NCBI RefSeq assembly: GCF_000739085.1
Contig: NZ_CP009110.1
Location: forward strand, 5,704,001 to 5,768,000
Direction of reading: 5' to 3'
Source of the DNA: Amycolatopsis methanolica 239
GTDB lineage: Bacteria > Actinomycetota > Actinomycetes > Mycobacteriales > Pseudonocardiaceae
Length of the DNA stretch: 64,000 nt
The stretch's first letter is position 1. Every line of letters starts with the position of its first letter. The notes beneath the pieces were generated by a model. The model ran no database searches and was not told where the DNA came from. It saw nothing but the letters and a program-made list of their open reading frames with translations. This document shows positions 1 through 64,000 of this stretch, one piece after another. A program made the translations under genes and the position numbers.

Positions 1-403
1 TCGAGGTGACCGCCTTCGTCGCCTCCTCCAGCCGGGCGTGACCGTCGTCGGTGATCTCCACCAGCGTGGTGCGCCGGTCGGTCGGGTGCGGCACCCGCTT
101 GACCAGCCCGTCCTTCTCCAGCCGGTCGACGATGTTGGTCACGCTGGTCGGGTGCAGCTGGAGGCGCTCGCCCATGACCCGCATCGGCAGCGCCCCGCGG
201 CGCGCGAACGACAGCAGCACGAGCGCCTCGTACCGCGCGAAGGTGAGACCGTGCGGTTTGAGCGCGCCGTCGACGGCCGACTGGACGATCTGCTGCACGC
301 GCATCACGCCGGTGACCGCCGCCATCGTCGCGGACGGCCCGATCCGGTCCTCCCACAGCTGCGCGGCGCGGGCGATCGGGTCGAAAGGCAGCGGGCGGTT
401 CAT
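1..403 (-). CDS. MarR-family transcriptional regulator (3' end cut by window)
   Basis: The visible 134 residues form a MarR-type dimeric winged-helix regulator. An N-terminal dimerisation helix spans about residues 10-50, a helix-turn-helix about 73-97 (HPTSVTNIVDRLEKDG), and the wing about 100-118 carries the family's D-R-R triplet (PTDRRTT). The C-terminal dimerisation helix runs off the window. ATG at 401-403 is the first in-frame start. The gene is divergent from the thiamine-binding protein gene, and MarR proteins often regulate the shared intergenic region, but no clear palindrome was seen there. The ligand is unknown. Confidence 0.9.
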   Translation of the reverse strand, partial: MNRPLPFDPIARAAQLWEDRIGPSATMAAVTGVMRVQQIVQSAVDGALKPHGLTFARYEALVLLSFARRGALPMRVMGERLQLHPTSVTNIVDRLEKDGLVKRVPHPTDRRTTLVEITDDGHARLEEATKAVTS

Positions 404-480
404 GGCAGGGAAGCTACCAGCGGGTTCTTGACCGAGGGGGCAGGGTAGTGCGCAAAGTGTCGCAAGTGTGAGGAGAGCCG

Positions 481-780
481 ATGATCGTCGCCTTCAGCGT
501 GAGCCCGTCCGGCGGTGACCCGGACGGCGGAGTCAGCGAAGCGGTCGCCAGGGCGGTGCGGGTCGTCCGCGACTCGGGCCTGCCGAACTCCACGAACGCG
601 ATGTTCACCAACGTCGAGGGGTCCTGGGACGAGGTCATGGACGTGGTGAAGCGGGCGGTGGAAGCGGCGGGCGAAGGCGCCGCCCGGGTGTCGCTCGTGC
701 TCAAGGCCGACATCCGGCCGGGCTTCGACAGCGGTCAGCTGGAGGCGAAAGTGGAGCGGTTGGAGGAGCACCTCCGGTGA
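481..780 (+). CDS. Thiamine-binding protein, MTH1187/YqgV (DUF77) family
   Basis: A 99-residue protein that fits the small ferredoxin-fold MTH1187/YqgV family, whose members bind thiamine or related ligands as cytoplasmic oligomers. It begins with the characteristic IVAFSVSP strand, has the central [16 protein letters not shown] segment, and ends in a helix rich in Glu and Arg. Full length for the family. The start ATG at 481 is preceded by a good GAGGAG ribosome site. It lies just upstream of the thioredoxin-like gene in the same direction (31-nt gap), so co-transcription is possible. The biological role of this family remains poorly defined. Confidence 0.85.
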
Positions 781-811
781 AACGCCGGACAGTACATGCC
801 AGGATGGAAGC

Positions 812-1765
812 GTGACAAATCCACGCGCATCAGCAGCGAAGTCAGCCGCCATGTCCGCCGCGCTGTCCGGCGCGGTGGATCTGTCCGCGCTCAAGGCCAG
901 GGCCGAGGCCCAACGCAACGCCCCGCCGCCGTCGAGCGGCGCACCGGCCGGGGGCGGCGGCGCGAGCGCCGCGGTCATCGACGTCACCGAGGCCACGTTC
1001 CAGGCCGAGGTCGTCGAGCGGTCGCTGCAACAGCTCGTCGTGGTGGACCTGTGGGCCGACTGGTGCGGGCCGTGCAAGCAACTGAGCCCGGTGCTGGAGC
1101 GCCTGGCCGAGCAGTCCGGCGGCGCCTGGGTGCTGGCGAAGGTCGACGTCGACGCCAACCCGCGCATCGCGCAGGTCTTCGGGGTCCAGTCGATCCCGAC
1201 GGTCGTCGCGATCGCCGGCGGGCAGCCGGTCAACGCGTTCTCCGGCGCGCTGCCGGAGCCGGAGATCCGGCAGTGGCTGGACCAGCTGCTGGAGGCGCTG
1301 AAGGGCAAGCTGCCGGGCATCCCGCCGTCCGGCGCGGACGGCGCGGAGGAGCCCGAGGACCCGCGCTTCACCGAGGCCGAGGCCGCCTTCGAGCGCGGTG
1401 ACTTCGCCGCCGCCGAGGCCGCCTACCAGCGGATCCTGGACGTCGAGCCGGCCAACGAGCTGGCCAAGGCTGGTCTGGCGCAGGTCCGGTTCGCCGCCCG
1501 CGCCGCCGAGGCCGACCCGTCGGCCGTCACGCGTGCCGACGCGTCCCCGGACGACCTGGACGCCCAGTTCGCGGCTGCCGACTACGAGGTGGCGACGGGC
1601 AAGGTGGAGGACGGGTTCTCCCGGCTCATCGATGCCGTGCGCCGCACGGCGGGCCCGGACCGCAACCGCGTCCGCGAGCACCTGGTCGGCCTGTTCGACC
1701 TGTTCGACCCGGCCGACGAGCGCGTCGCGGCGGCCCGGCGGAACCTCGCGTCGGCCCTGTTCTGA
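812..1765 (+). CDS. Thioredoxin-domain protein with C-terminal TPR region (YbbN/CnoX-like)
   Basis: 317 residues. After a low-complexity Ala/Pro/Gly N-terminus (1-55) comes a thioredoxin fold (about 56-165) with the redox motif WCGPC at 84-88 and the cis-proline SIPT near 127-130. The C-terminal 130 residues are Ala-rich helices resembling the tetratricopeptide region of YbbN/CnoX co-chaperones ([16 protein letters not shown] repeat). These proteins bind clients under oxidative stress. There is no signal peptide, so it is cytoplasmic. The GTG start at 812 keeps the N-terminal leader common in actinobacterial orthologues. A strong hairpin follows the stop. Confidence 0.9.
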
Positions 1766-1772
1766 GAGGGCG

Positions 1773-1803
1773 TTCTCCGCGCCGCCAGGTGCGGCGCGGA
1801 GAA
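1773..1803. terminator. Hairpin terminator between convergent genes
   Basis: Perfect 13-bp inverted repeat (TTCTCCGCGCCGC at 1773-1785, complement at 1791-1803) with a 5-nt loop, 8 nt after the thioredoxin stop codon. It has no T tract, as is usual for actinobacterial hairpin terminators. It lies between the thioredoxin gene and the oppositely oriented SDR remnant and could act in both directions. Confidence 0.65.
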
Positions 1804-2254
1804 GCCCGCCTCACCAGGGATGACGCCGTCGTCGTCGACGTTCGTGTCGGCGAGCGCGCGGGCGTACTGCACGGTGATGCTGTTGAGCATCGACTTCGAC
1901 GGCGCGTACGCTCCGAACGACGTCGAGGTCCAGTGTGGTCGGATCCTGCGCGCCGCCGTCGGTCCGGCCGCCGATGCCCACGTTGTTGACCACGACGTCG
2001 AGCCGTCCGGCTCTGCGATCGATCGTCGCCGCGGCCGCGGCGACGCTGTCGTCGGAGGTGACGTCGAGGGCCACCCCGACCGCGTCGGCACCCGTGGCGC
2101 GCAGCCGCTCGACAGCCTCCTCGCCTCGGGCGTCGTCGCGCGCCCCGACGGCGACCGTGTAGCCGATCGCGCCGAGCCCCTGCGCGATGGCGTAACCGAT
2201 TCCCTTGTTCGCGCCGGTGACCAGCGCGATCTTCGTGTAGTTCACGCGGCCCAT
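1804..2254 (-). pseudogene. Short-chain dehydrogenase (SDR) remnant, internally deleted and frameshifted
   Basis: From ATG at 2254 the first frame encodes a normal SDR N-terminus: ALVTGANKGIGYAIAQGL (NADP-binding TGxxxGxG), then VVVNNVGIGGR (NNxG). After about residue 110 homology jumps to another frame that carries FGAYAPSKSMLNSITVQYAR, the YxxxK catalytic helix. Roughly 50-60 residues between the NNVG region and YAPSK are missing, including the region of the catalytic serine. The C-terminal part after ADTNV is also lost. The gene is therefore inactive. It is divergent from a LysR remnant that is also internally deleted, a typical regulator/target pair decaying together. Confidence 0.8.
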
Positions 2255-2337
2255 GCTCGGCTCGCGGGAACGCGCTGTCCAAGATCAGCTCGCTATGCTG
2301 TGATACTCGGGAGATATCACCGCGTAGGCTCGAAACC

Positions 2338-2929
2338 GTGCGTGATCTGGAAACCCCGCGAGCTCCGGTACTTCGTCACCGTCGCGGAGGAGCTGCACTT
2401 CGGGCGCGCCGCCAAGCGGCTCGGGATCGCGCAGCCGCCGCTCTCCCGCGCCATCCGGCAGCTGGAACAGCGGCTCGGCGTCCGGCTGCTCGACCGTGAC
2501 CGCCGCGGAGTGGCGCTGACCGAACCCGGCCGGGTGCTGCTGCGCGAGGCCAAGGTGGCCCTCGACGCGGTCACCGCCGCCGCGGCCGAACCGGGCGCAC
2601 CGCCGGTCGACGTCCTCCTGTGCGAAGTGGGCGAGCAGGCCGGGTTGCCGCGCGACGGGCAGGCCGACGTGGCGATCATGCACCGCCCGTTCGACGATCT
2701 CGCCGGCTTCGACACCGAGGACCTCGTCGTCGAAGGCCAGGTCGCGATCCTCCCCGCGGCGCACCCGCTCGCGGCCCGCGAACAACTCACGCTCGCTGAA
2801 GTCAGCGACGTCCCGGACCTGCCGATCGCGCCGGAAGTCACGACCGTGCTCGGCTGGCCGGCGAGCAGCCGGTCACCCGCAGTCGCCGCGCTCGTCCGCT
2901 CGGCGGCCGGGCTATACAAAAACCCGTGA
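2338..2929 (+). pseudogene. LysR-family regulator remnant with frameshift and internal deletions
   Basis: The N-terminal winged helix is intact (RELRYFVTVAEELHFGRAAK then IAQPPLSRAIRQLEQRLG). The likely native GTG start at 2338 (frame V-R-D-L-E-T) is out of frame with the rest because of one extra C in the CCCC run near 2352. The only in-frame start is a GTG at 2342. The open frame is about 195 codons, against roughly 290-300 for LysR proteins. The first part of the effector domain (between DAVTAAA and AEPGAPPVDV) and a second block (between LPIA and PEVTTVLGWPA) appear excised. I infer a decayed activator of the adjacent SDR gene. Confidence 0.75.
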
Positions 2930-2935
2930 CAGCAC

Positions 2936-2972
2936 GAAGCGCCGCCGCCACAGGTCGTGGCGGCGGCGCTTC
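2936..2972. terminator. Strong bidirectional hairpin terminator
   Basis: Perfect 16-bp inverted repeat (GAAGCGCCGCCGCCAC and its complement) with a 5-nt loop, 6 nt after the LysR remnant stop and 10 nt before the stop of the opposing DUF3817 gene. Confidence 0.75.
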
Positions 2973-2982
2973 GGGGTGAAGA

Positions 2983-3345
2983 TCAGGCGGAGACGGTGTC
3001 GCGGACGATCAGGCCGGTGCCGCCGTGGGTGAGGCGCTCCGGGCCGTCCAGCTTGCCGGTGCGCAGGGCCCAGGTCTCGAACCACCAGGTGAACAGCGGC
3101 GGGATGCTCGCCAGCAGCGCGGTCACCACGGTCTTCGGACGCCAGCCGAGCGGCTTGAACACGGCCAGGGTGACGACCAGGTACACGACGAAGACGACGC
3201 CGTGCACCATGCCGAGCACCGGCACGCCGCCCTCGTTCGGGGCGTCGACGACGTACTTCAGGAACATCCCGATCAGCAAACCCGCCCAGGACAGCGCCTC
3301 GGCGACGGCGGCCACGCGGAACACGAGAGCGGCCTTGCTGGTCAC
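2983..3345 (-). CDS. DUF3817 integral membrane protein
   Basis: 120 residues from GTG at 3345, chosen because AAGGAGGAAAG sits just upstream; an upstream in-frame ATG lacks such a site. The sequence matches the actinobacterial DUF3817 family: FRVAAVAEALSWAGLLIGMFLKY, then GMVHGVVFVVYLVVTL and a third hydrophobic segment near TALLASIPPLFTWWFE. This gives three membrane helices, with conserved Glu in the first and His in the second. The function of the family is unknown. It converges on the LysR remnant with a shared terminator and is intact, unlike its neighbours. Confidence 0.85.
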   Translation of the reverse strand: MTSKAALVFRVAAVAEALSWAGLLIGMFLKYVVDAPNEGGVPVLGMVHGVVFVVYLVVTLAVFKPLGWRPKTVVTALLASIPPLFTWWFETWALRTGKLDGPERLTHGGTGLIVRDTVSA

Positions 3346-3462
3346 TGCTTTCCTCCTTGTGAGAAGCACATGAGAAAACGTCCGACTCCGGTCTACGTCA
3401 ACCACGCTGTCGGACGTTTCAGTACCCAGTGTGAGGCGTGATGGTCCTCACGGGTACCTCGG

Positions 3463-3527
3463 GGGTCGTGATCATCATCACGAGCCGCCGTCCACAGGGA
3501 ATCGGGGTAGCCCCGCGATCACGACCC
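3463..3527. repeat. 11-bp inverted repeat upstream of the lacI-type operon
   Basis: GGGTCGTGATC (3463-3473) is repeated exactly in inverse orientation at 3517-3527, 43 nt apart. A shorter hairpin (TCGTGAT/ATCACGA) lies inside it. The element sits just upstream of the probable promoter of the sugar operon. It could be a second regulator site or an RNA hairpin of the divergent DUF3817 transcript. Confidence 0.45.
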
Positions 3528-3542
3528 GTCGCCGGGCGGCGG

Positions 3543-3572
3543 TTGACACACCGCCGCCGGGTGGTGTGAAAT
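3543..3572 (+). promoter_or_regulatory. Probable sigma-70-type promoter of the sugar operon
   Basis: A perfect -35 hexamer TTGACA (3543-3548) is followed after 18 nt by TGAAAT (3567-3572), a 4/6 match to the -10 consensus. Transcription would start around 3579-3582, that is, at or next to the ATG at 3582, predicting a leaderless mRNA. Confidence 0.55.
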
Positions 3573-3581
3573 CCACCCGCT

Positions 3582-4613
3582 ATGACAACGTTGTCGCCCG
3601 GTCCGGGGAAGGCGTCGCGGCGCGCGACGATGAACGACGTCGCCCGTCTGGCCGGGGTGAGCATCAAGACGGTCTCGCGGGTGGTCAACAACGAGCCCGC
3701 GGTGCACCCGGAGACCGCGGAACGCGTCCTGGCCGCCATCGACGAGCTCGGCTTCCGGCGCAACCTCGGCGCCCGCAACCTGCGCCGCGGCTCGACCACC
3801 GGCACGATCGGCCTGGTCGTCGAGGACGTGGGCAACCCGTTCTACTCCGAGCTCACCCGCGCCGCCGAGAAGGTCGCCACCGCGTTCGGCAGGCATGTGC
3901 TGTCCGGCTCGTCGGAGGAGGACTCCGACCGCGAACGCGAACTGGCCCTCGAATTCTGCGCCCGCCGGGTCGACGGGCTGCTCATCGTCCCGGCCGGCAC
4001 CCAGCACGGCTACCTGCTGCCGGAGATGCACGCCGGCACGCCGGTGGTGTTCGTCGACCGCCCGGCCGGGGACATCGCCGCCGACACCGTGCTGGTCGAC
4101 AACCTGGGCGGCACCGTGGAAGCGGTCGCCCACCTGGCCCGGCAGGGGCACCGCCGGATCGCGTTCCTCGGCGACCGCCCCGACATCTACACCGCCGCCG
4201 AGCGCCTGCGCGGCTACCGCGAGGGGTGCGCCCGCGCCGGGGTCCGCTTCGACGAGCGCCTCGCCATCCTGCGCCCGCCCACCAGGCAGAGCGTCGCGGA
4301 CGCGGTCGCCCGCCTGCTCGCCGGGCCGGATCCGGCCACCGCGATCATCGCGGGCAACAACCGCGTCACCGTCCACCTGCTGCGGGCGCTGGCCCACGTC
4401 ACGCCGCGCCCCGCCGTCGTCGGTTTCGACGACTTCGAACTCGCCGACCTGCTCGACCCGCCGGTGACCGTCGTCGCGCACGACGTGAGCCGTCTCGGGT
4501 CGGCGGCGGCCGAGCTGTTGTTCGCCCGCATCAACGGCGATGCCTCCGCACCGAGAAAGGTTGTCCTGCCCGTGCACCTCGTCCCCCGCGGCTCCGGTGA
4601 GGTGGCCCCGTGA
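3582..4613 (+). CDS. LacI-family repressor of the sugar operon
   Basis: 343 residues with a LacI helix-turn-helix at about 17-37 (MNDVARLAGVSIKTVSRVVN), the hinge helix (about 65-75) and a periplasmic-binding-protein-like effector domain to the end. The ATG at 3582 coincides with the predicted transcription start and the operator-like palindrome; an internal ATG at 3630 is a possible alternative that would remove 16 non-conserved residues. The gene overlaps the next by 4 nt, so regulator, isomerase and ABC transporter probably form one operon. Its inducer is most likely the transported sugar or a phosphorylated derivative. Confidence 0.9.
   Translation: MTTLSPGPGKASRRATMNDVARLAGVSIKTVSRVVNNEPAVHPETAERVLAAIDELGFRRNLGARNLRRGSTTGTIGLVVEDVGNPFYSELTRAAEKVATAFGRHVLSGSSEEDSDRERELALEFCARRVDGLLIVPAGTQHGYLLPEMHAGTPVVFVDRPAGDIAADTVLVDNLGGTVEAVAHLARQGHRRIAFLGDRPDIYTAAERLRGYREGCARAGVRFDERLAILRPPTRQSVADAVARLLAGPDPATAIIAGNNRVTVHLLRALAHVTPRPAVVGFDDFELADLLDPPVTVVAHDVSRLGSAAAELLFARINGDASAPRKVVLPVHLVPRGSGEVAP
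3584..3595. promoter_or_regulatory. LacI-type operator overlapping the lacI start codon
   Basis: Perfect 12-bp palindrome GACAACGTTGTC with the central CG typical of LacI-family operators. It overlaps the ATG at 3582 and lies at the predicted transcription start, so binding of the encoded repressor would block transcription of its own operon. Confidence 0.6.
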
Positions 4614-5635
4614 CCGCCCCGATCAAGCTCCCGGCCAACCAGCCCGCCCAGTTCTACCGCGGCGGCGCGGCGATCGCCGCGCTGCGCGGAGTGTCCGAAC
4701 AGGACTCCGCGTTCGGCCCGGAGGACTGGGTCGCCTCGACCACGACGCGCTTCGGCCAGGAGGAGTCCGGGCTGACCCGGCTGCCCGACGGCCGCTGGCT
4801 ACGTGACGCCGTCCGCGACGACCCGGAGTCCTGGCTCGGCGCCGAGCACGTCGCGGCGTTCCGCGACTCCACCGCGCTGCTGGTCAAGCTGCTCGACGCC
4901 GGCCAGCGGCTGCCGGTGCACTTCCACCCCACCGACGCCTTCGCGCGCAAGCACTTCGACTCGCACTTCGGCAAGACCGAGGCCTGGATCGTGGTCGGCA
5001 CCAGCGGCGACGACCCGCGCGTCTACCCCGGCTTCCGCGAGACGGTCAGCCCCGCGACCGTCGACGGCTGGGTGCGCGAGCAGGACACCGACGCGATGCT
5101 CTGCGCGCTGAACAGCGTCCCGGTCCGCCCCGGCGACACGGTCTACATCCCGGCCGGCCTGCCGCACGCGATCGGCGCGGGCGTGTTCGTCGTCGAGCTG
5201 CAGCAGCCCACCGACTTCTCGCTGACAATCGAGTGGCGCAACTTCCTGGACGATCCGGACAAGGGGCACCTCGGCCTCGGGTTCGACACCGCGCTGCAGG
5301 CGCTGGACACCTCCGGCTGGGACGACGAGCGGCTGGCGGGCATCGTCAAGCACACCGCGGACGAGCCTGGGTCCACTGTGGACCTGCTGGCGGCGGGCTC
5401 GGCGGAGTTCTTCCGCGCCGACCAGCTGCGCCCGTCCCCCGCGCTCGCGCTCGACCCGGCGTTCGCCGTGTTCGTGGCGCTCGACGGGCAGGGCACGCTG
5501 CGCACCGAGCACGGCGGCGAGATCGCCGTGGCCAAGGGCGAGACGCTGGTCGTCCCGCACGCCGCCGGGCAGCTCGAACTGGCAGGCGACCTGACCGTCA
5601 TCCGCTGCCGTCCCCCGGCCCCCGGAGCGCGCTGA
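4610..5635 (+). CDS. Class I mannose-6-phosphate isomerase-like cupin protein
   Basis: 341 residues of the class I phosphomannose isomerase (ManA) fold, which interconverts mannose-6-phosphate and fructose-6-phosphate using zinc. Likely metal ligands are H104 and H106 (PVHFHP), E124 (GKTEAW) and H186 (GLPHAIG). A second cupin-like barrel occupies about 255-340. It is somewhat short compared with enteric ManA and close to the Bacillus-type size. It overlaps the repressor stop and the ABC ATPase start, so it is translationally coupled inside a sugar-uptake operon. This suggests that the imported sugar is mannose, fructose or a related hexose, although the substrate is inferred. Confidence 0.85.
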   Translation: MTAPIKLPANQPAQFYRGGAAIAALRGVSEQDSAFGPEDWVASTTTRFGQEESGLTRLPDGRWLRDAVRDDPESWLGAEHVAAFRDSTALLVKLLDAGQRLPVHFHPTDAFARKHFDSHFGKTEAWIVVGTSGDDPRVYPGFRETVSPATVDGWVREQDTDAMLCALNSVPVRPGDTVYIPAGLPHAIGAGVFVVELQQPTDFSLTIEWRNFLDDPDKGHLGLGFDTALQALDTSGWDDERLAGIVKHTADEPGSTVDLLAAGSAEFFRADQLRPSPALALDPAFAVFVALDGQGTLRTEHGGEIAVAKGETLVVPHAAGQLELAGDLTVIRCRPPAPGAR

Positions 5636-6402
5636 TGAACGACACCGTCCTGCTCGACGCGCGGAACCTGGTCAAGCACTACGGCTCGGTGGAGGCCCTG
5701 CGCGGCGCCTCGTTCCAGGCCCGCGCGGGTGAGGTGACCGCACTGATCGGGGACAACGGCGCGGGGAAGTCCACCCTCGTCAAGTGCCTGTCCGGTGCAG
5801 AGCAGCCGACCTCCGGCGAGATCCGGCTGGACGGCAGGACGGTGTCGCTCGACTCGCCGGTGACCGCGCGGCGCCTCGGCATCGAGACGGTGTACCAGGA
5901 CCTCGCGGTCGCCCCGGAGCTCGATCCGGCGGCGAACCTGTTCCTCGGCCGGGAAATCCGCCGCAAGGGGATCCTCGGCAGGCTCGGCATGCTCGACAAG
6001 GCCGAGATGCGGCGGCGCGCGGTCGAGGAGTTCGACCGGCTGGGCGTGACGCTGCAGAGCACGGACGTGCCGATCGGCTCGCTGTCCGGCGGGCAGCGGC
6101 AGAGCGTCGCGGTGGCGCGCTCGGTGGTGTGGGCGTCGAAGGTCGTGTTCATGGACGAGCCGACCGCCGCGCTCGGCGTGGTGCAACGCGAGCGGGTGCT
6201 GGACGTCATCCGGCGGGTCCGCGACGAAGGGATCGCGGTGGTGCTCATCAGCCACAACATGCCCGAGGTGCTGTCGGTGGCCGACCGGGTGGAGGTGCTG
6301 CGGCTGGGCACGCGCGTGGCCCGGTTCGTAGCGTCGGAGACCAAGCTCGAGGACCTGGTGGCGGCGATGACCGGCGCACTGACCCACGAGGAGGCGGCGT
6401 GA
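5635..6402 (+). CDS. Sugar ABC transporter ATP-binding protein (single nucleotide-binding domain)
   Basis: 255 residues with Walker A GDNGAGKST (39-47), Q-loop around Q88, signature LSGGQRQ (150-156), Walker B VVFMDEPTA (170-178) and switch His207. It has one nucleotide-binding domain, unlike the duplicated RbsA/XylG proteins. This matches FrcA-type ATPases of fructose/mannose/ribose importers of the CUT2 class. The ATG at 5635 shares one base with the preceding stop. It works with the permease and lipoprotein encoded immediately downstream. Confidence 0.92.
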   Translation: MNDTVLLDARNLVKHYGSVEALRGASFQARAGEVTALIGDNGAGKSTLVKCLSGAEQPTSGEIRLDGRTVSLDSPVTARRLGIETVYQDLAVAPELDPAANLFLGREIRRKGILGRLGMLDKAEMRRRAVEEFDRLGVTLQSTDVPIGSLSGGQRQSVAVARSVVWASKVVFMDEPTAALGVVQRERVLDVIRRVRDEGIAVVLISHNMPEVLSVADRVEVLRLGTRVARFVASETKLEDLVAAMTGALTHEEAA

Positions 6403-7433
6403 GCACGGCGGTCCGGACCGAGGTGAGCGGCGAGATCGGCAAGCGGTCCCTGGGACAGCGGCTGATCGGCGCCAACACGTTCTGGATCGCGCTGGTGCTG
6501 CTCGCGCTGATCGCCGTGTTCACGGTGCTGGCGCCCAACGAGTTCGCCACCGTGTTCACGTTCCAGACGCTGCTGATCGAGACGTCGGTGCTGCTGGTGC
6601 TCTCGGTCGGCATGACGTTCGTGATCATCACCTCCGGCATCGACCTGTCCGTCGGCTCGGTGCTGATCTTCGCCGGCATGGTGTGCGGCAAGACGATGGA
6701 GGCGCTCTCCGGCGGCAACGCGAGCACGGCCGGGTGGGGTGTGATCACCGTCGGACTGGTCGCGGCGCTGCTGGCCGGGACGGCGTGGGGGCTGATCAAC
6801 GGGTTCCTCATCGCGGTCGCGAAGATCCCGCCGCTGATCGTCACGCTCGGCTCGATGGGCGCCGCGCTGGGGGCGGCCTACCTGCTCAACGGCGGCTCCG
6901 ACGTGCGCAGCGTGCCGGCCACGCTCAACCGCACGCTCGGTTACGGCACCTCGTTCGGCGGAGTCCCGAACCTGGTGCTGGTGGCCGCGGTGATCACGTT
7001 GATCGGCGCCTGGCTGCTGCACACCACCCGCTTCGGCCGCTACACCTACGCGGTCGGCTCGAACGCCGAGGCCGCGCGCCGGGCCGGGATCGGGGTGACC
7101 GCGCACCTGCTCAAGGTGTACCTGCTGACCGGGTTCCTGGCCGGGGTGGCGGGTTTCCTGTCGCTGGCCTACTACGCCTCGACCACGATCACCGCGCACA
7201 CCAACGACAATCTCAACGCGATCGCGGCGACCGTGATGGGCGGGACGAGCCTGTTCGGCGGCGTCGGATCGGTGCTCGGCACCGTGATCGGGGTGTTCAT
7301 CCCGGCGGTGCTGAAGAAGGGCTTCAACATCACGCACGTCCAGGATTTCTGGCAGATGATCGCGGTCGGCGCGGTGCTGGTGGCCGCGGTGTGGTTCGAC
7401 CAACGGCGCCGCCGGGCGCGCAATTCCCGCTGA
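6399..7433 (+). CDS. CUT2-type sugar ABC transporter permease
   Basis: 344 residues, about eight to ten hydrophobic segments, related to RbsC/FrcC permeases. The family signature GMTFVIITSGIDLSVGSV lies near residues 69-86, and the C-terminal GGTSLFGGVGSVLGTVIGV contact region is present. GTG at 6399 overlaps the ATPase stop by 4 nt. An N-terminal cytoplasmic stretch of about 28 residues precedes the first helix. It forms the membrane channel for the sugar bound by the downstream lipoprotein. Confidence 0.92.
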   Translation: MSTAVRTEVSGEIGKRSLGQRLIGANTFWIALVLLALIAVFTVLAPNEFATVFTFQTLLIETSVLLVLSVGMTFVIITSGIDLSVGSVLIFAGMVCGKTMEALSGGNASTAGWGVITVGLVAALLAGTAWGLINGFLIAVAKIPPLIVTLGSMGAALGAAYLLNGGSDVRSVPATLNRTLGYGTSFGGVPNLVLVAAVITLIGAWLLHTTRFGRYTYAVGSNAEAARRAGIGVTAHLLKVYLLTGFLAGVAGFLSLAYYASTTITAHTNDNLNAIAATVMGGTSLFGGVGSVLGTVIGVFIPAVLKKGFNITHVQDFWQMIAVGAVLVAAVWFDQRRRRARNSR

Positions 7434-7465
7434 AACCCGTACGACGAGGTAGGGAGAGGGATCGG

Positions 7466-8440
7466 ATGAAGTTGGTGCAGATCGCCGGACTGGCGGCGAC
7501 CGCGGTGCTGCTGGCGGCCTGCGGGTCGGGCCAGGTCGGCGGCTCCGGGGGCACGCCGGCCGAGAACAGCAAGCGGCTCACGCTCATCCCGGGTGTGCAG
7601 GCCGAGCCGTTCTACATCTCGATGCACTGCGGCGCGCAGGCCGAGGCGCAGAAACTCGGCTACACGCTGGACACCTCGGCGCCGCAGAAGTTCGACGCGG
7701 CGCTGCAGACGGAGAAGGTCAACGCGCTGGGCTCGAACCCGCCCGCCGCGCTGCTCATCGCGCCGACCGACGACACGGCGATGCTCGCGCCGATCCAGCA
7801 GGTCGCCTCGCGCGGGGTGAAGATCGTCGAGGTCGACACGTCGCTGAAGGACACCAGCGTGGCGCAGTCGTCGATCTCCTCGGACAACACGGCGGGCGGT
7901 CAGCTCGCGGCGGACACGCTGGCGCAGCTGGCAGGCGGGCAGTCCGGTTCGGTGCTGGTCCTGGACACCATCGCGGGCACCTCGACCACGAACGCACGCG
8001 CGGCCGGGTTCGAGGAGCAGCTGAAGAAGTACCCGAACCTCAAGTCGGTCGGCATCCAGTTCACGCAGAACGAGCCGGACCAGGCCGCGTCGAAGGTGAC
8101 CGCGGCGCTCGCGTCGACCCCGGACCTGGTGGGCATCTTCGCGACGAACCTGAACACCGGCGAGGGCGCGGCGACGGGCCTGCGCAACGCCGGCAAGGTG
8201 GGCCAGGTCCAGCTGGTCGGTTTCGACGCCAGTCCGTCCGAAGTGGAGGGTCTGCGCAACGGCGAGTACCAGGCGCTGATCGCACAGGACCCAGCGATGA
8301 TCGGGCAGCAGGGCGTGCAGCAGGCGGTCGCCGCGCTGGAGGGCAAGCCGGTGACGCGCAACCTGACGGCGCCGCTGCACTCCATCACGAAGGCGAACAT
8401 GGACGCCAACAGCCAGTACTTCTACAAGCAGTCCTGCTGA
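7466..8440 (+). CDS. Sugar-binding lipoprotein of the ABC transporter
   Basis: 324 residues. A lipoprotein signal peptide ends in LLAAC (lipidated Cys19), followed by a Gly/Ser linker and a type I periplasmic-binding fold of the RbsB/FrcB class. ATG at 7466 is preceded by AGGGAGAGGG. It is the last gene of the LacI-ManA-ABC operon and is followed by a strong hairpin. Ligand specificity cannot be read from sequence alone; the ManA-like neighbour favours a hexose. Confidence 0.9.
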   Translation: MKLVQIAGLAATAVLLAACGSGQVGGSGGTPAENSKRLTLIPGVQAEPFYISMHCGAQAEAQKLGYTLDTSAPQKFDAALQTEKVNALGSNPPAALLIAPTDDTAMLAPIQQVASRGVKIVEVDTSLKDTSVAQSSISSDNTAGGQLAADTLAQLAGGQSGSVLVLDTIAGTSTTNARAAGFEEQLKKYPNLKSVGIQFTQNEPDQAASKVTAALASTPDLVGIFATNLNTGEGAATGLRNAGKVGQVQLVGFDASPSEVEGLRNGEYQALIAQDPAMIGQQGVQQAVAALEGKPVTRNLTAPLHSITKANMDANSQYFYKQSC

Positions 8441-8445
8441 GGGGG

Positions 8446-8483
8446 CCGGGGAGGTGCGCCCCTGGGGATGCACACCTCCCCGG
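8446..8483. terminator. Hairpin terminator of the sugar operon
   Basis: 11-bp perfect stem (CCGGGGAGGTG at 8446-8456, complement at 8473-8483) just after the binding-protein stop, between convergent genes. Confidence 0.7.
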
Positions 8484-8485
8484 TT

Positions 8486-9199
8486 TCACCGCAGCGTCTT
8501 CAGGTGCTCGGCCAGCCACCCGCGGGCGGCCCGCCACAAGCCGGCGCCGAGCGAGACCCGCGCGACGCCCAGCTCGGCCAGCTCGGCGACGGGACCGTTG
8601 GCGTTGACCGCGGCCGGGCTCACCGCCCGCACGAAACTCGGCCAGCACCTTCGCGGTCGCGCAGCAGGATCGGGTACACGCAGTCCGCACCGGCGTCCAG
8701 GTACGCCCGTGCGCGCTCGATCGCCGCCGGCAGCACCGCACGCGGGTCCGGAGCGCGCAGGAACACGTCGATGCGGGCGTTGATCACCAGGTCCCGCCCC
8801 GCGGCCTCGCGCACCGCCGCCAGCCGTGCCGCCTGCTCCTCGACCGGCCGCACACCGCCGCCCGCGTGGTCGGTGTCCTCGTAGTTGCAGCCGACCGCGC
8901 CGGTGGCCCAGCAGCCGCTCGGCGAACTCCGGTCCGGGCAGCCCGTAGCCGCTCTCGGCGTCCACCGTCACCGGCACCGACACCGCCCGCGCGATGCGTG
9001 TGGCGGCGGCGAACATCTCCTCGGCGGGCGCGGCCTCCCCGCCCGGGTAGCCCAGCGCGGCGGCGACGACCACCGACGACGTGGCCACCACCGGGAAGCC
9101 GGCCTCCTCGACCAGCCGCGCGGTGTCGGCGTCCCACGCGTTCGGCAGGAGCAGCGGTTTACCCGGGACGTGCAGCGCCCGCAGCGCCTCGGCGGTCAC
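8486..9199 (-). pseudogene. PEP mutase/isocitrate lyase family enzyme, three frame disruptions
   Basis: The N-terminus (ALHVPGKPLLLPNAWDADTA, then VDAESGYGLP with the metal-binding acid) and the C-terminus (AVNANGPVAELAELGVARVS) are in one frame. The middle (GGVRPVEEQAARL, INARIDVFLRAP, DAGADCVYPI) reads in others. The shifts fit single extra bases near the LLG/HRRG junction, in GAAGGTG (about 8651) and in GAGTTTC (about 8636), which together restore the original frame. The family includes phosphonopyruvate hydrolases, methylisocitrate lyases and related C-C lyases. As written it cannot make a full protein, but three compensating single-base insertions could also be sequencing errors. GTG at 9199 overlaps the CMD remnant stop. 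Confidence 0.75.
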
Positions 9200-9486
9200 T
9201 TGGGGTCCGCCGGGAGCGGCTTGTGGCTGGTGACGCCGAGCCGGTTGAACGCGTTGATCACCGTCGCCACCCACGCGACCGCGACGTACTGGTCTTCGGT
9301 GAACACGCTGGTCGCCTGCTGGTAGACGTCGTCGGGCACGTCCTGGTTCTGCGGCAGCCGGGTCATCGCGTCGGTCAGCGCGAGCGCGGCCCGTTCCAGC
9401 TCGGTGTAGAGGTCGACGGTGTGCAGGTGGAGGATCGACTTGTAGGCCTCGGGCAGCGCGGCGGACAACTGGATTCGCTTGGTCAT
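9196..9486 (-). pseudogene. Carboxymuconolactone decarboxylase/AhpD-like remnant lacking its CxxC core
   Basis: The 96-residue frame begins RIQLSAALPEAYKSILHL and continues directly with TELERAALALTDAMTRL and VAVAWVATVINAFNRLGV, which are the first and last thirds of AhpD-core proteins of about 150 residues. The intervening 35-45 residues, including the redox CxxC and the following His, are missing, so peroxidase-type activity should be lost. It is divergent from a MocR-type regulator remnant, the arrangement commonly seen for regulator-controlled CMD genes. Confidence 0.7.
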
Positions 9487-9520
9487 GACGACCACGCTGT
9501 CCGCCGCTGGCACACGGGTA

Positions 9521-9555
9521 TGGTCCAGTTCTGGGGCGCGTTCGTGGTCCAGTTC
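9521..9555. promoter_or_regulatory. Direct repeat, likely MocR-type regulator sites
   Basis: TGGTCCAGTTC occurs at 9521-9531 and again at 9545-9555, 24 bp apart in the same orientation, between the CMD remnant and the MocR remnant. MocR regulators (GabR, PdxR) are known to bind spaced direct repeats, so these are probably the relic operator of this divergent pair. Confidence 0.55.
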
Positions 9556-10757
9556 CGACCTGCAACCTCGACTGGTCGCCGTCCGCGGGCAGGCGCGGGC
9601 TGGCGGACGCGTTGCGCCATGCCATCCGCGAAGGCCGCCTCGCGCCTGGCACGGCGCTGCCCTCGACGCGTGCGCTCGCGGCCGTCCGCGGAACCCCGCG
9701 AGAAGTCCGGGCCGCCCACGTCCGCCTGGTTCCAGGACGCGCGCTGGGACCTGTTCCCCGGCCGGCCCGACCTGTCGTCGTTCCCCCGCACGGCGTGGGC
9801 GTCCGCCATGCGCCGGGTCCTGCAATCGCTGCCCGCCGGGTCGTTCGACTACGGCGACCCGGCCGGGCCCGCCGTGCTGCGCGAAGCCCTGGCCCGGTAC
9901 CTCGCACGCAGCCGGGGCGTGCTGGCCGATCCGGACCGGATCCTGGTGTGCGGCGGCTACTCCCACGCGATCAGCGTGCTCGGGCACCTGTTCCACGAGA
10001 TCGCCTTCGAAGACCCGTCGCTGCCGGAGTTCCGCGACGGCGCGGCCAAGGGCGGCGCGGTCGCGGTGGACGAACGCGGCATCCGGGTGTCCGAACTGGA
10101 CAGTCCGGTGCCGTCGTGACCTCGGCGCACCGATACCCGCTCGGGATCACGCTCGCCCCGGAACGCCGGTCAGCGCTGGCGTGCTGGGCGGCCGCGGGTG
10201 GCCTGGTGATCGAGGACGACTACGACGGCGAGTTCCGGTTCGACCGCCAGCCGGTCGGTGCGGTGCAGTCGCTCGCGCCGGAGCGGATCATCTACGCGGG
10301 CGGGGTCAGCAAGACGCTCGCGCCGTCGCTGCGGATCGGCTGGCTGGTCCTGCCGCGGCGCCTGGTCGGGCCGGTGCTCGACACGATGACGGCGCTGGGC
10401 TGGCGCGCCCCGGTGATCGACCACCTGGCACTGGCGGACCTGCTGAACTCCAGCGCGTACGACCGGCATGTCCGGTAGCGCCGGGTCGCCTACCGCCGCC
10501 GCCGCGACCGGCTGATCGCCGCGCTACCGCCGGGGTTCGTGCCGGAAGGCATCTCCGCGGGACTGCACCTGGTGCTGCGCGTGCCCGACGAAGCCGCCGT
10601 GCTGCGGGCGCTGCGCGCGCGATCGGTGGCGGTGGACTACCTGAGCCGCTACTGGACGGGCACCGGACCCGGCGGACTGGTGATCGGCTACGCGACCCCG
10701 GCCGAGCACGCGTTCGGCCCGGCGGTGGAGGCGCTGGTGGACGGCCTGCGCGCCTGA
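9545..10757 (+). pseudogene. MocR-type (GntR/aminotransferase) regulator remnant
   Basis: A winged-helix start (LDWSPSAGRRGLADALRHAI, EGRLAPGTALPSTRALA) is cut short and joined out of frame to an aminotransferase-like domain (RPDLSSFPRTAW, GSFDYGDPAGPAVLREALA). The frame breaks again near 10117. It then resumes with PLGITLAPERRSAL, VIEDDYDGEFRF and the PLP-lysine segment IYAGGVSKTLAPSLRIGW. A TAG at 10476-10478 interrupts the next helix, after which AVLRALRARSVAVDYLSRYW finishes the domain. At least two frameshifts, one internal deletion and one nonsense codon make it nonfunctional. Confidence 0.8.
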
Positions 10758-10758
10758 G

Positions 10759-11727
10759 TCACCCGCGGCCGGCGCGCAGTGCCGCGAGCAGCTCGTCGGC
10801 CGCGGCGTACGGGTCCAGCTCGCGCTCGACGACCTTCTTCGCCACCGCGGGCAGGTGCCCGCCGCCGTGCAGGTCGGTCAGCCGCGCCTGCAGCTCGCGC
10901 AGCGCGATGGCCGCCACCTCGTCCGCGGCTCGCTCGGCGCGGCGGCGCTCCAGCTCCCCGTGCGAAACCAGCCAGTCGTGGTGCTCGGACAGCGCCTTGA
11001 CCAGGTCCTGCGCGCCTTCGCCGCGCGCGGCGACCGTCCGCACGATCGGCTGCCGCCAGCTCTCGCCGCGGATCTCCCGCCGCGCGTAGGCGATCATCTG
11101 CTTCAGGTCGCGCACCACGGTCTCCGCGCCGTCGCGGTCGGCCTTGTTCACCACGAACACGTCGGCGATCTCCAGCACCCCGGCCTTGGCCGCCTGGATC
11201 CCGTCGCCGAGCCCGGGCGCGAGCAGCACCACCGTGGTGTCGGCCAGCTTCACGACGTCCACTTCGGACTGACCGACCCCGACGGTCTCGATCAGGACGA
11301 CGTCGAACCCGGCGGCGTCGAGCACCCGCACGGCCTGCGGCGTCGCCCAGGACAGGCCGCCCAGGTGCCCGCGGGTGGCCATCGAGCGGATGAACACCCC
11401 CGGATCGGTGGCGTGCTCGGTCATCCGGATCCGGTCGCCGAGCAGCGCCCCGCCCGAGAACGGTGACGACGGGTCGATCGCGAGGACCCCGACCCGCTTG
11501 CCCTCCGCGCGCAACGCGGACAGCAGCATGGACGTCGAAGTCGACTTGCCGACCCCGGGCGGCCCGGTCAGGCCGATCACCCGCGCCCGGCCGGTGTGCG
11601 GCGTGAGCGCCGCGGCGACCTCACGCAGGCGCGGGTGCGCGTCCTCGACCAGCGAGATCAGCCTGGCGACCGCGCGCGGCTGTCCCTCCCGCGCGCGGTC
11701 GACGAGCTCCCCGACGTCCAATGGCAC
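10759..11727 (-). CDS. meaB: Methylmalonyl-CoA mutase-associated GTPase MeaB
   Basis: 322 residues, G3E-family P-loop GTPase that protects and reloads adenosylcobalamin-dependent methylmalonyl-CoA or ethylmalonyl-CoA mutase. P-loop GPPGVGKST is at 55-63, the switch/Walker B region ETVGVGQSEVDV near 147-158, and NKAD guanine specificity motif at 194-197. The GTG start at 11727 shares one base with the thiolase stop, indicating an operon. No mutase gene is present in the window, so the partner must lie elsewhere. Confidence 0.93.
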   Translation of the reverse strand: MPLDVGELVDRAREGQPRAVARLISLVEDAHPRLREVAAALTPHTGRARVIGLTGPPGVGKSTSTSMLLSALRAEGKRVGVLAIDPSSPFSGGALLGDRIRMTEHATDPGVFIRSMATRGHLGGLSWATPQAVRVLDAAGFDVVLIETVGVGQSEVDVVKLADTTVVLLAPGLGDGIQAAKAGVLEIADVFVVNKADRDGAETVVRDLKQMIAYARREIRGESWRQPIVRTVAARGEGAQDLVKALSEHHDWLVSHGELERRRAERAADEVAAIALRELQARLTDLHGGGHLPAVAKKVVERELDPYAAADELLAALRAGRG

Positions 11728-12914
11728 TACAGCGCGGGCACCTTGATCAGCAACGCGTCGCCCTGGCCACCGCCACCGCACAGCCCGGCCGCGCCGAGGC
11801 CGCCGCCGCGGCGGCGCAGCTCGTGCACCAGGTGCACGGCCAGGCGGGCACCGGACGCGCCGATCGGGTGGCCGAGCGCGATGGCACCGCCGTCGACGTT
11901 CACGATCTCCGGGTCGATGCCCAGCGCCTTGGTCGACACCAGGCCGACCGCGGCGAACGCCTCGTTGATCTCGACCAGGTCCAGCGCGCTCGCGTCCAGC
12001 TTCGCCTTCGCCAGCGCGGCCTTGATCGCGTTGGACGGCTGCTCGTGCAGGCTCGCGTCCGGGCCGGCGACGACACCGTGGGCGCCGATCTCGGCGAGCG
12101 GCTCCAGGCCGAGCTCCTCGGCCTTGGCCCGGCTGGCGACGACGACCGCGGCGGCGCCGTCGGAGATCTGCGATGCCGAGCCCGCGGTGATGGTGCCGTC
12201 CGAGGCGAACGCCGGACGCAGCTTGGCCAGGCTCTCCGCGGTGGTGTCGGCGCGCACGCCCTCGTCGGTGTCGAACACGACCGGGTCGCCCTTGCGCTGC
12301 GGGATGGACACCGGCGCCAGCTCGGCCTTGAACCGGCCGGCTTCGGCGGCCGCGACCGCGCGCTGGTGCGAGCGGGCCGAGAAGGCGTCCTGGTCCTCGC
12401 GCGTGATGCCGTAGCGGGAGTTGTACTTCTCCGTGGACGCGCCCATCGCGCACTGGTCGAACGCGCAGAACAAGCCGTCGTAGGCCATGTGGTCGAGCAA
12501 TGCGGTGTCGCCGTACTTGAAGCCGGACCGCGACTTCGGCAGCAGGTGCGGCGCCTGGGTCATCGACTCCTGGCCGCCGGCCACCACGAGGTCGAATTCG
12601 CCTGCGCGGATGAGCTGGTCGGCCAGCGCGATGGCGTCCAGGCCGGACAGGCACACCTTGTTGATGGTCAGCGCGGGCACGTCCATCGGGATGCCCGCGG
12701 CGACCGCGGCCTGACGGGCCGGGATCTGGCCCGCGCCCGCGGTGAGCACCTGGCCCATGATCGTGTACTGCACCTTGTCCGGGGACACCCCGGCCTGCTC
12801 CAGCGCGGCCTTGATGGCGATCCCTCCGAGTTGCGCGCCGGTGAAGTCCTTCAGTGAACCGAGCAGACGCCCGATCGGGGTACGCGCGGCACCCAGGATG
12901 ACGGAACCGGACAC
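11727..12914 (-). CDS. Acetyl-CoA C-acetyltransferase (thiolase)
   Basis: 395 residues. Catalytic nucleophile Cys88 lies in NKVCLSGL, the [10 protein letters not shown] motif supplies the active-site His near 353, and a second Cys is in [10 protein letters not shown] near the C-terminus. It condenses two acetyl-CoA to acetoacetyl-CoA or runs in reverse. GTG at 12914 has GGAGGCTGCT upstream; longer upstream starts have no homology. It is coupled to meaB and divergent from methylmalonyl-CoA epimerase. With Ccr nearby this is consistent with the first step of the ethylmalonyl-CoA pathway. Confidence 0.92.
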
Positions 12915-13032
12915 AGCAGCCTCCAACAGACGAACGACGGCGGTCGATCCGACGATACCCGGAGCGGCCGTCCAGTACAGGTGTGAGCCGTGGCACCCAC
13001 GCACCCGGGTGCCGGGCTTTATCCTCACCACT

Positions 13033-13476
13033 ATGAATGACGCGCTGAAGCCGTTCGTGACGACCATCGACCACGTCGGCATCGCCGTCGCCGATCTCGA
13101 CGCCGCGATCGACTTCTACGCGGAGAACTTCGGCATGATCGCCACGCACTCCGAGGTCAACGAGGAGCAGGGCGTGCGCGAGGCGATGCTGCACGCGCCG
13201 GGCGACGAGTCCGGCCCCGCCATCCAGCTGCTCGCGCCGCTGCGCCCGGACTCGACGATCGGGAAGTTCCTCGACACCAAGGGCCCCGGCCTGCAGCAGG
13301 TCGCCTACCGGGTCACCGACGTCGAGGCCGCGGCCGAGGCGCTGCGCGCCAAGGGGCTGCGCCTGCTGTACGACAAGGCCAAGCGCGGCACCGCGAACAG
13401 CAAGGTCAACTTCGTGCACCCGAAGGACGCCGGCGGGGTGCTCGTCGAACTGGTCGAGCCCGCCGCGTCGCACTAA
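13033..13476 (+). CDS. mce: Methylmalonyl-CoA epimerase
   Basis: 147 residues of the vicinal-oxygen-chelate fold. The metal ligand His14 is in TIDHVGIAV, a second ligand region is in [11 protein letters not shown], and the C-terminal VLVELVEP supplies the Glu ligand. It interconverts (2R)- and (2S)-methylmalonyl-CoA, linking Ccr/mutase chemistry to succinyl-CoA. Its stop overlaps that of the opposing TetR gene by two bases. It is divergent from the thiolase-meaB operon across a 118-bp intergenic region. Confidence 0.93.
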
Positions 13477-14063
13477 CCCGGCGCCGGCCGGGCCATCAGC
13501 GCGTCGGCGACGAAGTTCAGCTCCCGCTCCATCAGGTCCGGCGGGTCGTCCCCGGCGTGCCGTGCCACCGAGTGCCGGTAGCTCACCGCGAGCGCCAGCA
13601 GCCCGGCCGCGCTGTCCACGTCGGCCACCGCGAGGTCGCCCTCGCCCGCGGCGATGATCACCGTGCGGACCTGCCGGACCAGCTGCTGGAACCGGTCGTG
13701 CAGCGCGTCCCGCACCGCCCGGTGGGTGTCGGCCTCCCGCCACAGCAGGTGGGACAGCATCCGCGACCTGGCGAGCCGCGCGTCGAGTTCGGACACTAGC
13801 CGCCGCAGGCTCTCCGCGATGTCGCCGGGCACCACGACCCGCGCGGCGTCGATCTGCTCGTCCGGCAGGCGCTTGATGAGCGCGGTGAGCAGGTCTGCCT
13901 TGCGGCGGAAGTAGTAGTGCACGAGACCCTTGGGGACGCCGGCGCGCTCGGCGATCCGAGAGGTCGGAGTGGCGTCGAAACCGCTTTCCGCGAACAGGTC
14001 CTCGGCCGCGCGGAGGATCCGCTCCTTGGCCGGCAGGTCGTCCCCGTGTTCGGTGCGCGCCAC
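13473..14063 (-). CDS. TetR-family transcriptional regulator
   Basis: 196 residues from GTG at 14063. N-terminal helix-turn-helix about 14-58 (ERILRAAEDLFAESGFDAT, then AGVPKGLVHYYFRRKADLL), followed by an all-helical ligand domain. Its position between methylmalonyl-CoA epimerase and the SPW/ccr divergent region makes it the best candidate regulator of the C2/methylmalonyl genes. Two palindromes at 14591-14610 and 14684-14697 are plausible targets. Confidence 0.88.
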   Translation of the reverse strand: MARTEHGDDLPAKERILRAAEDLFAESGFDATPTSRIAERAGVPKGLVHYYFRRKADLLTALIKRLPDEQIDAARVVVPGDIAESLRRLVSELDARLARSRMLSHLLWREADTHRAVRDALHDRFQQLVRQVRTVIIAAGEGDLAVADVDSAAGLLALAVSYRHSVARHAGDDPPDLMERELNFVADALMARPAPG

Positions 14064-14146
14064 TCCGCCCGCCTTTCGTACAGCTCGCCAGCCCACAACG
14101 CTAACCGAAAACCGGCGCGTCGTGGGCCGACCCCGGGCGCGACGGC

Positions 14147-14521
14147 TCAGTGCGCCGTCGTCATCCCACCGCGGTGCACCGCGTTCGCGACGGGCAGGGC
14201 CGCCAGCCCGGCGATCGCGGTGAGGGCTCCGATGATCCACGAGGACCACGCCGCCACGTCCAGTGCCGTGTACGTCATCACCCACGGCGCGACGAACAAC
14301 AGCGCCCCGAGCACGACCTGGACCCCCTCGCCGTAGACGAGTCCCGGCATGGACAGCGAAAGCAGGCCGTCCAGCGCGATGAGGGCGCCCAGAACGATCA
14401 TCGTCCACATGGTGGTGGTGTCGGTGTCGGCCCACAGGGGCGTCAGGACCGCCACCACCCCGAGCACGACCTCGGCCCAGTCGTGCGGACGGGTCCACGC
14501 CCGCGTCGAACTCTCAGCCAT
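14147..14521 (-). CDS. SPW-repeat membrane protein
   Basis: 124 residues with four hydrophobic helices arranged as two similar halves. Each half starts with an amphipathic element followed by a helix (LGVVAVLTPLWADTDT; LGALLFVAPWVMTYT), the pattern of the SPW repeat family. No catalytic residues are visible. Such proteins are common in actinobacteria and some alphaproteobacteria, with unknown function. Divergent from ccr. Confidence 0.8.
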   Translation of the reverse strand: MAESSTRAWTRPHDWAEVVLGVVAVLTPLWADTDTTTMWTMIVLGALIALDGLLSLSMPGLVYGEGVQVVLGALLFVAPWVMTYTALDVAAWSSWIIGALTAIAGLAALPVANAVHRGGMTTAH

Positions 14522-14590
14522 TCGTGATCACCTCCGAACCCGATCCGGGAAACCGCTCGGCGCGGTTTCCACACTGCCATGGTGCGCCTT

Positions 14591-14610
14591 GATTGGCCGG
14601 CCGGTCAATC
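14591..14610. promoter_or_regulatory. Near-perfect 20-bp palindrome in the SPW/ccr intergenic region
   Basis: GATTGGCCGGCCGGTCAATC is symmetric except for one mismatched pair. The size and symmetry suit a TetR dimer. It is 70 bp upstream of the SPW gene and 123 bp upstream of ccr. Confidence 0.5.
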
Positions 14611-14683
14611 ACGTCCGGATCACGGCCAACCCGGCAGAACGGACGGGTGAGGTAGCCCTCCTCCCGGACAGTGGCGGATGACG

Positions 14684-14697
14684 TTACTGGCCAGTAA
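14684..14697. promoter_or_regulatory. 14-bp palindrome immediately upstream of ccr
   Basis: TTACTGGCCAGTAA is a perfect palindrome; its flanks extend the symmetry to 20 bp with one mismatch. It ends 35 bp before the ccr start, where a repressor would cover the promoter or transcript start. Similar TTAC...GTAA sites are typical of TetR or GntR regulators of acyl-CoA metabolism. Confidence 0.55.
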
Positions 14698-14732
14698 TGT
14701 CAGGCCACTCAACCCAGCGCAGGGAGGCGGAC

Positions 14733-16070
14733 ATGACGATCACGGACATCCGGGATGCGATCCTCACCGGCGAGACCGCCGAAGTGGGCGCTCTGCCGGT
14801 GCCGGAGGCCTACCGCGGCGTGACGGTCCACGCCGACGAGGCCGGCATGTTCGACGGCATCCCCTCCCGGGACAAGGACCCGCGCAAGTCGCTGCACGTC
14901 GACGAGGTGCCCACCCCCGAGCCGGGGCCCGGCGAGGCGCTGATCGCCGTGATGGCCAGCGCGATCAACTACAACACCGTGTGGACGTCGATCTTCGAGC
15001 CGATCCCCACGTTCAAGTTCCTGCAGCGCTACGGGAAGCTGTCGCCGCTGGCCAAGCGCCACGACCAGCCCTACCACGTGGTCGGTTCGGACGCGGCCGG
15101 CGTCGTGCTGCGCACCGGGCCGGGCGTGCACCGGTGGAAGCCGGGCGACGAGATCGTCGCGCACTGCCTCAACGTCGAGCTGGAGGGCCCGGACGGGCAC
15201 AACGACACGATGCTCGACTCCGACCAGCGGATCTGGGGCTTCGAGACGAACTTCGGCGGGCTCGCGGAGCTGGCGCTGGTCAAGGCCAACCAGCTGATGC
15301 CCAAGCCGGACCACCTGACCTGGGAGGAGGCCGCCTGCCCCGGGCTGGTCAACTCCACCGCCTACCGGCAGCTGGTGACCACCAACGGCGCGAACATGAA
15401 GCAGGGCGACGTCGTGCTGATCTGGGGCGCCTCGGGCGGGCTCGGGTCGTACGCGACGCAATTCGCGCTTAACGGCGGCGCGATCCCGGTGTGCGTGGTG
15501 TCCAGCCCGGAGAAGGCGGAGATCGTCCGCCGGATGGGTGCCGAACTGGTGATCGACCGCAATGCGGAGGGTTACCGGTTCTGGAAGGACGAGAACACAC
15601 AGGACCCGAAGGAGTGGCAGCGCTTCGGCGCGCGCATCCGAGAGTTGACCGGCGGTGAGGACCCGGACATCGTGTTCGAGCACCCCGGCCGGGAAACGTT
15701 CGGCGCGTCGGTCTACGCGGCGCGCAAGGGCGGCACGATCGTCACCTGCGCATCCACCTCCGGATACCTGCACCAGTACGACAACCGGTACCTGTGGATG
15801 AACCTGAAACGGATCATCGGCTCGCATTTCGCGAATTACCGCGAGTCGTGGGAGGCCAACCGGTTGATCGCGAAAGGCCTGATCCACCCGACGCTGTCCC
15901 GGACCTACTCGATGACAGAGACCGGGCAGGCGGCGCTGGACGTGCACCGCAACGCCCACCAGGGCAAGGTCGGTGTGTTGTGTCTCGCCCCGGAGGAGGG
16001 TTTGGGCGTGCGCGATGTGGAGAAGCGGTCCAAGCACATCGACCGGATCAATTTGTTCCGCGGCGCCTAA
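14733..16070 (+). CDS. ccr: Crotonyl-CoA carboxylase/reductase
   Basis: 445 residues, MDR superfamily. It reductively carboxylates crotonyl-CoA with NADPH and CO2 to (2S)-ethylmalonyl-CoA. The NADPH motif GASGGLGS is at 232-239. The CO2-pocket residues described for the Kitasatospora setae enzyme (N81, F170, E171, H365) occur here at the same numbers: INYN, GFE and GSHF. ATG at 14733 follows AGGGAGGCGG. Together with thiolase, epimerase and MeaB nearby it marks an ethylmalonyl-CoA pathway block. It could also supply extender units for polyketides. Confidence 0.96.
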   Translation: MTITDIRDAILTGETAEVGALPVPEAYRGVTVHADEAGMFDGIPSRDKDPRKSLHVDEVPTPEPGPGEALIAVMASAINYNTVWTSIFEPIPTFKFLQRYGKLSPLAKRHDQPYHVVGSDAAGVVLRTGPGVHRWKPGDEIVAHCLNVELEGPDGHNDTMLDSDQRIWGFETNFGGLAELALVKANQLMPKPDHLTWEEAACPGLVNSTAYRQLVTTNGANMKQGDVVLIWGASGGLGSYATQFALNGGAIPVCVVSSPEKAEIVRRMGAELVIDRNAEGYRFWKDENTQDPKEWQRFGARIRELTGGEDPDIVFEHPGRETFGASVYAARKGGTIVTCASTSGYLHQYDNRYLWMNLKRIIGSHFANYRESWEANRLIAKGLIHPTLSRTYSMTETGQAALDVHRNAHQGKVGVLCLAPEEGLGVRDVEKRSKHIDRINLFRGA

Positions 16071-16084
16071 GTAGTCTGGGCCGC

Positions 16085-17146
16085 ATGAGCCTTGGCGACG
16101 AACGAGAGCTTGTACCGCTCGGCGCGGGTTTCGACCTGGCCAAGCGTGGTTACGACCGCCACCAGGTCGACGAGCACCTCGAACGGCTGGACAGCGACCT
16201 GAAAATGCTCGCCGCCGACCGGGATGCCGCCATCTCGCAGGCCGGCGACCTCGCCCGGCAGCTGGAGCAGGCTCGCGGCGAGATCGAGAACCTGCGCGGC
16301 CAGGTGGAGCGGCTCGGCCAGCCGCCGACGACGGTCGAGGGCCTGTCCGAGCGGTTGCAGCGCATGCTACGGCTGGCGCAGGAGGAGGCCGCCGACACGC
16401 GGGCCCGCGCGGAGGCCGAGGCCGGGCACATCCGGGCGAAGGCCGAGTCGGACGCCAGCGCCATGCGCGCCCGCTACGAGCAGCTGCTGTCCGAGCTGGA
16501 CGCGCGGCGCAAGGAGATGGAGGCCGAGCACCGCAAGGTGCTGGAGACCGCCCGCGCCGAGGCCGAGTCCATCACGAACAAGGCCAAGGAGGAGCGGGAC
16601 CGGCTGGACCGCGAGGCCGAGCAGCGCCGCACGCAGGTCGAAGAGGACTTCGAGATCGCGATGGCGGCGCGGCGCACCGAGGCGATGCGGGTGCTGGCGG
16701 AGCAGGAGGCGACCAGCAAGGCGGAAGCCGAGCGCCGCGTCCGCGAAGCGACGGACGAGGCTGCGGCGATCCGCAAGAAGGTCGCCGAGGAGGAGGCCGC
16801 CGCGAAAGCCGAGATCGAACGCCGCCGCCGCGAGTCCATCGAGGACGCCAACCGCCGCAAGACGGAGTCGATCACCGAAGCGAACGCCCGGGTGGCGGAA
16901 GCATCCGACGAGGCGGCGCGCCGCGTGCGCGAAGCCACGGAGGAGTCGAACCGCCGCATCAACGCGGCCGCCGACCGGGTGGAGGCGCTGCGCAAACTGC
17001 GCGCGGGAATCGCCGAACAGGTCAAGGCCGCGCGCGAAGTGCTGCTAGAGGCCAATTCGGTACTCGGCGAGGCCGAACCGGTGATCGAGCCGTTGCCCGA
17101 GGAACGGGAGAGCGCGCCAGCGGGCAAGCCCTCCGGAGGCCAGTAG
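16085..17146 (+). CDS. DivIVA-domain-like coiled-coil protein
   Basis: 353 residues. A short DivIVA-like head (FDLAKRGYDRHQVDEHLERL, about 16-35) precedes an almost unbroken coiled coil (about 36-325) rich in Ala, Glu and Arg with heptad pattern and no Cys. The C-terminal tail is Pro/Gly-rich. Such proteins act in polar growth and cell-wall scaffolding in filamentous actinobacteria. It starts 15 nt after the ccr stop, so read-through is likely. A function specific to ccr is not implied. Confidence 0.8.
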   Translation: MSLGDERELVPLGAGFDLAKRGYDRHQVDEHLERLDSDLKMLAADRDAAISQAGDLARQLEQARGEIENLRGQVERLGQPPTTVEGLSERLQRMLRLAQEEAADTRARAEAEAGHIRAKAESDASAMRARYEQLLSELDARRKEMEAEHRKVLETARAEAESITNKAKEERDRLDREAEQRRTQVEEDFEIAMAARRTEAMRVLAEQEATSKAEAERRVREATDEAAAIRKKVAEEEAAAKAEIERRRRESIEDANRRKTESITEANARVAEASDEAARRVREATEESNRRINAAADRVEALRKLRAGIAEQVKAAREVLLEANSVLGEAEPVIEPLPEERESAPAGKPSGGQ

Positions 17147-18104
17147 CGGCGGCGGGGGTTGCCGAGCCGGGCGGAGCGGCGGAGCCCGCGGGGCCGGGCG
17201 GAGCCCGCGGAGCCCGCGGGGCCCGGCGAAAGCGCGGCGGGGCCGGCGGGGCCGCGGCCGAGCCGGGCGAAGCGGCGGAGCCGCGGCGAGCGGGGAGGAG
17301 CCCGGTGAAGCCGACGGGGCGGACTCTGGGCGGAGCCGCGCAGCCAGCAGAGCCTGCAGGGCGAAGGGCCGAGCGGGGCGGAAGCCCGGTGGCGCCCCGG
17401 CGGGGCGGAACCTGCCGAGTCGGCTCGGCAAGCGCGCCTCGGCAGATCCGGCAGGGTCCGGCACACGCCTCCGCAGCAGATTCGGCACATCCGGCACGCG
17501 CCTCCGCAGGTCCGGCAGGTCGGCAAGTTCGGTGTCGCGTGCCCGGCCCGCTGACCGGGCAGACTTTGTGTCGCCGACCGGGTGGGTTCGGTCCCACCCA
17601 CCGGACAGGCTCGGCAAGCTAACCTCGGCAGGCCCGGCAGACTCGGTTCGGTCGGGTCTCTGCCCTGCCGACCGGGCGAGTTCGATCCCACCAACCGGAC
17701 TTGCCGTGGCAGCTCAGCTGAGCACGCTCGGGTCTTCATGGGCGTCCCACCGCGCCGAGCGGCAGCGCGGCCGCACCCAACCCGCCGTGACGAGCAACCC
17801 GGACCGGTCGTTTCTGCGGTGCCCCCTCAGCGCGCGGCCCATATCGATCGCCGCCAGCGGCCGCTCGCAGGCCACGCTGGGCGCCTCCGAGCCATCAGCC
17901 ACGATCTTCGGGCCAGTTCGCCGCCACGCCGCCCGACCTGGGCAGTTGTCGCGCTGGCGCAGGGGTGTCCGAGCAGCTGCCACGGCCCGTCGAAGACCGT
18001 GGGGCCGTCACCGGTGGTGGGGCTGCGCAGAAACCGACTGGCGAGTAACCTAGGGCGCCACTTGCGAAAGCGCACAGGCGCGCACCCTTGCCGGAGGTAT
18101 TGGG
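17147..18104. other. 958-bp gap: GC-rich degenerate repeats then non-coding DNA
   Basis: About 17150-17420 is built from GGAGCC/GCGGAGCCG-like elements. About 17400-17700 repeats degenerate units around GCCTCCGCAG and TCCGGCA; two near-copies of a CCGACCGG...TTCG.TCCCACC..CCGGAC block lie near 17576-17610 and 17678-17700. The open frames through it, including a Cys-rich one on the minus strand, are by-products of the repeats. From 17720 to 18104 I see no gene; the last 100 bp should carry the uspA promoter and its GGAGG site near 18091. Confidence 0.6.
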
Positions 18105-18554
18105 ATGGCTGCATACCGGACCGTGGTTGTCGGTACGGACGGGTCTGATTCATCGTTCCGCGCGGTCGACCGGGCGGCGGCCGTGGCCGCGGACTCCGGC
18201 GCCACGCTCGTCATCGTGTGCGCCTACTACCCGGCGAGCAGGCAGGACGTGGAGAAGGCCCAGGACGTTCTCGGCGAGGAGGCCTACCAGGTGGTCGGTT
18301 CGGCGCCGGCCGAGGACACGCTCCGCAGCGCCCGCGACCGCGCCCTCAAGGCCGGCGCGGGGTCGACCGAAACGATCGCCGTGGTCGGGGAGCCGGTCGA
18401 AGCCTTGCGCAAGGTCGTCTCCGACAAGTCGGCCGACCTGCTGGTCGTCGGCAACCGGGGCCTGAACACCCTCACCGGGCGGCTGCTCGGGTCGGTGCCG
18501 TCGGAGGCGGCGCGCAAGTCGGGCGTCGACGTCCTGATCGTGCACACCACGTAG
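18105..18554 (+). CDS. Universal stress protein (UspA family)
   Basis: 149 residues, one Usp domain. It begins with the YRTVVVGTDGSDSS strand-loop and ends with the nucleotide-binding pattern G-2x-G-9x-G-S (GNRGLNTLTGRLLGS), so it belongs to the ATP-binding type. Cytoplasmic. It lies 6 nt upstream of the cyclase gene, so the two are probably co-transcribed, linking a stress protein to cyclic-nucleotide signalling. ATG at 18105 has GGAGG about 10 nt upstream. Confidence 0.92.
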   Translation: MAAYRTVVVGTDGSDSSFRAVDRAAAVAADSGATLVIVCAYYPASRQDVEKAQDVLGEEAYQVVGSAPAEDTLRSARDRALKAGAGSTETIAVVGEPVEALRKVVSDKSADLLVVGNRGLNTLTGRLLGSVPSEAARKSGVDVLIVHTT

Positions 18555-18560
18555 GCCGCC

Positions 18561-19514
18561 GTGGACGCCGAGGGCCTCGAGAGCATCCTGCTCGGCGGCA
18601 AGCGCCGCTACACGCGGCTCGAGGTGGCCGAGAAGGCGGGTGTGCCCATCGAACGGGCCACCCGCCTGTGGCGGGCGCTGGGGTTCGCCACGGTCGGCGA
18701 CGACGAGGTCGTCTTCACCGACGCCGACGTCGATGCCGTCCGCACCACCGACCAGCTGATCTCCTCCGGCCTGCTTGACCAGAGCCTGGAGGCGCCGGTG
18801 GCGCGCACGCTGGGCCTGCACCTGTCCCGGCTGGCGGAGTGGCAGGTGCGGATGCTGTCGACGCTGATCACCGAGAACGAGCACCTCGGCCAGGACGATT
18901 CGCAGGTCGTGACGCTGGTCGAGCGCCTGCTGCCGGAGTTGCAGCGCGTGCAGGACTTCGTGTGGCGGCGGCACCTGGCGGCGTTCGCGGGCCGGGCACT
19001 GGCCTCGCCGGAGGAGGACCTGGAGGCCCGGACCGAGGTCGTCGGGTTCGTCGACATGGTCGGCTACACGCGGCTGACCCGCCGCCTCGACGAGAGCGAG
19101 CTCAGTGCCGTGCTGGAGGGCTTCGAGCTGCTCGCGACCGAGGTGATCGCCGACCACCACGGCCGGGTGGTGAAGATGATCGGCGACGAGGTGCTGTTCG
19201 TCGCCGACACGCCCGCCGACGCGGCCGAGATAGCGCTGACGCTGACCGAACGCACAGCAGCGGACGCGGATTTGCCGAACGTCCGGGCGGGTCTGGCGGC
19301 GGGCCGGATCCTGAGCCGCTTCGGCGACGTGTACGGGTCGGTGGTGAATATGGCCGCACGCCTGACCTCGGTGGCGCGCCCCGGCACGGTGCTGATCGAC
19401 CGCGAACTGGCGGGTGAGCTGGCGGAGCTGCCGGGTTTCACCGTGCGATCCCGCCGCCCGGCGACGGTCCGCGGCTACGCGCGCTTGCACCCATACGTGC
19501 TCAGACGGGATTAG
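18561..19514 (+). CDS. Class III adenylate/guanylate cyclase with N-terminal helical regulatory domain
   Basis: 317 residues. The N-terminal 150 residues start with a MerR-like winged-helix segment (RRYTRLEVAEKAGVPIERATR) and continue as helices, as in mycobacterial cyclases with a regulatory N-domain. The catalytic domain (about 155-317) has both metal Asp residues (D165 in FVDMVGYT, D209 in KMIGDEVLF), Lys205, and the NMAARL Asn/Arg transition-state pair, so it looks active. GTG at 18561. No membrane segment, so cytoplasmic. It is coupled to uspA upstream. Confidence 0.88.
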   Translation: MDAEGLESILLGGKRRYTRLEVAEKAGVPIERATRLWRALGFATVGDDEVVFTDADVDAVRTTDQLISSGLLDQSLEAPVARTLGLHLSRLAEWQVRMLSTLITENEHLGQDDSQVVTLVERLLPELQRVQDFVWRRHLAAFAGRALASPEEDLEARTEVVGFVDMVGYTRLTRRLDESELSAVLEGFELLATEVIADHHGRVVKMIGDEVLFVADTPADAAEIALTLTERTAADADLPNVRAGLAAGRILSRFGDVYGSVVNMAARLTSVARPGTVLIDRELAGELAELPGFTVRSRRPATVRGYARLHPYVLRRD

Positions 19515-19533
19515 CAGGCTGCCGCGCGGAAAT

Positions 19534-19572
19534 CGATGCGGTCACCGGGGCGGGTACCCGGCGACCGCATCG
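19534..19572. terminator. Hairpin between convergent genes
   Basis: CGATGCGGTC (19534-19543) pairs with GACCGCATCG (19563-19572). It lies between the cyclase stop and the ProA-like stop and may serve both. Confidence 0.55.
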
Positions 19573-19583
19573 GTCAGCCAGGC

Positions 19584-20822
19584 TCAGTTCGCGGGCAGGA
19601 CCGCGTACTGGCGCACGTACAGGTCCGTGTAGGTGACCGGCCCGCGGGGGCCCGGCACCTTGTCCAGGTTGATGCCGGTCTCCGGCACGGCCAGCAGCTT
19701 GAAGCCGTCCAGCAGGCGGGTCGGCGCGTTCCAGAACACGCCGGTGCCGGTGTAGCCGTCAAGGAAGGCCGAGGCGGTTTCGGCGTCCTCGGTGGCGATG
19801 CCCGCCGCCAGGCCGGAGGTCTGCTCGTTCGCGATCGACACGGCCTCGGTCACGTCGGCGACCTGCGCGACGGTCACCGTGGCCTCGTGGTCGGAGTCGA
19901 GCGCCCACTCGTAGCCGATGGCGTGGTCGTGCGGCGGCAGCGACGGCGTCACCTTCCGCTCGGCGAGCGCCTCGGAGATGACCGGCCACAGCCGGTCGTG
20001 CACCGCGGAGTGGATGAGCAGCAGGTTGAGCCGGTTGCAGACACCCAGCCGGTCGAGGCTGTTGAACACCAGGTCGCGGACCTTGCCGGCGTCGGCGGCC
20101 TCGTCGATGTACAGCACGCCACCACCGTCGGCGTGGGCGAGCGTGCGCACGCCGTGCTGGGCAGCCTCCAGCGCGAGCGCGCGGGTGCTCTCGCCGCTGC
20201 CGCGCAGGATGACGAGCGGCACCAGATCAGGGAACCGCACCAGGGCGGCGGCGGCCTCCCGCTCGACGCGCGGCACCAGCTGCACGACGGCGGGATCGAT
20301 GCCCGCGTCGGACAGGGCCGGGGCGATGACGACCTCCAGGAGCCGCTGCGCGGAGCCGAGCGCGGCCGAGCCGGTGCGCAGCACCCCGCCGTTGCGGGAC
20401 TTGACCAGCTGCGACGCCACGTCGACCGTCACGTTGGGCCGGGCCTCGTAGTTCGCGCCGATCACGCCGACCGGACGGCGCCGCTCGACCAGCCGCAGGC
20501 CGTCGGACAGCGCCTTCACCGGGATCTCCCGCTCCGCGTGGGGCGAGCCGGCCAGCAGGCGCAGCTGCTCGGCCATGCCGGTGAGCCGCTCCTCGGTGAT
20601 CGTGAGGCGGTCGAGCAGTCCGGCGCTCATGCCTTCCTGCTGCGCCCGCGCCACGTCGGCCCGGTTCGCCTCCAGCACGGTTTCACGCGCGTCGAGGAGC
20701 CGGTTCGCCATGGCGGTCAGGGCCGCGTCGACGGCCGGGTCGGACGCGGTGGCCAACGACGGGGCCGCCGCCTTGGCCGCCCGCGCGCACTCCTCAACAG
20801 CCTTCGCCACCTCGTCGGACAC
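19584..20822 (-). CDS. Glutamate-5-semialdehyde dehydrogenase-like protein (divergent ProA)
   Basis: 412 residues, aldehyde dehydrogenase superfamily. The substrate-phosphate motif region VGVIGANYEARPN matches ProA, and the catalytic thiol is Cys262 in LGVCNRLNLLLI. Downstream segments deviate from canonical ProA: GVFWNAPTRLLDGF replaces the usual VYVNASTRF-type motif, and the C-terminus (GPVTYTDLYVRQYAVLP) lacks GLEELTT. This suggests an actinobacterial paralogue rather than the housekeeping enzyme; no proB is adjacent. GTG at 20822 is chosen because GGAGG sits 5 nt upstream; a GTG at 20834 is also open. Confidence 0.75.
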   Translation of the reverse strand: MSDEVAKAVEECARAAKAAAPSLATASDPAVDAALTAMANRLLDARETVLEANRADVARAQQEGMSAGLLDRLTITEERLTGMAEQLRLLAGSPHAEREIPVKALSDGLRLVERRRPVGVIGANYEARPNVTVDVASQLVKSRNGGVLRTGSAALGSAQRLLEVVIAPALSDAGIDPAVVQLVPRVEREAAAALVRFPDLVPLVILRGSGESTRALALEAAQHGVRTLAHADGGGVLYIDEAADAGKVRDLVFNSLDRLGVCNRLNLLLIHSAVHDRLWPVISEALAERKVTPSLPPHDHAIGYEWALDSDHEATVTVAQVADVTEAVSIANEQTSGLAAGIATEDAETASAFLDGYTGTGVFWNAPTRLLDGFKLLAVPETGINLDKVPGPRGPVTYTDLYVRQYAVLPAN

Positions 20823-20873
20823 CGCTACCTCCACGCTGGGAACTGGGAGCCTCCAGTGTGCCGCACGGGCAGG

Positions 20874-21602
20874 TCAGGGCTGTAGCGCGGGTTCCAGCAG
20901 CCACGCGCCGCCGACGAAGAGACACGTGACCGCGAGCACGCCGAGCATCAGCATCCACAGCGCCGCCGGCACACCGGTCAGCCGGGCGAGCTGGTCCGCG
21001 TCGGAGTTCCGCGCCGCGCCGCGTCGCCGTTTGATCTGCAGCTCGATGACCGGCCGGAGCCCGCCGAACAGCAGGAACCAGGTGATCAGGTAGATGAACC
21101 ACGCCTGGACCTGCGGACCGGCGACGAGCGCGACCGCCGCCAGCCCGGCGGCCGTGAGCACCACGGACAGCACGCCATACGCGTTGCGGACCATGACCAG
21201 CACGCCGAGCAGCAGCAATGCGGCGAGCGCGAGCAGCACAGTGATGCGTCCCGCGGCCAGCAGGCTCGCGAAGGCCAGGCCGAGGATCCCGGGGGCCGGG
21301 TAGCCCGCGAGCGCGGTCAGGACCATGCCCGGCCCCTCGGGCTTGCCCCGCGAGACCGTGACGCCCGAGGTGTCCGAGTGCAGTTTGATGCCCTGCAACC
21401 GGCGTCCGGCCAGCACCGCGATCAACGCGTGGCCGGCCTCGTGCACGATGGTGATCACGTTGCGGGCCATCCGCCAGGGCGCGCCGGACAACACCAGCAG
21501 GAGCGCCACACCGCCGGTCACCAGCGGGACCGGGATGGACGGATCCGGCTGCGCCCCGAAGAGACCCGCCAGCACGTCAAGCTCTGCCGTCGCCTCGTTC
21601 AC
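20874..21602 (-). CDS. M50-family membrane metalloprotease
   Basis: 242 residues with about six hydrophobic segments. The zinc motif HEAGH is at 54-58 inside the second helix (TIVHEAGHALIAVLAG). A downstream acidic third ligand is not obvious. It belongs to the M50B-like actinobacterial peptidases, which are suspected intramembrane or membrane-associated proteases. The C-terminal third has a basic cytoplasmic loop (QIKRRRGAARNSD) and one last helix. GTG at 21602. Substrate unknown. Confidence 0.85.
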   Translation of the reverse strand: MNEATAELDVLAGLFGAQPDPSIPVPLVTGGVALLLVLSGAPWRMARNVITIVHEAGHALIAVLAGRRLQGIKLHSDTSGVTVSRGKPEGPGMVLTALAGYPAPGILGLAFASLLAAGRITVLLALAALLLLGVLVMVRNAYGVLSVVLTAAGLAAVALVAGPQVQAWFIYLITWFLLFGGLRPVIELQIKRRRGAARNSDADQLARLTGVPAALWMLMLGVLAVTCLFVGGAWLLEPALQP

Positions 21603-22075
21603 GCGCGGAAGCTCACCACATGTCGAGTGCGCTCCCTGTTATCACCCCCATCGCGTTCACAGCTCCCCACTGGTAGTTGGGATGAGCGAGGTGAGCCGGT
21701 GCAGGCTTCCCGCGCCTGGCTGTCGAGTGGTCGCGAGGCCCTGTGGCCCAGCCGCAAGACCGCCGAGTGGATGCCGCCGCGCCACCGTGGCGGTTTCGCA
21801 TGTGCGGTTCGCAAGCGGGCGCCGGGCTGCCCCAGTCGCCGGACCGGCGGGACGGCGGGCAGACGCAGGGCGTTGGAGCACACCGATAGCGCACCGGAGG
21901 ACAGCACCGATGCTGCCAGCGGCAGCGGCAGCGGCAGCGGCAGCGGCAGCGGCAGCCCCCCCGGGCCGCGCAAGCGGGGTTCGGGTGCTGGGCGGGCTGG
22001 GTGGGCTGGCGCCGGGAGCCGGCGGGGCCCAGGCGGCTGGCGCTGGTGCCTCCTTCGTCGCCGCCGCTGCGGGGC
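21603..22075. other. 473-bp intergenic region with simple repeats
   Basis: Holds the promoter side of the M50 gene and the 3' side of the glycosylase gene. It contains a GGCAGC hexamer run near 21917-21956 and the first copy of a 47-bp-period repeat at 22048. No convincing gene is seen; open frames across it are GC-rich artefacts. Confidence 0.6.
21917..21956. repeat. Hexanucleotide microsatellite (GGCAGC)n
   Basis: Six or more perfect tandem copies of a 6-nt unit in non-coding DNA between the M50 and glycosylase genes. A multiple-of-three tract prone to slippage; a minus-strand frame across it would read Leu-Pro repeats, but there is no other coding signal. Confidence 0.8.
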
Positions 22076-22122
22076 TCAGGCGGCTTGCGTCGGCGCCTCC
22101 TTCGTCGCCGCCGCTGCGGGGC
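22048..22122. repeat. Direct duplication at the 3' end of the glycosylase gene (47-bp period)
   Basis: A 27-nt block (GCCTCCTTCGTCGCCGCCGC then TGCGGGG) at 22048-22074 recurs at 22095-22121. The right copy encodes the glycosylase C-terminal AAAATKEAP; the left copy lies after its stop codon. This points to a recent tandem duplication that extended or duplicated the gene end. Confidence 0.75.
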
Positions 22123-23020
22123 CCGGGCGGCGGTCGCGGGCTACGCGGAACAGCAGGGCGGCCCAGCTGCGGTACGGGGCCCACGCGTCGGCGATCGAGG
22201 CGAGTTCCGCGGGCGTCGCGGCGGGGCGGTTGTAGGCGTGGCGCATTTCCTCCAGCAGGTACCTCTCATTCGCGGGGAACACGTCCGGGTGACCGGCGCC
22301 GCGGATCAGGATCAGCTGCGCCGAGAACGCTCCGATGCCGGGCAGCGCGCGCAGCGTCTCCAGGGCGTCCTCGGGGTCCGCGACGCGCAGGGCGGCCGGG
22401 TCGAGGACGCCGGTCAGCGCGGCCTCGGCGACCACACGCAGACGGTCCACTTTGATCTCCGGCAGCCACGGCGGCGCGGGCATCTCCAGCAACTCCGCCG
22501 GCGCCGGGAACGACCACAACCGACGCCCGTCGACATCCAGCTGCCTGCCGTGCAGTTCGGCGACCCGCTGCTTGAACAGAGCCGCCTGCGCGAAGCGGAT
22601 CCGCTGCCCGATGATCGCCCAGCAGGCGGCCTCGTACGGCGACGTGAACAACACCGGCCGCAACCCGGGATACCGCGCCTGCAACGCAACCACCACCGGA
22701 TCACGCTCGCCGACCGCGGCGAAACCGGAGCCGTCCACGTCGAGCGACAGGATCCGCGCCACGTGCCGCGCGGCCTCGGCGACGTCGGCTTCCCCTGCCA
22801 CCACTGACACTTCGACCGATCCGGGCGCTCGTTGCCGTACCCGCACGCCGGTGTGCACCCACCCGCCCGGCAACGGGAAGGCGAACCGGAGGGTGCCCGG
22901 CTCCTCCGCCGCATGCGGTCGCGACGCGGGTGCGAACCCCTCCAGGAACCCGGCCGCCGCCGCGAGGTGGAACGGACCCGGCACGGCGATCTCGACGGTG
23001 CCCGTCACACTACTCGTCAT
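22076..23020 (-). CDS. DNA-3-methyladenine glycosylase II-like protein (AlkA/HhH-GPD)
   Basis: 314 residues. An AlkA-type N-terminal domain (about 1-110) precedes an HhH-GPD domain. The latter has the helix-hairpin-helix ALPGIGAFSAQLILIRGAG followed by HPDVFPANERYL, whose Asp is the catalytic residue of this superfamily. It should excise alkylated purines. ATG at 23020 has AAGGAGAG upstream; a longer start at 23077 lacks one. The C-terminal ATKEAPTQAA tail is encoded by duplicated DNA and is probably dispensable. Divergent from the erm leader, with only 97 bp between. Confidence 0.83.
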   Translation of the reverse strand: MTSSVTGTVEIAVPGPFHLAAAAGFLEGFAPASRPHAAEEPGTLRFAFPLPGGWVHTGVRVRQRAPGSVEVSVVAGEADVAEAARHVARILSLDVDGSGFAAVGERDPVVVALQARYPGLRPVLFTSPYEAACWAIIGQRIRFAQAALFKQRVAELHGRQLDVDGRRLWSFPAPAELLEMPAPPWLPEIKVDRLRVVAEAALTGVLDPAALRVADPEDALETLRALPGIGAFSAQLILIRGAGHPDVFPANERYLLEEMRHAYNRPAATPAELASIADAWAPYRSWAALLFRVARDRRPGPAAAATKEAPTQAA

Positions 23021-23117
23021 CGTTGCTCTCCTTCGGTCGGACGATGATGGGACGACGGTAGCGGGAGCCACCGACAATTCCGGGAAAAGCAGTTGCCGGC
23101 CCCGCTACGGTGGAGCC

Positions 23118-23171
23118 ATGGGTACCTTGTCGCAGTCCTGCACGGCGTTCGCCCGCTTGCGGCGCGCCTGA
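23118..23171 (+). CDS. Putative erm leader peptide MGTLSQSCTAFARLRRA
   Basis: A 17-codon open frame, 97 nt upstream of the erm start, preceded by GGTGGAG close to its ATG. The C-terminal ARLRR contains Arg-Leu-Arg at codons 13-15. This is the +X+ type motif at which macrolide-bound ribosomes arrest on ErmDL-class leaders, where position in the peptide is flexible. Its stop codon abuts the 5' arm of a stem that is mutually exclusive with a second stem next to the erm ribosome site. This is an inference from sequence; no expression evidence is available. Confidence 0.6.
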   Translation: MGTLSQSCTAFARLRRA

Positions 23172-23263
23172 ACGCAGCGGCTGCCCCGCACATTTCGGCT
23201 TTTCCAGCCACCACAACGCCAGTCGCTGCGTCATGAGCTCCTGCCCGCTCTCATGACGTGGAG
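23172..23263 (+). promoter_or_regulatory. Candidate erm attenuator: two mutually exclusive stems
   Basis: Stem A pairs ACGCAGCG (23172-23179, directly after the leader stop) with CGCTGCGT (23224-23231). Stem B pairs CGTCATGAG (23229-23237) with CTCATGACG (23250-23258) around a 12-nt loop. They share 23229-23231, so only one can form. Stem B ends one nucleotide before the erm Shine-Dalgarno GGAG (23260-23263). A ribosome held at the Arg-Leu-Arg codons would reach about 23172 and could disturb stem A. CATGGGTAC at the leader start (23117-23125) is also complementary to GTACCCATG at the erm start (23263-23271). Confidence 0.6.
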
Positions 23264-23268
23264 TACCC

Positions 23269-24048
23269 ATGCCCTCGGCACCTCGTGCCGGGCGGTCCGC
23301 CGGCGTGCATTTCCTTGCCACACCGGCGATCGCCGCACAGCTCGTCCAGTCCTGCGCCATCGGCGGCGACGATCTCGTCCTGGAGATCGGCGCCGGCCAG
23401 GGCGCCCTCACCCGCCACCTCGCCGCCACCGGCGCACGCGTTCTCGCCGTCGAACGAGATGAACACTTCGTGCGCCGCTTGACCACCCGATTCGGTGATC
23501 GGTCGAACGTTCGCGTCATGCACGCCGACGCCCGTGACATTCCCCTGCCGCGACGGCGGTTCCACCTCGTCGCCAACATCCCGTACGCGTTGTCGACATC
23601 GATCCTCCGCCGCGTCCTGACCGGCCACACCGCGCTCCACCGCGCGGCGCTGCTCGTCGAATGGGGCTTCGCCAAACGGATCTGCGCCACCGTGCCCGGC
23701 CGGCTTGAACAGGCGTGGTGGGCCGCCCGCTTCGACCTCGAACTGGTGTCCCGGATCGGCGCGCGGCACTTCTCCCCGCCACCCCGCGTCGACTCCGCAC
23801 ACCTGACGATCCGCCGCACCCACTTCCCCCGATCAGCCGAACGAGCACTGTGGACGGTCCTGTCCGCCGCCTACAGCCACCCCACCGCTCCGGCGCACCT
23901 GCTGTTCGACCGGCGCGCCCTGCGCCGCGCGGGAATCCGGCCGGCGGAGCCCGCGGGCACCGTCCCGCCACAGCGCTGGGCGCACCTCGCCCGCGACCTG
24001 TCGCCCGGCCACACCTGGCCCGCCCTGCCGAAACGGATCCGCGACTGA
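23269..24048 (+). CDS. Erm-family 23S rRNA (adenine-N6) dimethyltransferase
   Basis: 259 residues. SAM motif I is LEIGAGQGALTRHL (GAGQG 41-45), acidic motif II VERDEHF near 61-67, motif III HADARD near 85-90, and the catalytic NIPY at 103-106, as in Erm rather than KsgA (NLPYN). It modifies A2058 of 23S rRNA and lowers binding of macrolides, lincosamides and streptogramin B. ATG at 23269 has GGAG 5 nt before it. It is chromosomal, codon use resembles neighbours, and no mobile element or macrolide cluster adjoins, suggesting an intrinsic gene. Confidence 0.93.
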   Translation: MPSAPRAGRSAGVHFLATPAIAAQLVQSCAIGGDDLVLEIGAGQGALTRHLAATGARVLAVERDEHFVRRLTTRFGDRSNVRVMHADARDIPLPRRRFHLVANIPYALSTSILRRVLTGHTALHRAALLVEWGFAKRICATVPGRLEQAWWAARFDLELVSRIGARHFSPPPRVDSAHLTIRRTHFPRSAERALWTVLSAAYSHPTAPAHLLFDRRALRRAGIRPAEPAGTVPPQRWAHLARDLSPGHTWPALPKRIRD

Positions 24049-24123
24049 GAACTCTCAGGAAATTCTTCTCAGGGGATTTCTGGGTCACTCCACAGGATTC
24101 TCACAAGGAAGGAGACGAACCTC

Positions 24124-25050
24124 ATGGGCATGAACGAGAACGAGTTCCGGGCGAGCCAGGCCGGCGGGGTCCCGCCGACCTACAGCCACCCCTACTACCA
24201 GCAGCCGGTCGCGGCCGCACCGGTGCTCACGCCCCCGCGGCCCAAGAAGAAGCGCGTCGCCGCGCTCGTCACCGCCAGCACCCTCGCCGCGGCGGTCATC
24301 GGCGGCGTCAGCGGAGCCGCCATCGTGGGCCTCGACAGCGGAACGCCGACAGGCTCGGCCACCTCCGCCACCACTGTGTCCAGCACCACGAACACCGACG
24401 TCAGCGCCGTCGCCGCCAAGGTGCTGCCCAGCGTCGTGCAGGTCAACGTCACCACCCGCCAGGGCGAGGCCATCGGATCCGGGGTCATCCTCAGCTCCGA
24501 CGGCAAGATCCTCACCAACGCGCACGTCGTGTCCGACGCCGTCGGCTACGTAGCCATCACCCTGTCCGACGGCACCAAGTACCAGGCCAGCGTCGTCGGC
24601 GCCGACACCAAGGCCGACATCGCCGTCCTGCAGGCCCAGGGCGCCAGCGACCTCACCGCCGCCACCCTCGGCGACTCCAGCAAGGTGCAGGTCGGCGAAG
24701 AGGTCGTCGCCATCGGCTCACCCGGCGGCCTGCAGAACACCGTCACCTCGGGCATCGTCAGCGCCCTCAACCGCGACCTCTCCGACATCTCCAGCGGCGA
24801 ACCCAACACCCCCTTCGGGCAGACCGCCAACACCACCAGCGACAGCCCCAGCTACACCGCCATCCAAACCGACGCGTCCATCAACCAGGGCAACTCCGGA
24901 GGCCCGCTCGTCGACATGAACGGCGAGGTCATCGGCATCAACTCCGCCCTCTACAGCCCCTCGTCGACCTCCGCCGGATCGGTCGGCATCGGCTTCGCCA
25001 TCCCCATCAACGACGCCAAAACGATCATCCATCAGATCGAGAACAACTGA
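24124..25050 (+). CDS. HtrA-like membrane-anchored trypsin-type serine protease (no PDZ)
   Basis: 308 residues. A cytoplasmic Pro/Tyr-rich N-terminus (1-43) ends with KKKR, followed by one membrane helix (about 44-70). The extracytoplasmic trypsin fold has the triad His134 (TNAHVV), Asp165 (KADIAVL) and Ser258 (GNSGGPL). Unlike DegP/HtrA there is no C-terminal PDZ domain, as in several actinobacterial PepD-like paralogues. ATG at 24124 follows AAGGAAGGAGAC. Likely a surface quality-control protease. Confidence 0.9.
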   Translation: MGMNENEFRASQAGGVPPTYSHPYYQQPVAAAPVLTPPRPKKKRVAALVTASTLAAAVIGGVSGAAIVGLDSGTPTGSATSATTVSSTTNTDVSAVAAKVLPSVVQVNVTTRQGEAIGSGVILSSDGKILTNAHVVSDAVGYVAITLSDGTKYQASVVGADTKADIAVLQAQGASDLTAATLGDSSKVQVGEEVVAIGSPGGLQNTVTSGIVSALNRDLSDISSGEPNTPFGQTANTTSDSPSYTAIQTDASINQGNSGGPLVDMNGEVIGINSALYSPSSTSAGSVGIGFAIPINDAKTIIHQIENN

Positions 25051-25056
25051 CACAAC

Positions 25057-25089
25057 CGGAACGGGCCGCGGTCGGGGCGGCCCGTTCCG
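25057..25089. terminator. Hairpin terminator after the protease gene
   Basis: Perfect 13-bp stem CGGAACGGGCCGC / GCGGCCCGTTCCG with a 7-nt loop, 6 nt after the stop. Confidence 0.7.
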
Positions 25090-25134
25090 CCGAGCCGGAC
25101 GGTCCCCGCGCGCCGCCCGCGTTAGGGTTTCCCG

Positions 25135-25743
25135 GTGACCGACCGTCTTGTCTGGATCGACTGCGAAATGACAGGGCTGGACCTCGCGAAGGACGCCCTG
25201 ATCGAAATCGCCGCCCTGGTGACCGACGCCGACCTCAACATCCTCGGCGACGGCCTCGACATCGTCATCCACGCCGATGACGACACCCTCGCCGGCATGC
25301 CCGACGTCGTGCGGGAAATGCACGCCAAATCCGGGCTCACCGACGAAGTCCGCCGCTCCGTCACCACCCTCGAGGAAGCCGAACAACGCGTCCTCGACTA
25401 CATCCGGGCCCACGTCCCCGAACCCAACAGCGCGCCACTCGCAGGCAACTCCATCGCCACCGACCGCGGCTTCATCGCCCGCGACATGCCCGCACTCGAC
25501 GCCCACCTGCACTACCGCATGGTCGACGTGTCCTCGGTCAAGGAACTCGTCCGCCGCTGGTACCCACGCGTCTACTACGCCAAGCCCGAGAAAGGCCTCG
25601 CCCACCGGGCACTCGCCGACATCAAGGAATCCATCAGCGAACTCGACTACTACCGGCGCACCGCGTTCGTGCCCATGCCAGGACCCAGCAGCGACGAAGC
25701 CCGCGCCGCGGCCGCCGAAGTGCAGCTCAAACACAGCAACTGA
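25135..25743 (+). CDS. orn: Oligoribonuclease
   Basis: 202 residues of the DEDDh 3'-5' exonuclease family that degrades 2-5-mer RNAs and pGpG. Motif ExoI is [10 protein letters not shown] (D9, E11), ExoII lies in [12 protein letters not shown], and ExoIII in [14 protein letters not shown] (His and Asp). The C-terminal tail is about 20 residues longer than in E. coli. GTG at 25135. Located just upstream of tRNA-His, a frequent actinobacterial arrangement. Confidence 0.96.
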
Positions 25744-25814
25744 CCCCCCGCGAGACCCCCGGGACGGGCACGCTACGATATCCCGGCTGGTGGCGATCGC
25801 AAGACGCCCCACGT

Positions 25815-25891
25815 GGTGGGTGTAGCTCAGCTGGTAGAGCACCTGGTTGTGGTCCAGGAAGTCGCGGGTTCAAGTCCCGTCACTCACCCCA
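25815..25891 (+). tRNA. tRNA-His (GTG anticodon)
   Basis: The cloverleaf is complete. Acceptor GTGGGTG (25816-25822) pairs with CACTCAC (25881-25887), with one G-U pair. Anticodon loop TTGTGGT gives GTG, and the T loop is TTCAAGT. The tRNA-His hallmark extra G at -1 (25815) faces discriminator C73 (25888). CCA is encoded (25889-25891). Confidence 0.96.
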
Positions 25892-26207
25892 ATGGCCCCA
25901 CCCTGCTCGGTCGCTTCGCGGCCTCGCCGGGTGGGGTTCATCATTGCGCCCGGGGGCCGAGCCCCCAGGCCCCCACGATGCGAGCTCCTCACCTTGGCGA
26001 GCGCTGAGCACGAAAGCGGCGACCAGCGTGTGCCCCTACTCCCCTAATGGCCCCACCCTGCCCCCACCCTGCTCGGTCGCTACGCGGCCTCGCCGGGTGG
26101 GGTTCATCATTGCGCCCGGGGGGCCGAGCCCCCAGGCCCCCACGATGCGAGCTCCTCACCTTGGCGAGCGCTGAGCACGAAAGCGGCGACCAGCGTGTGC
26201 CCGTACT
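25891..26207. repeat. Tandem direct repeat, two copies of about 150-160 bp, abutting tRNA-His
   Basis: Copy 1 spans 25891-26040 and copy 2 spans 26046-26207. They differ by a handful of bases plus a 12-nt internal duplication (CCCCACCCTGCC) in copy 2. Each holds a GGGGGCCGAGCCCCC hairpin and the segment GCGAGCTCCTCACCTTGGCG. No coding signal is seen. Copy 1 begins right at the tRNA 3' end. The rest of the 450-bp gap to the L,D-transpeptidase contains that gene's terminator. Confidence 0.85.
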
Positions 26208-26297
26208 CGGTCGCGGGGCGACCTCGTGGGGCTTGGTGAGTTGGGTCGCCTGCCGCTGGAGGGTTGCGGTGCGTCCGGAGGGACTGGCAGTCCTGGC

Positions 26298-26328
26298 CCC
26301 AGCCCCACCTGCGGTGGGTGGGGCTGGG
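26298..26328 (-). terminator. Terminator of the L,D-transpeptidase gene
   Basis: 12-bp perfect stem CCCAGCCCCACC / GGTGGGGCTGGG with a 7-nt loop, 14 nt beyond the stop codon on the minus strand. Confidence 0.7.
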
Positions 26329-26341
26329 CCTAAGTGGGCTT

Positions 26342-27532
26342 TTAGCTGGTTGTGGGGGTTGTCCAGGCTGTCCAGGGGAGTTGCCAGACCGACCAGCCGT
26401 CCGTCGGCTCCAGCGGCTGGCCTCCGCTGTTGGCGACCGTGAAGAGGTCGCCCTTCTTCGACAGATCCATCAACCACTTCGCGTTGGCCGTCGACAAGTT
26501 GATGCAGCCGTGGCTCACGTTCCGGCGCCCCTGCGAACCCACCGACCACGGCGCCGAGTGGTAGAAGATCCCGCTGTTCGACAACCGCACCGCGTACTGC
26601 ACGAACGTCCGGTAACCACCAGGCGTGTCCGCGGGAACGCCGTACGTGCCGGAGTCCATCGTGTAGCCCACGTGCTCGCTCATCACCGTGTACGTCCCCA
26701 CCGGCGTGGTGTTCCCCGGCTTACCCATCGAGATCGGCAACGACCGCACCTCGGCGCCGTTCACCAACACCTTCGCCTGGTGCGAACCACCATCGGCGAG
26801 CACCTCCACCCGGTCGCCCACCGTGATCTTCGCCGCACGGTCCTCCAGCCCGTACCCGCCGCCACCCAGCGGCTTGCCGTAGATCGCGGCGTTCACCGAG
26901 ATCTTCGTGCCTGGCAACCAGTAGTCCTTCGGCCGCCAGATCAGCTGACTGTCACTCATCCAGCGGAACGCGCCCTCGGTGACCGGCTCCGTCACCACCT
27001 TCAGCGCCCGCTCCGCCGCCGCCCGGTCGGCCACCTTCGAGTTGAATGTGAAGATCAACGGCATCCCGACCCCGACCGTCTCCCCGTCCTGCATGTTCAA
27101 CGAGACGGAGATGGTCTTCCGCGGCTTCGCGACCGTGGTGAACGTCGAGGTCGACGTCACCTGCTTGCCATCGGCACCCACCGCCACGGCCGTCAACGTG
27201 TACTGCTTGCCGTAGCCCAGCCCGTCGGCGAACTCCCACGACGAACCATCCGCCGACAGCGCGCCCGGCACCGGCTCACCCTCGGGGTTGCGCAGCGTGA
27301 CCTCGGTCAACTTGCCGTCGGCCACCTTCACCGAGACGGCTTCCCCCGGCGCGACGTCGGCGGCGCCCGACGACGGAACCACCGCCAGCGACGGCGGACG
27401 GGCGGCTTCGACCGACTGCGACGCAGGCGCACCCCGACCGCCACCACCCGGCTCCGTCGTGCAGCCGGCCAGCAGCCCAGCCGCCAGCACCAGGCACGCC
27501 CATCTCCCCGCGATCACCGAACGCCGCATCAT
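26342..27532 (-). CDS. L,D-transpeptidase lipoprotein with Ig-like domains
   Basis: 396 residues. The lipoprotein signal peptide ends LLAGC (Cys24), followed by a low-complexity linker. Two Ig-like domains (about 55-250; SVKVADGKLTEVTLRNPEG...) precede a YkuD catalytic domain whose SHGCINLS places the nucleophile at Cys343 with His341. This is the architecture of mycobacterial LdtMt2-type enzymes making 3-3 peptidoglycan cross-links. ATG ATG at 27530-27532/27527-27529 gives two close starts. The enzyme acts outside the membrane, anchored by lipid. Confidence 0.94.
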   Translation of the reverse strand: MMRRSVIAGRWACLVLAAGLLAGCTTEPGGGGRGAPASQSVEAARPPSLAVVPSSGAADVAPGEAVSVKVADGKLTEVTLRNPEGEPVPGALSADGSSWEFADGLGYGKQYTLTAVAVGADGKQVTSTSTFTTVAKPRKTISVSLNMQDGETVGVGMPLIFTFNSKVADRAAAERALKVVTEPVTEGAFRWMSDSQLIWRPKDYWLPGTKISVNAAIYGKPLGGGGYGLEDRAAKITVGDRVEVLADGGSHQAKVLVNGAEVRSLPISMGKPGNTTPVGTYTVMSEHVGYTMDSGTYGVPADTPGGYRTFVQYAVRLSNSGIFYHSAPWSVGSQGRRNVSHGCINLSTANAKWLMDLSKKGDLFTVANSGGQPLEPTDGWSVWQLPWTAWTTPTTS

Positions 27533-27706
27533 GCCCCCAATCAGGTGAAGATCGCCCGCTTCGTACTCCTGCTCCCAGTCTGCCCGATCTCGGCGCCCGC
27601 AGGGGTCAGACCTGCCGAAACGTGATTGGGGACCCTCCGTGAAGGGGGTCTTCGAAGGCGTGCTAATCTTTTGTTCGTCGCCAGGGAGACCAGGCGGCCG
27701 GAGCAA

Positions 27707-27779
<73 letters not shown>

Positions 27780-27785
27780 CAGTCA

Positions 27786-27813
27786 CCCCAGGTCCTAGGG
27801 CCTGGGGTTTTTT
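27786..27813 (+). terminator. Rho-independent terminator of tRNA-Lys
   Basis: CCCCAGG...CCTGGGG stem followed by six T residues (27808-27813), one of the few U-tract terminators in the window. Confidence 0.85.
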
Positions 27814-29015
27814 GTTGATATCGGCGCCCCCTCGGAGGAGACCCGGCGGTTCTCGATGCGCGCGGCGGCTAGACCAGTGCGGCCGCGTCGTCCGCGAGCT
27901 GGTCGAAGCCGGGCCAGGCGCGGGACTTCCGGGACATCGCCGCGGCGCGGTGGGGGGGACGGGGCTCGCAGGGCCTGTGCGCAGCTCTCGCTCAGGGAGG
28001 CCGGGTTGAGGGGACCGACGTCGAGCTGGATGCCTAGGCCCAGTGCCGCCGTGCGCGCCGCGTTGTGGAACTGGTCGGAGAACATCGGCAGGAGCCCCAT
28101 CGGGGTCCCCGTGCGAATCGCCGCGGCGACACTGCCGAAACCGCCGTGGGCGAGGAGGAGATCCGCGGACTCCAGCAGCAGCGGGTGCGGTACGAACGAC
28201 ATCAGCCGCACGTTGCCGGGCCTCGGACCGGTCCACTCGCCGGGGTCGGCACCCAGTGTGACCACCGCGGTGCACGGCAGATCGCCCAGCGCGGCGACCA
28301 TCGTCTCCAGCACCGCGGGCGTCCCCGGCACGAAGGCCCGCGCGACACTGCCGAGCCCCGCGACGACCAGCGGCCGGTCGTCCGGCAGATCGAGCAGCGA
28401 CGCGTCGAGCGGGCCAGCGGACGGATCCGGCCGGTAGTAGCGCGCCGAGGACATCCGCAGCTCCTCCGGGTACCACGCGGCCGGCACCACCCCGGCGAGC
28501 AGGAAGCCCTCCGGGTGCCCCGGCTCGTCGACGGTGTCCAGCCCGAACTCGGCCCGCTGACCGTTCAGCGCGTCCCGGACCAGCGCCAGGTTCAGCGCCG
28601 AACAAGGAGAAGTGTCCAGGACCGCCTGCGGCAGCCCGAGCTTCCCGGCGGCGAGGTAGCCACCGAACTCCTTGCACTCCCGCACCAGCACGTCAGGCTT
28701 CCAGGACCCGGCCACCGCCAGGACGTCCCGCGCGAAGGCGCCCGCCAGCGAACCGGCGAAGGCGATCGTGAGCGTGCTGGACGCCTCCCGCACGTCACCT
28801 TCCGGCACTGCGGCGGGATCGGCCACCAGTTCGGTCAGCGTCAGCACGTTCGGCAGCGGCAGGTGCTCGATCCCGGCGCGGGCGAGGTGGGTCGCCATGA
28901 CCGGCGCCGTGGCGACGGCGACCTCGTGCCCGGCGCGTTGCAGCGCCTTCGCCGCAGGCGCCAGCACCGGCACGAGGTGCGAGTAGAACGGCTGGCACGT
29001 CATGAGCACGCGCAT
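27795..29015 (-). CDS. Macrolide/terpenoid-type GT-B glycosyltransferase with a C-terminal frameshift
   Basis: 406 residues as read, GT1-like family. The N-domain starts MRVLMTCQPFYSHLVPVLAP, and the sugar-nucleotide C-domain has MSFVPHPLLLESADLLLAHGGFGSV followed by GTPMGLLPMFSDQFHNAA. After ALRAP the frame turns into low-complexity sequence. A +1 frame restores AMSRK...GFDQLADDAAALV and a stop at 27869-27871, which fits family length. The break is in the C-rich run near 27945-27960, so it may be a sequencing error or a recent mutation. The tRNA-Lys terminator overlaps the extended end, supporting 27869 as the true end. ATG at 29015. Confidence 0.75.
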   Translation of the reverse strand: MRVLMTCQPFYSHLVPVLAPAAKALQRAGHEVAVATAPVMATHLARAGIEHLPLPNVLTLTELVADPAAVPEGDVREASSTLTIAFAGSLAGAFARDVLAVAGSWKPDVLVRECKEFGGYLAAGKLGLPQAVLDTSPCSALNLALVRDALNGQRAEFGLDTVDEPGHPEGFLLAGVVPAAWYPEELRMSSARYYRPDPSAGPLDASLLDLPDDRPLVVAGLGSVARAFVPGTPAVLETMVAALGDLPCTAVVTLGADPGEWTGPRPGNVRLMSFVPHPLLLESADLLLAHGGFGSVAAAIRTGTPMGLLPMFSDQFHNAARTAALGLGIQLDVGPLNPASLSESCAQALRAPSPPPRRGDVPEVPRLARLRPARGRRGRTGLAAARIENRRVSSEGAPISTKNPRP

Positions 29016-29368
29016 CCAGGCCCCGATCTCCGCGCGAAAAACGCCGTGCCTTTGTACCAGGGAAGTGCACCGAGTTCCGTGGAGGCCCACCGGCTGCTCC
29101 CACCGGCCGAAGACGTACCGGCGTACGCCGGAATTCCGCCGATCAGTCCTAAGTGGACGAGGTGAACAGGAGGTTGATCGACTCCCCGGCTACCGCTATG
29201 GTCGGAAGATCGGATTCGGCGCCGACGGAAACGCTCACACTGCCCTGTAGGCCATTTCGGCCACTTCCATCGAACACCGGCATCCCGGTGGATGCCCGGC
29301 GGCGGACGGGATTCTCACTGTGATGGCTACCCAATGGACTCCTGCGGTGCGCCGGCCCGGGGAGCAGG
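29016..29368. other. Intergenic, no recognisable gene
   Basis: Contains the upstream region of the glycosyltransferase and of the terpene synthase remnant. A minus-strand frame ending near 29149 (...VAGESINLLFTSST) looks protein-like for about 40 residues but matches nothing I recognise and has no clear start. No promoter could be assigned. Confidence 0.4.
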
Positions 29369-30236
29369 CGGTTCGTCGAACAGGGCGTGTTTTCCCGGCA
29401 CGCGGACGCGGACCGCCTCACCAGACAGTTCCTCCGCCACCAGGGCGCCGAAGAACACGCGCGGATGTGGCCCGATGCCGAATACCCCGGGCTCTGGCCG
29501 GCCGGGCGGCTGCTGACCCACATGTCCTGCTTGGAGACTTCCTCGACGAGATCTGGGGCCCCGACCAGGACGAGCACGCCGCCCACGTGGTCGGCCTCAT
29601 CGCCGACATCCTCAACGACAAGTCCGCCCCGGCCGCGGTGGCGGCCGGGCCGCTGGCGGTGCTCCTGGACTCGCTGTGGACCGAAACCCGGTCGGTCGCA
29701 CCGAACACTGGCTGGCCCGGGCCGCGCGGATCCACCTGGCATACCTGGAAACGAGCATGGCGGAACGCGCGCTCCGGGCGGCGGGCGCGGTGTCGACGAC
29801 GGCGCGGTACGTGACCTCCCGCCACTACAACGGAGGGATGTTCTACGCTGCCGCGCTCGTCGAGCTGGCGAACGAAGCCTGGCTACCGGAGGACCTGTCC
29901 GGCCGCCCGGAGATCACCGACCTCGCGCTGCGGCTCAGCAACGCGAGCACGTGGGCCAACGACCTGTTCTCGTACCAGCGGGAAGCCGCGCACGGCACCG
30001 GCGCCAACCTCGCGGTGGTGCTGACGACGCACGAGGGCCTGACCGAGGACGAGGCGGTCACCAAGATCGTCGAGCTGGTCAACGCCGAACTGCTCACCCT
30101 GGACTTCCTGTGCGACGCGGCGGCCGCCCTGCCGGATCCGGCGGCCCGGTACGCGGACGGCGTACGGGCACTGACCTCCGGGCTGATGCACTGGATGGCC
30201 GGAACCGCCCGCTACGCGACGACGCCGAGCGCCTGA
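29369..30236 (+). pseudogene. Class I terpene synthase remnant
   Basis: Three frames hold successive parts of a terpene cyclase: RFVEQGVFSRHADADRLTRQ; then GDFLDEIWGPDQDEHAAHVV, a degenerate aspartate-rich motif region; then HLAYLETSMAERALR and STWANDLFSYQREAAHG. The last matches the NSE metal motif (N-D-x-x-S-x-x-x-E), followed by GANLAVVL. Two frameshifts (near 29530 and 29690-29710) plus a shortened N-terminus make it nonfunctional as read. The product class cannot be told. Neighbours are a glycosyltransferase, a P450 and a TetR regulator, so it was probably the core of a small terpenoid cluster. Confidence 0.72.
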
Positions 30237-30270
30237 CGGCCGGCACGTGCGTCCACGAAGGACCGTCACA

Positions 30271-30924
30271 CTACCGCGGTTCGTCGGCCGGAACCGGGAT
30301 CGAGCTCAGCCACCGTGCGCGCTGCTGCTCGACCGCGGTGTCGATCGCCTGCAGGATGCTCGTGATCACGAGGTCGTATATCTGGTCCGCGCTCAATCCC
30401 CGATCGGCCTCCGCCTTCGCCAGCGCCGGGTACTCCCCTGCGGCGCTCGCGCCCGGCCCGTCGGTGCGGGTCTCGTGCAGAGCGCTGCTGACGGCGAACG
30501 CCGCGAGCGCGTCAAGCAGTGGCATCACCACTGCGCTCGGCACACCCTCGCGCATGAGCCGGGCGGCGGAGGTGTCGAGCAGGTGCGCCCCGAACCCGTG
30601 CGACCGCGACGCGACGATGACCGGCAGCAGCGCGGGATGGGCGAGCAGCACGCGGCGCAGGGTGCGAGCGTTGTCCGGCAGCCACTCCCGCCAGGAGGCG
30701 TCGGGCTCCCCGATGTCGCGCACCTCCTCCAGAACCAGGTCCGCGACGCCGACGAGGATGTCCTCTTTGCTCTTGAAGTGGTGGTACAGCGAGGCGCCGT
30801 TGACCCCCAGCGCGGCCGCGAGGCGCCGGATGCTCAGCGCTTCGAGCCCGCCGTCGTCGATGATCTCGAGCGCGGCCTCCAGCGCCCTTCGCCTCAAGAT
30901 CAACGGAACCTTGGGTCTCACCAC
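30271..30924 (-). CDS. TetR-family regulator (TetR_C type)
   Basis: 217 residues from GTG at 30924 (VVRPKVPLILRRRALEAALE). Helix-turn-helix about 22-60 (GLEALSIRRLAAALGVNGAS, LYHHFKSKEDIL), then a TetR_C-like all-helical ligand domain as in tetracycline repressor. An upstream frame to 31002 is open but lacks homology. It is convergent with the terpene synthase remnant and divergent from the PEP-utilising enzyme remnant, suggesting it controlled the latter. The 290 bp upstream is unusually AT-rich for the window. Confidence 0.87.
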   Translation of the reverse strand: MVRPKVPLILRRRALEAALEIIDDGGLEALSIRRLAAALGVNGASLYHHFKSKEDILVGVADLVLEEVRDIGEPDASWREWLPDNARTLRRVLLAHPALLPVIVASRSHGFGAHLLDTSAARLMREGVPSAVVMPLLDALAAFAVSSALHETRTDGPGASAAGEYPALAKAEADRGLSADQIYDLVITSILQAIDTAVEQQRARWLSSIPVPADEPR

Positions 30925-31216
30925 GCCGTGACTATAAGTCAACACCGCTCGATACCCGGCCGGGTGATAAATCGCCTCTCCCGGTAGAACGGCGATCAAC
31001 ATTCCGGAAAATCAGCCAACCCGCCGTGCGCGGTGACCAGCCGCGGGCCGCACCGCTGACCAGGGCCGATGGCGCCACATCATACCGCAGTTAACCGTGC
31101 GTTGCCGGGTTCTTGCCGAATTGGAGCCGGGCAGGAAATTTTGGCTTAGTCGCAGCCTTATGCGGTCACCCCGAGCGGGTCTAAGATCACCCGGGCTCGC
31201 CTAAACCGAACGATGA

Positions 31217-32680
31217 TTGGTGTCGCTCGTGCTTCCTCCCACACCAGGATCCGATCCGCTCGACAACGCGGCCTGCGATCCCGGCGCGACCTGGACCACC
31301 GGCAACGTCGCCGAAGCCTTTCCCGGCGTCTCCACGGCGCTCGGCTTCACCTTCATCCACCGCCCGACGGAGCTGTCGTTCCGCAAGATGTTCCGCGGCA
31401 TGGGCGTCTTCGGGAAGGCCGCGCTGGCCGTGCCCGAGCGCATCGAGGACCAGTTCTGGACCGCCTTCCGCCGGACGCGCGGCGGCCAACATCAACCAGT
31501 TCCGCACCGTCCCGAGCCTCATCCCGGGCACCTCGGCGACCGCCATCGAACAACAGCTGTTCGGTTACGTCCGGGAAGGCACCGTCGACGAGAACTCGAT
31601 GCGCCGGTACCCGATCATCGGGGTGAAGACGCCTCGCGCTGTCTTCACCCTGCCCAAGAAGCGCGACCGCATGTTCGCCGAGCTCCGCGAGTGGCGCCTC
31701 GCGACCCTGCCCACGATCCCCGGCGGGTCTGTCGCCGACAGCCTGGCGATCCTGCAGGACGCCAGGGAACGCTTCGAGCGGATCATGATCCTCCACCTGC
31801 TGGTGGCGTTCGTCAGCTCGGGCCTGGCCGACCGGCTGGCCGCCATGGTCGCCGCCGCGGACGTGCCCGGCCTGGAATCCCGGCTGCTGTCGGGTGTCGG
31901 CTCGGACGAGAACGAGGTCGCCCAGGACCGTGGCTGCTCGCGCACGAGCGGATCGATCTCCAGACCTCCTGGACCGGCACGGCTATCACGGCCCGCACGA
32001 GGGCCACCTGCACAGCACCTCGTGGCGCGAGGACCCGGCACCGATCCTGGCCCGCCTCGCCGACTGCCGCGCGGTGGCCGAAGACGATCCGCGGGCGCCC
32101 CGCAACCGCGCCGCCGCGCAGACCCGCATCCGGCACGCGGCCGCCGAGGAGCTCAAGAAGGCGGTGTCGCCGTTCCAGCGCCGGTCGATCACGCTGCTGA
32201 CCAACCTCTCGGCCCGATTCCTCGCGCTGCGGGAGCAGGGCAAGGCCGGCTACCTCCTCACCTTCGACGTCGCCCGCGCCGCGGCCCGCCGGATCGGGGC
32301 GGACCTGGTGGACCGGGGACTCCTCGACGACGCCGCCGACGTCTTCCACCTCACCTTCGACGAGGTCGTCTCCGGTGACGCCACCGACCGCCGCGACCTG
32401 GTGCGGCACCGACGGGCCCAGTACGAGGACCGGTTGCGCTACCGGCTCCCACAGGCGTGGGCCGGGATGCCCGAGCTGATCGAGATCGTCGGTGACGCCG
32501 CGTCGGACGCCCCGGTGGGCACCACGATCACCGGGGTGGCGGCCAGCGGCGGCGGCGTCGAAGGGCGCGCCAGGGTGGTCCGCGACCCGGCGGCCACCGA
32601 ACTGGACGACGGCGACATCCTCGTCTGCGAGACCACCGATCCCAGCTGGGTGTCCCTGTTCCTGGTCGCCGGGGCACCTC
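31217..32680 (+). pseudogene. PEP-utilising enzyme (PEP synthase/rifampin phosphotransferase-like) remnant
   Basis: Frame 1 reads DPLDNAACDPGATWTTGNVA and FRGMGVFGKAALAVPERIED. Frame 3 continues NINQFRTVPSLIPGTSATAI to LAILQDARERFERIMIL. After two more shifts near 31920-31960 the sequence resumes as DRHGYHGPHEGHLHSTSWRE and FHLTFDEVVSG, ending in GDILVCETTDPSWVSLFLVA. That is where the swivelling phospho-His domain should begin, but the sequence stops matching. The catalytic His segment and everything after it are missing. At least three frame breaks and a truncation: a dead gene. Confidence 0.75.
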
Positions 32681-33104
32681 CTCGTCGTAGATCTCCGCGG
32701 ATCGGGAGTACGGGGAGATCCTGCGCATGTGCCAACGCACGGATTTCGGCCCACACCGCGTCGAGCACGGGGTCACCGCCGGCGAGGAAGTCCCGGCACA
32801 CCACGGTGGACACCGCGAACGCGCATTTCGCCGGGTACAGCGAACGGTTCACCGGGCACGGGAGGCCTTCGGGGCGGGTTCGGACAGCCACCTGACGGGA
32901 GTGCTCGTCGACTCCTACCACAACATCTGGTTCGAGTGCCACGAGTGCTTCTTCATCACGCTGGGCCGCTCACGGCAGGCGGAAGAACCGCCTGAGAATC
33001 GTCCTTTGTGGATGGATGAGGTTGCCGCGCGGCTACATCCGGGTCCGCGCGCCCACCGGCAACCCCACCGGGGTGCGTCAAAGTCGACTCCCGCTCCGGC
33101 CGGC
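32681..33104. other. Intergenic region with an unrecognised minus-strand gene fragment
   Basis: From about 32920 down to 32700 the minus strand reads RTRPEGLPCPVNRSLYPAKC, then VVCRDFLAGGDPVLDAVWAE and IRALAHAQDLPVLPIR, with coding-like composition. It then shifts frame (ISPYSRSAEIYDEEVP). It looks like the broken end of another gene, family not recognised. The remainder up to the P450 stop holds nothing I can name. Confidence 0.4.
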
Positions 33105-34352
33105 TCAGACGGGCCAGGTCACCGGAAGCGCTTTCACACCGCGGATGACGCCGTAGGTCCGTTCGGGCACAAAGCCGTCCGGGAGCGTGAACTCCGGGAT
33201 CGCCGCGAGGAACTCCTCGCAGATGACCCGCAGTTCGACCCTGGCGACGTGCAGCCCGAGGCAGCGGTGGGCGCCCGCGCCCCAGCCGAGGTGCGGGCGG
33301 CGCGGGCGGCCCAGCCGGAACTCGTCGCCGTCCGGGAAGTGCTCCTCGTCGCGGTTGCCCGACCCCCACGTCAGCAACATCCGGTCACCGGGGCGCAGCG
33401 GGACGCCGGCCAGCTCAGTCTCCCGCACCACCGTCCGGCCGGTCGCCGCGACGGCGGACTCGTGCCGCACGCTTTCCTCCACCAGCTGCGGGATCAGCCC
33501 CGGCTCGGCGACGACCCGCCGGCGCAGGGCGGGGTCCTGCGCGAGCTCGAGCAGGATGCTGGCGAGCTGGTCCGTCGTGGTCAGGTTGCCGGCCGCGATC
33601 AGCAGGAACGCGAACTTCAGCAGCTCGTGGTCGCTGGCGAGCCTGCCGTTGATCTCGCTGTTGACCACCGACGTGAGGACGTCCGATCCGGTCTTGCCGC
33701 GACGGGACCGGATGTGCGCCAGCAGGAACTCGGTGTACTCGCGGCCGATCGCCTCCGCGGCCGCCGCACTGTCGGCCGCCGCCAGGCCATGCACCAGCGC
33801 GGCCAGCGTCGGCCGCTGCTCTTCGGGCAGTCCCAGCAGCGACGCGATCACCAGCGGCGGGATCTTCGCGCACAGGTCCGGCACCAGGTCCGCCTGCCCG
33901 CGCGGCGCCAGACCGGCCACGACTTCCCGCGCCACGCGACGGATGTAGTCCTCGTGCCCGGCCGCGGCGGGCGGGGTGAAGAACGGTTGCAGGTGGCGGC
34001 GCCAGCCGGCGTGCTCCTCCAGGTCCTGCTCGAACAGCGGCGCGATCACGCCACCGGTTTCCGGCGCCACGACCACGGCGCCGACCTCGGCCGCGGAGGA
34101 GAAGGTGTCGCCGTGCCGGGCCACGTGCCGCAGGTCGTCGAACCGCGTCACCACGTACATCCCGCCGTGCGCCTCGCTGTGCGCCACCGGGCACGCCTTC
34201 CGGAACGCTGCCAGCGTCTCGTGGATCGTGGCGGCCTGGGCCGGGTCGAGGTGGTCGAAGGTCCGGGCACGGTCCCACGCCGGATCACTGGACTGGCTCA
34301 CGTCGCTCAACAATCCACACTCGCCCAGCTCGGGGCAAGGAAAAGCCTCCAT
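33105..34352 (-). CDS. Cytochrome P450
   Basis: 415 residues, bacterial class P450. The heme-ligand loop GWGAGAHRCLG has Cys364; the K-helix ExxR is E-S-V-R in LVEESVRHES. The I-helix reads LIAAGNLTTTDQL, so the usual acidic residue before the conserved Thr is replaced. Start is uncertain: ATG 34352 gives a 13-17 residue extra N-terminus, while GTG 34307 is an alternative; neither has a strong ribosome site. Intact within a cluster of broken biosynthetic genes, so it probably once oxidised a terpenoid. Redox partners are not nearby. Confidence 0.9.
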   Translation of the reverse strand: MEAFPCPELGECGLLSDVSQSSDPAWDRARTFDHLDPAQAATIHETLAAFRKACPVAHSEAHGGMYVVTRFDDLRHVARHGDTFSSAAEVGAVVVAPETGGVIAPLFEQDLEEHAGWRRHLQPFFTPPAAAGHEDYIRRVAREVVAGLAPRGQADLVPDLCAKIPPLVIASLLGLPEEQRPTLAALVHGLAAADSAAAAEAIGREYTEFLLAHIRSRRGKTGSDVLTSVVNSEINGRLASDHELLKFAFLLIAAGNLTTTDQLASILLELAQDPALRRRVVAEPGLIPQLVEESVRHESAVAATGRTVVRETELAGVPLRPGDRMLLTWGSGNRDEEHFPDGDEFRLGRPRRPHLGWGAGAHRCLGLHVARVELRVICEEFLAAIPEFTLPDGFVPERTYGVIRGVKALPVTWPV

Positions 34353-34448
34353 CCGGACTAGTGTGATCCACCGCTGCGCACGCAGCGTCACCGGGCGCGG
34401 AAAACCGGTTCGCGATCAGGCGACGGGCTCGTATCCTGATCTCCGCAC

Positions 34449-34579
34449 GCCGGCCACTTCGGACAGGCCCGGTGCGCAGGTGAGGGTTGCTTCCGGCCCA
34501 CAGGTTCGACTCCTGCCCCTCCCCTCGGGAGGTGGAAACCTTCGCCGACTCCTTCTCGGGCCTGTCCGAGGTCGCCGGC
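34449..34579 (+). ncRNA. Candidate bacterial Y RNA (YrlA-like) beside the Ro60 gene
   Basis: A long terminal helix is formed by 34449-34471 and 34557-34579: 23 positions with one mismatch and one G-U, including the perfect 12-bp CGGACAGGCCCG/CGGGCCTGTCCG. Inside is a tRNA-like T arm at 34501-34515, stem CAGG/CCTG with the 7-nt loop TTCGACT, which fits the tRNA T-loop consensus. A GAGGG (34482-34486) / CCCTC (34517-34521) pairing could mimic an acceptor stem; CCTCCC/GGGAGG (34518-34532) is an alternative hairpin. Bacterial Y RNAs known to pair with Ro60 have such a terminal stem plus tRNA-like module. Ends are approximate. Confidence 0.72.
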
Positions 34580-34604
34580 TCTCCCCTTCCCTTGCGAGGC
34601 CGGC

Positions 34605-36134
34605 ATGTCCAAGTTGAACCTGCTCCGCCGAAGACCGGCGAACCGGTCCCCCATCGTCACGGCCGCGGTGCCCGGCGTCGTCAACCACCAGGGTGGCGCC
34701 GGTCACGTCCGTGACGCCAAGTCCGAGCTGTTCCTGCTCGCGGTCGCGAACATGGTCGGCGAGGACACCTTCTACGAGGCCGCGGACGACCGCGACAGCC
34801 GGTACGCCGAGCTGGTCCGCCGCGTCGCAGTGGAGGATCCACCGTGGACTTCCCGGTTCCTGCGGTGGCTGCGCACCGAGGCGAACATGCGCTCCGCGTC
34901 GCTGGTCGGCGCGGCCGAGTTCGTCAAGGCACGCCTGGGCAACCGCGTGAACGACGGGCTGTCGAACCGCGCCGTGCTGGCGAGCGTCGTGCAACGCGCG
35001 GACGAGCCGGGTGAGCTCATCGCGTACTGGTTCGCGCGGTACGGCCGCCGCCTGCCGAAGCCGGTCAAGCGCGGGGTCGCCGACGCCGTGCGCGCGCTGT
35101 ACGACGAGCGGTCCTTCCTGAAGTGGGACAGCGGCAACCGCGGCGTGCGGTTCGCCGACGTGCTGCGGCTGGTGCACCCGGCGCCGCGGGACGCCGTGCA
35201 GGACGCGCTGTTCGAGCACATCCTGCGGGGCGGTCCGCCGCCGCCGGAGCTGACCGTGCTGACCCGGCGGCGGGCGCTCATGGCGCTCCCGGTCGACCAG
35301 CGCCGGGCGGCACTGGACCCGGCGGAACTGCGCGCGGCGGGCATGACGTGGGAGGCGCTCGCCGGGTGGCTGCAAGGTCCGCTGGACGCCGACGCTTGGC
35401 AGGCCGTCATCCCGGGCATGGGGTACATGGCGCTCCTTCGTAACGTCCGCAACTTCGACCAGGCCGGCATCCCGGACGAGGTGGCGGACCGGGTGGCGGC
35501 GCGGCTCGCAGATCCGGGTCAGGTGGCGCGGTCGCGGCAGTTTCCGTTCCGGTTCCTGTCCGCCTACCGCTCCGCGCGGGCGTCGCGGTGGGGGACGGCT
35601 CTGGAGCGTGCCCTGGACGCCTCGCTGGCCGGCGTGCCGTCCCTGCCGGGGCGGACGCTGATCCTGATCGACCGGTCCGCCTCCATGTGGATGCGGGACG
35701 GGCGGTCGGCCGTCACGTTCGCCGATCAGGCCGCCGTGTTCGGGTGTGCGCTGGCGGTGCGGGCGGAGAAGCCGACGGTCGTGGTGTTCGGCTGGGACAG
35801 CCGCGAGGTCGAGGTTCCGCGCGACGGCGCGCTGCTGCCGTTCGTGGAAAGCCTCGACATGTACTCGGCAACGAACACCGCGGCGGCGGTGCGCAGGCAC
35901 TACCGCCGCCACGACCGGGTCGTCCTCCTGACCGACGAGCAGTCCGCGACGACGGACGCGTCGGCCGGGTTGCCGCGCCGGGTTCCGCTCTACGTGTGGA
36001 ACGTCGCCGGGTACCGCTACGGCGGCACGCCGTCCGGGCTGGGCAACCGGCACACGTTCGGCGGGCTGACCGACGCGGCGTTCCGGATGATCCCGCTGCT
36101 GGAAGCCGGCCGCGCCGCGCGCTGGCCGTTCTGA
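34605..36134 (+). CDS. rsr: Ro60/Rsr orthologue (TROVE domain plus von Willebrand A domain)
   Basis: 509 residues. The TROVE HEAT-repeat ring (about 1-345: GGAGHVRDAKSELFLLAVAN; RFLRWLRTEANMRSASLVGA; FVKARLGNRVNDGLSNRAVL) binds Y RNA on its outside and misfolded RNA ends in its cavity. The vWA domain (about 350-509) has the MIDAS motif DRSAS (D356, S358, S360), a Thr in SATNT and Asp in LLTDEQ. ATG at 34605 lies 25 nt after the candidate Y RNA. Bacterial Ro60 acts in RNA quality control and rRNA maturation or decay under stress. No rtcB or PNPase gene is adjacent. Confidence 0.93.
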   Translation: MSKLNLLRRRPANRSPIVTAAVPGVVNHQGGAGHVRDAKSELFLLAVANMVGEDTFYEAADDRDSRYAELVRRVAVEDPPWTSRFLRWLRTEANMRSASLVGAAEFVKARLGNRVNDGLSNRAVLASVVQRADEPGELIAYWFARYGRRLPKPVKRGVADAVRALYDERSFLKWDSGNRGVRFADVLRLVHPAPRDAVQDALFEHILRGGPPPPELTVLTRRRALMALPVDQRRAALDPAELRAAGMTWEALAGWLQGPLDADAWQAVIPGMGYMALLRNVRNFDQAGIPDEVADRVAARLADPGQVARSRQFPFRFLSAYRSARASRWGTALERALDASLAGVPSLPGRTLILIDRSASMWMRDGRSAVTFADQAAVFGCALAVRAEKPTVVVFGWDSREVEVPRDGALLPFVESLDMYSATNTAAAVRRHYRRHDRVVLLTDEQSATTDASAGLPRRVPLYVWNVAGYRYGGTPSGLGNRHTFGGLTDAAFRMIPLLEAGRAARWPF

Positions 36135-36147
36135 CCCGGGGCCGCCG

Positions 36148-37215
36148 TCACTCGGCGGCCTCGGGCGCCCAGCGCTGCCCCATCCGCCCGGCGCGCCACA
36201 CCACGAGCGCGATCAGCCAGGTCACCGCGAACAGGCCGACCAGCAGGTAGCCGACGTCGGCCAGGTCCATGCTCGCCGCCCAGGCCAGCGGTCCGCTCGT
36301 CACGTTCAGCCGCTCCGCGAGCAGGCCGAGCAGTTCGACACCGCCGATGACCAGGGCGACCGCGACCGACAACGCGGTCACCGTCAGGTTGTAGAACACC
36401 TTCCGCACCGGCGTGACCAGCGCCCAGCCGTATGCGAAGTTCATGAACACCCCGTCCGCGGTGTCCAGCAGGCTCATCCCGGCCGCGAACAGCACCGGCA
36501 GCGTCAGCAGCGCGTACCAGGGCAGGTCGAAGGCCGCCGCCCCACCGGCGAGGACCAGCAGCGACACCTCGGTCGCGGTGTCGAACCCGAGCCCGAACAG
36601 CAGCCCCAGTGGGTACATGTGCCACGGCTTGCGCACCGACCGCGCGACCCGGCCCAGGATCCGGTTCAGGAAACCGCGCTCGTCCAGCCGCCGCTCCAGT
36701 TCGGCCTCGTCGTAGTCGCCCGCGCGCATCCGCCGGAACACCGCGGCGATGTGACGCAGCGCCACCAGGTTCAGCACGCCGATCAGCAGCAGGAACCCGC
36801 CGGACACGAGCGTGCCGATCAGGCCGGTCACGGCGTGCAGCGTCGAGGAGTCCGAAGTGACCTGGCCTGCCAGCGTGCGCACCCCCAGCCCGAGCAGCAG
36901 GCACAGGCCGAACACCACGCTGGAGTGCCCGAGGGAGAACCAGAACCCGACCGACAGCGGTCGCCTGCCGTCCATCATCAGCTTGCGGGTGGTGTTGTCG
37001 ATGGCGGCGATGTGGTCGGCGTCGAACGCGTGCCGCATGCCGAGGGTGTACGCCGTGACGCCGAGGCCGACGCCGAACACCCCCGCCTGCCCGATCGCGT
37101 AGTGGCCGGGCACCACCAGCAGCACCAGCGTGCCCCAGCCGATCACGTGCAACAGGGCCACCGTCACGGCCATCCCGGTGATGCTGCGCCTGCCCTGCCG
37201 GTCGAGGACCGCCAT
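36148..37215 (-). CDS. NiCoT-family nickel/cobalt transporter
   Basis: 355 residues, about eight membrane helices. The signature RHAFDADHI (61-69) in helix II and LGFDTATEVSLL in the middle are the diagnostic NiCoT motifs for Ni2+ or Co2+ uptake. ATG at 37215 has GGAGGGAG upstream. It is divergent from the iron-type alcohol dehydrogenase; the intergenic region contains the 18-bp palindrome also found before the methanol dehydrogenase gene. Whether Ni or Co is carried cannot be decided here. Confidence 0.93.
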   Translation of the reverse strand: MAVLDRQGRRSITGMAVTVALLHVIGWGTLVLLVVPGHYAIGQAGVFGVGLGVTAYTLGMRHAFDADHIAAIDNTTRKLMMDGRRPLSVGFWFSLGHSSVVFGLCLLLGLGVRTLAGQVTSDSSTLHAVTGLIGTLVSGGFLLLIGVLNLVALRHIAAVFRRMRAGDYDEAELERRLDERGFLNRILGRVARSVRKPWHMYPLGLLFGLGFDTATEVSLLVLAGGAAAFDLPWYALLTLPVLFAAGMSLLDTADGVFMNFAYGWALVTPVRKVFYNLTVTALSVAVALVIGGVELLGLLAERLNVTSGPLAWAASMDLADVGYLLVGLFAVTWLIALVVWRAGRMGQRWAPEAAE

Positions 37216-37328
37216 GTCCCGCTCCCTCCGCCGCGCCGGCCTCGTCGCCGGTACCAGCACCGTCGCAGCCGGGCGCCGACGGCGGCACTGCCCGATCGGA
37301 GGGGACGGCGCCGGTCAAGGGGTGAGAA

Positions 37329-37346
37329 CCTGTCCGATCGGACAGG
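37329..37346. promoter_or_regulatory. 18-bp perfect palindrome shared with the methanol dehydrogenase promoter
   Basis: CCTGTCCGATCGGACAGG, followed by TGC, lies between the NiCoT and iron-ADH genes, 114 bp from the former start. A one-mismatch copy is at 46597-46614; the 15 bases CGATCGGACAGGTGC are identical in both. A partial copy, TGCCCGATCGGAGG, is at 37289-37302. The NarL-type response regulator encoded downstream is one candidate binder. Confidence 0.65.
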
Positions 37347-37558
37347 TGCGGGCAGCCACCCGGACAGTGTGTCGGCCGTCACCTCAGGGGGTAGCGTCGA
37401 GGCGGTCGAAGGACGAGGAGCACCCCATGCCACGACTGTCCGACCTGCCGAAACTGCCCGGCGCCGTGGCCGGTGGTGTTCTCGCGGACAGCCCCCGTCA
37501 CGTACCGTGGGAGCGGTCGCCGCGCCGCCGCGGGGACCGTGAACCGCGGGAGGTCGCC

Positions 37559-38779
37559 GTGACGGGCAGGGTCCTCGACAAGTCCGAGCGCCTCACCGGA
37601 CCGTGCGTCGCGCGGTCCCGGTCCGAGCCCACGGAGCTGGCCAAGTTCCACGTGCCCGAGGTCGTGTTCGGGCCGGGGTCGCTCGCCGAACTCGGGCACG
37701 CCGCACTGCGGGTGGGCGCCCGGCGCCCATTCGTGGTCACCGACCCGGGCCTGATCGAGGCCGGCTGGGTCGACGAGGCGGAGAGCCACCTGCGGCTGGC
37801 CGGGCTGCGGCCGGTCGTGTTCTCCGGCGTCACCCCGAACCCCAAGGACCACGAGATCGAGGCCGCCTACCAGCAGTACGCCTCGGTGGGCGCGGACGTG
37901 ATCATCGCGGTGGGCGGCGGGTCGTGCATCGACGCCGCGAAGGGCGTGGCGATCCTGTCCGGCAACGGCGGCACGATCCTCGGCTACGCCGGGGTGGACA
38001 AGGTGGTGCAGCCGATCCCGCCGCTGGTCATGGCCCCGTCGACGTCCGGAACCGGCGCGGACGTGTCCCAGTTCGCGGTCGTCACCGACACCACGCAGCA
38101 CACCAAGATCACGATCATCAGCCGCACGCTGGTCCCGGACATCTCGATCGTCGACCCGCGCCTGCTCATCACGATGCCGGACGAGCTGAACGCGGCGACC
38201 GGGCTGGACGCGCTCACCCACGCGGTCGAGTCGTTCGTGTCCCGCGCGCACAACCCGCTGACCGACCAGCACGCGCTCCACGCCGCCACGCTCATCACCC
38301 GCAACCTGCTGCACACGATGGTCCACCCGCGGGCGGCCGACCCGCGCATCGCGATGGCGCAGGGCGCGCTGGAGGCCGGGATGGCGTTCACCAACGCGAT
38401 CCTCGGCATCACGCACGCGATGAGCCACCAGGTCGGCGGCCTGCTGGACGCCCCGCACGGCGTGCTGAACGGCGTGCTGCTGCCGCACGCGATCCGCTTC
38501 AACGCCGCCACCGAGCCGGAGCGGTTCGTCCCGCTCGCCGCGGCCACCGGGATCGACGTGGCGGGCAAGCCCGCGGCCGAGGTGGCCGAGCTGTTCGCCT
38601 GCCGGGTGCGGGAGCTGGCCGACGCCGTCGGCGTGCCGCGGGGGCTGGCCGCGCTCGGCGTCACCGAAGCCGACATCGACACCCTGACCCGCACCACGCT
38701 GCAGGACGCGTGCCTGGCGACCAACCCGCGCGAGGCGAGCGCGGCGGACGTGGCGGCTCTTTTCCGGCAGGCGCTGTAG
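37559..38779 (+). CDS. Iron-containing alcohol dehydrogenase
   Basis: 406 residues from GTG 37559, chosen for GGGAGG 5 nt upstream and for family length. ATG 37427 with GAGGAG would add 44 residues of unlike composition. Group III ADH: NAD motif VGGGSCIDAAKG, APSTSGTGADVS, and metal-ligand segments GLDALTHAVESF and LGITHAMSHQVGG. It oxidises primary alcohols or reduces aldehydes. It forms an operon with the histidine kinase and response regulator, 3 nt and -1 nt apart, an arrangement implying regulation by an alcohol- or redox-related signal. Confidence 0.9.
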   Translation: MTGRVLDKSERLTGPCVARSRSEPTELAKFHVPEVVFGPGSLAELGHAALRVGARRPFVVTDPGLIEAGWVDEAESHLRLAGLRPVVFSGVTPNPKDHEIEAAYQQYASVGADVIIAVGGGSCIDAAKGVAILSGNGGTILGYAGVDKVVQPIPPLVMAPSTSGTGADVSQFAVVTDTTQHTKITIISRTLVPDISIVDPRLLITMPDELNAATGLDALTHAVESFVSRAHNPLTDQHALHAATLITRNLLHTMVHPRAADPRIAMAQGALEAGMAFTNAILGITHAMSHQVGGLLDAPHGVLNGVLLPHAIRFNAATEPERFVPLAAATGIDVAGKPAAEVAELFACRVRELADAVGVPRGLAALGVTEADIDTLTRTTLQDACLATNPREASAADVAALFRQAL

Positions 38780-38782
38780 ACC

Positions 38783-40120
38783 ATGACGGCGGAGAACTAC
38801 CTCGGCGCGCTGACCGGTGTGCGGTCGGGCAAGCGGTCCTTCTACCCGGAGTACGTGCGCACGGCGGAGCGGCTGGAGCGCGCGGTCGGCGCCCTCGACC
38901 GCATCTCGCGCGCGCTGGTGCGCACCGGTGAGGGTCCGCGGGCGCTGGTCGAGGCCGTGGTGCGCGCGGCCGCGGAACACGTGCAGGCGGACTGGCTGCT
39001 GTTCGCGGTCGCCGACGGCGCGCTGCGGGCGGCGCGGCCGCGGTTCCTGCTGCTCACCGGCGGCGACCTGGTCGAGGACGAGCGCCTGTTCCCGCCGGAC
39101 GCGCTCGCGCACCTGCGGGTCCTGCGGAGCAGGCCGTGGGAGGCCGGGGACCCCGCCGAGTCCGGGGTTCGGGTGCCGATGACCCTGGACTGCGAGCCCG
39201 TCGGCGGGATCGCCGCGCGGCCCGCGCCGGGCATGGACATCGCCGACACCGACCTCGCGGTGCTGCGCGTGCTGGCCAACCAGGCCGCGGTCGCGCTGCA
39301 CAACTCCTACCTGGTGCACGCCACGATGCAGCTGCGCGGGCGGACCGAGGCGCTGTCCGAAGCGGCCGAGCAGCAGGCCAGGGATCTCGCAGCCCGCAAC
39401 GCCGAGCTGCAGGAGACGCAGCGCAGGCTGATCGAGGTGATGCAGCGGCAGGCGCTCGACGACGAGCGGCACCGGATCGCGCGCGAGCTGCACGACAGCG
39501 TCACGCAGGACGTCCTGTCGGCCGGCATGATGATCGAGATCTGCCGGGCCGAGATGACCGAACCGGGCGCAGACCTCGACGCGCTGCGGGACAAGCTGAC
39601 CGGCGCGAAGGACCTGACCCGGCACGCGGTGGAACGGCTGCGCGCCGCGATCTACGCGCTGCACCACTCCGAGTCCGAGCCGTCCGGCTCGCTGCCGGTG
39701 CTGCTCGAACGACTGTCCACAGTGCACCTGCCGACGGACCTGACGGTGAGCGTGTCGGTGCACGGCGAGCCGGTCCCGCTGCCCGGCGAGGCCGAGCACT
39801 CGCTGCTGCGCATCACCGGCGAGGCGCTGTTCAACACCGTGATGCATACCAACGCGGCCCGCGCCCGCATCCGGCTGGACTACCGCGCGGACTCCATCCG
39901 GCTGTCCATCGCCGACGACGGGGACGGTGATCCGGCGCAGCTGCGCCGGATGCTGCGGCTGTCCTCGGCGACGGACCTGGCGGGTGCGCACCGCGGGCTC
40001 GCGAACATGCGGGCCCGTACCGAGGAACTGGGTGGGACGCTGTCGATCCGGCGGTCCCGGATCGGGGGGATCCTGTTGCTGCTGGAGATACCGCTGCCGC
40101 TGGACACGGAGGCGGCGTGA
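38783..40120 (+). CDS. Sensor histidine kinase with GAF domain (NarL-type partner)
   Basis: 445 residues, no membrane segment. A GAF-like sensory domain spans about 40-180 (a Cys in TLDCEPVGG), then a short coiled coil, a HisKA_3 dimerisation domain with phosphoacceptor His237 in DDERHRIARELHDSVTQ, and a HATPase_c domain to the end (N-box FNTVMHTNAARA; GDGDPAQLRRML). Cytoplasmic sensing of a small molecule or redox state is likely. The ATG is 3 nt from the dehydrogenase stop; the response regulator start overlaps its stop. Confidence 0.92.
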   Translation: MTAENYLGALTGVRSGKRSFYPEYVRTAERLERAVGALDRISRALVRTGEGPRALVEAVVRAAAEHVQADWLLFAVADGALRAARPRFLLLTGGDLVEDERLFPPDALAHLRVLRSRPWEAGDPAESGVRVPMTLDCEPVGGIAARPAPGMDIADTDLAVLRVLANQAAVALHNSYLVHATMQLRGRTEALSEAAEQQARDLAARNAELQETQRRLIEVMQRQALDDERHRIARELHDSVTQDVLSAGMMIEICRAEMTEPGADLDALRDKLTGAKDLTRHAVERLRAAIYALHHSESEPSGSLPVLLERLSTVHLPTDLTVSVSVHGEPVPLPGEAEHSLLRITGEALFNTVMHTNAARARIRLDYRADSIRLSIADDGDGDPAQLRRMLRLSSATDLAGAHRGLANMRARTEELGGTLSIRRSRIGGILLLLEIPLPLDTEAA

Positions 40121-40767
40121 TGATCACGGGTGAGCGGACGTTGAAGATCGTGCTGGTGGACGACCACGCCATCGTCCGGCAGGGGTTGCGGTCCATCCTG
40201 GAGCGCGAGGAGGACATCACCGTCATCGGGGAGGCGGCCACGGCGGCCGAAGCGCGCGCGGTGGTCGAGCGGACCCGGCCGGACATCGTGCTGCTCGACC
40301 TGAAGCTGTCCACCGGCTCGGACACCGAGGGCCTGGAGATCTGCTCGGAGCTGACCGCGCGGTACCCGGAACTCGGGGTGCTGGTGCTGACGACGTTCCT
40401 CGACGACGCACTGGTGGTGGAGGCGATCCACCGCGGCGCGCGTGGTTACGTGATCAAAGACGTGGACACGACCGGGCTGGTGTCGTCGATCCGGGCGGTG
40501 GCGCGCAACGAAAGCGCGTTCGACTCGCGGTCGGCCTCGGCGATGGTCCGGTCGATCCGCACCGCGCCGGAGGAGCCGGTGCTGACCAGCCGCGAGCAGG
40601 GGGTGCTGGAGCTGCTCGCGCGCGGGCTGAGCAACCGGGACATCGGGTCGCGGCTGTTCATCTCCGAGACGACGGTGAAGTTCCACGTCCGCAACATCAT
40701 GCGCAAGATCGACGCCTCCAGCCGCGCGGAAGTGGTGTACGAGGCGAGCAAGCGGGGCCTGATCTGA
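40120..40767 (+). CDS. NarL/LuxR-family response regulator
   Basis: 215 residues. The receiver domain (about 8-125) has phosphoacceptor Asp60 in DIVLLDLKLS and acidic pocket VDDH. The C-terminal LuxR helix-turn-helix (about 150-210) reads LTSREQGVLELLARGLSNRD then ETTVKFHVRNIMRKI. ATG at 40120 overlaps the kinase stop (TGATG); GTG 40117 is also possible. NarL regulators bind inverted repeats, so the palindromes at 37329 and 46597 are testable targets. Confidence 0.93.
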   Translation: MITGERTLKIVLVDDHAIVRQGLRSILEREEDITVIGEAATAAEARAVVERTRPDIVLLDLKLSTGSDTEGLEICSELTARYPELGVLVLTTFLDDALVVEAIHRGARGYVIKDVDTTGLVSSIRAVARNESAFDSRSASAMVRSIRTAPEEPVLTSREQGVLELLARGLSNRDIGSRLFISETTVKFHVRNIMRKIDASSRAEVVYEASKRGLI

Positions 40768-40797
40768 GGCACCGGGCGGGGTGGCCCGCCCGGTGCC
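40768..40797. terminator. Bidirectional hairpin terminator
   Basis: 13-bp perfect stem GGCACCGGGCGGG / CCCGCCCGGTGCC with a GTGG loop, directly after the response regulator stop and before the opposing transporter stop. Confidence 0.8.
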
Positions 40798-40803
40798 CCG
40801 GCG

Positions 40804-41418
40804 TCAGCGCAGGACCGGACGGCCCAGCGGCAGACCACGGCCGCCGGTCGCCGCCGACAGGGCACCGGCGAACAGGTAGACGCCGACCACGGTGAAGGCG
40901 AAGACGACGTACCCGCCGGCGGTGGTGGCCGAGGTGGAACCACTCACCGTGCCGTAGAGCACCAGCGCGAGCGCGATGTCGATCAGCGTGAACAACAGCG
41001 TGAACGCGGCGGGCAGGCGCAGGGTCCCGAGCGTCAGCAGGACCACCGTGACCAGCCAGGCGATCAGGAACAGGCCCTGCGTCGCGACCGCGGCGTCGGC
41101 GGTGATGCCGAACCAGCCGTGGATCAGGCCGAGCACGAGCGCGGCGTAGCTGAGCCAGAACCCGGTGAACACGCCGAAGACGGCGGCCACGGCGTTCTGG
41201 CCGAGCGCGGCCGCCCAGACCGCGGCGACGAGCTGGCCGAGCCCGGTGGCGGGCAGGATGATCGCGATCGACGCGCCGACGGCGCCGGCCGGGACGTACC
41301 CGGTCAGCACCAGGCCGAGCGCGATCGCGCCGACGATGAAGGTGGGCACCCCGATCAGGGCTGGATCGCCCGTGATCCCGGTGCGGGCAGGGGCTTCGGT
41401 GGCAACGGCAGTGGTCAT
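40804..41418 (-). CDS. Acetate uptake transporter, GPR1/FUN34/YaaH (SatP) family
   Basis: 204 residues with six membrane helices. It begins GDPALIGVPTFIVGAIALGL, related to the N-P-x-P-L-G start of the AceTr family, and has the central FGVFTGFWLSYAAL helix. These are acetate/succinate-proton symport or channel proteins. Located between alcohol dehydrogenases and acetyl-CoA synthetase, it likely recovers acetate made by incomplete oxidation. Convergent with the two-component operon. Confidence 0.85.
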   Translation of the reverse strand: MTTAVATEAPARTGITGDPALIGVPTFIVGAIALGLVLTGYVPAGAVGASIAIILPATGLGQLVAAVWAAALGQNAVAAVFGVFTGFWLSYAALVLGLIHGWFGITADAAVATQGLFLIAWLVTVVLLTLGTLRLPAAFTLLFTLIDIALALVLYGTVSGSTSATTAGGYVVFAFTVVGVYLFAGALSAATGGRGLPLGRPVLR

Positions 41419-41449
41419 CGTGTGCTCCTCGTTGAGCGGGTAAACGCGG

Positions 41450-42325
41450 TCAGGCGGGACGGCGGTCCAGGATCAGCCAGCCGCCGTGGAAACCGGAGAC
41501 GCGGTGGCGCCATCCGCTCGCCGACCCGAGTCCGGTGAGCGTCGCGAGGTCGAAGCGGCGCACGTGACCGTAGTCGGCGTTGGGGACCTCCTCGAAGGGG
41601 ACGGCGACGACGACCCGGGACCGGGCCAGTCGCTGGGCCTCGGCCAGCACCGCGGCGCCGGTCGCGGGATCGAGATGCTCCAGCAGGTGCACGACCGTCA
41701 CCGTGTCGACGCACCGGTCCGGCAGCGGCACCCGCGCCGCGTCGCACACCATCGTGCGCAGCGGCGTCTCCCAGGCGGCGGCGACCGTCGCCAGCACGCG
41801 CATGGTTCCGGCCACGATGTCGGAGGCGATCACGGTCGTGCGCGGCCGCTGCGCGAGCATCAGCGCGAGGAAGCCGAAGCACGAGCCCAGATCCAGCACG
41901 CTGCCCGGCGGCACGAGCCGCAGCACCCGCGCGTACACCGGCGCGATCCCCGCGATCAGTTCCGGCGCGGTGCGGGGATCGCGCAGGTGCTCCAGGGTGT
42001 TGGCGTAGAAGGTTTCCCAGGCGCGGGCCGGGTCGGGCACCGTGCTGCGGACGACGCCGCAGAACACGCGCTCGAAGATGTCCTGGCCGCACAGCCATCC
42101 GGGCGTGAACAGCTCGTTGATCAACAGCCCGGTCAGGCCGTTGTGCAGCTGGTCGGGACGCAGGCAGTGGCTCACCTCGATGCGCCGCCCGGCCCGGTGC
42201 AGCCGGAAGTGCTCGGTGCGCACCACCGCCGCCCGCCCGTCGTCCTCGGCCCGCACGACGCGCACCAGGTCGTCGAGGTACTCGGCGACCGGGAACGGCG
42301 CGAGCGGGTCCAGTGCGGCGGTCAT
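41450..42325 (-). CDS. SAM-dependent methyltransferase, possibly mycofactocin-glycan methyltransferase (MftM-like)
   Basis: 291 residues. An N-terminal domain (1-130) with HCLRPDQLHNGLTGLLINEL precedes a Rossmann methyltransferase: motif I VLDLGSCFGFLALML, then ASDIVAGTMRVLA, DAARVPLPDRCVDTV and HLLEHLDPATG. ATG at 42325 overlaps the VWA gene stop. NDMA-dependent methanol dehydrogenases depend on the redox peptide mycofactocin, and a glycan methyltransferase (MftM) is known in that system. The operon position suggests, but does not prove, that role. Confidence 0.7.
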   Translation of the reverse strand: MTAALDPLAPFPVAEYLDDLVRVVRAEDDGRAAVVRTEHFRLHRAGRRIEVSHCLRPDQLHNGLTGLLINELFTPGWLCGQDIFERVFCGVVRSTVPDPARAWETFYANTLEHLRDPRTAPELIAGIAPVYARVLRLVPPGSVLDLGSCFGFLALMLAQRPRTTVIASDIVAGTMRVLATVAAAWETPLRTMVCDAARVPLPDRCVDTVTVVHLLEHLDPATGAAVLAEAQRLARSRVVVAVPFEEVPNADYGHVRRFDLATLTGLGSASGWRHRVSGFHGGWLILDRRPA

Positions 42326-43824
42326 CGCGTCACCAGGTCCAGCGCGACACGGTCCAATCCGGACAGATCGCGGACCACCCGGACCTTGCTGCAGTACTCG
42401 GCGTAGGCGGGCAGGTCGCAGCCGCCCAGGCCCCACGAGTAGCGCGGCTCTGGGGTGAGCCAGATGGTCTCCCGCGCGCGGCGGGAGATCTCGGCGAAGG
42501 CGCCCAGGTTCGGATCGTTGCCATTGCCCCGCCCGTCGCCCAGCACCAGCACGGTGGTCCGGCGGGTCACGGCCGACGAGTGCTCGGCCAGGAACTCGCC
42601 GAACGCGGCGCCGTAGTTGGAGTTGGCGTCCACGTCGAGGACGTCGCCGCCGAAGATCAGGCCGAGTGCGCGTTCCACCGGGTGCTCGGCGAACAGCTCC
42701 GTGGTCTCGGCGATGTCGTCGACGAACGCGAACGAGCGCACCTGCGCGAACAGGTTCTGCAGGCCGTGCACCAGGTGCAGGGTGAACCGCGCGGTGGCCC
42801 GCACGGACAGGCTGACGTCGGCGAGCACGACGAGCCGTGGCCGGTCCTCCGCGCGCCGCACGGTGACCGGGCTGAACGGGATGCCGTCGAAGCGCATGTT
42901 GCGGCGCATGGTCCGGCCCGGATCGACGCGGCCCGCGCTGGCGATGCGCCTGCGGTGGGTCAGCGCGCCGCGCAGCGACGACGCGAGCCGGCGCAACGAC
43001 TCCTCCAGTTCGGCCCGCTCGCTCTCCCCGGCCTGGTCGACGTGGGCCGCCCGCTTCTCCCGCGTCTCGACGACCGTGTTCTCCAGCTCCAGCAACGCTT
43101 CCAGGTGCCGTTTCAACGCCTCCGGCAGGTTGTCCAGCACCCCGGCGAGCCGGCGGCGCAACTGGGCGGCGTCGTCTTCGTCGCCGTCCGCGGCCTGCTC
43201 GAGCCAGCCCAGCAGCGCGTCCTGCTCGGCGATGCTCAACTCGGCGTCGACCTTCGTGCCGGTCTCCTGGGACAAGCGACCGGGCACGCCCGCGCCGTGC
43301 AGGCGGTCGGTGTCCAGCTGTACCCGGTACCCGGCGTCGCCGGCGACCGCGTTGTCCGTGGAGAACACGATCTCGTCGGTCATCGACGCGAGGTCGACCT
43401 TGTTGGCCTCCTGGTGCAGGTTGTACTGCTGGGCCAGGTCCGACTGGTCGAAGTAGTCCCGGATGTCGCTGGGCTTGCCGTGCTCGTGCCCCTGCTGCGG
43501 GGTCTCGCTCGGCTCCTCGGACAGCGTGAAGCTCTCCAGCTCGCCGGTGTCGGACAGGTCGTCGTGGCTGTGCCCGTGGCCGTGCCCGTGCTCGGACGGC
43601 CCGACCCGCACCAGTGCGAAGAACGCGTCGAAGACCTCGTCGAACGCCGGGTCGTCGCGGTGGTCCTTGACCAGCGCGAGCCGCAGCGCCTCCTTGAGCA
43701 CGGCCCGGTCGGCGAGGATGCCAGGCTCAGCCGCGCAACGCAGGGCGTCGATGGTCTCCGGCACCGAGATGCGGACGTCCCGCAGCCGCAGCAGCCGCAC
43801 GAACCGGTGCAGACTGGCCTCCAT
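42322..43824 (-). CDS. VWA-domain protein (CoxE-like) with His-Gly tract, methanol dehydrogenase accessory
   Basis: 500 residues. A helical N-domain (1-75), then the metal-binding-looking HGHGHGHSHDD (about 79-89), a long acidic/helical middle and a C-terminal vWA domain. Its MIDAS is DVSLS in VVLADVSLSVRATARF, with GDGRGNGNDPN near the C-terminus. VWA proteins paired with MoxR ATPases act as cofactor or metal insertion chaperones. It overlaps the methyltransferase by 4 nt and follows the AAA gene by 9 nt, so the three are one operon next to methanol dehydrogenase. Confidence 0.88.
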   Translation of the reverse strand: MEASLHRFVRLLRLRDVRISVPETIDALRCAAEPGILADRAVLKEALRLALVKDHRDDPAFDEVFDAFFALVRVGPSEHGHGHGHSHDDLSDTGELESFTLSEEPSETPQQGHEHGKPSDIRDYFDQSDLAQQYNLHQEANKVDLASMTDEIVFSTDNAVAGDAGYRVQLDTDRLHGAGVPGRLSQETGTKVDAELSIAEQDALLGWLEQAADGDEDDAAQLRRRLAGVLDNLPEALKRHLEALLELENTVVETREKRAAHVDQAGESERAELEESLRRLASSLRGALTHRRRIASAGRVDPGRTMRRNMRFDGIPFSPVTVRRAEDRPRLVVLADVSLSVRATARFTLHLVHGLQNLFAQVRSFAFVDDIAETTELFAEHPVERALGLIFGGDVLDVDANSNYGAAFGEFLAEHSSAVTRRTTVLVLGDGRGNGNDPNLGAFAEISRRARETIWLTPEPRYSWGLGGCDLPAYAEYCSKVRVVRDLSGLDRVALDLVTR

Positions 43825-43833
43825 CGCGTGTCC

Positions 43834-44865
43834 CTAGGACCGCCGGCCGAACGACCGGCTGCCACGGTCGGCGCTGACCTTCGGCGCCTCGTGCGAGTGG
43901 CCGTGTCCGTGCCCGTGTCCGTGGCCGTGCAGCGTCTCGGGCACCTCGGCGTTCGGGTCGACCAGCCGCGGCAGCGCTTCGAGGGCCTTGCGCACGTCCT
44001 TGTCGTACTTGACCACCACCGACACCGTGTCGGACAGCACCGGCGCGGTTAGCTCGTCGACCCCGAGCACGGCGAGCGTGCGCGCCCAGTCGATGGTCTC
44101 CGAGATGCTGGGCGACTTGCGCAGCTCCAGCTCACGCAGGCCGCGCACGATCTCGACGAGCTGGCGGGCGAGCGCCTCGGGCAGGCCGGTGTCCTTGCTG
44201 CGCACGATGTCCAGCTCGCGCTCCGCCGACGGGTAGTCGAGGAACAGGTGCAGGCAGCGCCGTTTCAGTGCGGCCGCGAGGTCGCGGGTGTTGTTCGAGG
44301 TGAGGATCACATACGGGCGGTTGCGGGCGGTGAACGTGCCGATCTCCGGCACCGAGATCTGGTACTCCCCCAGCATCTCCAGCAGCACCGCCTCCAGCGC
44401 CTCGTCGGCGCGGTCGATCTCGTCGATCAGCAGCACCACGGGTTCCTCGGAGCGGACCGCCTCCAGCAGCGGGCGCGCGGCGAGGAAACGTTCGGAGAAG
44501 AACACGCTCTCCTGCGCGCCGATGCGGTCGACCGCGTCGTGCAGGTCCGGCGCGTCGGCCACGAGCTGGCCGATCTTCTCGCGGAGGATCTGGGTGTAGA
44601 GCAGCTGCTTGCCGTAGTCCCACTCGTAGAGCGCGCTGGATTCGTCCTGGCCCTCGTAGCACTGCAGGCGCAGCAGCCGCCGACCGGTGGCGGCCGCGAG
44701 CGACTTCGCCAGTTCCGTCTTGCCGACGCCGGCGGGGCCTTCCAGCAGCACCGGCTTCTCCAGCCTGGTCATCAGGAACACCATCGTCGCGAGCCGGTCG
44801 TCGGTCAGGTAACCCTGCGCCGCGAGCGCCTTCCCCGCCTCCTCGACGGAGTCGAATGCGGTCAC
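43834..44865 (-). CDS. MoxR-family AAA+ ATPase with C-terminal His-Gly tract
   Basis: 343 residues. Walker A GPAGVGKT (43-50), Walker B VVLLIDEIDRAD (about 142-153), sensor 1 VILTSNNTRDLAAAL and arginine-finger region ALKRRCLHLFLDYPS. The tail holds LHGHGHGHGHGHSHEAP, a likely Ni/Zn/Co-binding segment that parallels the one in the partner VWA protein. GTG at 44865 has GAGGAGG upstream. MoxR/VWA pairs mature metal or cofactor enzymes; here the likely client is the methanol dehydrogenase encoded upstream. Confidence 0.92.
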   Translation of the reverse strand: MTAFDSVEEAGKALAAQGYLTDDRLATMVFLMTRLEKPVLLEGPAGVGKTELAKSLAAATGRRLLRLQCYEGQDESSALYEWDYGKQLLYTQILREKIGQLVADAPDLHDAVDRIGAQESVFFSERFLAARPLLEAVRSEEPVVLLIDEIDRADEALEAVLLEMLGEYQISVPEIGTFTARNRPYVILTSNNTRDLAAALKRRCLHLFLDYPSAERELDIVRSKDTGLPEALARQLVEIVRGLRELELRKSPSISETIDWARTLAVLGVDELTAPVLSDTVSVVVKYDKDVRKALEALPRLVDPNAEVPETLHGHGHGHGHGHSHEAPKVSADRGSRSFGRRS

Positions 44866-45163
44866 GCCAAACCCTCCTCGGTAGGGGTGCCGGGGGCGGC
44901 CCCGTCCAGCCCGCCCCCGGCCGTTGTGTTGTGAAGCGGCGGAGCCGCTTGCGGTGGGCCGTCAACCGGCACCGCCGCGGGTTCTCAGACGTCTCCTCGC
45001 GAGGACAGCGCCGACGTGGTGATCGGCACTGCCGCGCGCAGCGCGACCGTGAGGGGTGGTGGTCGGGCTGGCGGGCGGGGATTCATGAGTCGGCGATCCC
45101 ACAGCGAGGGGTGTCTGAGGTTCCGCCACCCGCACCGTCTCGCAAGCCGGTGCGATCGCGCCT
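44866..45163. other. 298-bp intergenic region with two hairpins
   Basis: AAGCGGC/GCCGCTT (44934-44950, 3-nt loop) and an 11-bp stem at 44889-44899/44911-44921 lie between the methanol dehydrogenase stop and the ATPase start. They may terminate most methanol dehydrogenase transcripts, giving high enzyme and low chaperone output from one region. No gene was found. Confidence 0.5.
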
Positions 45164-46456
45164 TCAGCTGAGCAGGTCGTCCAGGTCGCCGTTCATGCAG
45201 TGGTCGACCACCGGACGCACGGTCTCGAAGGTGCATTCCTTGGCATTGCCCGGCGTGCAGGCGTCGCCGAGGACGTGGTTCGTGATGCGGTCCACGTCCT
45301 CGTCGTCGCCCTTGATGACGCTCGCCTGCTCGTAGAACTTCGTCGGGCCCTGGCCGAGCCGGTTCTTCGAGTAGCTGTCCTGGGTGACGTCGGTGAACTT
45401 CTCCGGGATGCCCACGTCGCGCAGCAGCCGGATCGCGGCCGCCAGCGCCGCGTCCGCGGCCTGCACGTCGGTCATGCCGTGCGTGTCCACGCCCATCGCC
45501 TCGGCCATGTCGGCGAACCGCTTGTACGCCACCGGCATGTTGAACGCCCACACGCGCGGCAGGGCGATCGCGTTGTTCAGGCCGTGGTGGGTGTCGTAGA
45601 ACGCGCTGACCGCGTGCGAGATGGAGTGGATGATCCCGAGCCCGCCGGAGTTGAACGCCTGCGCGGCGATGTACTGCGCGTACATCATGCCCTCACGGCC
45701 GGACAGCTCGGACGGGTTCCAGGTGGCCTGCCGCAGGTTCTCCGCCGTGAGCTTGATGGCCCGCAGCGCGTTGCCCAGCGACGGCTCGAAGTTCAGCCGC
45801 GACACGTACGGCTCGGACGCGTGCGCGAGCACGTCGAAACCGCACTGCGCGGTGTAGTCGATCGGGCAGCTGTAGTACAGCACCGGGTCGTCGATAGCCA
45901 GTGTGGCCACCGAGGCGTCGTCGAACGCCACGTACTTGTGCGGGTTGTCCGGGTCGGTGGTGGTGTCGGTGATGACGTAGGCCCAGGATGTCTCCGAGCC
46001 GGTGCCCGCCGTGGTGGACACCGCGATGTGCGGTGGGTTGCGCGGGTTCTCGGACTTGTTGAAGCCCTCGAAGTCGTTGACGTTGCGGCCGTCGTGCGCG
46101 ACCGAGATGCGGGCGCCCTTGCAGGCGTCGTGCGAGGACCCGCCGCCGATGGAGACGAAGCTGTCACACTTGTTCTCCTGGTACAGCTTGACCGCGTCCA
46201 TGACGTTGTAGTCCTTGGGGTTGGACTCGACCTTGTCGTAGAGCACGACCTCCAGCCCGTGGTACTTCATCGACTCGGTGATCTTGTGGACGATGTCGGA
46301 CCCGCGCAGCCCGCTCGTCATCACCAGCGTCTTCTTGAAGCCCAGCTTCAGCGCCTCCGGGCCGATCATCTCGTGGGCCCCGGGGCCGAGGAGCGCCCGC
46401 GGGAACGGGTGGAACTCCTTGATGGGGAACGGCTTCAGCAATTCGTCGACCTGCAT
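45164..46456 (-). CDS. mno: NDMA/mycofactocin-type methanol dehydrogenase
   Basis: 430 residues, iron-type (group III) alcohol dehydrogenase superfamily. It matches the Amycolatopsis/Mycobacterium nicotinoprotein methanol dehydrogenases: IKEFHPFPRALLGPGAHEMI, the NAD-holding GGGSSHDACKGARI, SETSWAYVITDTTTDP, and metal segments QCGFDVLAHASEP and GLGIIHSISHAVSAFYDTHH. The bound NAD(P)H is not exchanged; electrons leave via an external carrier, NDMA in vitro and mycofactocin in vivo. It oxidises methanol and other short alcohols. ATG at 46456 follows AGGAAGGAAA. Confidence 0.92.
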   Translation of the reverse strand: MQVDELLKPFPIKEFHPFPRALLGPGAHEMIGPEALKLGFKKTLVMTSGLRGSDIVHKITESMKYHGLEVVLYDKVESNPKDYNVMDAVKLYQENKCDSFVSIGGGSSHDACKGARISVAHDGRNVNDFEGFNKSENPRNPPHIAVSTTAGTGSETSWAYVITDTTTDPDNPHKYVAFDDASVATLAIDDPVLYYSCPIDYTAQCGFDVLAHASEPYVSRLNFEPSLGNALRAIKLTAENLRQATWNPSELSGREGMMYAQYIAAQAFNSGGLGIIHSISHAVSAFYDTHHGLNNAIALPRVWAFNMPVAYKRFADMAEAMGVDTHGMTDVQAADAALAAAIRLLRDVGIPEKFTDVTQDSYSKNRLGQGPTKFYEQASVIKGDDEDVDRITNHVLGDACTPGNAKECTFETVRPVVDHCMNGDLDDLLS

Positions 46457-46596
46457 GACGCACTTTTCCTTCCTGCGCGACGAGCGACTGTGGTGACGCG
46501 CACACCGAAGCTAGCTCCCGACGCACGACGCGGAAACGCTTGTGGCGCAATACTCCTCGCCCGGCACGCGACTCCGCACGACCGGCGGGGAACGTA

Positions 46597-46614
46597 CCTG
46601 CCCGATCGGACAGG
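46597..46614. promoter_or_regulatory. 18-bp palindrome upstream of the methanol dehydrogenase gene
   Basis: CCTGCCCGATCGGACAGG, one base different from the perfect palindrome at 37329-37346 and followed by the same TGC. It is 141 bp upstream of the methanol dehydrogenase ATG, suitable for an activator site. Confidence 0.62.
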
Positions 46615-46631
46615 TGCCCCTGGACGCGAAA

Positions 46632-46658
46632 AAGGCCCGGACGCGGGGTCCGGGCCTT
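46632..46658 (-). terminator. Terminator of the aldehyde dehydrogenase-DUF779 operon
   Basis: 10-bp stem AAGGCCCGGA / TCCGGGCCTT; on the minus strand it is followed by a run of T residues (complement of 46629-46633), 12 nt past the DUF779 stop. Confidence 0.8.
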
Positions 46659-46669
46659 CTTCGCGGTTT

Positions 46670-47028
46670 TCAGCTGTCCAGCAGGGCCAGTTCTTCGTCG
46701 GTGAGCAGGCGGGACCGGATCAGGAAGCGCACGCCTTCGGGCGCCTCCAGCGAGAACCCGCTGCCCCGCCCGGCCACGACGTCCACCGTCAGGTGTGTGT
46801 GCCGCCAGTAGGCGTACTGGTCGGCGCTCATCCAGAACGGCGTGCCGTCGCCGACGTGGCCGAGCAGCACGTCCGAGTCGCCCACCCGGAACTCGCCGTC
46901 CGGATAGCACATCGGGGCGCTGCCGTCGCAGCAGCCGCCGGACTGGTGGAACATCACCGGTCCGTGCTGCTCGATCAGCCGGCGCAGCAGGGCGACCGCG
47001 GCCCCGGTCATCGCGACCCGTTGCACCA

Positions 47029-47029
<1 letters not shown>
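46670..47029 (-). CDS. DUF779 protein, partner of aldehyde dehydrogenase
   Basis: 119 residues. The family signature HQSGGCCDGSAPMCYPDGEF has a Cys-Cys pair and a third Cys, suggesting metal or thiol chemistry, and TPFWMSADQYAYWRHTHLTVDV follows. ATG at 47029 overlaps the aldehyde dehydrogenase stop (ATGA). DUF779 genes commonly adjoin ExaC/AldB-type dehydrogenases; the molecular function is unknown. Confidence 0.88.
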
Positions 47030-48546
<1,517 letters not shown>

Positions 48547-48624
48547 GGAAGCACTCCATTCACTCGATCACATCGGTGTGATGGGTGCCACCGTGCCCGT
48601 CGCGGGTTGGCGAAACGTTGGCGC

Positions 48625-49830
48625 TCAGTCGCGCAGGGCCTCGTGCAGGCGGGCCGCCGCGATGCCGCGCCGCCCGTCGCCGGGGCTCAGCAGGCGGTGC
48701 GCGTGCTCGTGGACCTGCAGGTCGAACGGGTGCCGCTCGCCGTAGGTCAGCGCCAGGTCGGGCTCGCGCGAGGACAGCACGGCCTCCCGCACGGCGACCT
48801 CCAGGTGGTCCCGCCAGCGGGTGATGCCGGGCGCCTCGGACGCGGGCAACAGCGGCCCGGCGTAGCGGCGCACAGCCGTGGCGGTGTCTCCGGCCTTGAG
48901 CGCGGTCAGCACGTCGACGGCGTCGCAGTCGATGGGCGCCGTCAGGGCGTAGCGGCGGTTCGCCAGCGCGCCGCCGAGCATGCGCCGCAGGTGGGAGGCC
49001 TCCGCGCGCAGGGTCGTGCTGGTCACGGGCAGGTCCCCGTACAGCGCTTCGCGCAACCCGTCTGGCGAGAAGCCGCCGGGTTCGAGCGCGAGCAGGGTGA
49101 GCACCTCCAACTGCCGCGGCGACAACCGCAGCGGGACGCCGTCGAAGGTGGCGCTGCCGGACCCGAGGCAGGACAGCCGGATGCCCGGGGCAGCGGGCGG
49201 GACGGCCTGCAGCCGCGATTCGATGGCGGTGACCAGCGTGCGGACCGTCGACATGGCCAGCGGGTGCGACCGGTCCCAGGTAGTGGACAGGTCCAGGACG
49301 CCGAGGTGGCGGCCGCGCGGGTCGCGGATCGGCGCGCAGTAGCAGACCCAGCCGTGCAGGGCCGCGACCAGGTGCTCGGCGGAGAAGACGCTGCTCGGGC
49401 GGCCGGTGCGCAGCGCCAGCGACAACGCGTTGGTGCCCATGTCCGGCTCGTCCCAGCGGCCGCCGGGCGCGAAGTTCACGCGCTCGGCCCGCCGCCGCAT
49501 GACCCGTCCACCGCAGGTCCACAGGATCGTGCCGGACTCGTCGGTGACGGCCGCGACGAAACCGGCGTCGTCGGCGATGCTGCGCAGCTCGTCGGCCAGT
49601 TCGGTGACGGGGGCCCGCAGCGGCGACTCGCGCCAGCGGGACCGCACCTCGTCACCGGCCGCGGGCGCGCTGTCCCGTGCGGGATCCACGATGGACAGCG
49701 AACGTGCCCAGGATTCGGCCACCTCGCTGCGCAGTTCCAGGGTTTCCGGGCGTGCCTGAGCCGGCACCCAGCGGGCCCATTCCCGTTCCAGGGCCGCGCG
49801 GCGCTGGTGGAGCGCACTACGCTCTGCCAT
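48625..49830 (-). CDS. GAF-domain transcriptional regulator of the aldehyde dehydrogenase operon
   Basis: 401 residues from ATG 49830. An AcoR-like N-terminal sensor (about 25-210) contains GTILWTCGGRVMRRRAERVN, DEPDMGTNALSLAL and CAPIRDPRGRHLGVLDLSTT. It is joined to a C-terminal winged-helix resembling OmpR/SARP DNA-binding folds (LRLSPRQLEVLTLLALEPGG, TLRAEASHLRRML). There is no sigma-54 AAA domain, so it is the short actinobacterial type. It probably senses a small carbonyl or alcohol and controls aldehyde dehydrogenase (same strand, 78 bp gap) and possibly divergent acs. Confidence 0.8.
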   Translation of the reverse strand: MAERSALHQRRAALEREWARWVPAQARPETLELRSEVAESWARSLSIVDPARDSAPAAGDEVRSRWRESPLRAPVTELADELRSIADDAGFVAAVTDESGTILWTCGGRVMRRRAERVNFAPGGRWDEPDMGTNALSLALRTGRPSSVFSAEHLVAALHGWVCYCAPIRDPRGRHLGVLDLSTTWDRSHPLAMSTVRTLVTAIESRLQAVPPAAPGIRLSCLGSGSATFDGVPLRLSPRQLEVLTLLALEPGGFSPDGLREALYGDLPVTSTTLRAEASHLRRMLGGALANRRYALTAPIDCDAVDVLTALKAGDTATAVRRYAGPLLPASEAPGITRWRDHLEVAVREAVLSSREPDLALTYGERHPFDLQVHEHAHRLLSPGDGRRGIAAARLHEALRD

Positions 49831-49961
49831 TTCCGCGACCTCGTCGTCCTCGTGCTTCCGGCGCGATGGTGCTCCATGATGCCTGACGATCGCTGCGGGC
49901 GCACCTACCCGCACGGAGGGTCCCAACGTCGTGCCAACGTTCGCCGGTCAGGCTCCGCGGC

Positions 49962-51773
<1,812 letters not shown>

Positions 51774-51779
51774 TGCGGT

Positions 51780-51816
51780 GGTGGCCGGCCGGCAGGGATG
51801 TCCGTCGCCGGCCACC
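51780..51816 (+). terminator. Terminator after acs
   Basis: 10-bp perfect stem GGTGGCCGGC / GCCGGCCACC, 7 nt after the stop. Beyond it, to 51986, is an AT-richer promoter region for the excalibur gene. Confidence 0.7.
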
Positions 51817-51986
51817 GCCACCCGGAGGTCGATCTTCGCGCCACCCTTGCACGGTGAACAACACCCAGATACCGCCGTAATTTCGACAACAAATTCCTAT
51901 TTCCGCGCGCGTAACGTTCATCCTTTCCGGAACGACAAAGCGGCTGCATTGCCCCGAGATCAATTCCTTCCGAAAAGGACGTCCCC

Positions 51987-52589
51987 ATGCGCATGATCAG
52001 TCGCGTTCTCGGTACGGTCGCGGTGGCGGGTATCGCGCTGCTCGGTCCGGCACCTGCGGTTTTCGCGGCTCAGCCGACCGATCTCTACGACTGCGGCGAC
52101 TTCACCTACCAGGAAGAAGCGCAGGCCATTTTCGACCAGACCCCGGGCGATCCGTACGGCCTCGACGAAGACGACGACGGCATCGCCTGCGAAAGCCTGC
52201 CGCACAAGCCGTCGGAGCAGCCGTCCACCCCGAGCACCAGCCCCGCCACCCAGGCGCCGCCCGTCACGGCTCCGCCCGAGACGACCACCGCGGACCTCGA
52301 CTGCGCCGACTTCGCAACCCAGGCGCAGGCCCAGGCGGTCCTCGACGCCGACCGCAGCGACCCGCACCGCCTGGACGCCGACCACGACGGCATCGCGTGC
52401 GAGACCAAGTTCGGCGAGCAGAACCGCACGGGCGGCTCGCAGGTGAAGGTCAAGCCGGTCGGCGGCGTGGACACCGGCGGCGGCGACCAGGGCACCGACG
52501 CCGGCCCGGCGGTCGCGGTCGGGGCGCTCGTCCTCGTCGGCGGCAGCGCCGGCACCGTGCTGCTCATGCGGCGGCGCGCCGGCCGATGA
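51987..52589 (+). CDS. Secreted, membrane-anchored protein with two excalibur-like domains
   Basis: 200 residues. The signal peptide (1-27, GIALLGPAPAVFA) precedes two excalibur calcium-binding motifs: YDCGDFTYQEEAQ...YGLDEDDDGIACES (about 31-68) and LDCADFATQAQAQ...HRLDADHDGIACET (about 97-136). Each has the Cys pair and D-x-D-x-D-G-x-x-C loop. A Pro/Thr linker separates them, and a C-terminal helix plus MRRRAGR anchors it. ATG at 51987 follows AAAAGGA. Overlaps the sortase start by 4 nt. Confidence 0.88.
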   Translation: MRMISRVLGTVAVAGIALLGPAPAVFAAQPTDLYDCGDFTYQEEAQAIFDQTPGDPYGLDEDDDGIACESLPHKPSEQPSTPSTSPATQAPPVTAPPETTTADLDCADFATQAQAQAVLDADRSDPHRLDADHDGIACETKFGEQNRTGGSQVKVKPVGGVDTGGGDQGTDAGPAVAVGALVLVGGSAGTVLLMRRRAGR

Positions 52590-53215
52590 GCACCGCGCGA
52601 TGGCGCCGATGGCTCGCGATCGCGGCCGTCGGCGCCACCCTCACCGCCTGCGGCTCGCCCAGCGAGCCGCAGCCCGCGCCGGCCGCACCCCCGGCTTCGA
52701 CGTTGCCGGCGCCGGTCTCCACCACCGCCGCCGCCCCGGTCGACGGGCCCCTGCCGCACTCCCGGCCGGTCAAGCTGGAGGTGCCGTCGATCGGCGTCAG
52801 CACCGGCCCGATCATCGACCTCGGCCTGGCCGACGACGGCACGCTCGAAGTCCCCGGTGACGCTGTCACCACCGGCTGGTTCACCGGCAGCCCGTCCCCC
52901 GGCGAGACCGGGCCCGCGGTGCTCGCCGCGCACGTCGACTACAACCGCGTGCCCGGCGCGTTCCACCGCCTCAAGGACACCAAGCCGGGCGACCAGGCGA
53001 TCGTGCACCGGGCCGACGGGACCACCGCGGTGTTCACCGTCTACCGAGTCGAGCGGTACCCGAAGTCGCAGTTCCCGACCGACGACGTCTACGGCGACAC
53101 CGCGGGGCCGGAGCTGCGGATGATCACCTGCGGCGGCGCCTTCGACCGCTCGACCCGCAACTACGCGGACAACGTCGTGGCCTACGCGCGCCTGTCGCAA
53201 GCCTACCGGGGCTGA
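52586..53215 (+). CDS. Class F sortase
   Basis: 209 residues. The lipoprotein-like signal ends LTACGS (Cys22). A Pro/Ala linker leads to a sortase barrel with catalytic His in LAAHVDYNR, Cys in RMITCGGAFD and Arg in STRNYADNVV. Class F sortases are single-gene actinobacterial enzymes that anchor or process surface proteins. Coupling to the excalibur protein gene suggests a functional link, although that protein lacks an LPxTG-like signal. Confidence 0.9.
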   Translation: MSTARWRRWLAIAAVGATLTACGSPSEPQPAPAAPPASTLPAPVSTTAAAPVDGPLPHSRPVKLEVPSIGVSTGPIIDLGLADDGTLEVPGDAVTTGWFTGSPSPGETGPAVLAAHVDYNRVPGAFHRLKDTKPGDQAIVHRADGTTAVFTVYRVERYPKSQFPTDDVYGDTAGPELRMITCGGAFDRSTRNYADNVVAYARLSQAYRG

Positions 53216-53301
53216 TCACGCCAGGGCGGCGTGAGCCGGGCGGCGCGCATCGCCGGACGCGGTCGGTTTTCGGTGCGGGCCGGCCCGGGCCCACGCGCAC
53301 T

Positions 53302-53922
53302 TCAACGGCGTGCCCGCACCACCGCGTCGTAGATGGTCACCGCCTTGCCGTCCGGGTCCGTGGCTTCCCGGGGCCGCGCCTCGGCGACCTCCACGCGCCA
53401 CTCGCCGGGCAGCCAGCTCGCCACCTCCTCCGCGCTGCTGAACCGCTCGGGCACGTGCGGCCGCCCCATCGTGGTGTGCAGGTCGCGCGCGTCGTGGTGC
53501 ACCAGCAGCACCGTGCCGCCCGGGTTGAGCCACCCGGCGAAGCGCCCGACCAGGTCACGCAGCTCCGTGTTGCGCAGGTGCAGGAACTGCGCCGAGATCA
53601 GGTCGAACCGCCGGTCGCCCGGGTCCCAGGTCCGCACGTCGGCCCGCTCCCACTCGATCCGGTCCCCGACCCCGGCCGCCGCGGCGTGCTCGGATCCGCG
53701 TCGCAGCGCGGTTTCCGACAGGTCCAGCGCCGTCACGCGCCAGCCGCGCTCCGCGAGCCAGCAGCTGTCGGCTCCCTCGCCCGCGCCGATGTCCAGCGCC
53801 GTGCCCAGCGGCAGGTCCCGGGCCTCCGCCACGAGCTGCGGGTTGGGCCGTCCACTCCAGACCGCGGTGTGCGAGCGGTACCGCTCCTCCCAGAACTCCT
53901 CGCCGTACTCCTCAGATCCCAT
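53302..53922 (-). CDS. Class I SAM-dependent methyltransferase
   Basis: 206 residues from ATG 53922. Motif I ALDIGAGEGADSCWLAERGW, motif II ALDLSETALRR, then ADVRTWDPGDRRFDLISAQF. Similar to small-molecule methyltransferases such as tellurite/thiol-type TehB relatives, starting EFWEERYRSHTAVWSGRPN. It overlaps the 3' end of the thioredoxin-reductase-like gene by 11 nt, so the two form an operon. Substrate unknown. Confidence 0.88.
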   Translation of the reverse strand: MGSEEYGEEFWEERYRSHTAVWSGRPNPQLVAEARDLPLGTALDIGAGEGADSCWLAERGWRVTALDLSETALRRGSEHAAAAGVGDRIEWERADVRTWDPGDRRFDLISAQFLHLRNTELRDLVGRFAGWLNPGGTVLLVHHDARDLHTTMGRPHVPERFSSAEEVASWLPGEWRVEVAEARPREATDPDGKAVTIYDAVVRARR

Positions 53923-54925
53923 GACGCCGCGCCCCTCCAACGAGTTCGCTCACGTCGCCCTCCGCCGCGAACACCCCGGCCCGGTGCGCGGCGACCGCCG
54001 CACGCGTGTCCTCCGCGACCAGGTCGGCGTTGATCGCCGCGCCGGCCGTCAGTCCGCCGGACGCCGACACGATCACCTGCGCCGTCACGTTGGCGACGTT
54101 CCCCGCGACCCACACGCCCCGTACCGTGGTGGCGCCGGTCGGGTCCGCGGCGATGTAACTCCCGATCACGTGGCCCTGCACGACCTGCTCCGACACTTCG
54201 AGCCCGAGCGCGGTGAGCAGCCCGGCCCGCGCCGTGAACCGGGGCGCGACCACGGCCACCTGGCGCGGCACGACCTCGCCGGACCGCATCCGCACCCCGG
54301 TCAACCGGTCATCATGAACCTCGACGGCCGCGACCTCGCCCTCGACCACCCGGATCCCGCGGGCGGCCAGTTCCTCGCGCTGTTCGTGGGTCAGCTCGGG
54401 CGCCTGGTGCCGGAACAACGTCAGGTCGGCGCTGAGCTGCCGCCACAGCAGAGCCGCGTGCACCGCCATCGGGTTCCCGCCGATGACGCCGATCGCCTGG
54501 TCGCGCGCCTCCCACCCGTGGCAGTACGGGCAGTGCAGGACGTCACGGCCGAACCGATCCGCGACACCGTCGATGTCCGGCAGCTCGTCGACGAGTCCGG
54601 TGGTCACGAGCAGCCGGCGCGCGCGGACCTGACGGCCGTCGTCGAGGGTCACGTCGAAACCATCCGCGGTCCGCTCGGCCCCGGTGACCGTTCCCGTGAC
54701 GATCTCGCCGCCGTACCCGGTCACCTCGTCGCGACCGATGGCGACCAGCTCGGCCGGTGGAGTACTCTCCCGGCCCAGGTAGTTGTGCACGTGTCCGGCT
54801 CGGGCGTTGCGCGGGTCGCCCGCGTCGACGACCAGCACCGACCGGCGCGCCCTGGCCAGCGCGAGGGCGCCGGCCAGCCCCGCCGCTCCACCACCCACCA
54901 CCACAACGTCGTACTTCTCGTCCAT
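53912..54925 (-). CDS. Thioredoxin-reductase-like FAD oxidoreductase
   Basis: 337 residues. FAD-binding VVVVGGGAAGLAGALALARA at the N-terminus, redox pair CPYCHGWE near 145, NADP motif IGVIGGNPMAVHAALLWRQL and C-terminal GVWVAGNVANVTAQVIVSAS. This is the TrxB-like fold common beside methyltransferase genes in actinobacteria; it reduces a thiol partner or small disulfide. ATG at 54925. Confidence 0.9.
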   Translation of the reverse strand: MDEKYDVVVVGGGAAGLAGALALARARRSVLVVDAGDPRNARAGHVHNYLGRESTPPAELVAIGRDEVTGYGGEIVTGTVTGAERTADGFDVTLDDGRQVRARRLLVTTGLVDELPDIDGVADRFGRDVLHCPYCHGWEARDQAIGVIGGNPMAVHAALLWRQLSADLTLFRHQAPELTHEQREELAARGIRVVEGEVAAVEVHDDRLTGVRMRSGEVVPRQVAVVAPRFTARAGLLTALGLEVSEQVVQGHVIGSYIAADPTGATTVRGVWVAGNVANVTAQVIVSASGGLTAGAAINADLVAEDTRAAVAAHRAGVFAAEGDVSELVGGARRHGI

Positions 54926-55053
54926 GACCGCGACTATCCGCGCGACCGACCGCGGGTGACAAGAAATTTTGCCGGGATGGCAAACCCGTGGCGGGGCAGG
55001 GCTTGAAGAGCCGGGGAGCGGGTAAACAGCGGCCACCAACGAGGAGGGCGAGG

Positions 55054-56130
55054 GTGGAGCAGATATCGACGTTCGGCGTCGAGGAGGAGTTCCTGCTCGT
55101 CGACGATCGGGGGCACCTGTCGGACCGCGGTCCGGAGGTGGTCGAAGCCTTCGACCGGCCCGACGGCGACGTGCATCGGGAACTCGCGCGCAGCCAGGTG
55201 GAGCTGGCCAGCGAGGTCTGCCGGGGCGCGGGCGAACTCCTCGACCAGCTCACGCACTTCCGTTCCCGGCTCGCGGGCGAGGCGGCGAAGCGCCGGTTGC
55301 GCCTGCTCGCGAGCGCGACTCCGCCGCTTGCCGAGGAGCACCCGCCGGCGCTCACGCCGACGCCGCGGTACCGGCGGATGGGCGAGCACTTCGGCATGAT
55401 CGCGCGCACCGGCACCACGTGCGGCTGCCACGTGCACGTGAAGATCCCGGACCGGGGCACCGGGGTGCGGATCAGCAACCACGTCCGGCCGTGGCTGCCG
55501 GTGCTGCTCGCGCTCACCGCGAACTCGCCGTTCGACAGCGGCCACGACACCCGGTACAGCAGCTGGCGGCACGTGCTGTGGTCGCGCTGGCCGTCCGCTG
55601 GCCCGCCGCCGGTGTTCGCCTCGCTCGACGAGTACGAGTCCCGCGTCGCCGCGATGCTTCAATCCGGCGCGATGCTCGACCGGGGCATGATTTACTGGGA
55701 CATCCGGCTGTCGGAGAAGCGCCCGACGCTGGAGTTCCGCATCAGCGACGTCGCGGCAACAGCACGGGAGGCGGCCACCCTCGCGGCCGTGGTGCGCGGG
55801 CTCGTGCTCACCGCGATGTCCGAACTGGACGCTCCGCCGCCACCGGTGCCCGGGGAGGTGTTGCGGGCCAACCTGTGGCGCGCGGCACGCGACGGCTTGG
55901 ACGGCTCGGCCCTGCACCCGGAGACTGGGCGCCTCACTCCGGCCCCGGCGCTGATCAGCCAGCTGGTGGAACGGATCCGCGGGGCGCTCACCGGGACCGG
56001 CGACCTCGACTTCGTGGTGGAGTCGCTGGCCTGGGTGCGGGAGCACGGCAACGGCGCCCAACGCCAGCGACGCGCCTACGCGGCGAACGAGCAGCTCACC
56101 GACGTGGTGGACCTGCTCAGCCTGCGGTAG
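55054..56130 (+). CDS. Carboxylate-amine ligase, GCS2/YbdK family (glutamate-cysteine ligase-like)
   Basis: 358 residues. Starts STFGVEEEFLLVD, the Glu-rich ATP/Mg site of the GCS2 family, and continues with CGCHVHVKIPDR and TLEFRISDVAATA. Such enzymes form gamma-glutamyl amide bonds; relatives include EgtA (gamma-glutamylcysteine for ergothioneine) and YbdK. No other ergothioneine genes are near, so the product is open. GTG at 55054 follows GAGGAGGGCGAGG. The 3' end overlaps KDPG aldolase convergently by 14 nt. Confidence 0.85.
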   Translation: MEQISTFGVEEEFLLVDDRGHLSDRGPEVVEAFDRPDGDVHRELARSQVELASEVCRGAGELLDQLTHFRSRLAGEAAKRRLRLLASATPPLAEEHPPALTPTPRYRRMGEHFGMIARTGTTCGCHVHVKIPDRGTGVRISNHVRPWLPVLLALTANSPFDSGHDTRYSSWRHVLWSRWPSAGPPPVFASLDEYESRVAAMLQSGAMLDRGMIYWDIRLSEKRPTLEFRISDVAATAREAATLAAVVRGLVLTAMSELDAPPPPVPGEVLRANLWRAARDGLDGSALHPETGRLTPAPALISQLVERIRGALTGTGDLDFVVESLAWVREHGNGAQRQRRAYAANEQLTDVVDLLSLR

Positions 56131-56722
56131 CCGCCTTCAAGGCGGCCAGCGCGTCCGGGTCCGCGAGCGCCGAACCGACCGCCACGCCACGACACCCGGC
56201 GGCCAGGAAGTCCGCCGCATTGCCCGCATCGACACCACCCGTGGCGACGAACCGCACCGACGGGAACGGAGCCAGCTGCGCCGCGATCCAACCCGCGCCC
56301 AACTGCCGCGCGGGAAACGCTTTCAGCCAAGTGTTCCCGAGTGCCAGCGCGCTCGCGATCTCGGTCGCCGTCGCCACGCCGGGCAGGTGCGGCAGGCCGA
56401 GCCGGTGCGACTCCTGCACGACCTCCGGGCGCAACCCGGGCGCCACGGTGAACTCGGCACCGATCTCGCGCACCGCAAGCAGCTGGTCCACTGTGGTCAC
56501 CGTGCCCGCGCCGACGCTCTTGCCCCGCTCCGCCGCCGCGGCCACGGCCGCGCGCAGCGACGGCATCGCGTCCGGCGTCTGCACCGGGATCTCCACCAGC
56601 TCCACCCCGAAGTCCCAGGCGCGCACGCACATGTCCACAGTCTGTTGTGGATCGAAACCGCGGAAGATGCCCAGCACTGGGTTGCGGCCGAGGTGTGCGG
56701 CGAAGAAGTCAGCGGGATCCAT
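56117..56722 (-). CDS. eda: 2-dehydro-3-deoxy-6-phosphogluconate (KDPG) aldolase
   Basis: 201 residues, class I aldolase barrel. Active-site Glu in VELVEIPVQTPDA, Schiff-base Lys in NTWLKAFPARQLG, and phosphate loop VRFVATGGVDAGN. It cleaves KDPG to pyruvate and glyceraldehyde-3-phosphate. Last gene of the KDG kinase-IclR-aldolase operon; its start overlaps the IclR gene by 14 nt. Confidence 0.93.
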   Translation of the reverse strand: MDPADFFAAHLGRNPVLGIFRGFDPQQTVDMCVRAWDFGVELVEIPVQTPDAMPSLRAAVAAAAERGKSVGAGTVTTVDQLLAVREIGAEFTVAPGLRPEVVQESHRLGLPHLPGVATATEIASALALGNTWLKAFPARQLGAGWIAAQLAPFPSVRFVATGGVDAGNAADFLAAGCRGVAVGSALADPDALAALKAATAG

Positions 56723-57464
56723 GGTCGTCTCCTCCCCAGCCCAGTGCCCGGGAGATCCGGTGGGCGGCGGTCCGGTACTCGCCGAGGTGTGCACGCAGTT
56801 CGGCCAGCGGCGCGACGACCTTGAGCGCGGTGACGGACAGGCTGTGCGTCACCTGGCCCCGCGCGTCGCGCACCGGCAGTGCCAGGCAGTTCAGGAAATC
56901 CTCGTGTTCGCCGTCGTCCTCGGCCCAGCCGCGTTCGCGGACGCGGTCCAGCTCGGCGGACAGCTCCGCGGGGCCGGCGACCGTGGTGGGCGTGAAGCGC
57001 TGGTAGTCGCACAGGGACAGCCAGCGTTCGCGGTCCGGCTGGTGCGCCAGGATCGCCTTCGCCACGCCGGCGGTGTGCAGGATGGCGGGCAGCCCGATAC
57101 GCGACCCCATCGCGACGCTGCCGCGTCCGTCGATCTTGTCCACGTACACGACCCGGTCGCCCACCAGTTCCGCGAAGTGCACGGTGTGCCCGCAGCGTTC
57201 GCCCAGCTCCTGCAGGACCGGGCGGGCGAGGGCGCGTGCCTCGACCTGGTCCAGCGCGAGCTGGCCGTAGGCGATCAGCTGGAACCCCATCGCGTAGCGG
57301 TTGTCCGGGACGCGCCGGACGAACCCGCCCTCCTCCAGGGTCTGCAGGAGCCGCAGCGCGGTCGACTTGTGGACACCGAGGTGGTCGGCGATCTCGCCGA
57401 GGGTGCGGTGGCGACGGGAGACGAACGCGACGATGTCGATCGCGCGGGCGACGGTCTGGGACAT
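56709..57464 (-). CDS. IclR-family regulator of the KDG/KDPG operon
   Basis: 251 residues. Winged helix about 5-65 (ARAIDIVAFVSRRHRTLGEI, HLGVHKSTALRLLQTLEEGG), then a GAF-like IclR effector domain with GHTVHFAELVGDRVVYVDKI and NCLALPVRDARGQVTHSLSV. It is sandwiched with overlapping codons between KDG kinase and KDPG aldolase, making it the probable KdgR-type regulator responding to KDG or KDPG. Repeated TTGCAATA sites upstream of the operon are its likely targets. Confidence 0.93.
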   Translation of the reverse strand: MSQTVARAIDIVAFVSRRHRTLGEIADHLGVHKSTALRLLQTLEEGGFVRRVPDNRYAMGFQLIAYGQLALDQVEARALARPVLQELGERCGHTVHFAELVGDRVVYVDKIDGRGSVAMGSRIGLPAILHTAGVAKAILAHQPDRERWLSLCDYQRFTPTTVAGPAELSAELDRVRERGWAEDDGEHEDFLNCLALPVRDARGQVTHSLSVTALKVVAPLAELRAHLGEYRTAAHRISRALGWGGDDHGSR

Positions 57465-58363
57465 CAGCCCAGTTTCCCGATGATGTCGGCGGCCGGCGGC
57501 AGCTCGGCGAAGTCCGACGGCGATTCGAGCACGCGGGCGGCGGCGTAGTGGCCCAGCCGGAGGCGGGTCACCTCGTCGCGGTCGTCGAGGAAGCCGCTGA
57601 GCCACCCGGCCGCGAACGCGTCCCCGGCCCCGACCACGTCCACCACGTCGACCTTCGTGGACGGCGCGCGGTGGACCCCGGTCGGCGTGAAGCTGACCGC
57701 CTCGATCGCGGCGTCCTTGACCACGAGGTAGCGCGGGCGGTCGAGGAGTTCGCGGACGCTCTCCGCGTCGCTCGTGCCCCACAGCGCCTCCGCCTCGTCG
57801 CGGCCGACGAACACGATGTCGCTGTCCTGGGCCAGTTCCCGCAGGACCTCGGGCGCGTCGCCGTGCCACAACCGCGGGCGATGGTTGACGTCGAAGCTGA
57901 CCAGGCCCGGGCCGCGGACGAGGGCGCGGGTCGCTTCGCGGGCCTCCTCGGACAGCGCGGCCGTGATGCCGGAGACGTGCACGAGCCGCGCCGGCTGCGC
58001 GGTCCAGTGCGCGATGTCGGCGGTCGTGATCGCGGAGGCGGCGGAGCCGGCGCGGTAGTAGTAGACGCGGGTTCCGTCCGGGGTGGGGTCCTTGAAGTAG
58101 ACCGCGGTGGGACGGCGCTCGTCGCGGCGGACCAGCGACGTGTCGACGCCGTGCCGCTGGAGGTCGTCGAGCACGAGGTCGCCGAGCGGGTCGACACCGA
58201 GCGCGCTCGCCCAGGCCGCCTTGTGCCCGAGGCGGGCCAGCAGGGCGGCGACGTTCGACTCCGCGCCGCCGGGCCGCAGCAGGAAGCGGCTGTCCGAGAC
58301 CAGGCGGGCGCCCGCTTCGGGCGTGACCATGACCATGGTCTCGCCGACCGTCAGCACGTCCAC
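57464..58363 (-). CDS. kdgK: 2-keto-3-deoxygluconate kinase (PfkB family)
   Basis: 299 residues from GTG 58363, chosen for GGAGG 7 nt upstream; an ATG at 58381 is also open. Ribokinase fold with LLRPGGAESNVAALLARLG and the PfkB signature VVDVVGAGDAFAAGWLSGFL carrying the catalytic Asp. Together with KDPG aldolase it converts 2-keto-3-deoxygluconate to pyruvate and glyceraldehyde-3-phosphate (lower Entner-Doudoroff or uronate catabolism). Confidence 0.9.
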   Translation of the reverse strand: MDVLTVGETMVMVTPEAGARLVSDSRFLLRPGGAESNVAALLARLGHKAAWASALGVDPLGDLVLDDLQRHGVDTSLVRRDERRPTAVYFKDPTPDGTRVYYYRAGSAASAITTADIAHWTAQPARLVHVSGITAALSEEAREATRALVRGPGLVSFDVNHRPRLWHGDAPEVLRELAQDSDIVFVGRDEAEALWGTSDAESVRELLDRPRYLVVKDAAIEAVSFTPTGVHRAPSTKVDVVDVVGAGDAFAAGWLSGFLDDRDEVTRLRLGHYAAARVLESPSDFAELPPAADIIGKLG

Positions 58364-58382
58364 GCCGCCTCCGTTGCACATG

Positions 58383-58410
58383 TTGCAATACCGTTGTCCT
58401 CATTGCAATA
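58383..58410. promoter_or_regulatory. Repeated TTGCAATA operator upstream of the KDG operon
   Basis: TTGCAATA occurs at 58383-58390 and 58403-58410, exactly 20 bp apart (two helical turns); ATTGCAAT within the second is itself palindromic, and TTGCACA at 58374 is a weaker third copy. Likely IclR sites, directly upstream of the first gene of the operon. Confidence 0.6.
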
Positions 58411-58439
58411 TAGCAGGTGGCCGCGCGGCAGGGGTGCGG

Positions 58440-59243
58440 TCAGGAGCGGCGGGCGTAGCGGCCCGGCGGCTCACCGATCACCGCGGTGAACTCGCGGGTC
58501 AAGTGGGCCTGGTCGGCATAGCCGAGGTCGGCGGCGAGCTCGGCCCAGTCCACGGACTCATCGCGCGCCGCCCGCTCGGCCGCGTCGTAGATCCGGTACC
58601 GGCGCAGCACCCACTTCGGGCTCACGCCGATGTGGTCGGCGAACGCGCGCTGCAGCTGCCGCACGCTCATCCCGCCGCGCGCGGCCAGGTCCTCGACGCG
58701 CCGCAGGTCGCGGTCGCGCGCGGCGAGTTCGGCGAGGGCCGTGGTGTCCTCCGACGGCTGGCGCTCACCGGGGACCAGCGGGGCGAGGGCCTGGCCGAGC
58801 ATCGCGGCGATCTCGTCGCCACCGGCCTCGCCCGCGAGCGCCTCGGCCAGCGCGGGCTCGGCAGGATGCAACGCCGGGAAACCGTCGGCAACCGGGTGGA
58901 CCTGGTCCGTGATCGTGGCCATCGGCCTGCCCAGGAACGGGCGGAATCCGCCGGGCCGGAACATCACGCCCAGCGCCCGGCCGTGCCCGGACAGCCGGCG
59001 GGTGAAGCGCTGGGTCTGCACGCCGCTGACCATGCCACGCCCCTCGTCGAACGCGACGTTGACCACAGGGTGCACGAGGATGTGCTGCTCGTGGACGTCC
59101 GGCAGGTCCCAGGACACGAGCCAGTACCGGTCGACGAACCGGTCCACCCCCGGCGACGGTGGGTACCGGGTCAGCTCGAACCGCCGCAGCCCCGCGTTCG
59201 GGTGCAGGATGCCGCGGCTGTCCCGCTCGACCGGTTCGACCAC
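58440..59243 (-). CDS. AraC-family transcriptional regulator
   Basis: 267 residues. An N-terminal DUF6597-like sensing domain (YPPSPGVDRFVDRYWLVSWD, HILVHPVVNVAF, VMFRPGGFRPFLG) is followed by a C-terminal AraC double helix-turn-helix (MSVRQLQRAFADHIGVSPKW, WAELAADLGYADQAHLTREF). GTG at 59243. Divergent from the DUF3224 gene with 61 bp between, and probably its regulator. Confidence 0.9.
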   Translation of the reverse strand: MVEPVERDSRGILHPNAGLRRFELTRYPPSPGVDRFVDRYWLVSWDLPDVHEQHILVHPVVNVAFDEGRGMVSGVQTQRFTRRLSGHGRALGVMFRPGGFRPFLGRPMATITDQVHPVADGFPALHPAEPALAEALAGEAGGDEIAAMLGQALAPLVPGERQPSEDTTALAELAARDRDLRRVEDLAARGGMSVRQLQRAFADHIGVSPKWVLRRYRIYDAAERAARDESVDWAELAADLGYADQAHLTREFTAVIGEPPGRYARRS

Positions 59244-59304
59244 ACGCCCGAGCCTAGTCGCGTTTCTTCAAGACCGGCCGACGGCGCTCGCCTAGCGTGC
59301 GGGC

Positions 59305-59700
59305 ATGACGACACGCGCGGAAAGCACCTTCACCAGCGAGAACAGCGAGACCACCCCGCGCGAGTGGACCGGCGGGTCGATGGCCAGGACGCGGTGGCTG
59401 AAGGAGTTCACCGGCGACCTGGAGGGCGCGAGCGTCGTCGAGGCGATCATGCTCCAGGTCGAGCCCGCGCCGGGTGGCGAGGCGGGCGCGATCTACGTCG
59501 GCGTCGAGCGGTTCGAATGCAGCCTGCACGGGCGCAAGGGCAGCTTCCTGCTCACCCACAACGCCACCTCGCTCGGCGAGGAAACCGGCGGCGAGTGGGC
59601 CATCGTGCCCGGCTCCGGCCGGGACGAGCTGACCGGGATCAGCGGCCACGGGGAAATCCTGCCGGACCACCACTTCGTTTTGGAGTACACGCTGCCCTGA
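59305..59700 (+). CDS. DUF3224 beta-barrel protein
   Basis: 131 residues of the DUF3224 family (allene-oxide-cyclase-like barrel): FTGDLEGASVVEAIMLQVEP, YVGVERFECSLHGRKGSFLL and GSGRDELTGISGHGEI. Cytoplasmic, no catalytic residues known. Expression likely tied to the divergent AraC regulator. Confidence 0.85.
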   Translation: MTTRAESTFTSENSETTPREWTGGSMARTRWLKEFTGDLEGASVVEAIMLQVEPAPGGEAGAIYVGVERFECSLHGRKGSFLLTHNATSLGEETGGEWAIVPGSGRDELTGISGHGEILPDHHFVLEYTLP

Positions 59701-59746
59701 AATCGGTTAGGGTGTCGCAATTCTCGACGCCGAGGACGTGACGCCC

Positions 59747-61516
59747 ATGATCGGAGAACGAACGGCGCAGCGCACATTCTTCGCGCCGCCGCGGGACCGG
59801 GAACCGGCCGAGCTGTACCGGGAGATCGTCGCCGGATCGGCCACCGCGAGCCGCACCGCGTTCGCACTGGAGCCACACGCGCGGATCAGCACGAACACGT
59901 ACTTCGGCCGCTTCCCGGCCAGTCACTGGCAGCGGTGGACCGATGTGCCGCGGGTGACGCTGCGGGTGCGGGCGCGTGGTTCCGGAACGCTCTTCCTGAT
60001 GGCGTCCGACAGTCTTGGCCGGGAACGCACTGTGGATTCCGCACGCGTCCATTCAGCGGAATTGGAATACGCCGAACTGACGGCCGAGCTGAATCGTTTC
60101 GCCGACGGTGGCGGATTGTGGCTGGAGGCCGCGACGGAGAACCGTCGGCTGCGGATCGACGACGTCCGGTGGCTGGTTCCGGGCCCGGGCCGGGGTCACG
60201 GCGCGGTGGTCGCGATGTGCACCCACAACCGGCCGGACGAGTGCGTCGCCACCCTGCGGACGCTCGCCGCCGATCGGGAGTGCCTGGATGCGCTGGATGC
60301 CGTGTTCGTGGTGGACCAGGGCAGTGATCCGGCGCCCGTCGAGCGCGCCGGGCTGGGCGGGAAGCTGCGGCACGTGCGGCAGCCGAACCTCGGCGGCGCG
60401 GGCGGGTTCGCGCGCGGGTTGAGCGAGGCCACCGCCGACGGTCGCCGTCCGCACGTGGTCCTGATGGACGACGACATCGTGCTGGAGCCGGAAACGGTGC
60501 TGCGCCTGATCGCGTACGCCGAGCTGACCGTCGTCCCGGCGATCGTCGGTTCGCAGATGCTGCAACTGCTGCACCCGCACCGCCTGCAGGTGGCGGCCGA
60601 GTACGCGGACCTGCCGCGCCTGCGGGCAGGCCGACCGGTGCCGGGCGCCTTCCAGGACGTGGACCTGCGGGAACACAAGCTGGATCTGCACGTGGACGGC
60701 GAGTACAACGCATGGTGGACGTGCCTGGTGCCGCCCGAGGTGGTGGAGTCGACCGGCCTGCCGTTGCCGATGTTCTTCCAGTGGGACGACATCGAGTACG
60801 GCTTGCGAGCCCGCGCCGCCGGCCACCCGAGCATCACGCTGGCCGGCGCCGGAGTCTGGCACGCCGACTTCTGGTGGAAGGACTGGGACGACTGGCCGCG
60901 GTACTTCAGCGTCCGCAACGGCCTGATCGTCGCCGCACTGCACGGTGGTTTTGACGGCACGGCGGCCTTCCTGGCGGGTGAACTGACACGCTACCTGGTA
61001 TCGATGAGATACGCCCTGGCCGCGACGCTCATCCTGGCGATCGAGGACTTCCTGCGCGGCCCGGAGGTACTCGCGGACGGCGGCGCGCAAGCCGTGGCGG
61101 CGGTGCGGAAGCTACGCCTGGAACACCCGGAGACTCAGTTGCGACCGGTATCGTCGGCCGCCCAGACGCGCACCGTCCGATCCGGACCGGAGCCATCGCG
61201 TCCAGGACTGGTCATGGCGAAGCGAATCGCATGGCACCTGCTGGGAAAGTCGCATGGGGAGGCGGCCGTTTCGGCGCGGGACAGCGACTGGTGGCATGTG
61301 GCGCTGTTCGACCGGGTGGTGGTGACCGATCCGTCGCAGGAGGGCGTGAAGATTCGGCAGCGGGACCGGGCATTGGCGAGCAAGCTGGCCACCGAAGGAG
61401 CGAAGGTCCTCCTGCGATTCCGCAAAGACGCGGAGGACACGGCCGCACGATACCGGGCAGCACTACCAGAACTGACCACAAAGGACAGATGGCAACAACG
61501 CTTCAACAAGAGCTAA
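59747..61516 (+). CDS. GlfT2-like galactofuranosyltransferase (GT2)
   Basis: 589 residues from ATG 59747 (GTG 59738 also possible). An N-terminal beta-sandwich (about 1-145) with TNTYFGRFPASHWQRWTDV precedes a GT-A domain with VVAMCTHNRPDECVATL, the metal motif VLMDDDIVLEPE and the acidic catalytic region FFQWDDIEYGLRARAAG. HADFWWKDWDDWPRYFSVRN follows, then a helical C-terminal part. This matches mycobacterial GlfT2, which polymerises the galactan of arabinogalactan at the membrane. No other cell-wall gene adjoins. Confidence 0.9.
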   Translation: MIGERTAQRTFFAPPRDREPAELYREIVAGSATASRTAFALEPHARISTNTYFGRFPASHWQRWTDVPRVTLRVRARGSGTLFLMASDSLGRERTVDSARVHSAELEYAELTAELNRFADGGGLWLEAATENRRLRIDDVRWLVPGPGRGHGAVVAMCTHNRPDECVATLRTLAADRECLDALDAVFVVDQGSDPAPVERAGLGGKLRHVRQPNLGGAGGFARGLSEATADGRRPHVVLMDDDIVLEPETVLRLIAYAELTVVPAIVGSQMLQLLHPHRLQVAAEYADLPRLRAGRPVPGAFQDVDLREHKLDLHVDGEYNAWWTCLVPPEVVESTGLPLPMFFQWDDIEYGLRARAAGHPSITLAGAGVWHADFWWKDWDDWPRYFSVRNGLIVAALHGGFDGTAAFLAGELTRYLVSMRYALAATLILAIEDFLRGPEVLADGGAQAVAAVRKLRLEHPETQLRPVSSAAQTRTVRSGPEPSRPGLVMAKRIAWHLLGKSHGEAAVSARDSDWWHVALFDRVVVTDPSQEGVKIRQRDRALASKLATEGAKVLLRFRKDAEDTAARYRAALPELTTKDRWQQRFNKS

Positions 61517-61564
61517 GAACAGGAAGCCGGCAACGAAAAGCAAGCGACTACCCCAACCAGATCT

Positions 61565-61682
61565 CCCCCGCCCCCGATCCACAGCCGATCTTTAGGCGCC
61601 GACCAGGCGTGTCAAGGTACTCTTTCCCGCCTTGACACGCCTGCTCGGCGACTGAAACACAATCAGGCATCGGGGGCGGGGG
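61565..61682. repeat. Nested inverted repeat between convergent genes
   Basis: Outer arms CCCCCGCCCCCGAT (61565-61578) and ATCGGGGGCGGGGG (61669-61682) are perfect complements. Inner arms 61597-61617 and 61630-61650 pair over 21 bp with one mismatch around a 12-nt loop; the inner hairpin core is CAGGCGTGTCAAGG. The inner hairpin alone could terminate both flanking genes; the outer arms are unexplained. The rest of 61517-61816 holds no gene. Confidence 0.7.
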
Positions 61683-61816
61683 TGGTCGTAAGGTGACCTT
61701 TGGCGCCGTGAGGCGCGGTTGCGGCCCTGGCTCAAGGTGATCGTCCAGTGTCAGGCGACGGGATGACCACCCAGCTACCTTGGGTTCAAAGATCAAGGGC
61801 ACAGCGCTGTCGCGCC

Positions 61817-64000
61817 TCAGTCTTTCCAGTTTCGCATCAGGCGGACTTGGCTTCCCTGTTCCCCTGGGGTGATGTCCACTTCGGTCATCAGTGCGCGCAT
61901 CAAACCTACTCCCCGACCCCTTATCCCCTTGTCGGCTGGGGGTGGGCGCCACTTGCCGTCGTCGGTGATCACTATTTCCACGGAACCCTCGTCGGCGGTG
62001 GCGGTCAGCGTCAGGGTGCCGTCGTCCCGGCCTGGGTAGCCGTGTTCGATCGAGTTCGTGCACGCTTCGTCGACGGCGAGGATCACGTCGGCGGCCGCCT
62101 CGTCGGGGACGTCGGACTGGGCCAGCCACTGCCGCAACTCCCGCCGCATGTCGACCAAGCTCCGTGGCTCCGCGGGCAGCTCCAGGCGCATCGGGCCGGG
62201 CGGGTGCACGTAGACCAGCACCGCCACGTCGTCGTTGTGGCCGGACGGCGGCAACAAACTGTCCAGCAGGTGCTCGGTGATCTCCGCCGACTGCCGGCGC
62301 GGCACCTCGCGCACCGCCACCCGCGCGCCTTCGATCGCCTCGTCGATCGGCTGGCCGTGCCGCTCCACCAAGCCATCCGTGTACAGCAACAGCACCGAAC
62401 CCGGCCGCAACGGCACCGTCGCACGGGGACGGTCCGCCGACCGGCGCACCGCCAACGGGACCGACAACGCCTGGTCCAACAACTGATCACTGCCGTCAGC
62501 GTGGCTGAGCACCGCCGACGGGTGACCGGCGCTGGAGTACGTCACGATCCCGGCCACCGGGTCGACCACCGCACAAAACACCGTGGTGCACAAGGCGCCC
62601 GGGATCTGCCGGGCGAAGCCGTCCAGCTGGTCCAGCGCCCGCGCGGGGTCGCCGTAGCTCAACAGGAGCGCACTGCACGCACTGCGCAGCTGCCCCATCA
62701 CCGACGCCGCCGCGAGCCCCCTGCCGACACAATCTCCCACGACCACCGCGATCCGGCCGTCCGGCAACCGCGCCACGTCGTACCAGTCGCCGCCGACCTC
62801 CAGCGGCCGCACCGCAGGCTCGTACCGCACCGCGAACCCGGCGGGCAGATCCGTCGGGCCCAGGATCGCGTGCTGCAGCGTCAGCGCGACCGCACGCGCC
62901 TCGTCGTAGCTGCGGGCCCGGCCGAGTGCCTGCGCGAGCTGCGCCACCAGCATCCCGAACAGCGCGCGGTCCTCGGCGCCCAGCACCTGGTCCGCCCGCT
63001 CGGCCCACACCACCGAATCACCACTGCCGAGCGTCGCCCCGAGTTCGCGGCTCGCCTCCGGCGGCCAGATCTGCCCCGGCGCCTGACGGCGCGCGCGGTC
63101 CAGCCGCTCGTACAGCTCCGGCTCCAGCTCGTCGAACGAACCGGCCTCCGGATCGCCGGCGAGCAACCCGCCGCTCTCCACGGTCGGCCAGATCGCCGCC
63201 ACCACCCGCGTCGCACCGAGGATCGCCCGCAACGCCGACACCCCGGCGTTCAGCACCTCCGCGACATCGGTGGCAGCCGCGAGGTCCACTGCGAACGCGG
63301 CCAGCACCGCCTCCCGGTCCGCCGCCTCCTTCTCGACCGTGACATCCCGCAGCGTCCCGACCAGCCAAGACCGCCCGTCGTCCTCGGCGACACGCGTGAG
63401 AGTCAGGGCGGCCCACGCCTCACTCCCGTCCGGGCGCTCCACCCGGACCGACACCTCGTGCCCATCACCCAGGTAGCCCACCAGATCGACAGCCGGCACG
63501 CGCTCGGCTTCCCCGCCCAGCCACGGGTACGGCCACGCCATCGGCACGCTCTCCGCGCCGTACCCGGTGATCGTGGCGAACGCCGGATTGACCTCGACCA
63601 CCACGCCGTCGCTGTCGGCGACGAACACGCCCTCCCGCAACGACTCGAACAACGCACGGCGGAACTCCGACTCGCGCCGCCGCAGACCGGACAACGCCAG
63701 GTTCGCCCGCACCCGCGCCAGCAGCTCCGCGCCGGAAAACGGTTTCGGCAGGTAGTCGTCCGCGCCCGCCTCCAGACCGGACACCGCCGCCTCGACCCCG
63801 GCCCGCGCGGACAGGAACAGCACCGGCACCGACTTCGTCGCCGGTTCCGCCCGCAGCGCCCGGATGAGCCCGAACCCGTCCAGCCGCGGCATCATCACGT
63901 CCGACAACACGAGATCCGGGCGGTGGCGCCGCGCCAGCTCCAGCCCCTCGACACCGTCCCGCGCGAGCAGGACCCGCCCGACCGGGCGCAGCATCCGCGA
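61817..64000 (-). CDS. Multidomain PP2C (SpoIIE) phosphatase: receiver-PAS-GAF-PP2C-HATPase, 5' end cut
   Basis: The visible 727 residues lack only the receiver N-terminus beyond the window. Order: receiver (phospho-Asp in DLVLSDVMMPRLD; Lys in DYLPKPFSG), PAS (FVADSDGVVVEVNPAFATIT), GAF (about 230-370), SpoIIE phosphatase with metal Asp in VGGDWYDVARLPD, VVVGDCVGRGL and SGHNDDVAVLV, and an RsbW-type HATPase domain (VDEACTNSIEHGYPG; GRGVGLMRAL). It combines an anti-sigma/anti-anti-sigma switch kinase with its phosphatase under response-regulator control. A sensor kinase is expected upstream outside the window. Confidence 0.93.
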   Translation of the reverse strand, partial: SRMLRPVGRVLLARDGVEGLELARRHRPDLVLSDVMMPRLDGFGLIRALRAEPATKSVPVLFLSARAGVEAAVSGLEAGADDYLPKPFSGAELLARVRANLALSGLRRRESEFRRALFESLREGVFVADSDGVVVEVNPAFATITGYGAESVPMAWPYPWLGGEAERVPAVDLVGYLGDGHEVSVRVERPDGSEAWAALTLTRVAEDDGRSWLVGTLRDVTVEKEAADREAVLAAFAVDLAAATDVAEVLNAGVSALRAILGATRVVAAIWPTVESGGLLAGDPEAGSFDELEPELYERLDRARRQAPGQIWPPEASRELGATLGSGDSVVWAERADQVLGAEDRALFGMLVAQLAQALGRARSYDEARAVALTLQHAILGPTDLPAGFAVRYEPAVRPLEVGGDWYDVARLPDGRIAVVVGDCVGRGLAAASVMGQLRSACSALLLSYGDPARALDQLDGFARQIPGALCTTVFCAVVDPVAGIVTYSSAGHPSAVLSHADGSDQLLDQALSVPLAVRRSADRPRATVPLRPGSVLLLYTDGLVERHGQPIDEAIEGARVAVREVPRRQSAEITEHLLDSLLPPSGHNDDVAVLVYVHPPGPMRLELPAEPRSLVDMRRELRQWLAQSDVPDEAAADVILAVDEACTNSIEHGYPGRDDGTLTLTATADEGSVEIVITDDGKWRPPPADKGIRGRGVGLMRALMTEVDITPGEQGSQVRLMRNWKD

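What the first reader, a model, noticed from the sequence alone, without database searches (positions are those of the whole stretch)
34449..36134. Ro60 gene with an adjacent tRNA-mimicking Y RNA candidate
The 25-155 nt before the TROVE/vWA gene fold into a 23-position terminal helix (one mismatch, one G-U) enclosing a T arm with loop TTCGACT and a possible acceptor-like GAGGG/CCCTC pairing. Bacterial Y RNAs next to rsr with tRNA-like modules are established in a few lineages. Here the pair stands without rtcB or PNPase and sits between a decaying terpenoid cluster and a nickel/cobalt transporter.
Basis: partly seen in the sequence, partly recalled or inferred. Interest (0 to 1): 0.9.

Follow-up and report, generated by a model that had tools for sequence, protein, structure and literature searches.

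The report
Ro60-linked Y RNA, reduced tRNA mimic
Next to the gene for the RNA-binding ring protein Ro60, this soil bacterium has a small structured RNA that copies part of a tRNA, and the DNA switch in front of it looks like one that cells use when antibiotics block protein synthesis.

Summary
In detail: an intact Ro60 gene (34605-36134) is preceded by an RNA gene (about 34444-34579) with a 22-pair terminal helix. It is a bacterial Y RNA candidate. A covariance model built from other genera finds it (45.8 bits, E 4e-8), and in its genus the conserved 5' box occurs, once each, in exactly the 7 of 19 genomes with Ro60. It is not YrlA in the strict sense: Rfam YrlA does not match, and only a T arm and an acceptor-like hairpin remain, without D or anticodon arm.

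Two wider results. In 70 of 87 loci at least one copy is a circularly permuted tRNA; 81 of 141 were called tRNAs after permuting back, 0 of 705 shuffles. The arrays begin at a promoter laid out like published WblC/WhiB7 promoters: 67 of 68 testable arrays carry the A/T box at the right distance, against 42 of 952 control sites. The window has GAAAAC, 3 bp, TTCGCG, 17 bp, TATCCT. This predicts that Ro60 and Y RNA respond to translation-blocking antibiotics. Expression and Ro60 binding are untested.

The parts
34400..34405 (+). A-rich box GAAAAC, matches the published WblC motif GAAAWY; 3 bp upstream of the -35
   Evidence: Sequence; motif from PMC7157823 (passages); A/T box at this place in 67 of 68 testable arrays
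34409..34414 (+). -35-like hexamer TTCGCG (does not match TKG; 17 bp from the -10)
34432..34437 (+). -10 hexamer TATCCT (TANNNT)
34444..34579 (+). Candidate Y RNA, predicted start 7-8 nt after the -10, 3' end set at the end of the terminal helix
   Evidence: Fold z -4.95; model R1 hit 34463-34568, 45.8 bits; ends are predictions
34449..34471 (+). 5' strand of the terminal helix
   Evidence: 22 of 23 positions pair; 5 pairs change on both sides, all against G016
34557..34579 (+). 3' strand of the terminal helix
34472..34478 (+). Conserved 5' internal-loop box GTGCGCA, presumed part of the Ro60-binding site
   Evidence: GTGCG and the following AG invariant in 34 full copies of other genera; Ro60 binding inferred
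34479..34488 (+). 5' strand of the inner helix (GGTGAGGGTT)
   Evidence: Homologous helix covaries in 7 of 9 pairs
34501..34515 (+). T arm CAGG-TTCGACT-CCTG
   Evidence: Stem unchanged in 6 of 6; loop TTCGACT or TTCGATT
34516..34535 (+). Acceptor-like hairpin CCCCTCCC-CTC-GGGAGG(T)GG
   Evidence: a hairpin forms at the same place in 6 of 6 when the inner helix and T arm are held
34537..34546 (+). 3' strand of the inner helix (AACCTTCGCC)
34547..34559 (+). Conserved 3' box GACTCCTTCTCGG, presumed Ro60-binding side
   Evidence: Ro60 binding inferred
34605..36134 (+). Ro60 (Rsr) protein, 509 aa, TROVE plus vWA, MIDAS DRSAS at residues 356-360

Best explanation
34444-34579 is the gene of a bacterial Y RNA, transcribed ahead of and probably together with the Ro60 gene from one WblC/WhiB7-type promoter. 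Shown by sequence: a conserved terminal helix with the family's two internal-loop boxes, an inner helix, a T arm and an acceptor-like hairpin; co-occurrence with Ro60; and the promoter layout. Inferred: Ro60 binds the terminal helix and boxes, and the tRNA-like head contacts a tRNA-recognising partner or an exonuclease such as PNPase, so that Ro60 is steered to structured RNA. Also inferred: when ribosomes are blocked, WhiB7 rises and switches on the Y RNA and Ro60 for RNA quality control. The window copy is a reduced form that keeps only the top half of the tRNA shape. Relatives carry whole permuted tRNAs in which the Ro60-binding stem joins at the D-arm/anticodon-arm junction and a loop closes the acceptor end.
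For: Model R1, built from 34 copies of other genera with no window-clade member, finds the window copy at 45.8 bits, E 4e-8 in 1.1 Mb, and one copy or more in 87 of 88 Ro60 sources. In A3, 94.9% of cells pair against 36-49% when partners are slid; 24 of 36 pairs change on both sides. Genus: the 5' box with at most 1 mismatch occurs once in each of the 7 Ro60 genomes and in none of the 12 others. Family sample of 200: R1 hits in 37 genomes: 30 strong (77 bits or more) beside Ro60, G017 of the genus, 3 beside a divergent TROVE gene that the protein search had missed, 3 are tRNA pairs. Promoter: TANNNT before the first copy in 57 of 86 arrays (10.8 expected), before inner copies in 6 of 95 (8.5 expected); A/T box in 67 of 68 (3.1 expected; 42 of 952 control sites). 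Genome G071, not used to find the motif, has it by eye before both its Y-like RNAs and its divergent TROVE gene. The own genome has a WhiB protein with an AT hook (RGRPRK) whose upstream sequence has the same layout. Ro60 is under purifying selection, dN/dS 0.27-0.36.
Against: No transcript or binding data. Rfam YrlA does not match the window copy even at E 10. No D arm, so a canonical tRNA elbow cannot form. The R1 score of the window copy is only 3.6 bits above that of a tRNA-Gly/tRNA-Val pair in the same genome (42.2 bits); place and boxes, not score, separate them. At 34489 the window has G where the 34 full copies and the five clade relatives have A. Naked-RNA folding prefers other inner structures in G017, G002 and G005 (cost of the model fold 2.1, 3.5, 4.3 kcal/mol). 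Against its two nearest relatives the Y RNA is not more conserved than synonymous sites (identity 0.91 and 0.92; pS 0.08 and 0.10). The window -35 lacks TKG; by the strict motif only 24 of 87 arrays pass (0.18 expected) and the window does not. 20 of 87 arrays fail the promoter test: 19 have no TANNNT in the 45 nt tested and one has no box. By eye five of the 20 seem to have an unrecognised short copy further upstream, and ten Lentzea-type arrays have an A-rich box but no -10 at proper spacing.
Confidence: 0.82

Rival explanations
1. The structure is only a cis-acting leader of the Ro60 mRNA (attenuator or translation control), with no independent small RNA.
For: It sits 25 nt before the start codon on the same strand; GCCGGC recurs right before the ATG at 34599-34604 and could pair with the helix.
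Against: Relatives carry 1 to 4 such units upstream, one sits 1.5 kb from Ro60, one in G071 is on another contig than its TROVE gene, and many units contain whole permuted tRNAs. The GCCGGC before the ATG is not found in G016.
Confidence: 0.1
2. It is a decaying Y RNA: arms have been lost and the copy no longer works as a tRNA mimic, only as a Ro60 ligand or not at all.
For: D and anticodon arms missing in the window clade; an otherwise invariant A is changed at 34489; in G008 the Y RNA 5' half is fused to about Ro60 codon 49 and Ro60 has an internal stop; single-sequence folds differ.
Against: T stem unchanged in 6 of 6, terminal helix with 5 both-sided changes against G016, hairpin present in 6 of 6 with different letters when the inner helix and T arm are held, Ro60 dN/dS 0.27-0.36, A-rich promoter box kept in 7 of 7 genus members with Ro60.
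Confidence: 0.2
3. The RNA is a decoy: its tRNA-like head sequesters a tRNA-cutting nuclease or tRNA-modifying enzyme rather than tethering PNPase. In relatives the varied anticodon triplets would be baits.
For: 60 of 86 full copies have an anticodon arm of at least four pairs with U33 (40 have all five); in those 60, C32 57, A37 51, A38 58, and 23 different triplets at 34-36 (U33 was a selection criterion). A competitive-inhibitor role for YrlA is suggested in PMC7790460 (passages).
Against: The window copy lacks an anticodon arm, so it cannot serve this role here; no nuclease partner was seen among the neighbours examined.
Confidence: 0.15

Closest known systems
YrlA, bacterial Y RNA (Rfam RF02553; Chen et al. 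2014, RNA 20:1715, known here only from citations and passages of reviews)
   Same: Encoded next to Ro60, long stem joining the two ends, tRNA-like head in permuted order (T arm, acceptor hairpin, then D arm) in relatives; a full copy of L030 scores 42.8 bits, E 2e-8.
   Different: The window copy has no D arm and no Rfam match. None of 9 relatives' loci reaches the Rfam threshold of 69 bits. Many relatives' copies add an anticodon arm that the Rfam consensus shown lacks.
Deinococcus radiodurans Y RNA and Rsr (RYPER with PNPase; PMC7790460 and PMC4726728, passages)
   Same: Ro60 fold matches Rsr 2nvo; Y RNA next to the gene; PNPase gene present in the genome.
   Different: No evidence here for a PNPase complex; RNA sequence differs. 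Promoters were not compared.
Circularly permuted tRNA genes (PMC3978253, start of abstract in the search listing only)
   Same: tRNA halves in reversed order.
   Different: Those are processed into working tRNAs (recalled); here the acceptor end is closed by a loop inside a Ro60-binding stem.
WblC/WhiB7-dependent promoters (PMC7157823, PMC10727445; passages)
   Same: A-rich box 3 bp before the -35, 16-19 bp spacer in S. coelicolor, TANNNT.
   Different: The passages seen do not connect it with Ro60 or Y RNA; no paper holds 'Y RNA' and 'WhiB7'; of 98 papers the 15 listed hold no pair of WhiB7/WblC with Ro60.

Membership tests
Ro60 (TROVE) proteins | TROVE domain | tested here: met
   Pfam PF05731 51.9 bits, cut-off 23
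Ro60 (TROVE) proteins | Ring of helical repeats with a vWA domain | tested here: met
   Model mean pLDDT 83.9; 2nvo E 1.2e-16, 1yvp_A E 2.3e-15
Bacterial Y RNA | Encoded next to Ro60 | tested here: met
   25 nt upstream; 5' box in 7 of 7 genus members with Ro60
Bacterial Y RNA | Stem formed by the two ends, with conserved internal-loop boxes | tested here: met
Bacterial Y RNA | Bound by Ro60 in the cell | not testable with these tools
   Needs pull-down or CLIP
Bacterial Y RNA | Expressed as a small RNA | not testable with these tools
   Promoter evidence only
YrlA (Rfam RF02553) | Match to the covariance model | tested here: not met
   None at E up to 10 on 34380-34640
YrlA (Rfam RF02553) | T arm with tRNA-type loop | tested here: met
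   34501-34515
YrlA (Rfam RF02553) | Acceptor-like hairpin after the T arm | tested here: inconclusive
   Forms in 6 of 6 when the inner helix and T arm are held; in the free fold only window and G016 form it fully, G011 partly
YrlA (Rfam RF02553) | D arm | tested here: not met
   Not found by rule in window, L002, L004, L005, L006, L016
WblC/WhiB7-dependent promoter | GAAAWY 3 bp upstream of the -35 | tested here: met
   GAAAAC 34400-34405
WblC/WhiB7-dependent promoter | -35 TKGMNN | tested here: inconclusive
   TTCGCG in the window does not match TKG; the paper calls the -35 less conserved
WblC/WhiB7-dependent promoter | Spacer 16-19 bp and -10 TANNNT | tested here: met
   17 bp, TATCCT
WblC/WhiB7-dependent promoter | Activated by WblC/WhiB7 | not testable with these tools
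   A WhiB protein with an AT hook exists in the genome

The most novel reading that the evidence does not exclude
In actinobacteria Ro60 and its Y RNAs form a WhiB7/WblC-controlled stress machine: when antibiotics stall ribosomes, the cell makes RNAs that are circularly permuted tRNAs of many isotypes, anticodon arm included, mounted on a Ro60-binding stem. The window lineage has cut this down to a tRNA top half.
Probability: 0.6. Interest if true: 0.85.

Novelty: new variant of a known kind. Interest (0 to 1): 0.72.

Why it matters
What bacterial Ro60 is for has been studied in few species (PMC7790460, passages). A WhiB7-type promoter gives a direct, cheap test in ordinary Streptomyces or Amycolatopsis: add a ribosome inhibitor and look for the RNA. 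It would tie an RNA quality-control ring known from human autoimmunity to the response to translation-targeting antibiotics. The reduced window copy, set against complete permuted tRNAs in relatives, is a natural experiment on which part of the tRNA shape Ro60 complexes need. It also shows that two phage records label Y RNAs as tRNA genes.

Tried and rejected
Rfam at gathering threshold on the window and on 9 loci: no YrlA. Regex parsers for Y RNAs missed many copies and were replaced by the covariance model. GAGGG/CCCTC as acceptor: not supported, see observation check. Nearest-tRNA BLAST was useless because ARAGORN calls some Y RNAs tRNAs in the loci. A second Y RNA elsewhere in the own genome: the pattern search gives only this one at 1 mismatch or less; of the other R1 hits of G000 I checked two, and both fall on tRNA genes; the rest were not checked. 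A Salmonella-type rtcBA-linked operon: rejected, rtcB lies about 337 kb away. The automatic class of L006 was wrong (counted as having a D arm); the rule finds none, and I take it off the count of loci with a full copy (71 to 70). My first reading that all weak R1 hits in genomes without a Ro60 match were tRNA pairs was also wrong: three sit beside divergent TROVE genes.

The shuffle control is not fully matched: cut points in the real sequences were chosen for best pairing, in the shuffles they were not. The 141 constructs include T-loop hits of poor quality. Without permuting, 14 of 141 stretches were called tRNA.

Not readable: Chen 2014, Sim and Wolin 2018 and Wang 2018 are not held, so I cannot say whether the anticodon arm was drawn there for Mycobacterium.

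Full report
What is there. The window lies in an Amycolatopsis-like genome of 7.24 Mb (closest named Ro60: A. tucumanensis, 93%). The ORF 34605-36134 encodes a 509-aa TROVE/vWA protein. Its predicted structure matches a Thermus phage Ro60, D. radiodurans Rsr and vertebrate Ro60.

Homologues in the genus. Searching 19 genomes of the genus with the protein finds Ro60 in 7. The conserved 5' box of the RNA with at most one mismatch is found once in each of those 7 and in none of the other 12; of the 12 remaining matches in that call, all with 2 or 3 mismatches, one was looked at (L107) and has no T arm. One of the 7, G008, is broken: the RNA's 5' half runs into about Ro60 codon 49 and the gene has an internal stop. 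The six others align well (A2): 92.8% of cells pair, and six pairs change on both sides, all against the distant member G016. Shuffles reach the covariation score in 1 of 500 and the number of both-sided pairs in 7 of 500. With six sequences, five of them close, this is modest evidence by itself.

The wider family gives the strong evidence. I aligned 34 upstream RNAs from other genera (A3), chosen for having all arms, named a structure and counted pairs: 94.9% paired, 24 of 36 pairs with both-sided changes, slid controls 36-49% paired. The structure was read from one member, so the paired percentage leans its way. One pair of the inner helix fails in 20 of 34. The model R1 then found the window copy, 34463-34568, at 45.8 bits, E 4e-8, and at least one upstream copy in 87 of 88 sources; the exception is the broken G008. 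All 88 were chosen for having Ro60.

Kinds of copies. Of 185 upstream copies the classifier put 85 in a class with T arm, acceptor hairpin and D arm, 52 with a T arm but no D arm by strict rule, and 48 without a T arm. It is rough: L006 was wrongly put in the first class. A relaxed rule leaves 11 sources without a D arm: window, L002, L004, L005, L006, L016 (all window clade) and L040, L053, L086, L088, L092. By eye three of the latter five (L040, L086, L088) keep recognisable D-arm sequence. The window clade is thus unusual in having a single copy without D arm.

Permuted tRNAs. In the full copies the order is anticodon arm, variable loop, T arm, 3' acceptor strand, loop, 5' acceptor strand, D arm. 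When this is permuted back in a script, ARAGORN calls a tRNA in 81 of 141 constructs and in 0 of 705 dinucleotide shuffles. The window construct is not called. Of 86 full copies, 60 have an anticodon arm of at least four pairs with U33 (40 with all five pairs); in those 60, C32 is kept in 57, A37 in 51 and A38 in 58, while positions 34-36 show 23 triplets. YrlA is described with D, T and acceptor arms (PMC8394870, passages), and the Rfam consensus shown has no anticodon arm. Whether the actinobacterial form has been drawn before I could not check, because the key papers are not held. R1 also scores adjacent tRNA genes (tRNA-Gly/tRNA-Val in G000, 42.2 bits), because the junction of two neighbouring tRNA genes has the same order of arms. 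This suggests an origin from a head-to-tail tRNA pair; that is inference.

Co-occurrence with Ro60. In 200 genomes of the family, 38 have a Ro60 match at E 1e-20 or better. R1 at E 1e-7 hits 37 of 200 (stricter filters that lose weak matches); I take the two samples to be the same because their handles agree. Thirty genomes have hits of 77 bits or more; all 30 are among the 38, with 29 hits within 300 nt of the matched Ro60 stretch and one (G194) 1.5 kb away (distances read from the two tables). The other eight of the 38 are six genus members, with reduced copies or the broken locus, and two (G149, G198) with fragment matches only, which have no TROVE match by Pfam. The remaining seven R1 genomes are G017 of the genus; G071, G172 and G222, where a divergent TROVE gene lies just downstream of the hit; and G086, G146 and G153, where ARAGORN finds two adjacent tRNA genes. 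G071 has a second hit, its best (55.4 bits), on another contig than its TROVE gene.

Promoter. In front of the first copy of each array a TANNNT hexamer ends 2-14 nt before the helix in 57 of 86 (30 of them at exactly 7 nt; 10.8 expected), but in front of inner copies only in 6 of 95 (8.5 expected). Aligning 52 non-redundant promoters on this hexamer shows positions -31 to -29 at 96-100% A/T on a background of about 25%, then a weak TTG near -24. This is the layout reported for WblC in S. coelicolor: GAAAWY, 3 bp, TKGMNN, 16-19 bp, TANNNT, start 7-8 bp downstream (PMC7157823, passages), and, for the A/T box 3 bp before the -35, for WhiB7 in M. abscessus (PMC10727445, passages). Tested formally, 67 of 68 arrays with a TANNNT have a run of four A/T at -34 to -27; control sites elsewhere in the loci 42 of 952; shuffled upstream sequence 3.1 expected. 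The motif was seen in these same arrays first, so the count measures its strength and is not an independent test. A strict motif with TKG passes in 24 arrays, against 0.18 expected and 11 of 952 control sites. 19 arrays have no TANNNT in the tested 45 nt. An independent look came late: in G071 the two Y-like RNAs (TAAATC-CG-TTGGTG and GAAAAT-GGC-TGGCCG, each with a TANNNT 17-18 bp on) and the divergent TROVE gene show the same layout by eye; G172 has GAAATT-GGC, G222 only a weak box. The window has GAAAAC 34400-34405, 3 bp, TTCGCG, 17 bp, TATCCT 34432-34437, predicting a start at 34444-34445, four to five bases before the helix. The genome has eight WhiB-family matches, one with an AT hook and, upstream, a box of the same layout.

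Mechanism. Shown: a conserved RNA, its partner gene, its promoter. Inferred from work on other bacteria (PMC7790460, PMC4726728, PMC8394870, passages): Ro60 holds the terminal stem, and the head points a partner such as PNPase to structured RNA. In the window copy only the T arm and an acceptor-like hairpin remain. A T arm alone is enough for the pseudouridine enzyme TruB (recalled), so the copy may still be recognised by tRNA-handling proteins. Induction on ribosome stalling would fit a role in clearing or checking rRNA and tRNA under antibiotic stress.

Weak points are listed under evidence against: no expression data, no Rfam match, no D arm, a score close to that of tRNA pairs, a change at an otherwise invariant base (34489), energy folds that differ in three relatives, and ordinary conservation against the closest two genomes.

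Novelty. Bacterial Y RNAs that mimic tRNAs next to Ro60 are known, so this is a variant of a known kind. Not found in print, within the open-licence library only: no paper holds 'Y RNA' and 'WhiB7', none holds 'Y RNA', 'Ro60' and 'Streptomyces'; the listing shows 15 of 98 papers, none with both WhiB7/WblC and Ro60. One of those (PMC4255298) holds WhiB7, WblC and the word 'trove'; I did not open it. A review notes TROVE proteins in M. smegmatis and some relatives (PMC8628891, one passage).

Noticed in passing
L134 1269-1343 (Streptomyces phage GiJojo 9796-9870) and L136 1204-1275 (Gordonia phage VanLee 65454-65525): Features annotated as tRNA-Arg(cct) and tRNA-Arg(tct) just upstream of phage Ro60 genes overlap R1 hits of 53.5 and 115.2 bits: these look like Y RNAs, not tRNAs.
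   Followed up: partly
L148 about 3688-3830 (G071 C1 251187-251329): A permuted-tRNA RNA of 55.4 bits that is not beside the genome's TROVE gene (C3 835236), is not called a tRNA by ARAGORN, and by eye has a WhiB7-like promoter of its own.
   Followed up: partly
L149, L150, L151 (G172, G222, G071): Divergent TROVE genes with permuted-tRNA RNAs upstream that lack the usual GGTGCG box; a second Ro60/Y RNA type that the protein search with the window Ro60 missed.
   Followed up: partly
L009 / L011 (G025 C40 99134-101890): Ro60 match split at about residues 275-300 by roughly 1.1 kb inside one 988-aa open frame, with the insert following GYMA; looks like an intein in Ro60 (inference).
   Followed up: no
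L036 5851-5928, L045 5738-5816, L050 5681-5760 and similar: A third kind of copy of about 76-82 nt with the boxes and helices but no T arm or tRNA-like head; in these loci it sits beside a full copy.
   Followed up: no
L054 5768-5924, L066 5794-5950, L059 5800-5951: Some copies look like permuted class II tRNAs (Leu/Ser-like D arm GGCGGAAxGG, long variable arm), so copies resemble several different tRNA isotypes.
   Followed up: no
L008 (G008 C38 121017-122434): Ro60 locus in decay: Y RNA 5' half fused to about Ro60 codon 49, one internal stop.
   Followed up: partly
L133 904-1800: WhiB7/WblC candidate with AT hook, preceded by a WhiB7-like promoter and a leader with a GC-rich hairpin and T run, as expected of an attenuated whiB7 gene (whiB7 leader recalled).
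   Followed up: partly
   Followed up: partly
window 34599-34604: GCCGGC, identical to the ends of the terminal helix, lies directly before the Ro60 start codon and could pair with it, a possible link between RNA folding and Ro60 translation.
   Followed up: no
window 34489: G where the 34 full copies and five clade relatives have A (TACTTC to TGCTTC); could be a strain change or a sequencing difference.
   Followed up: no
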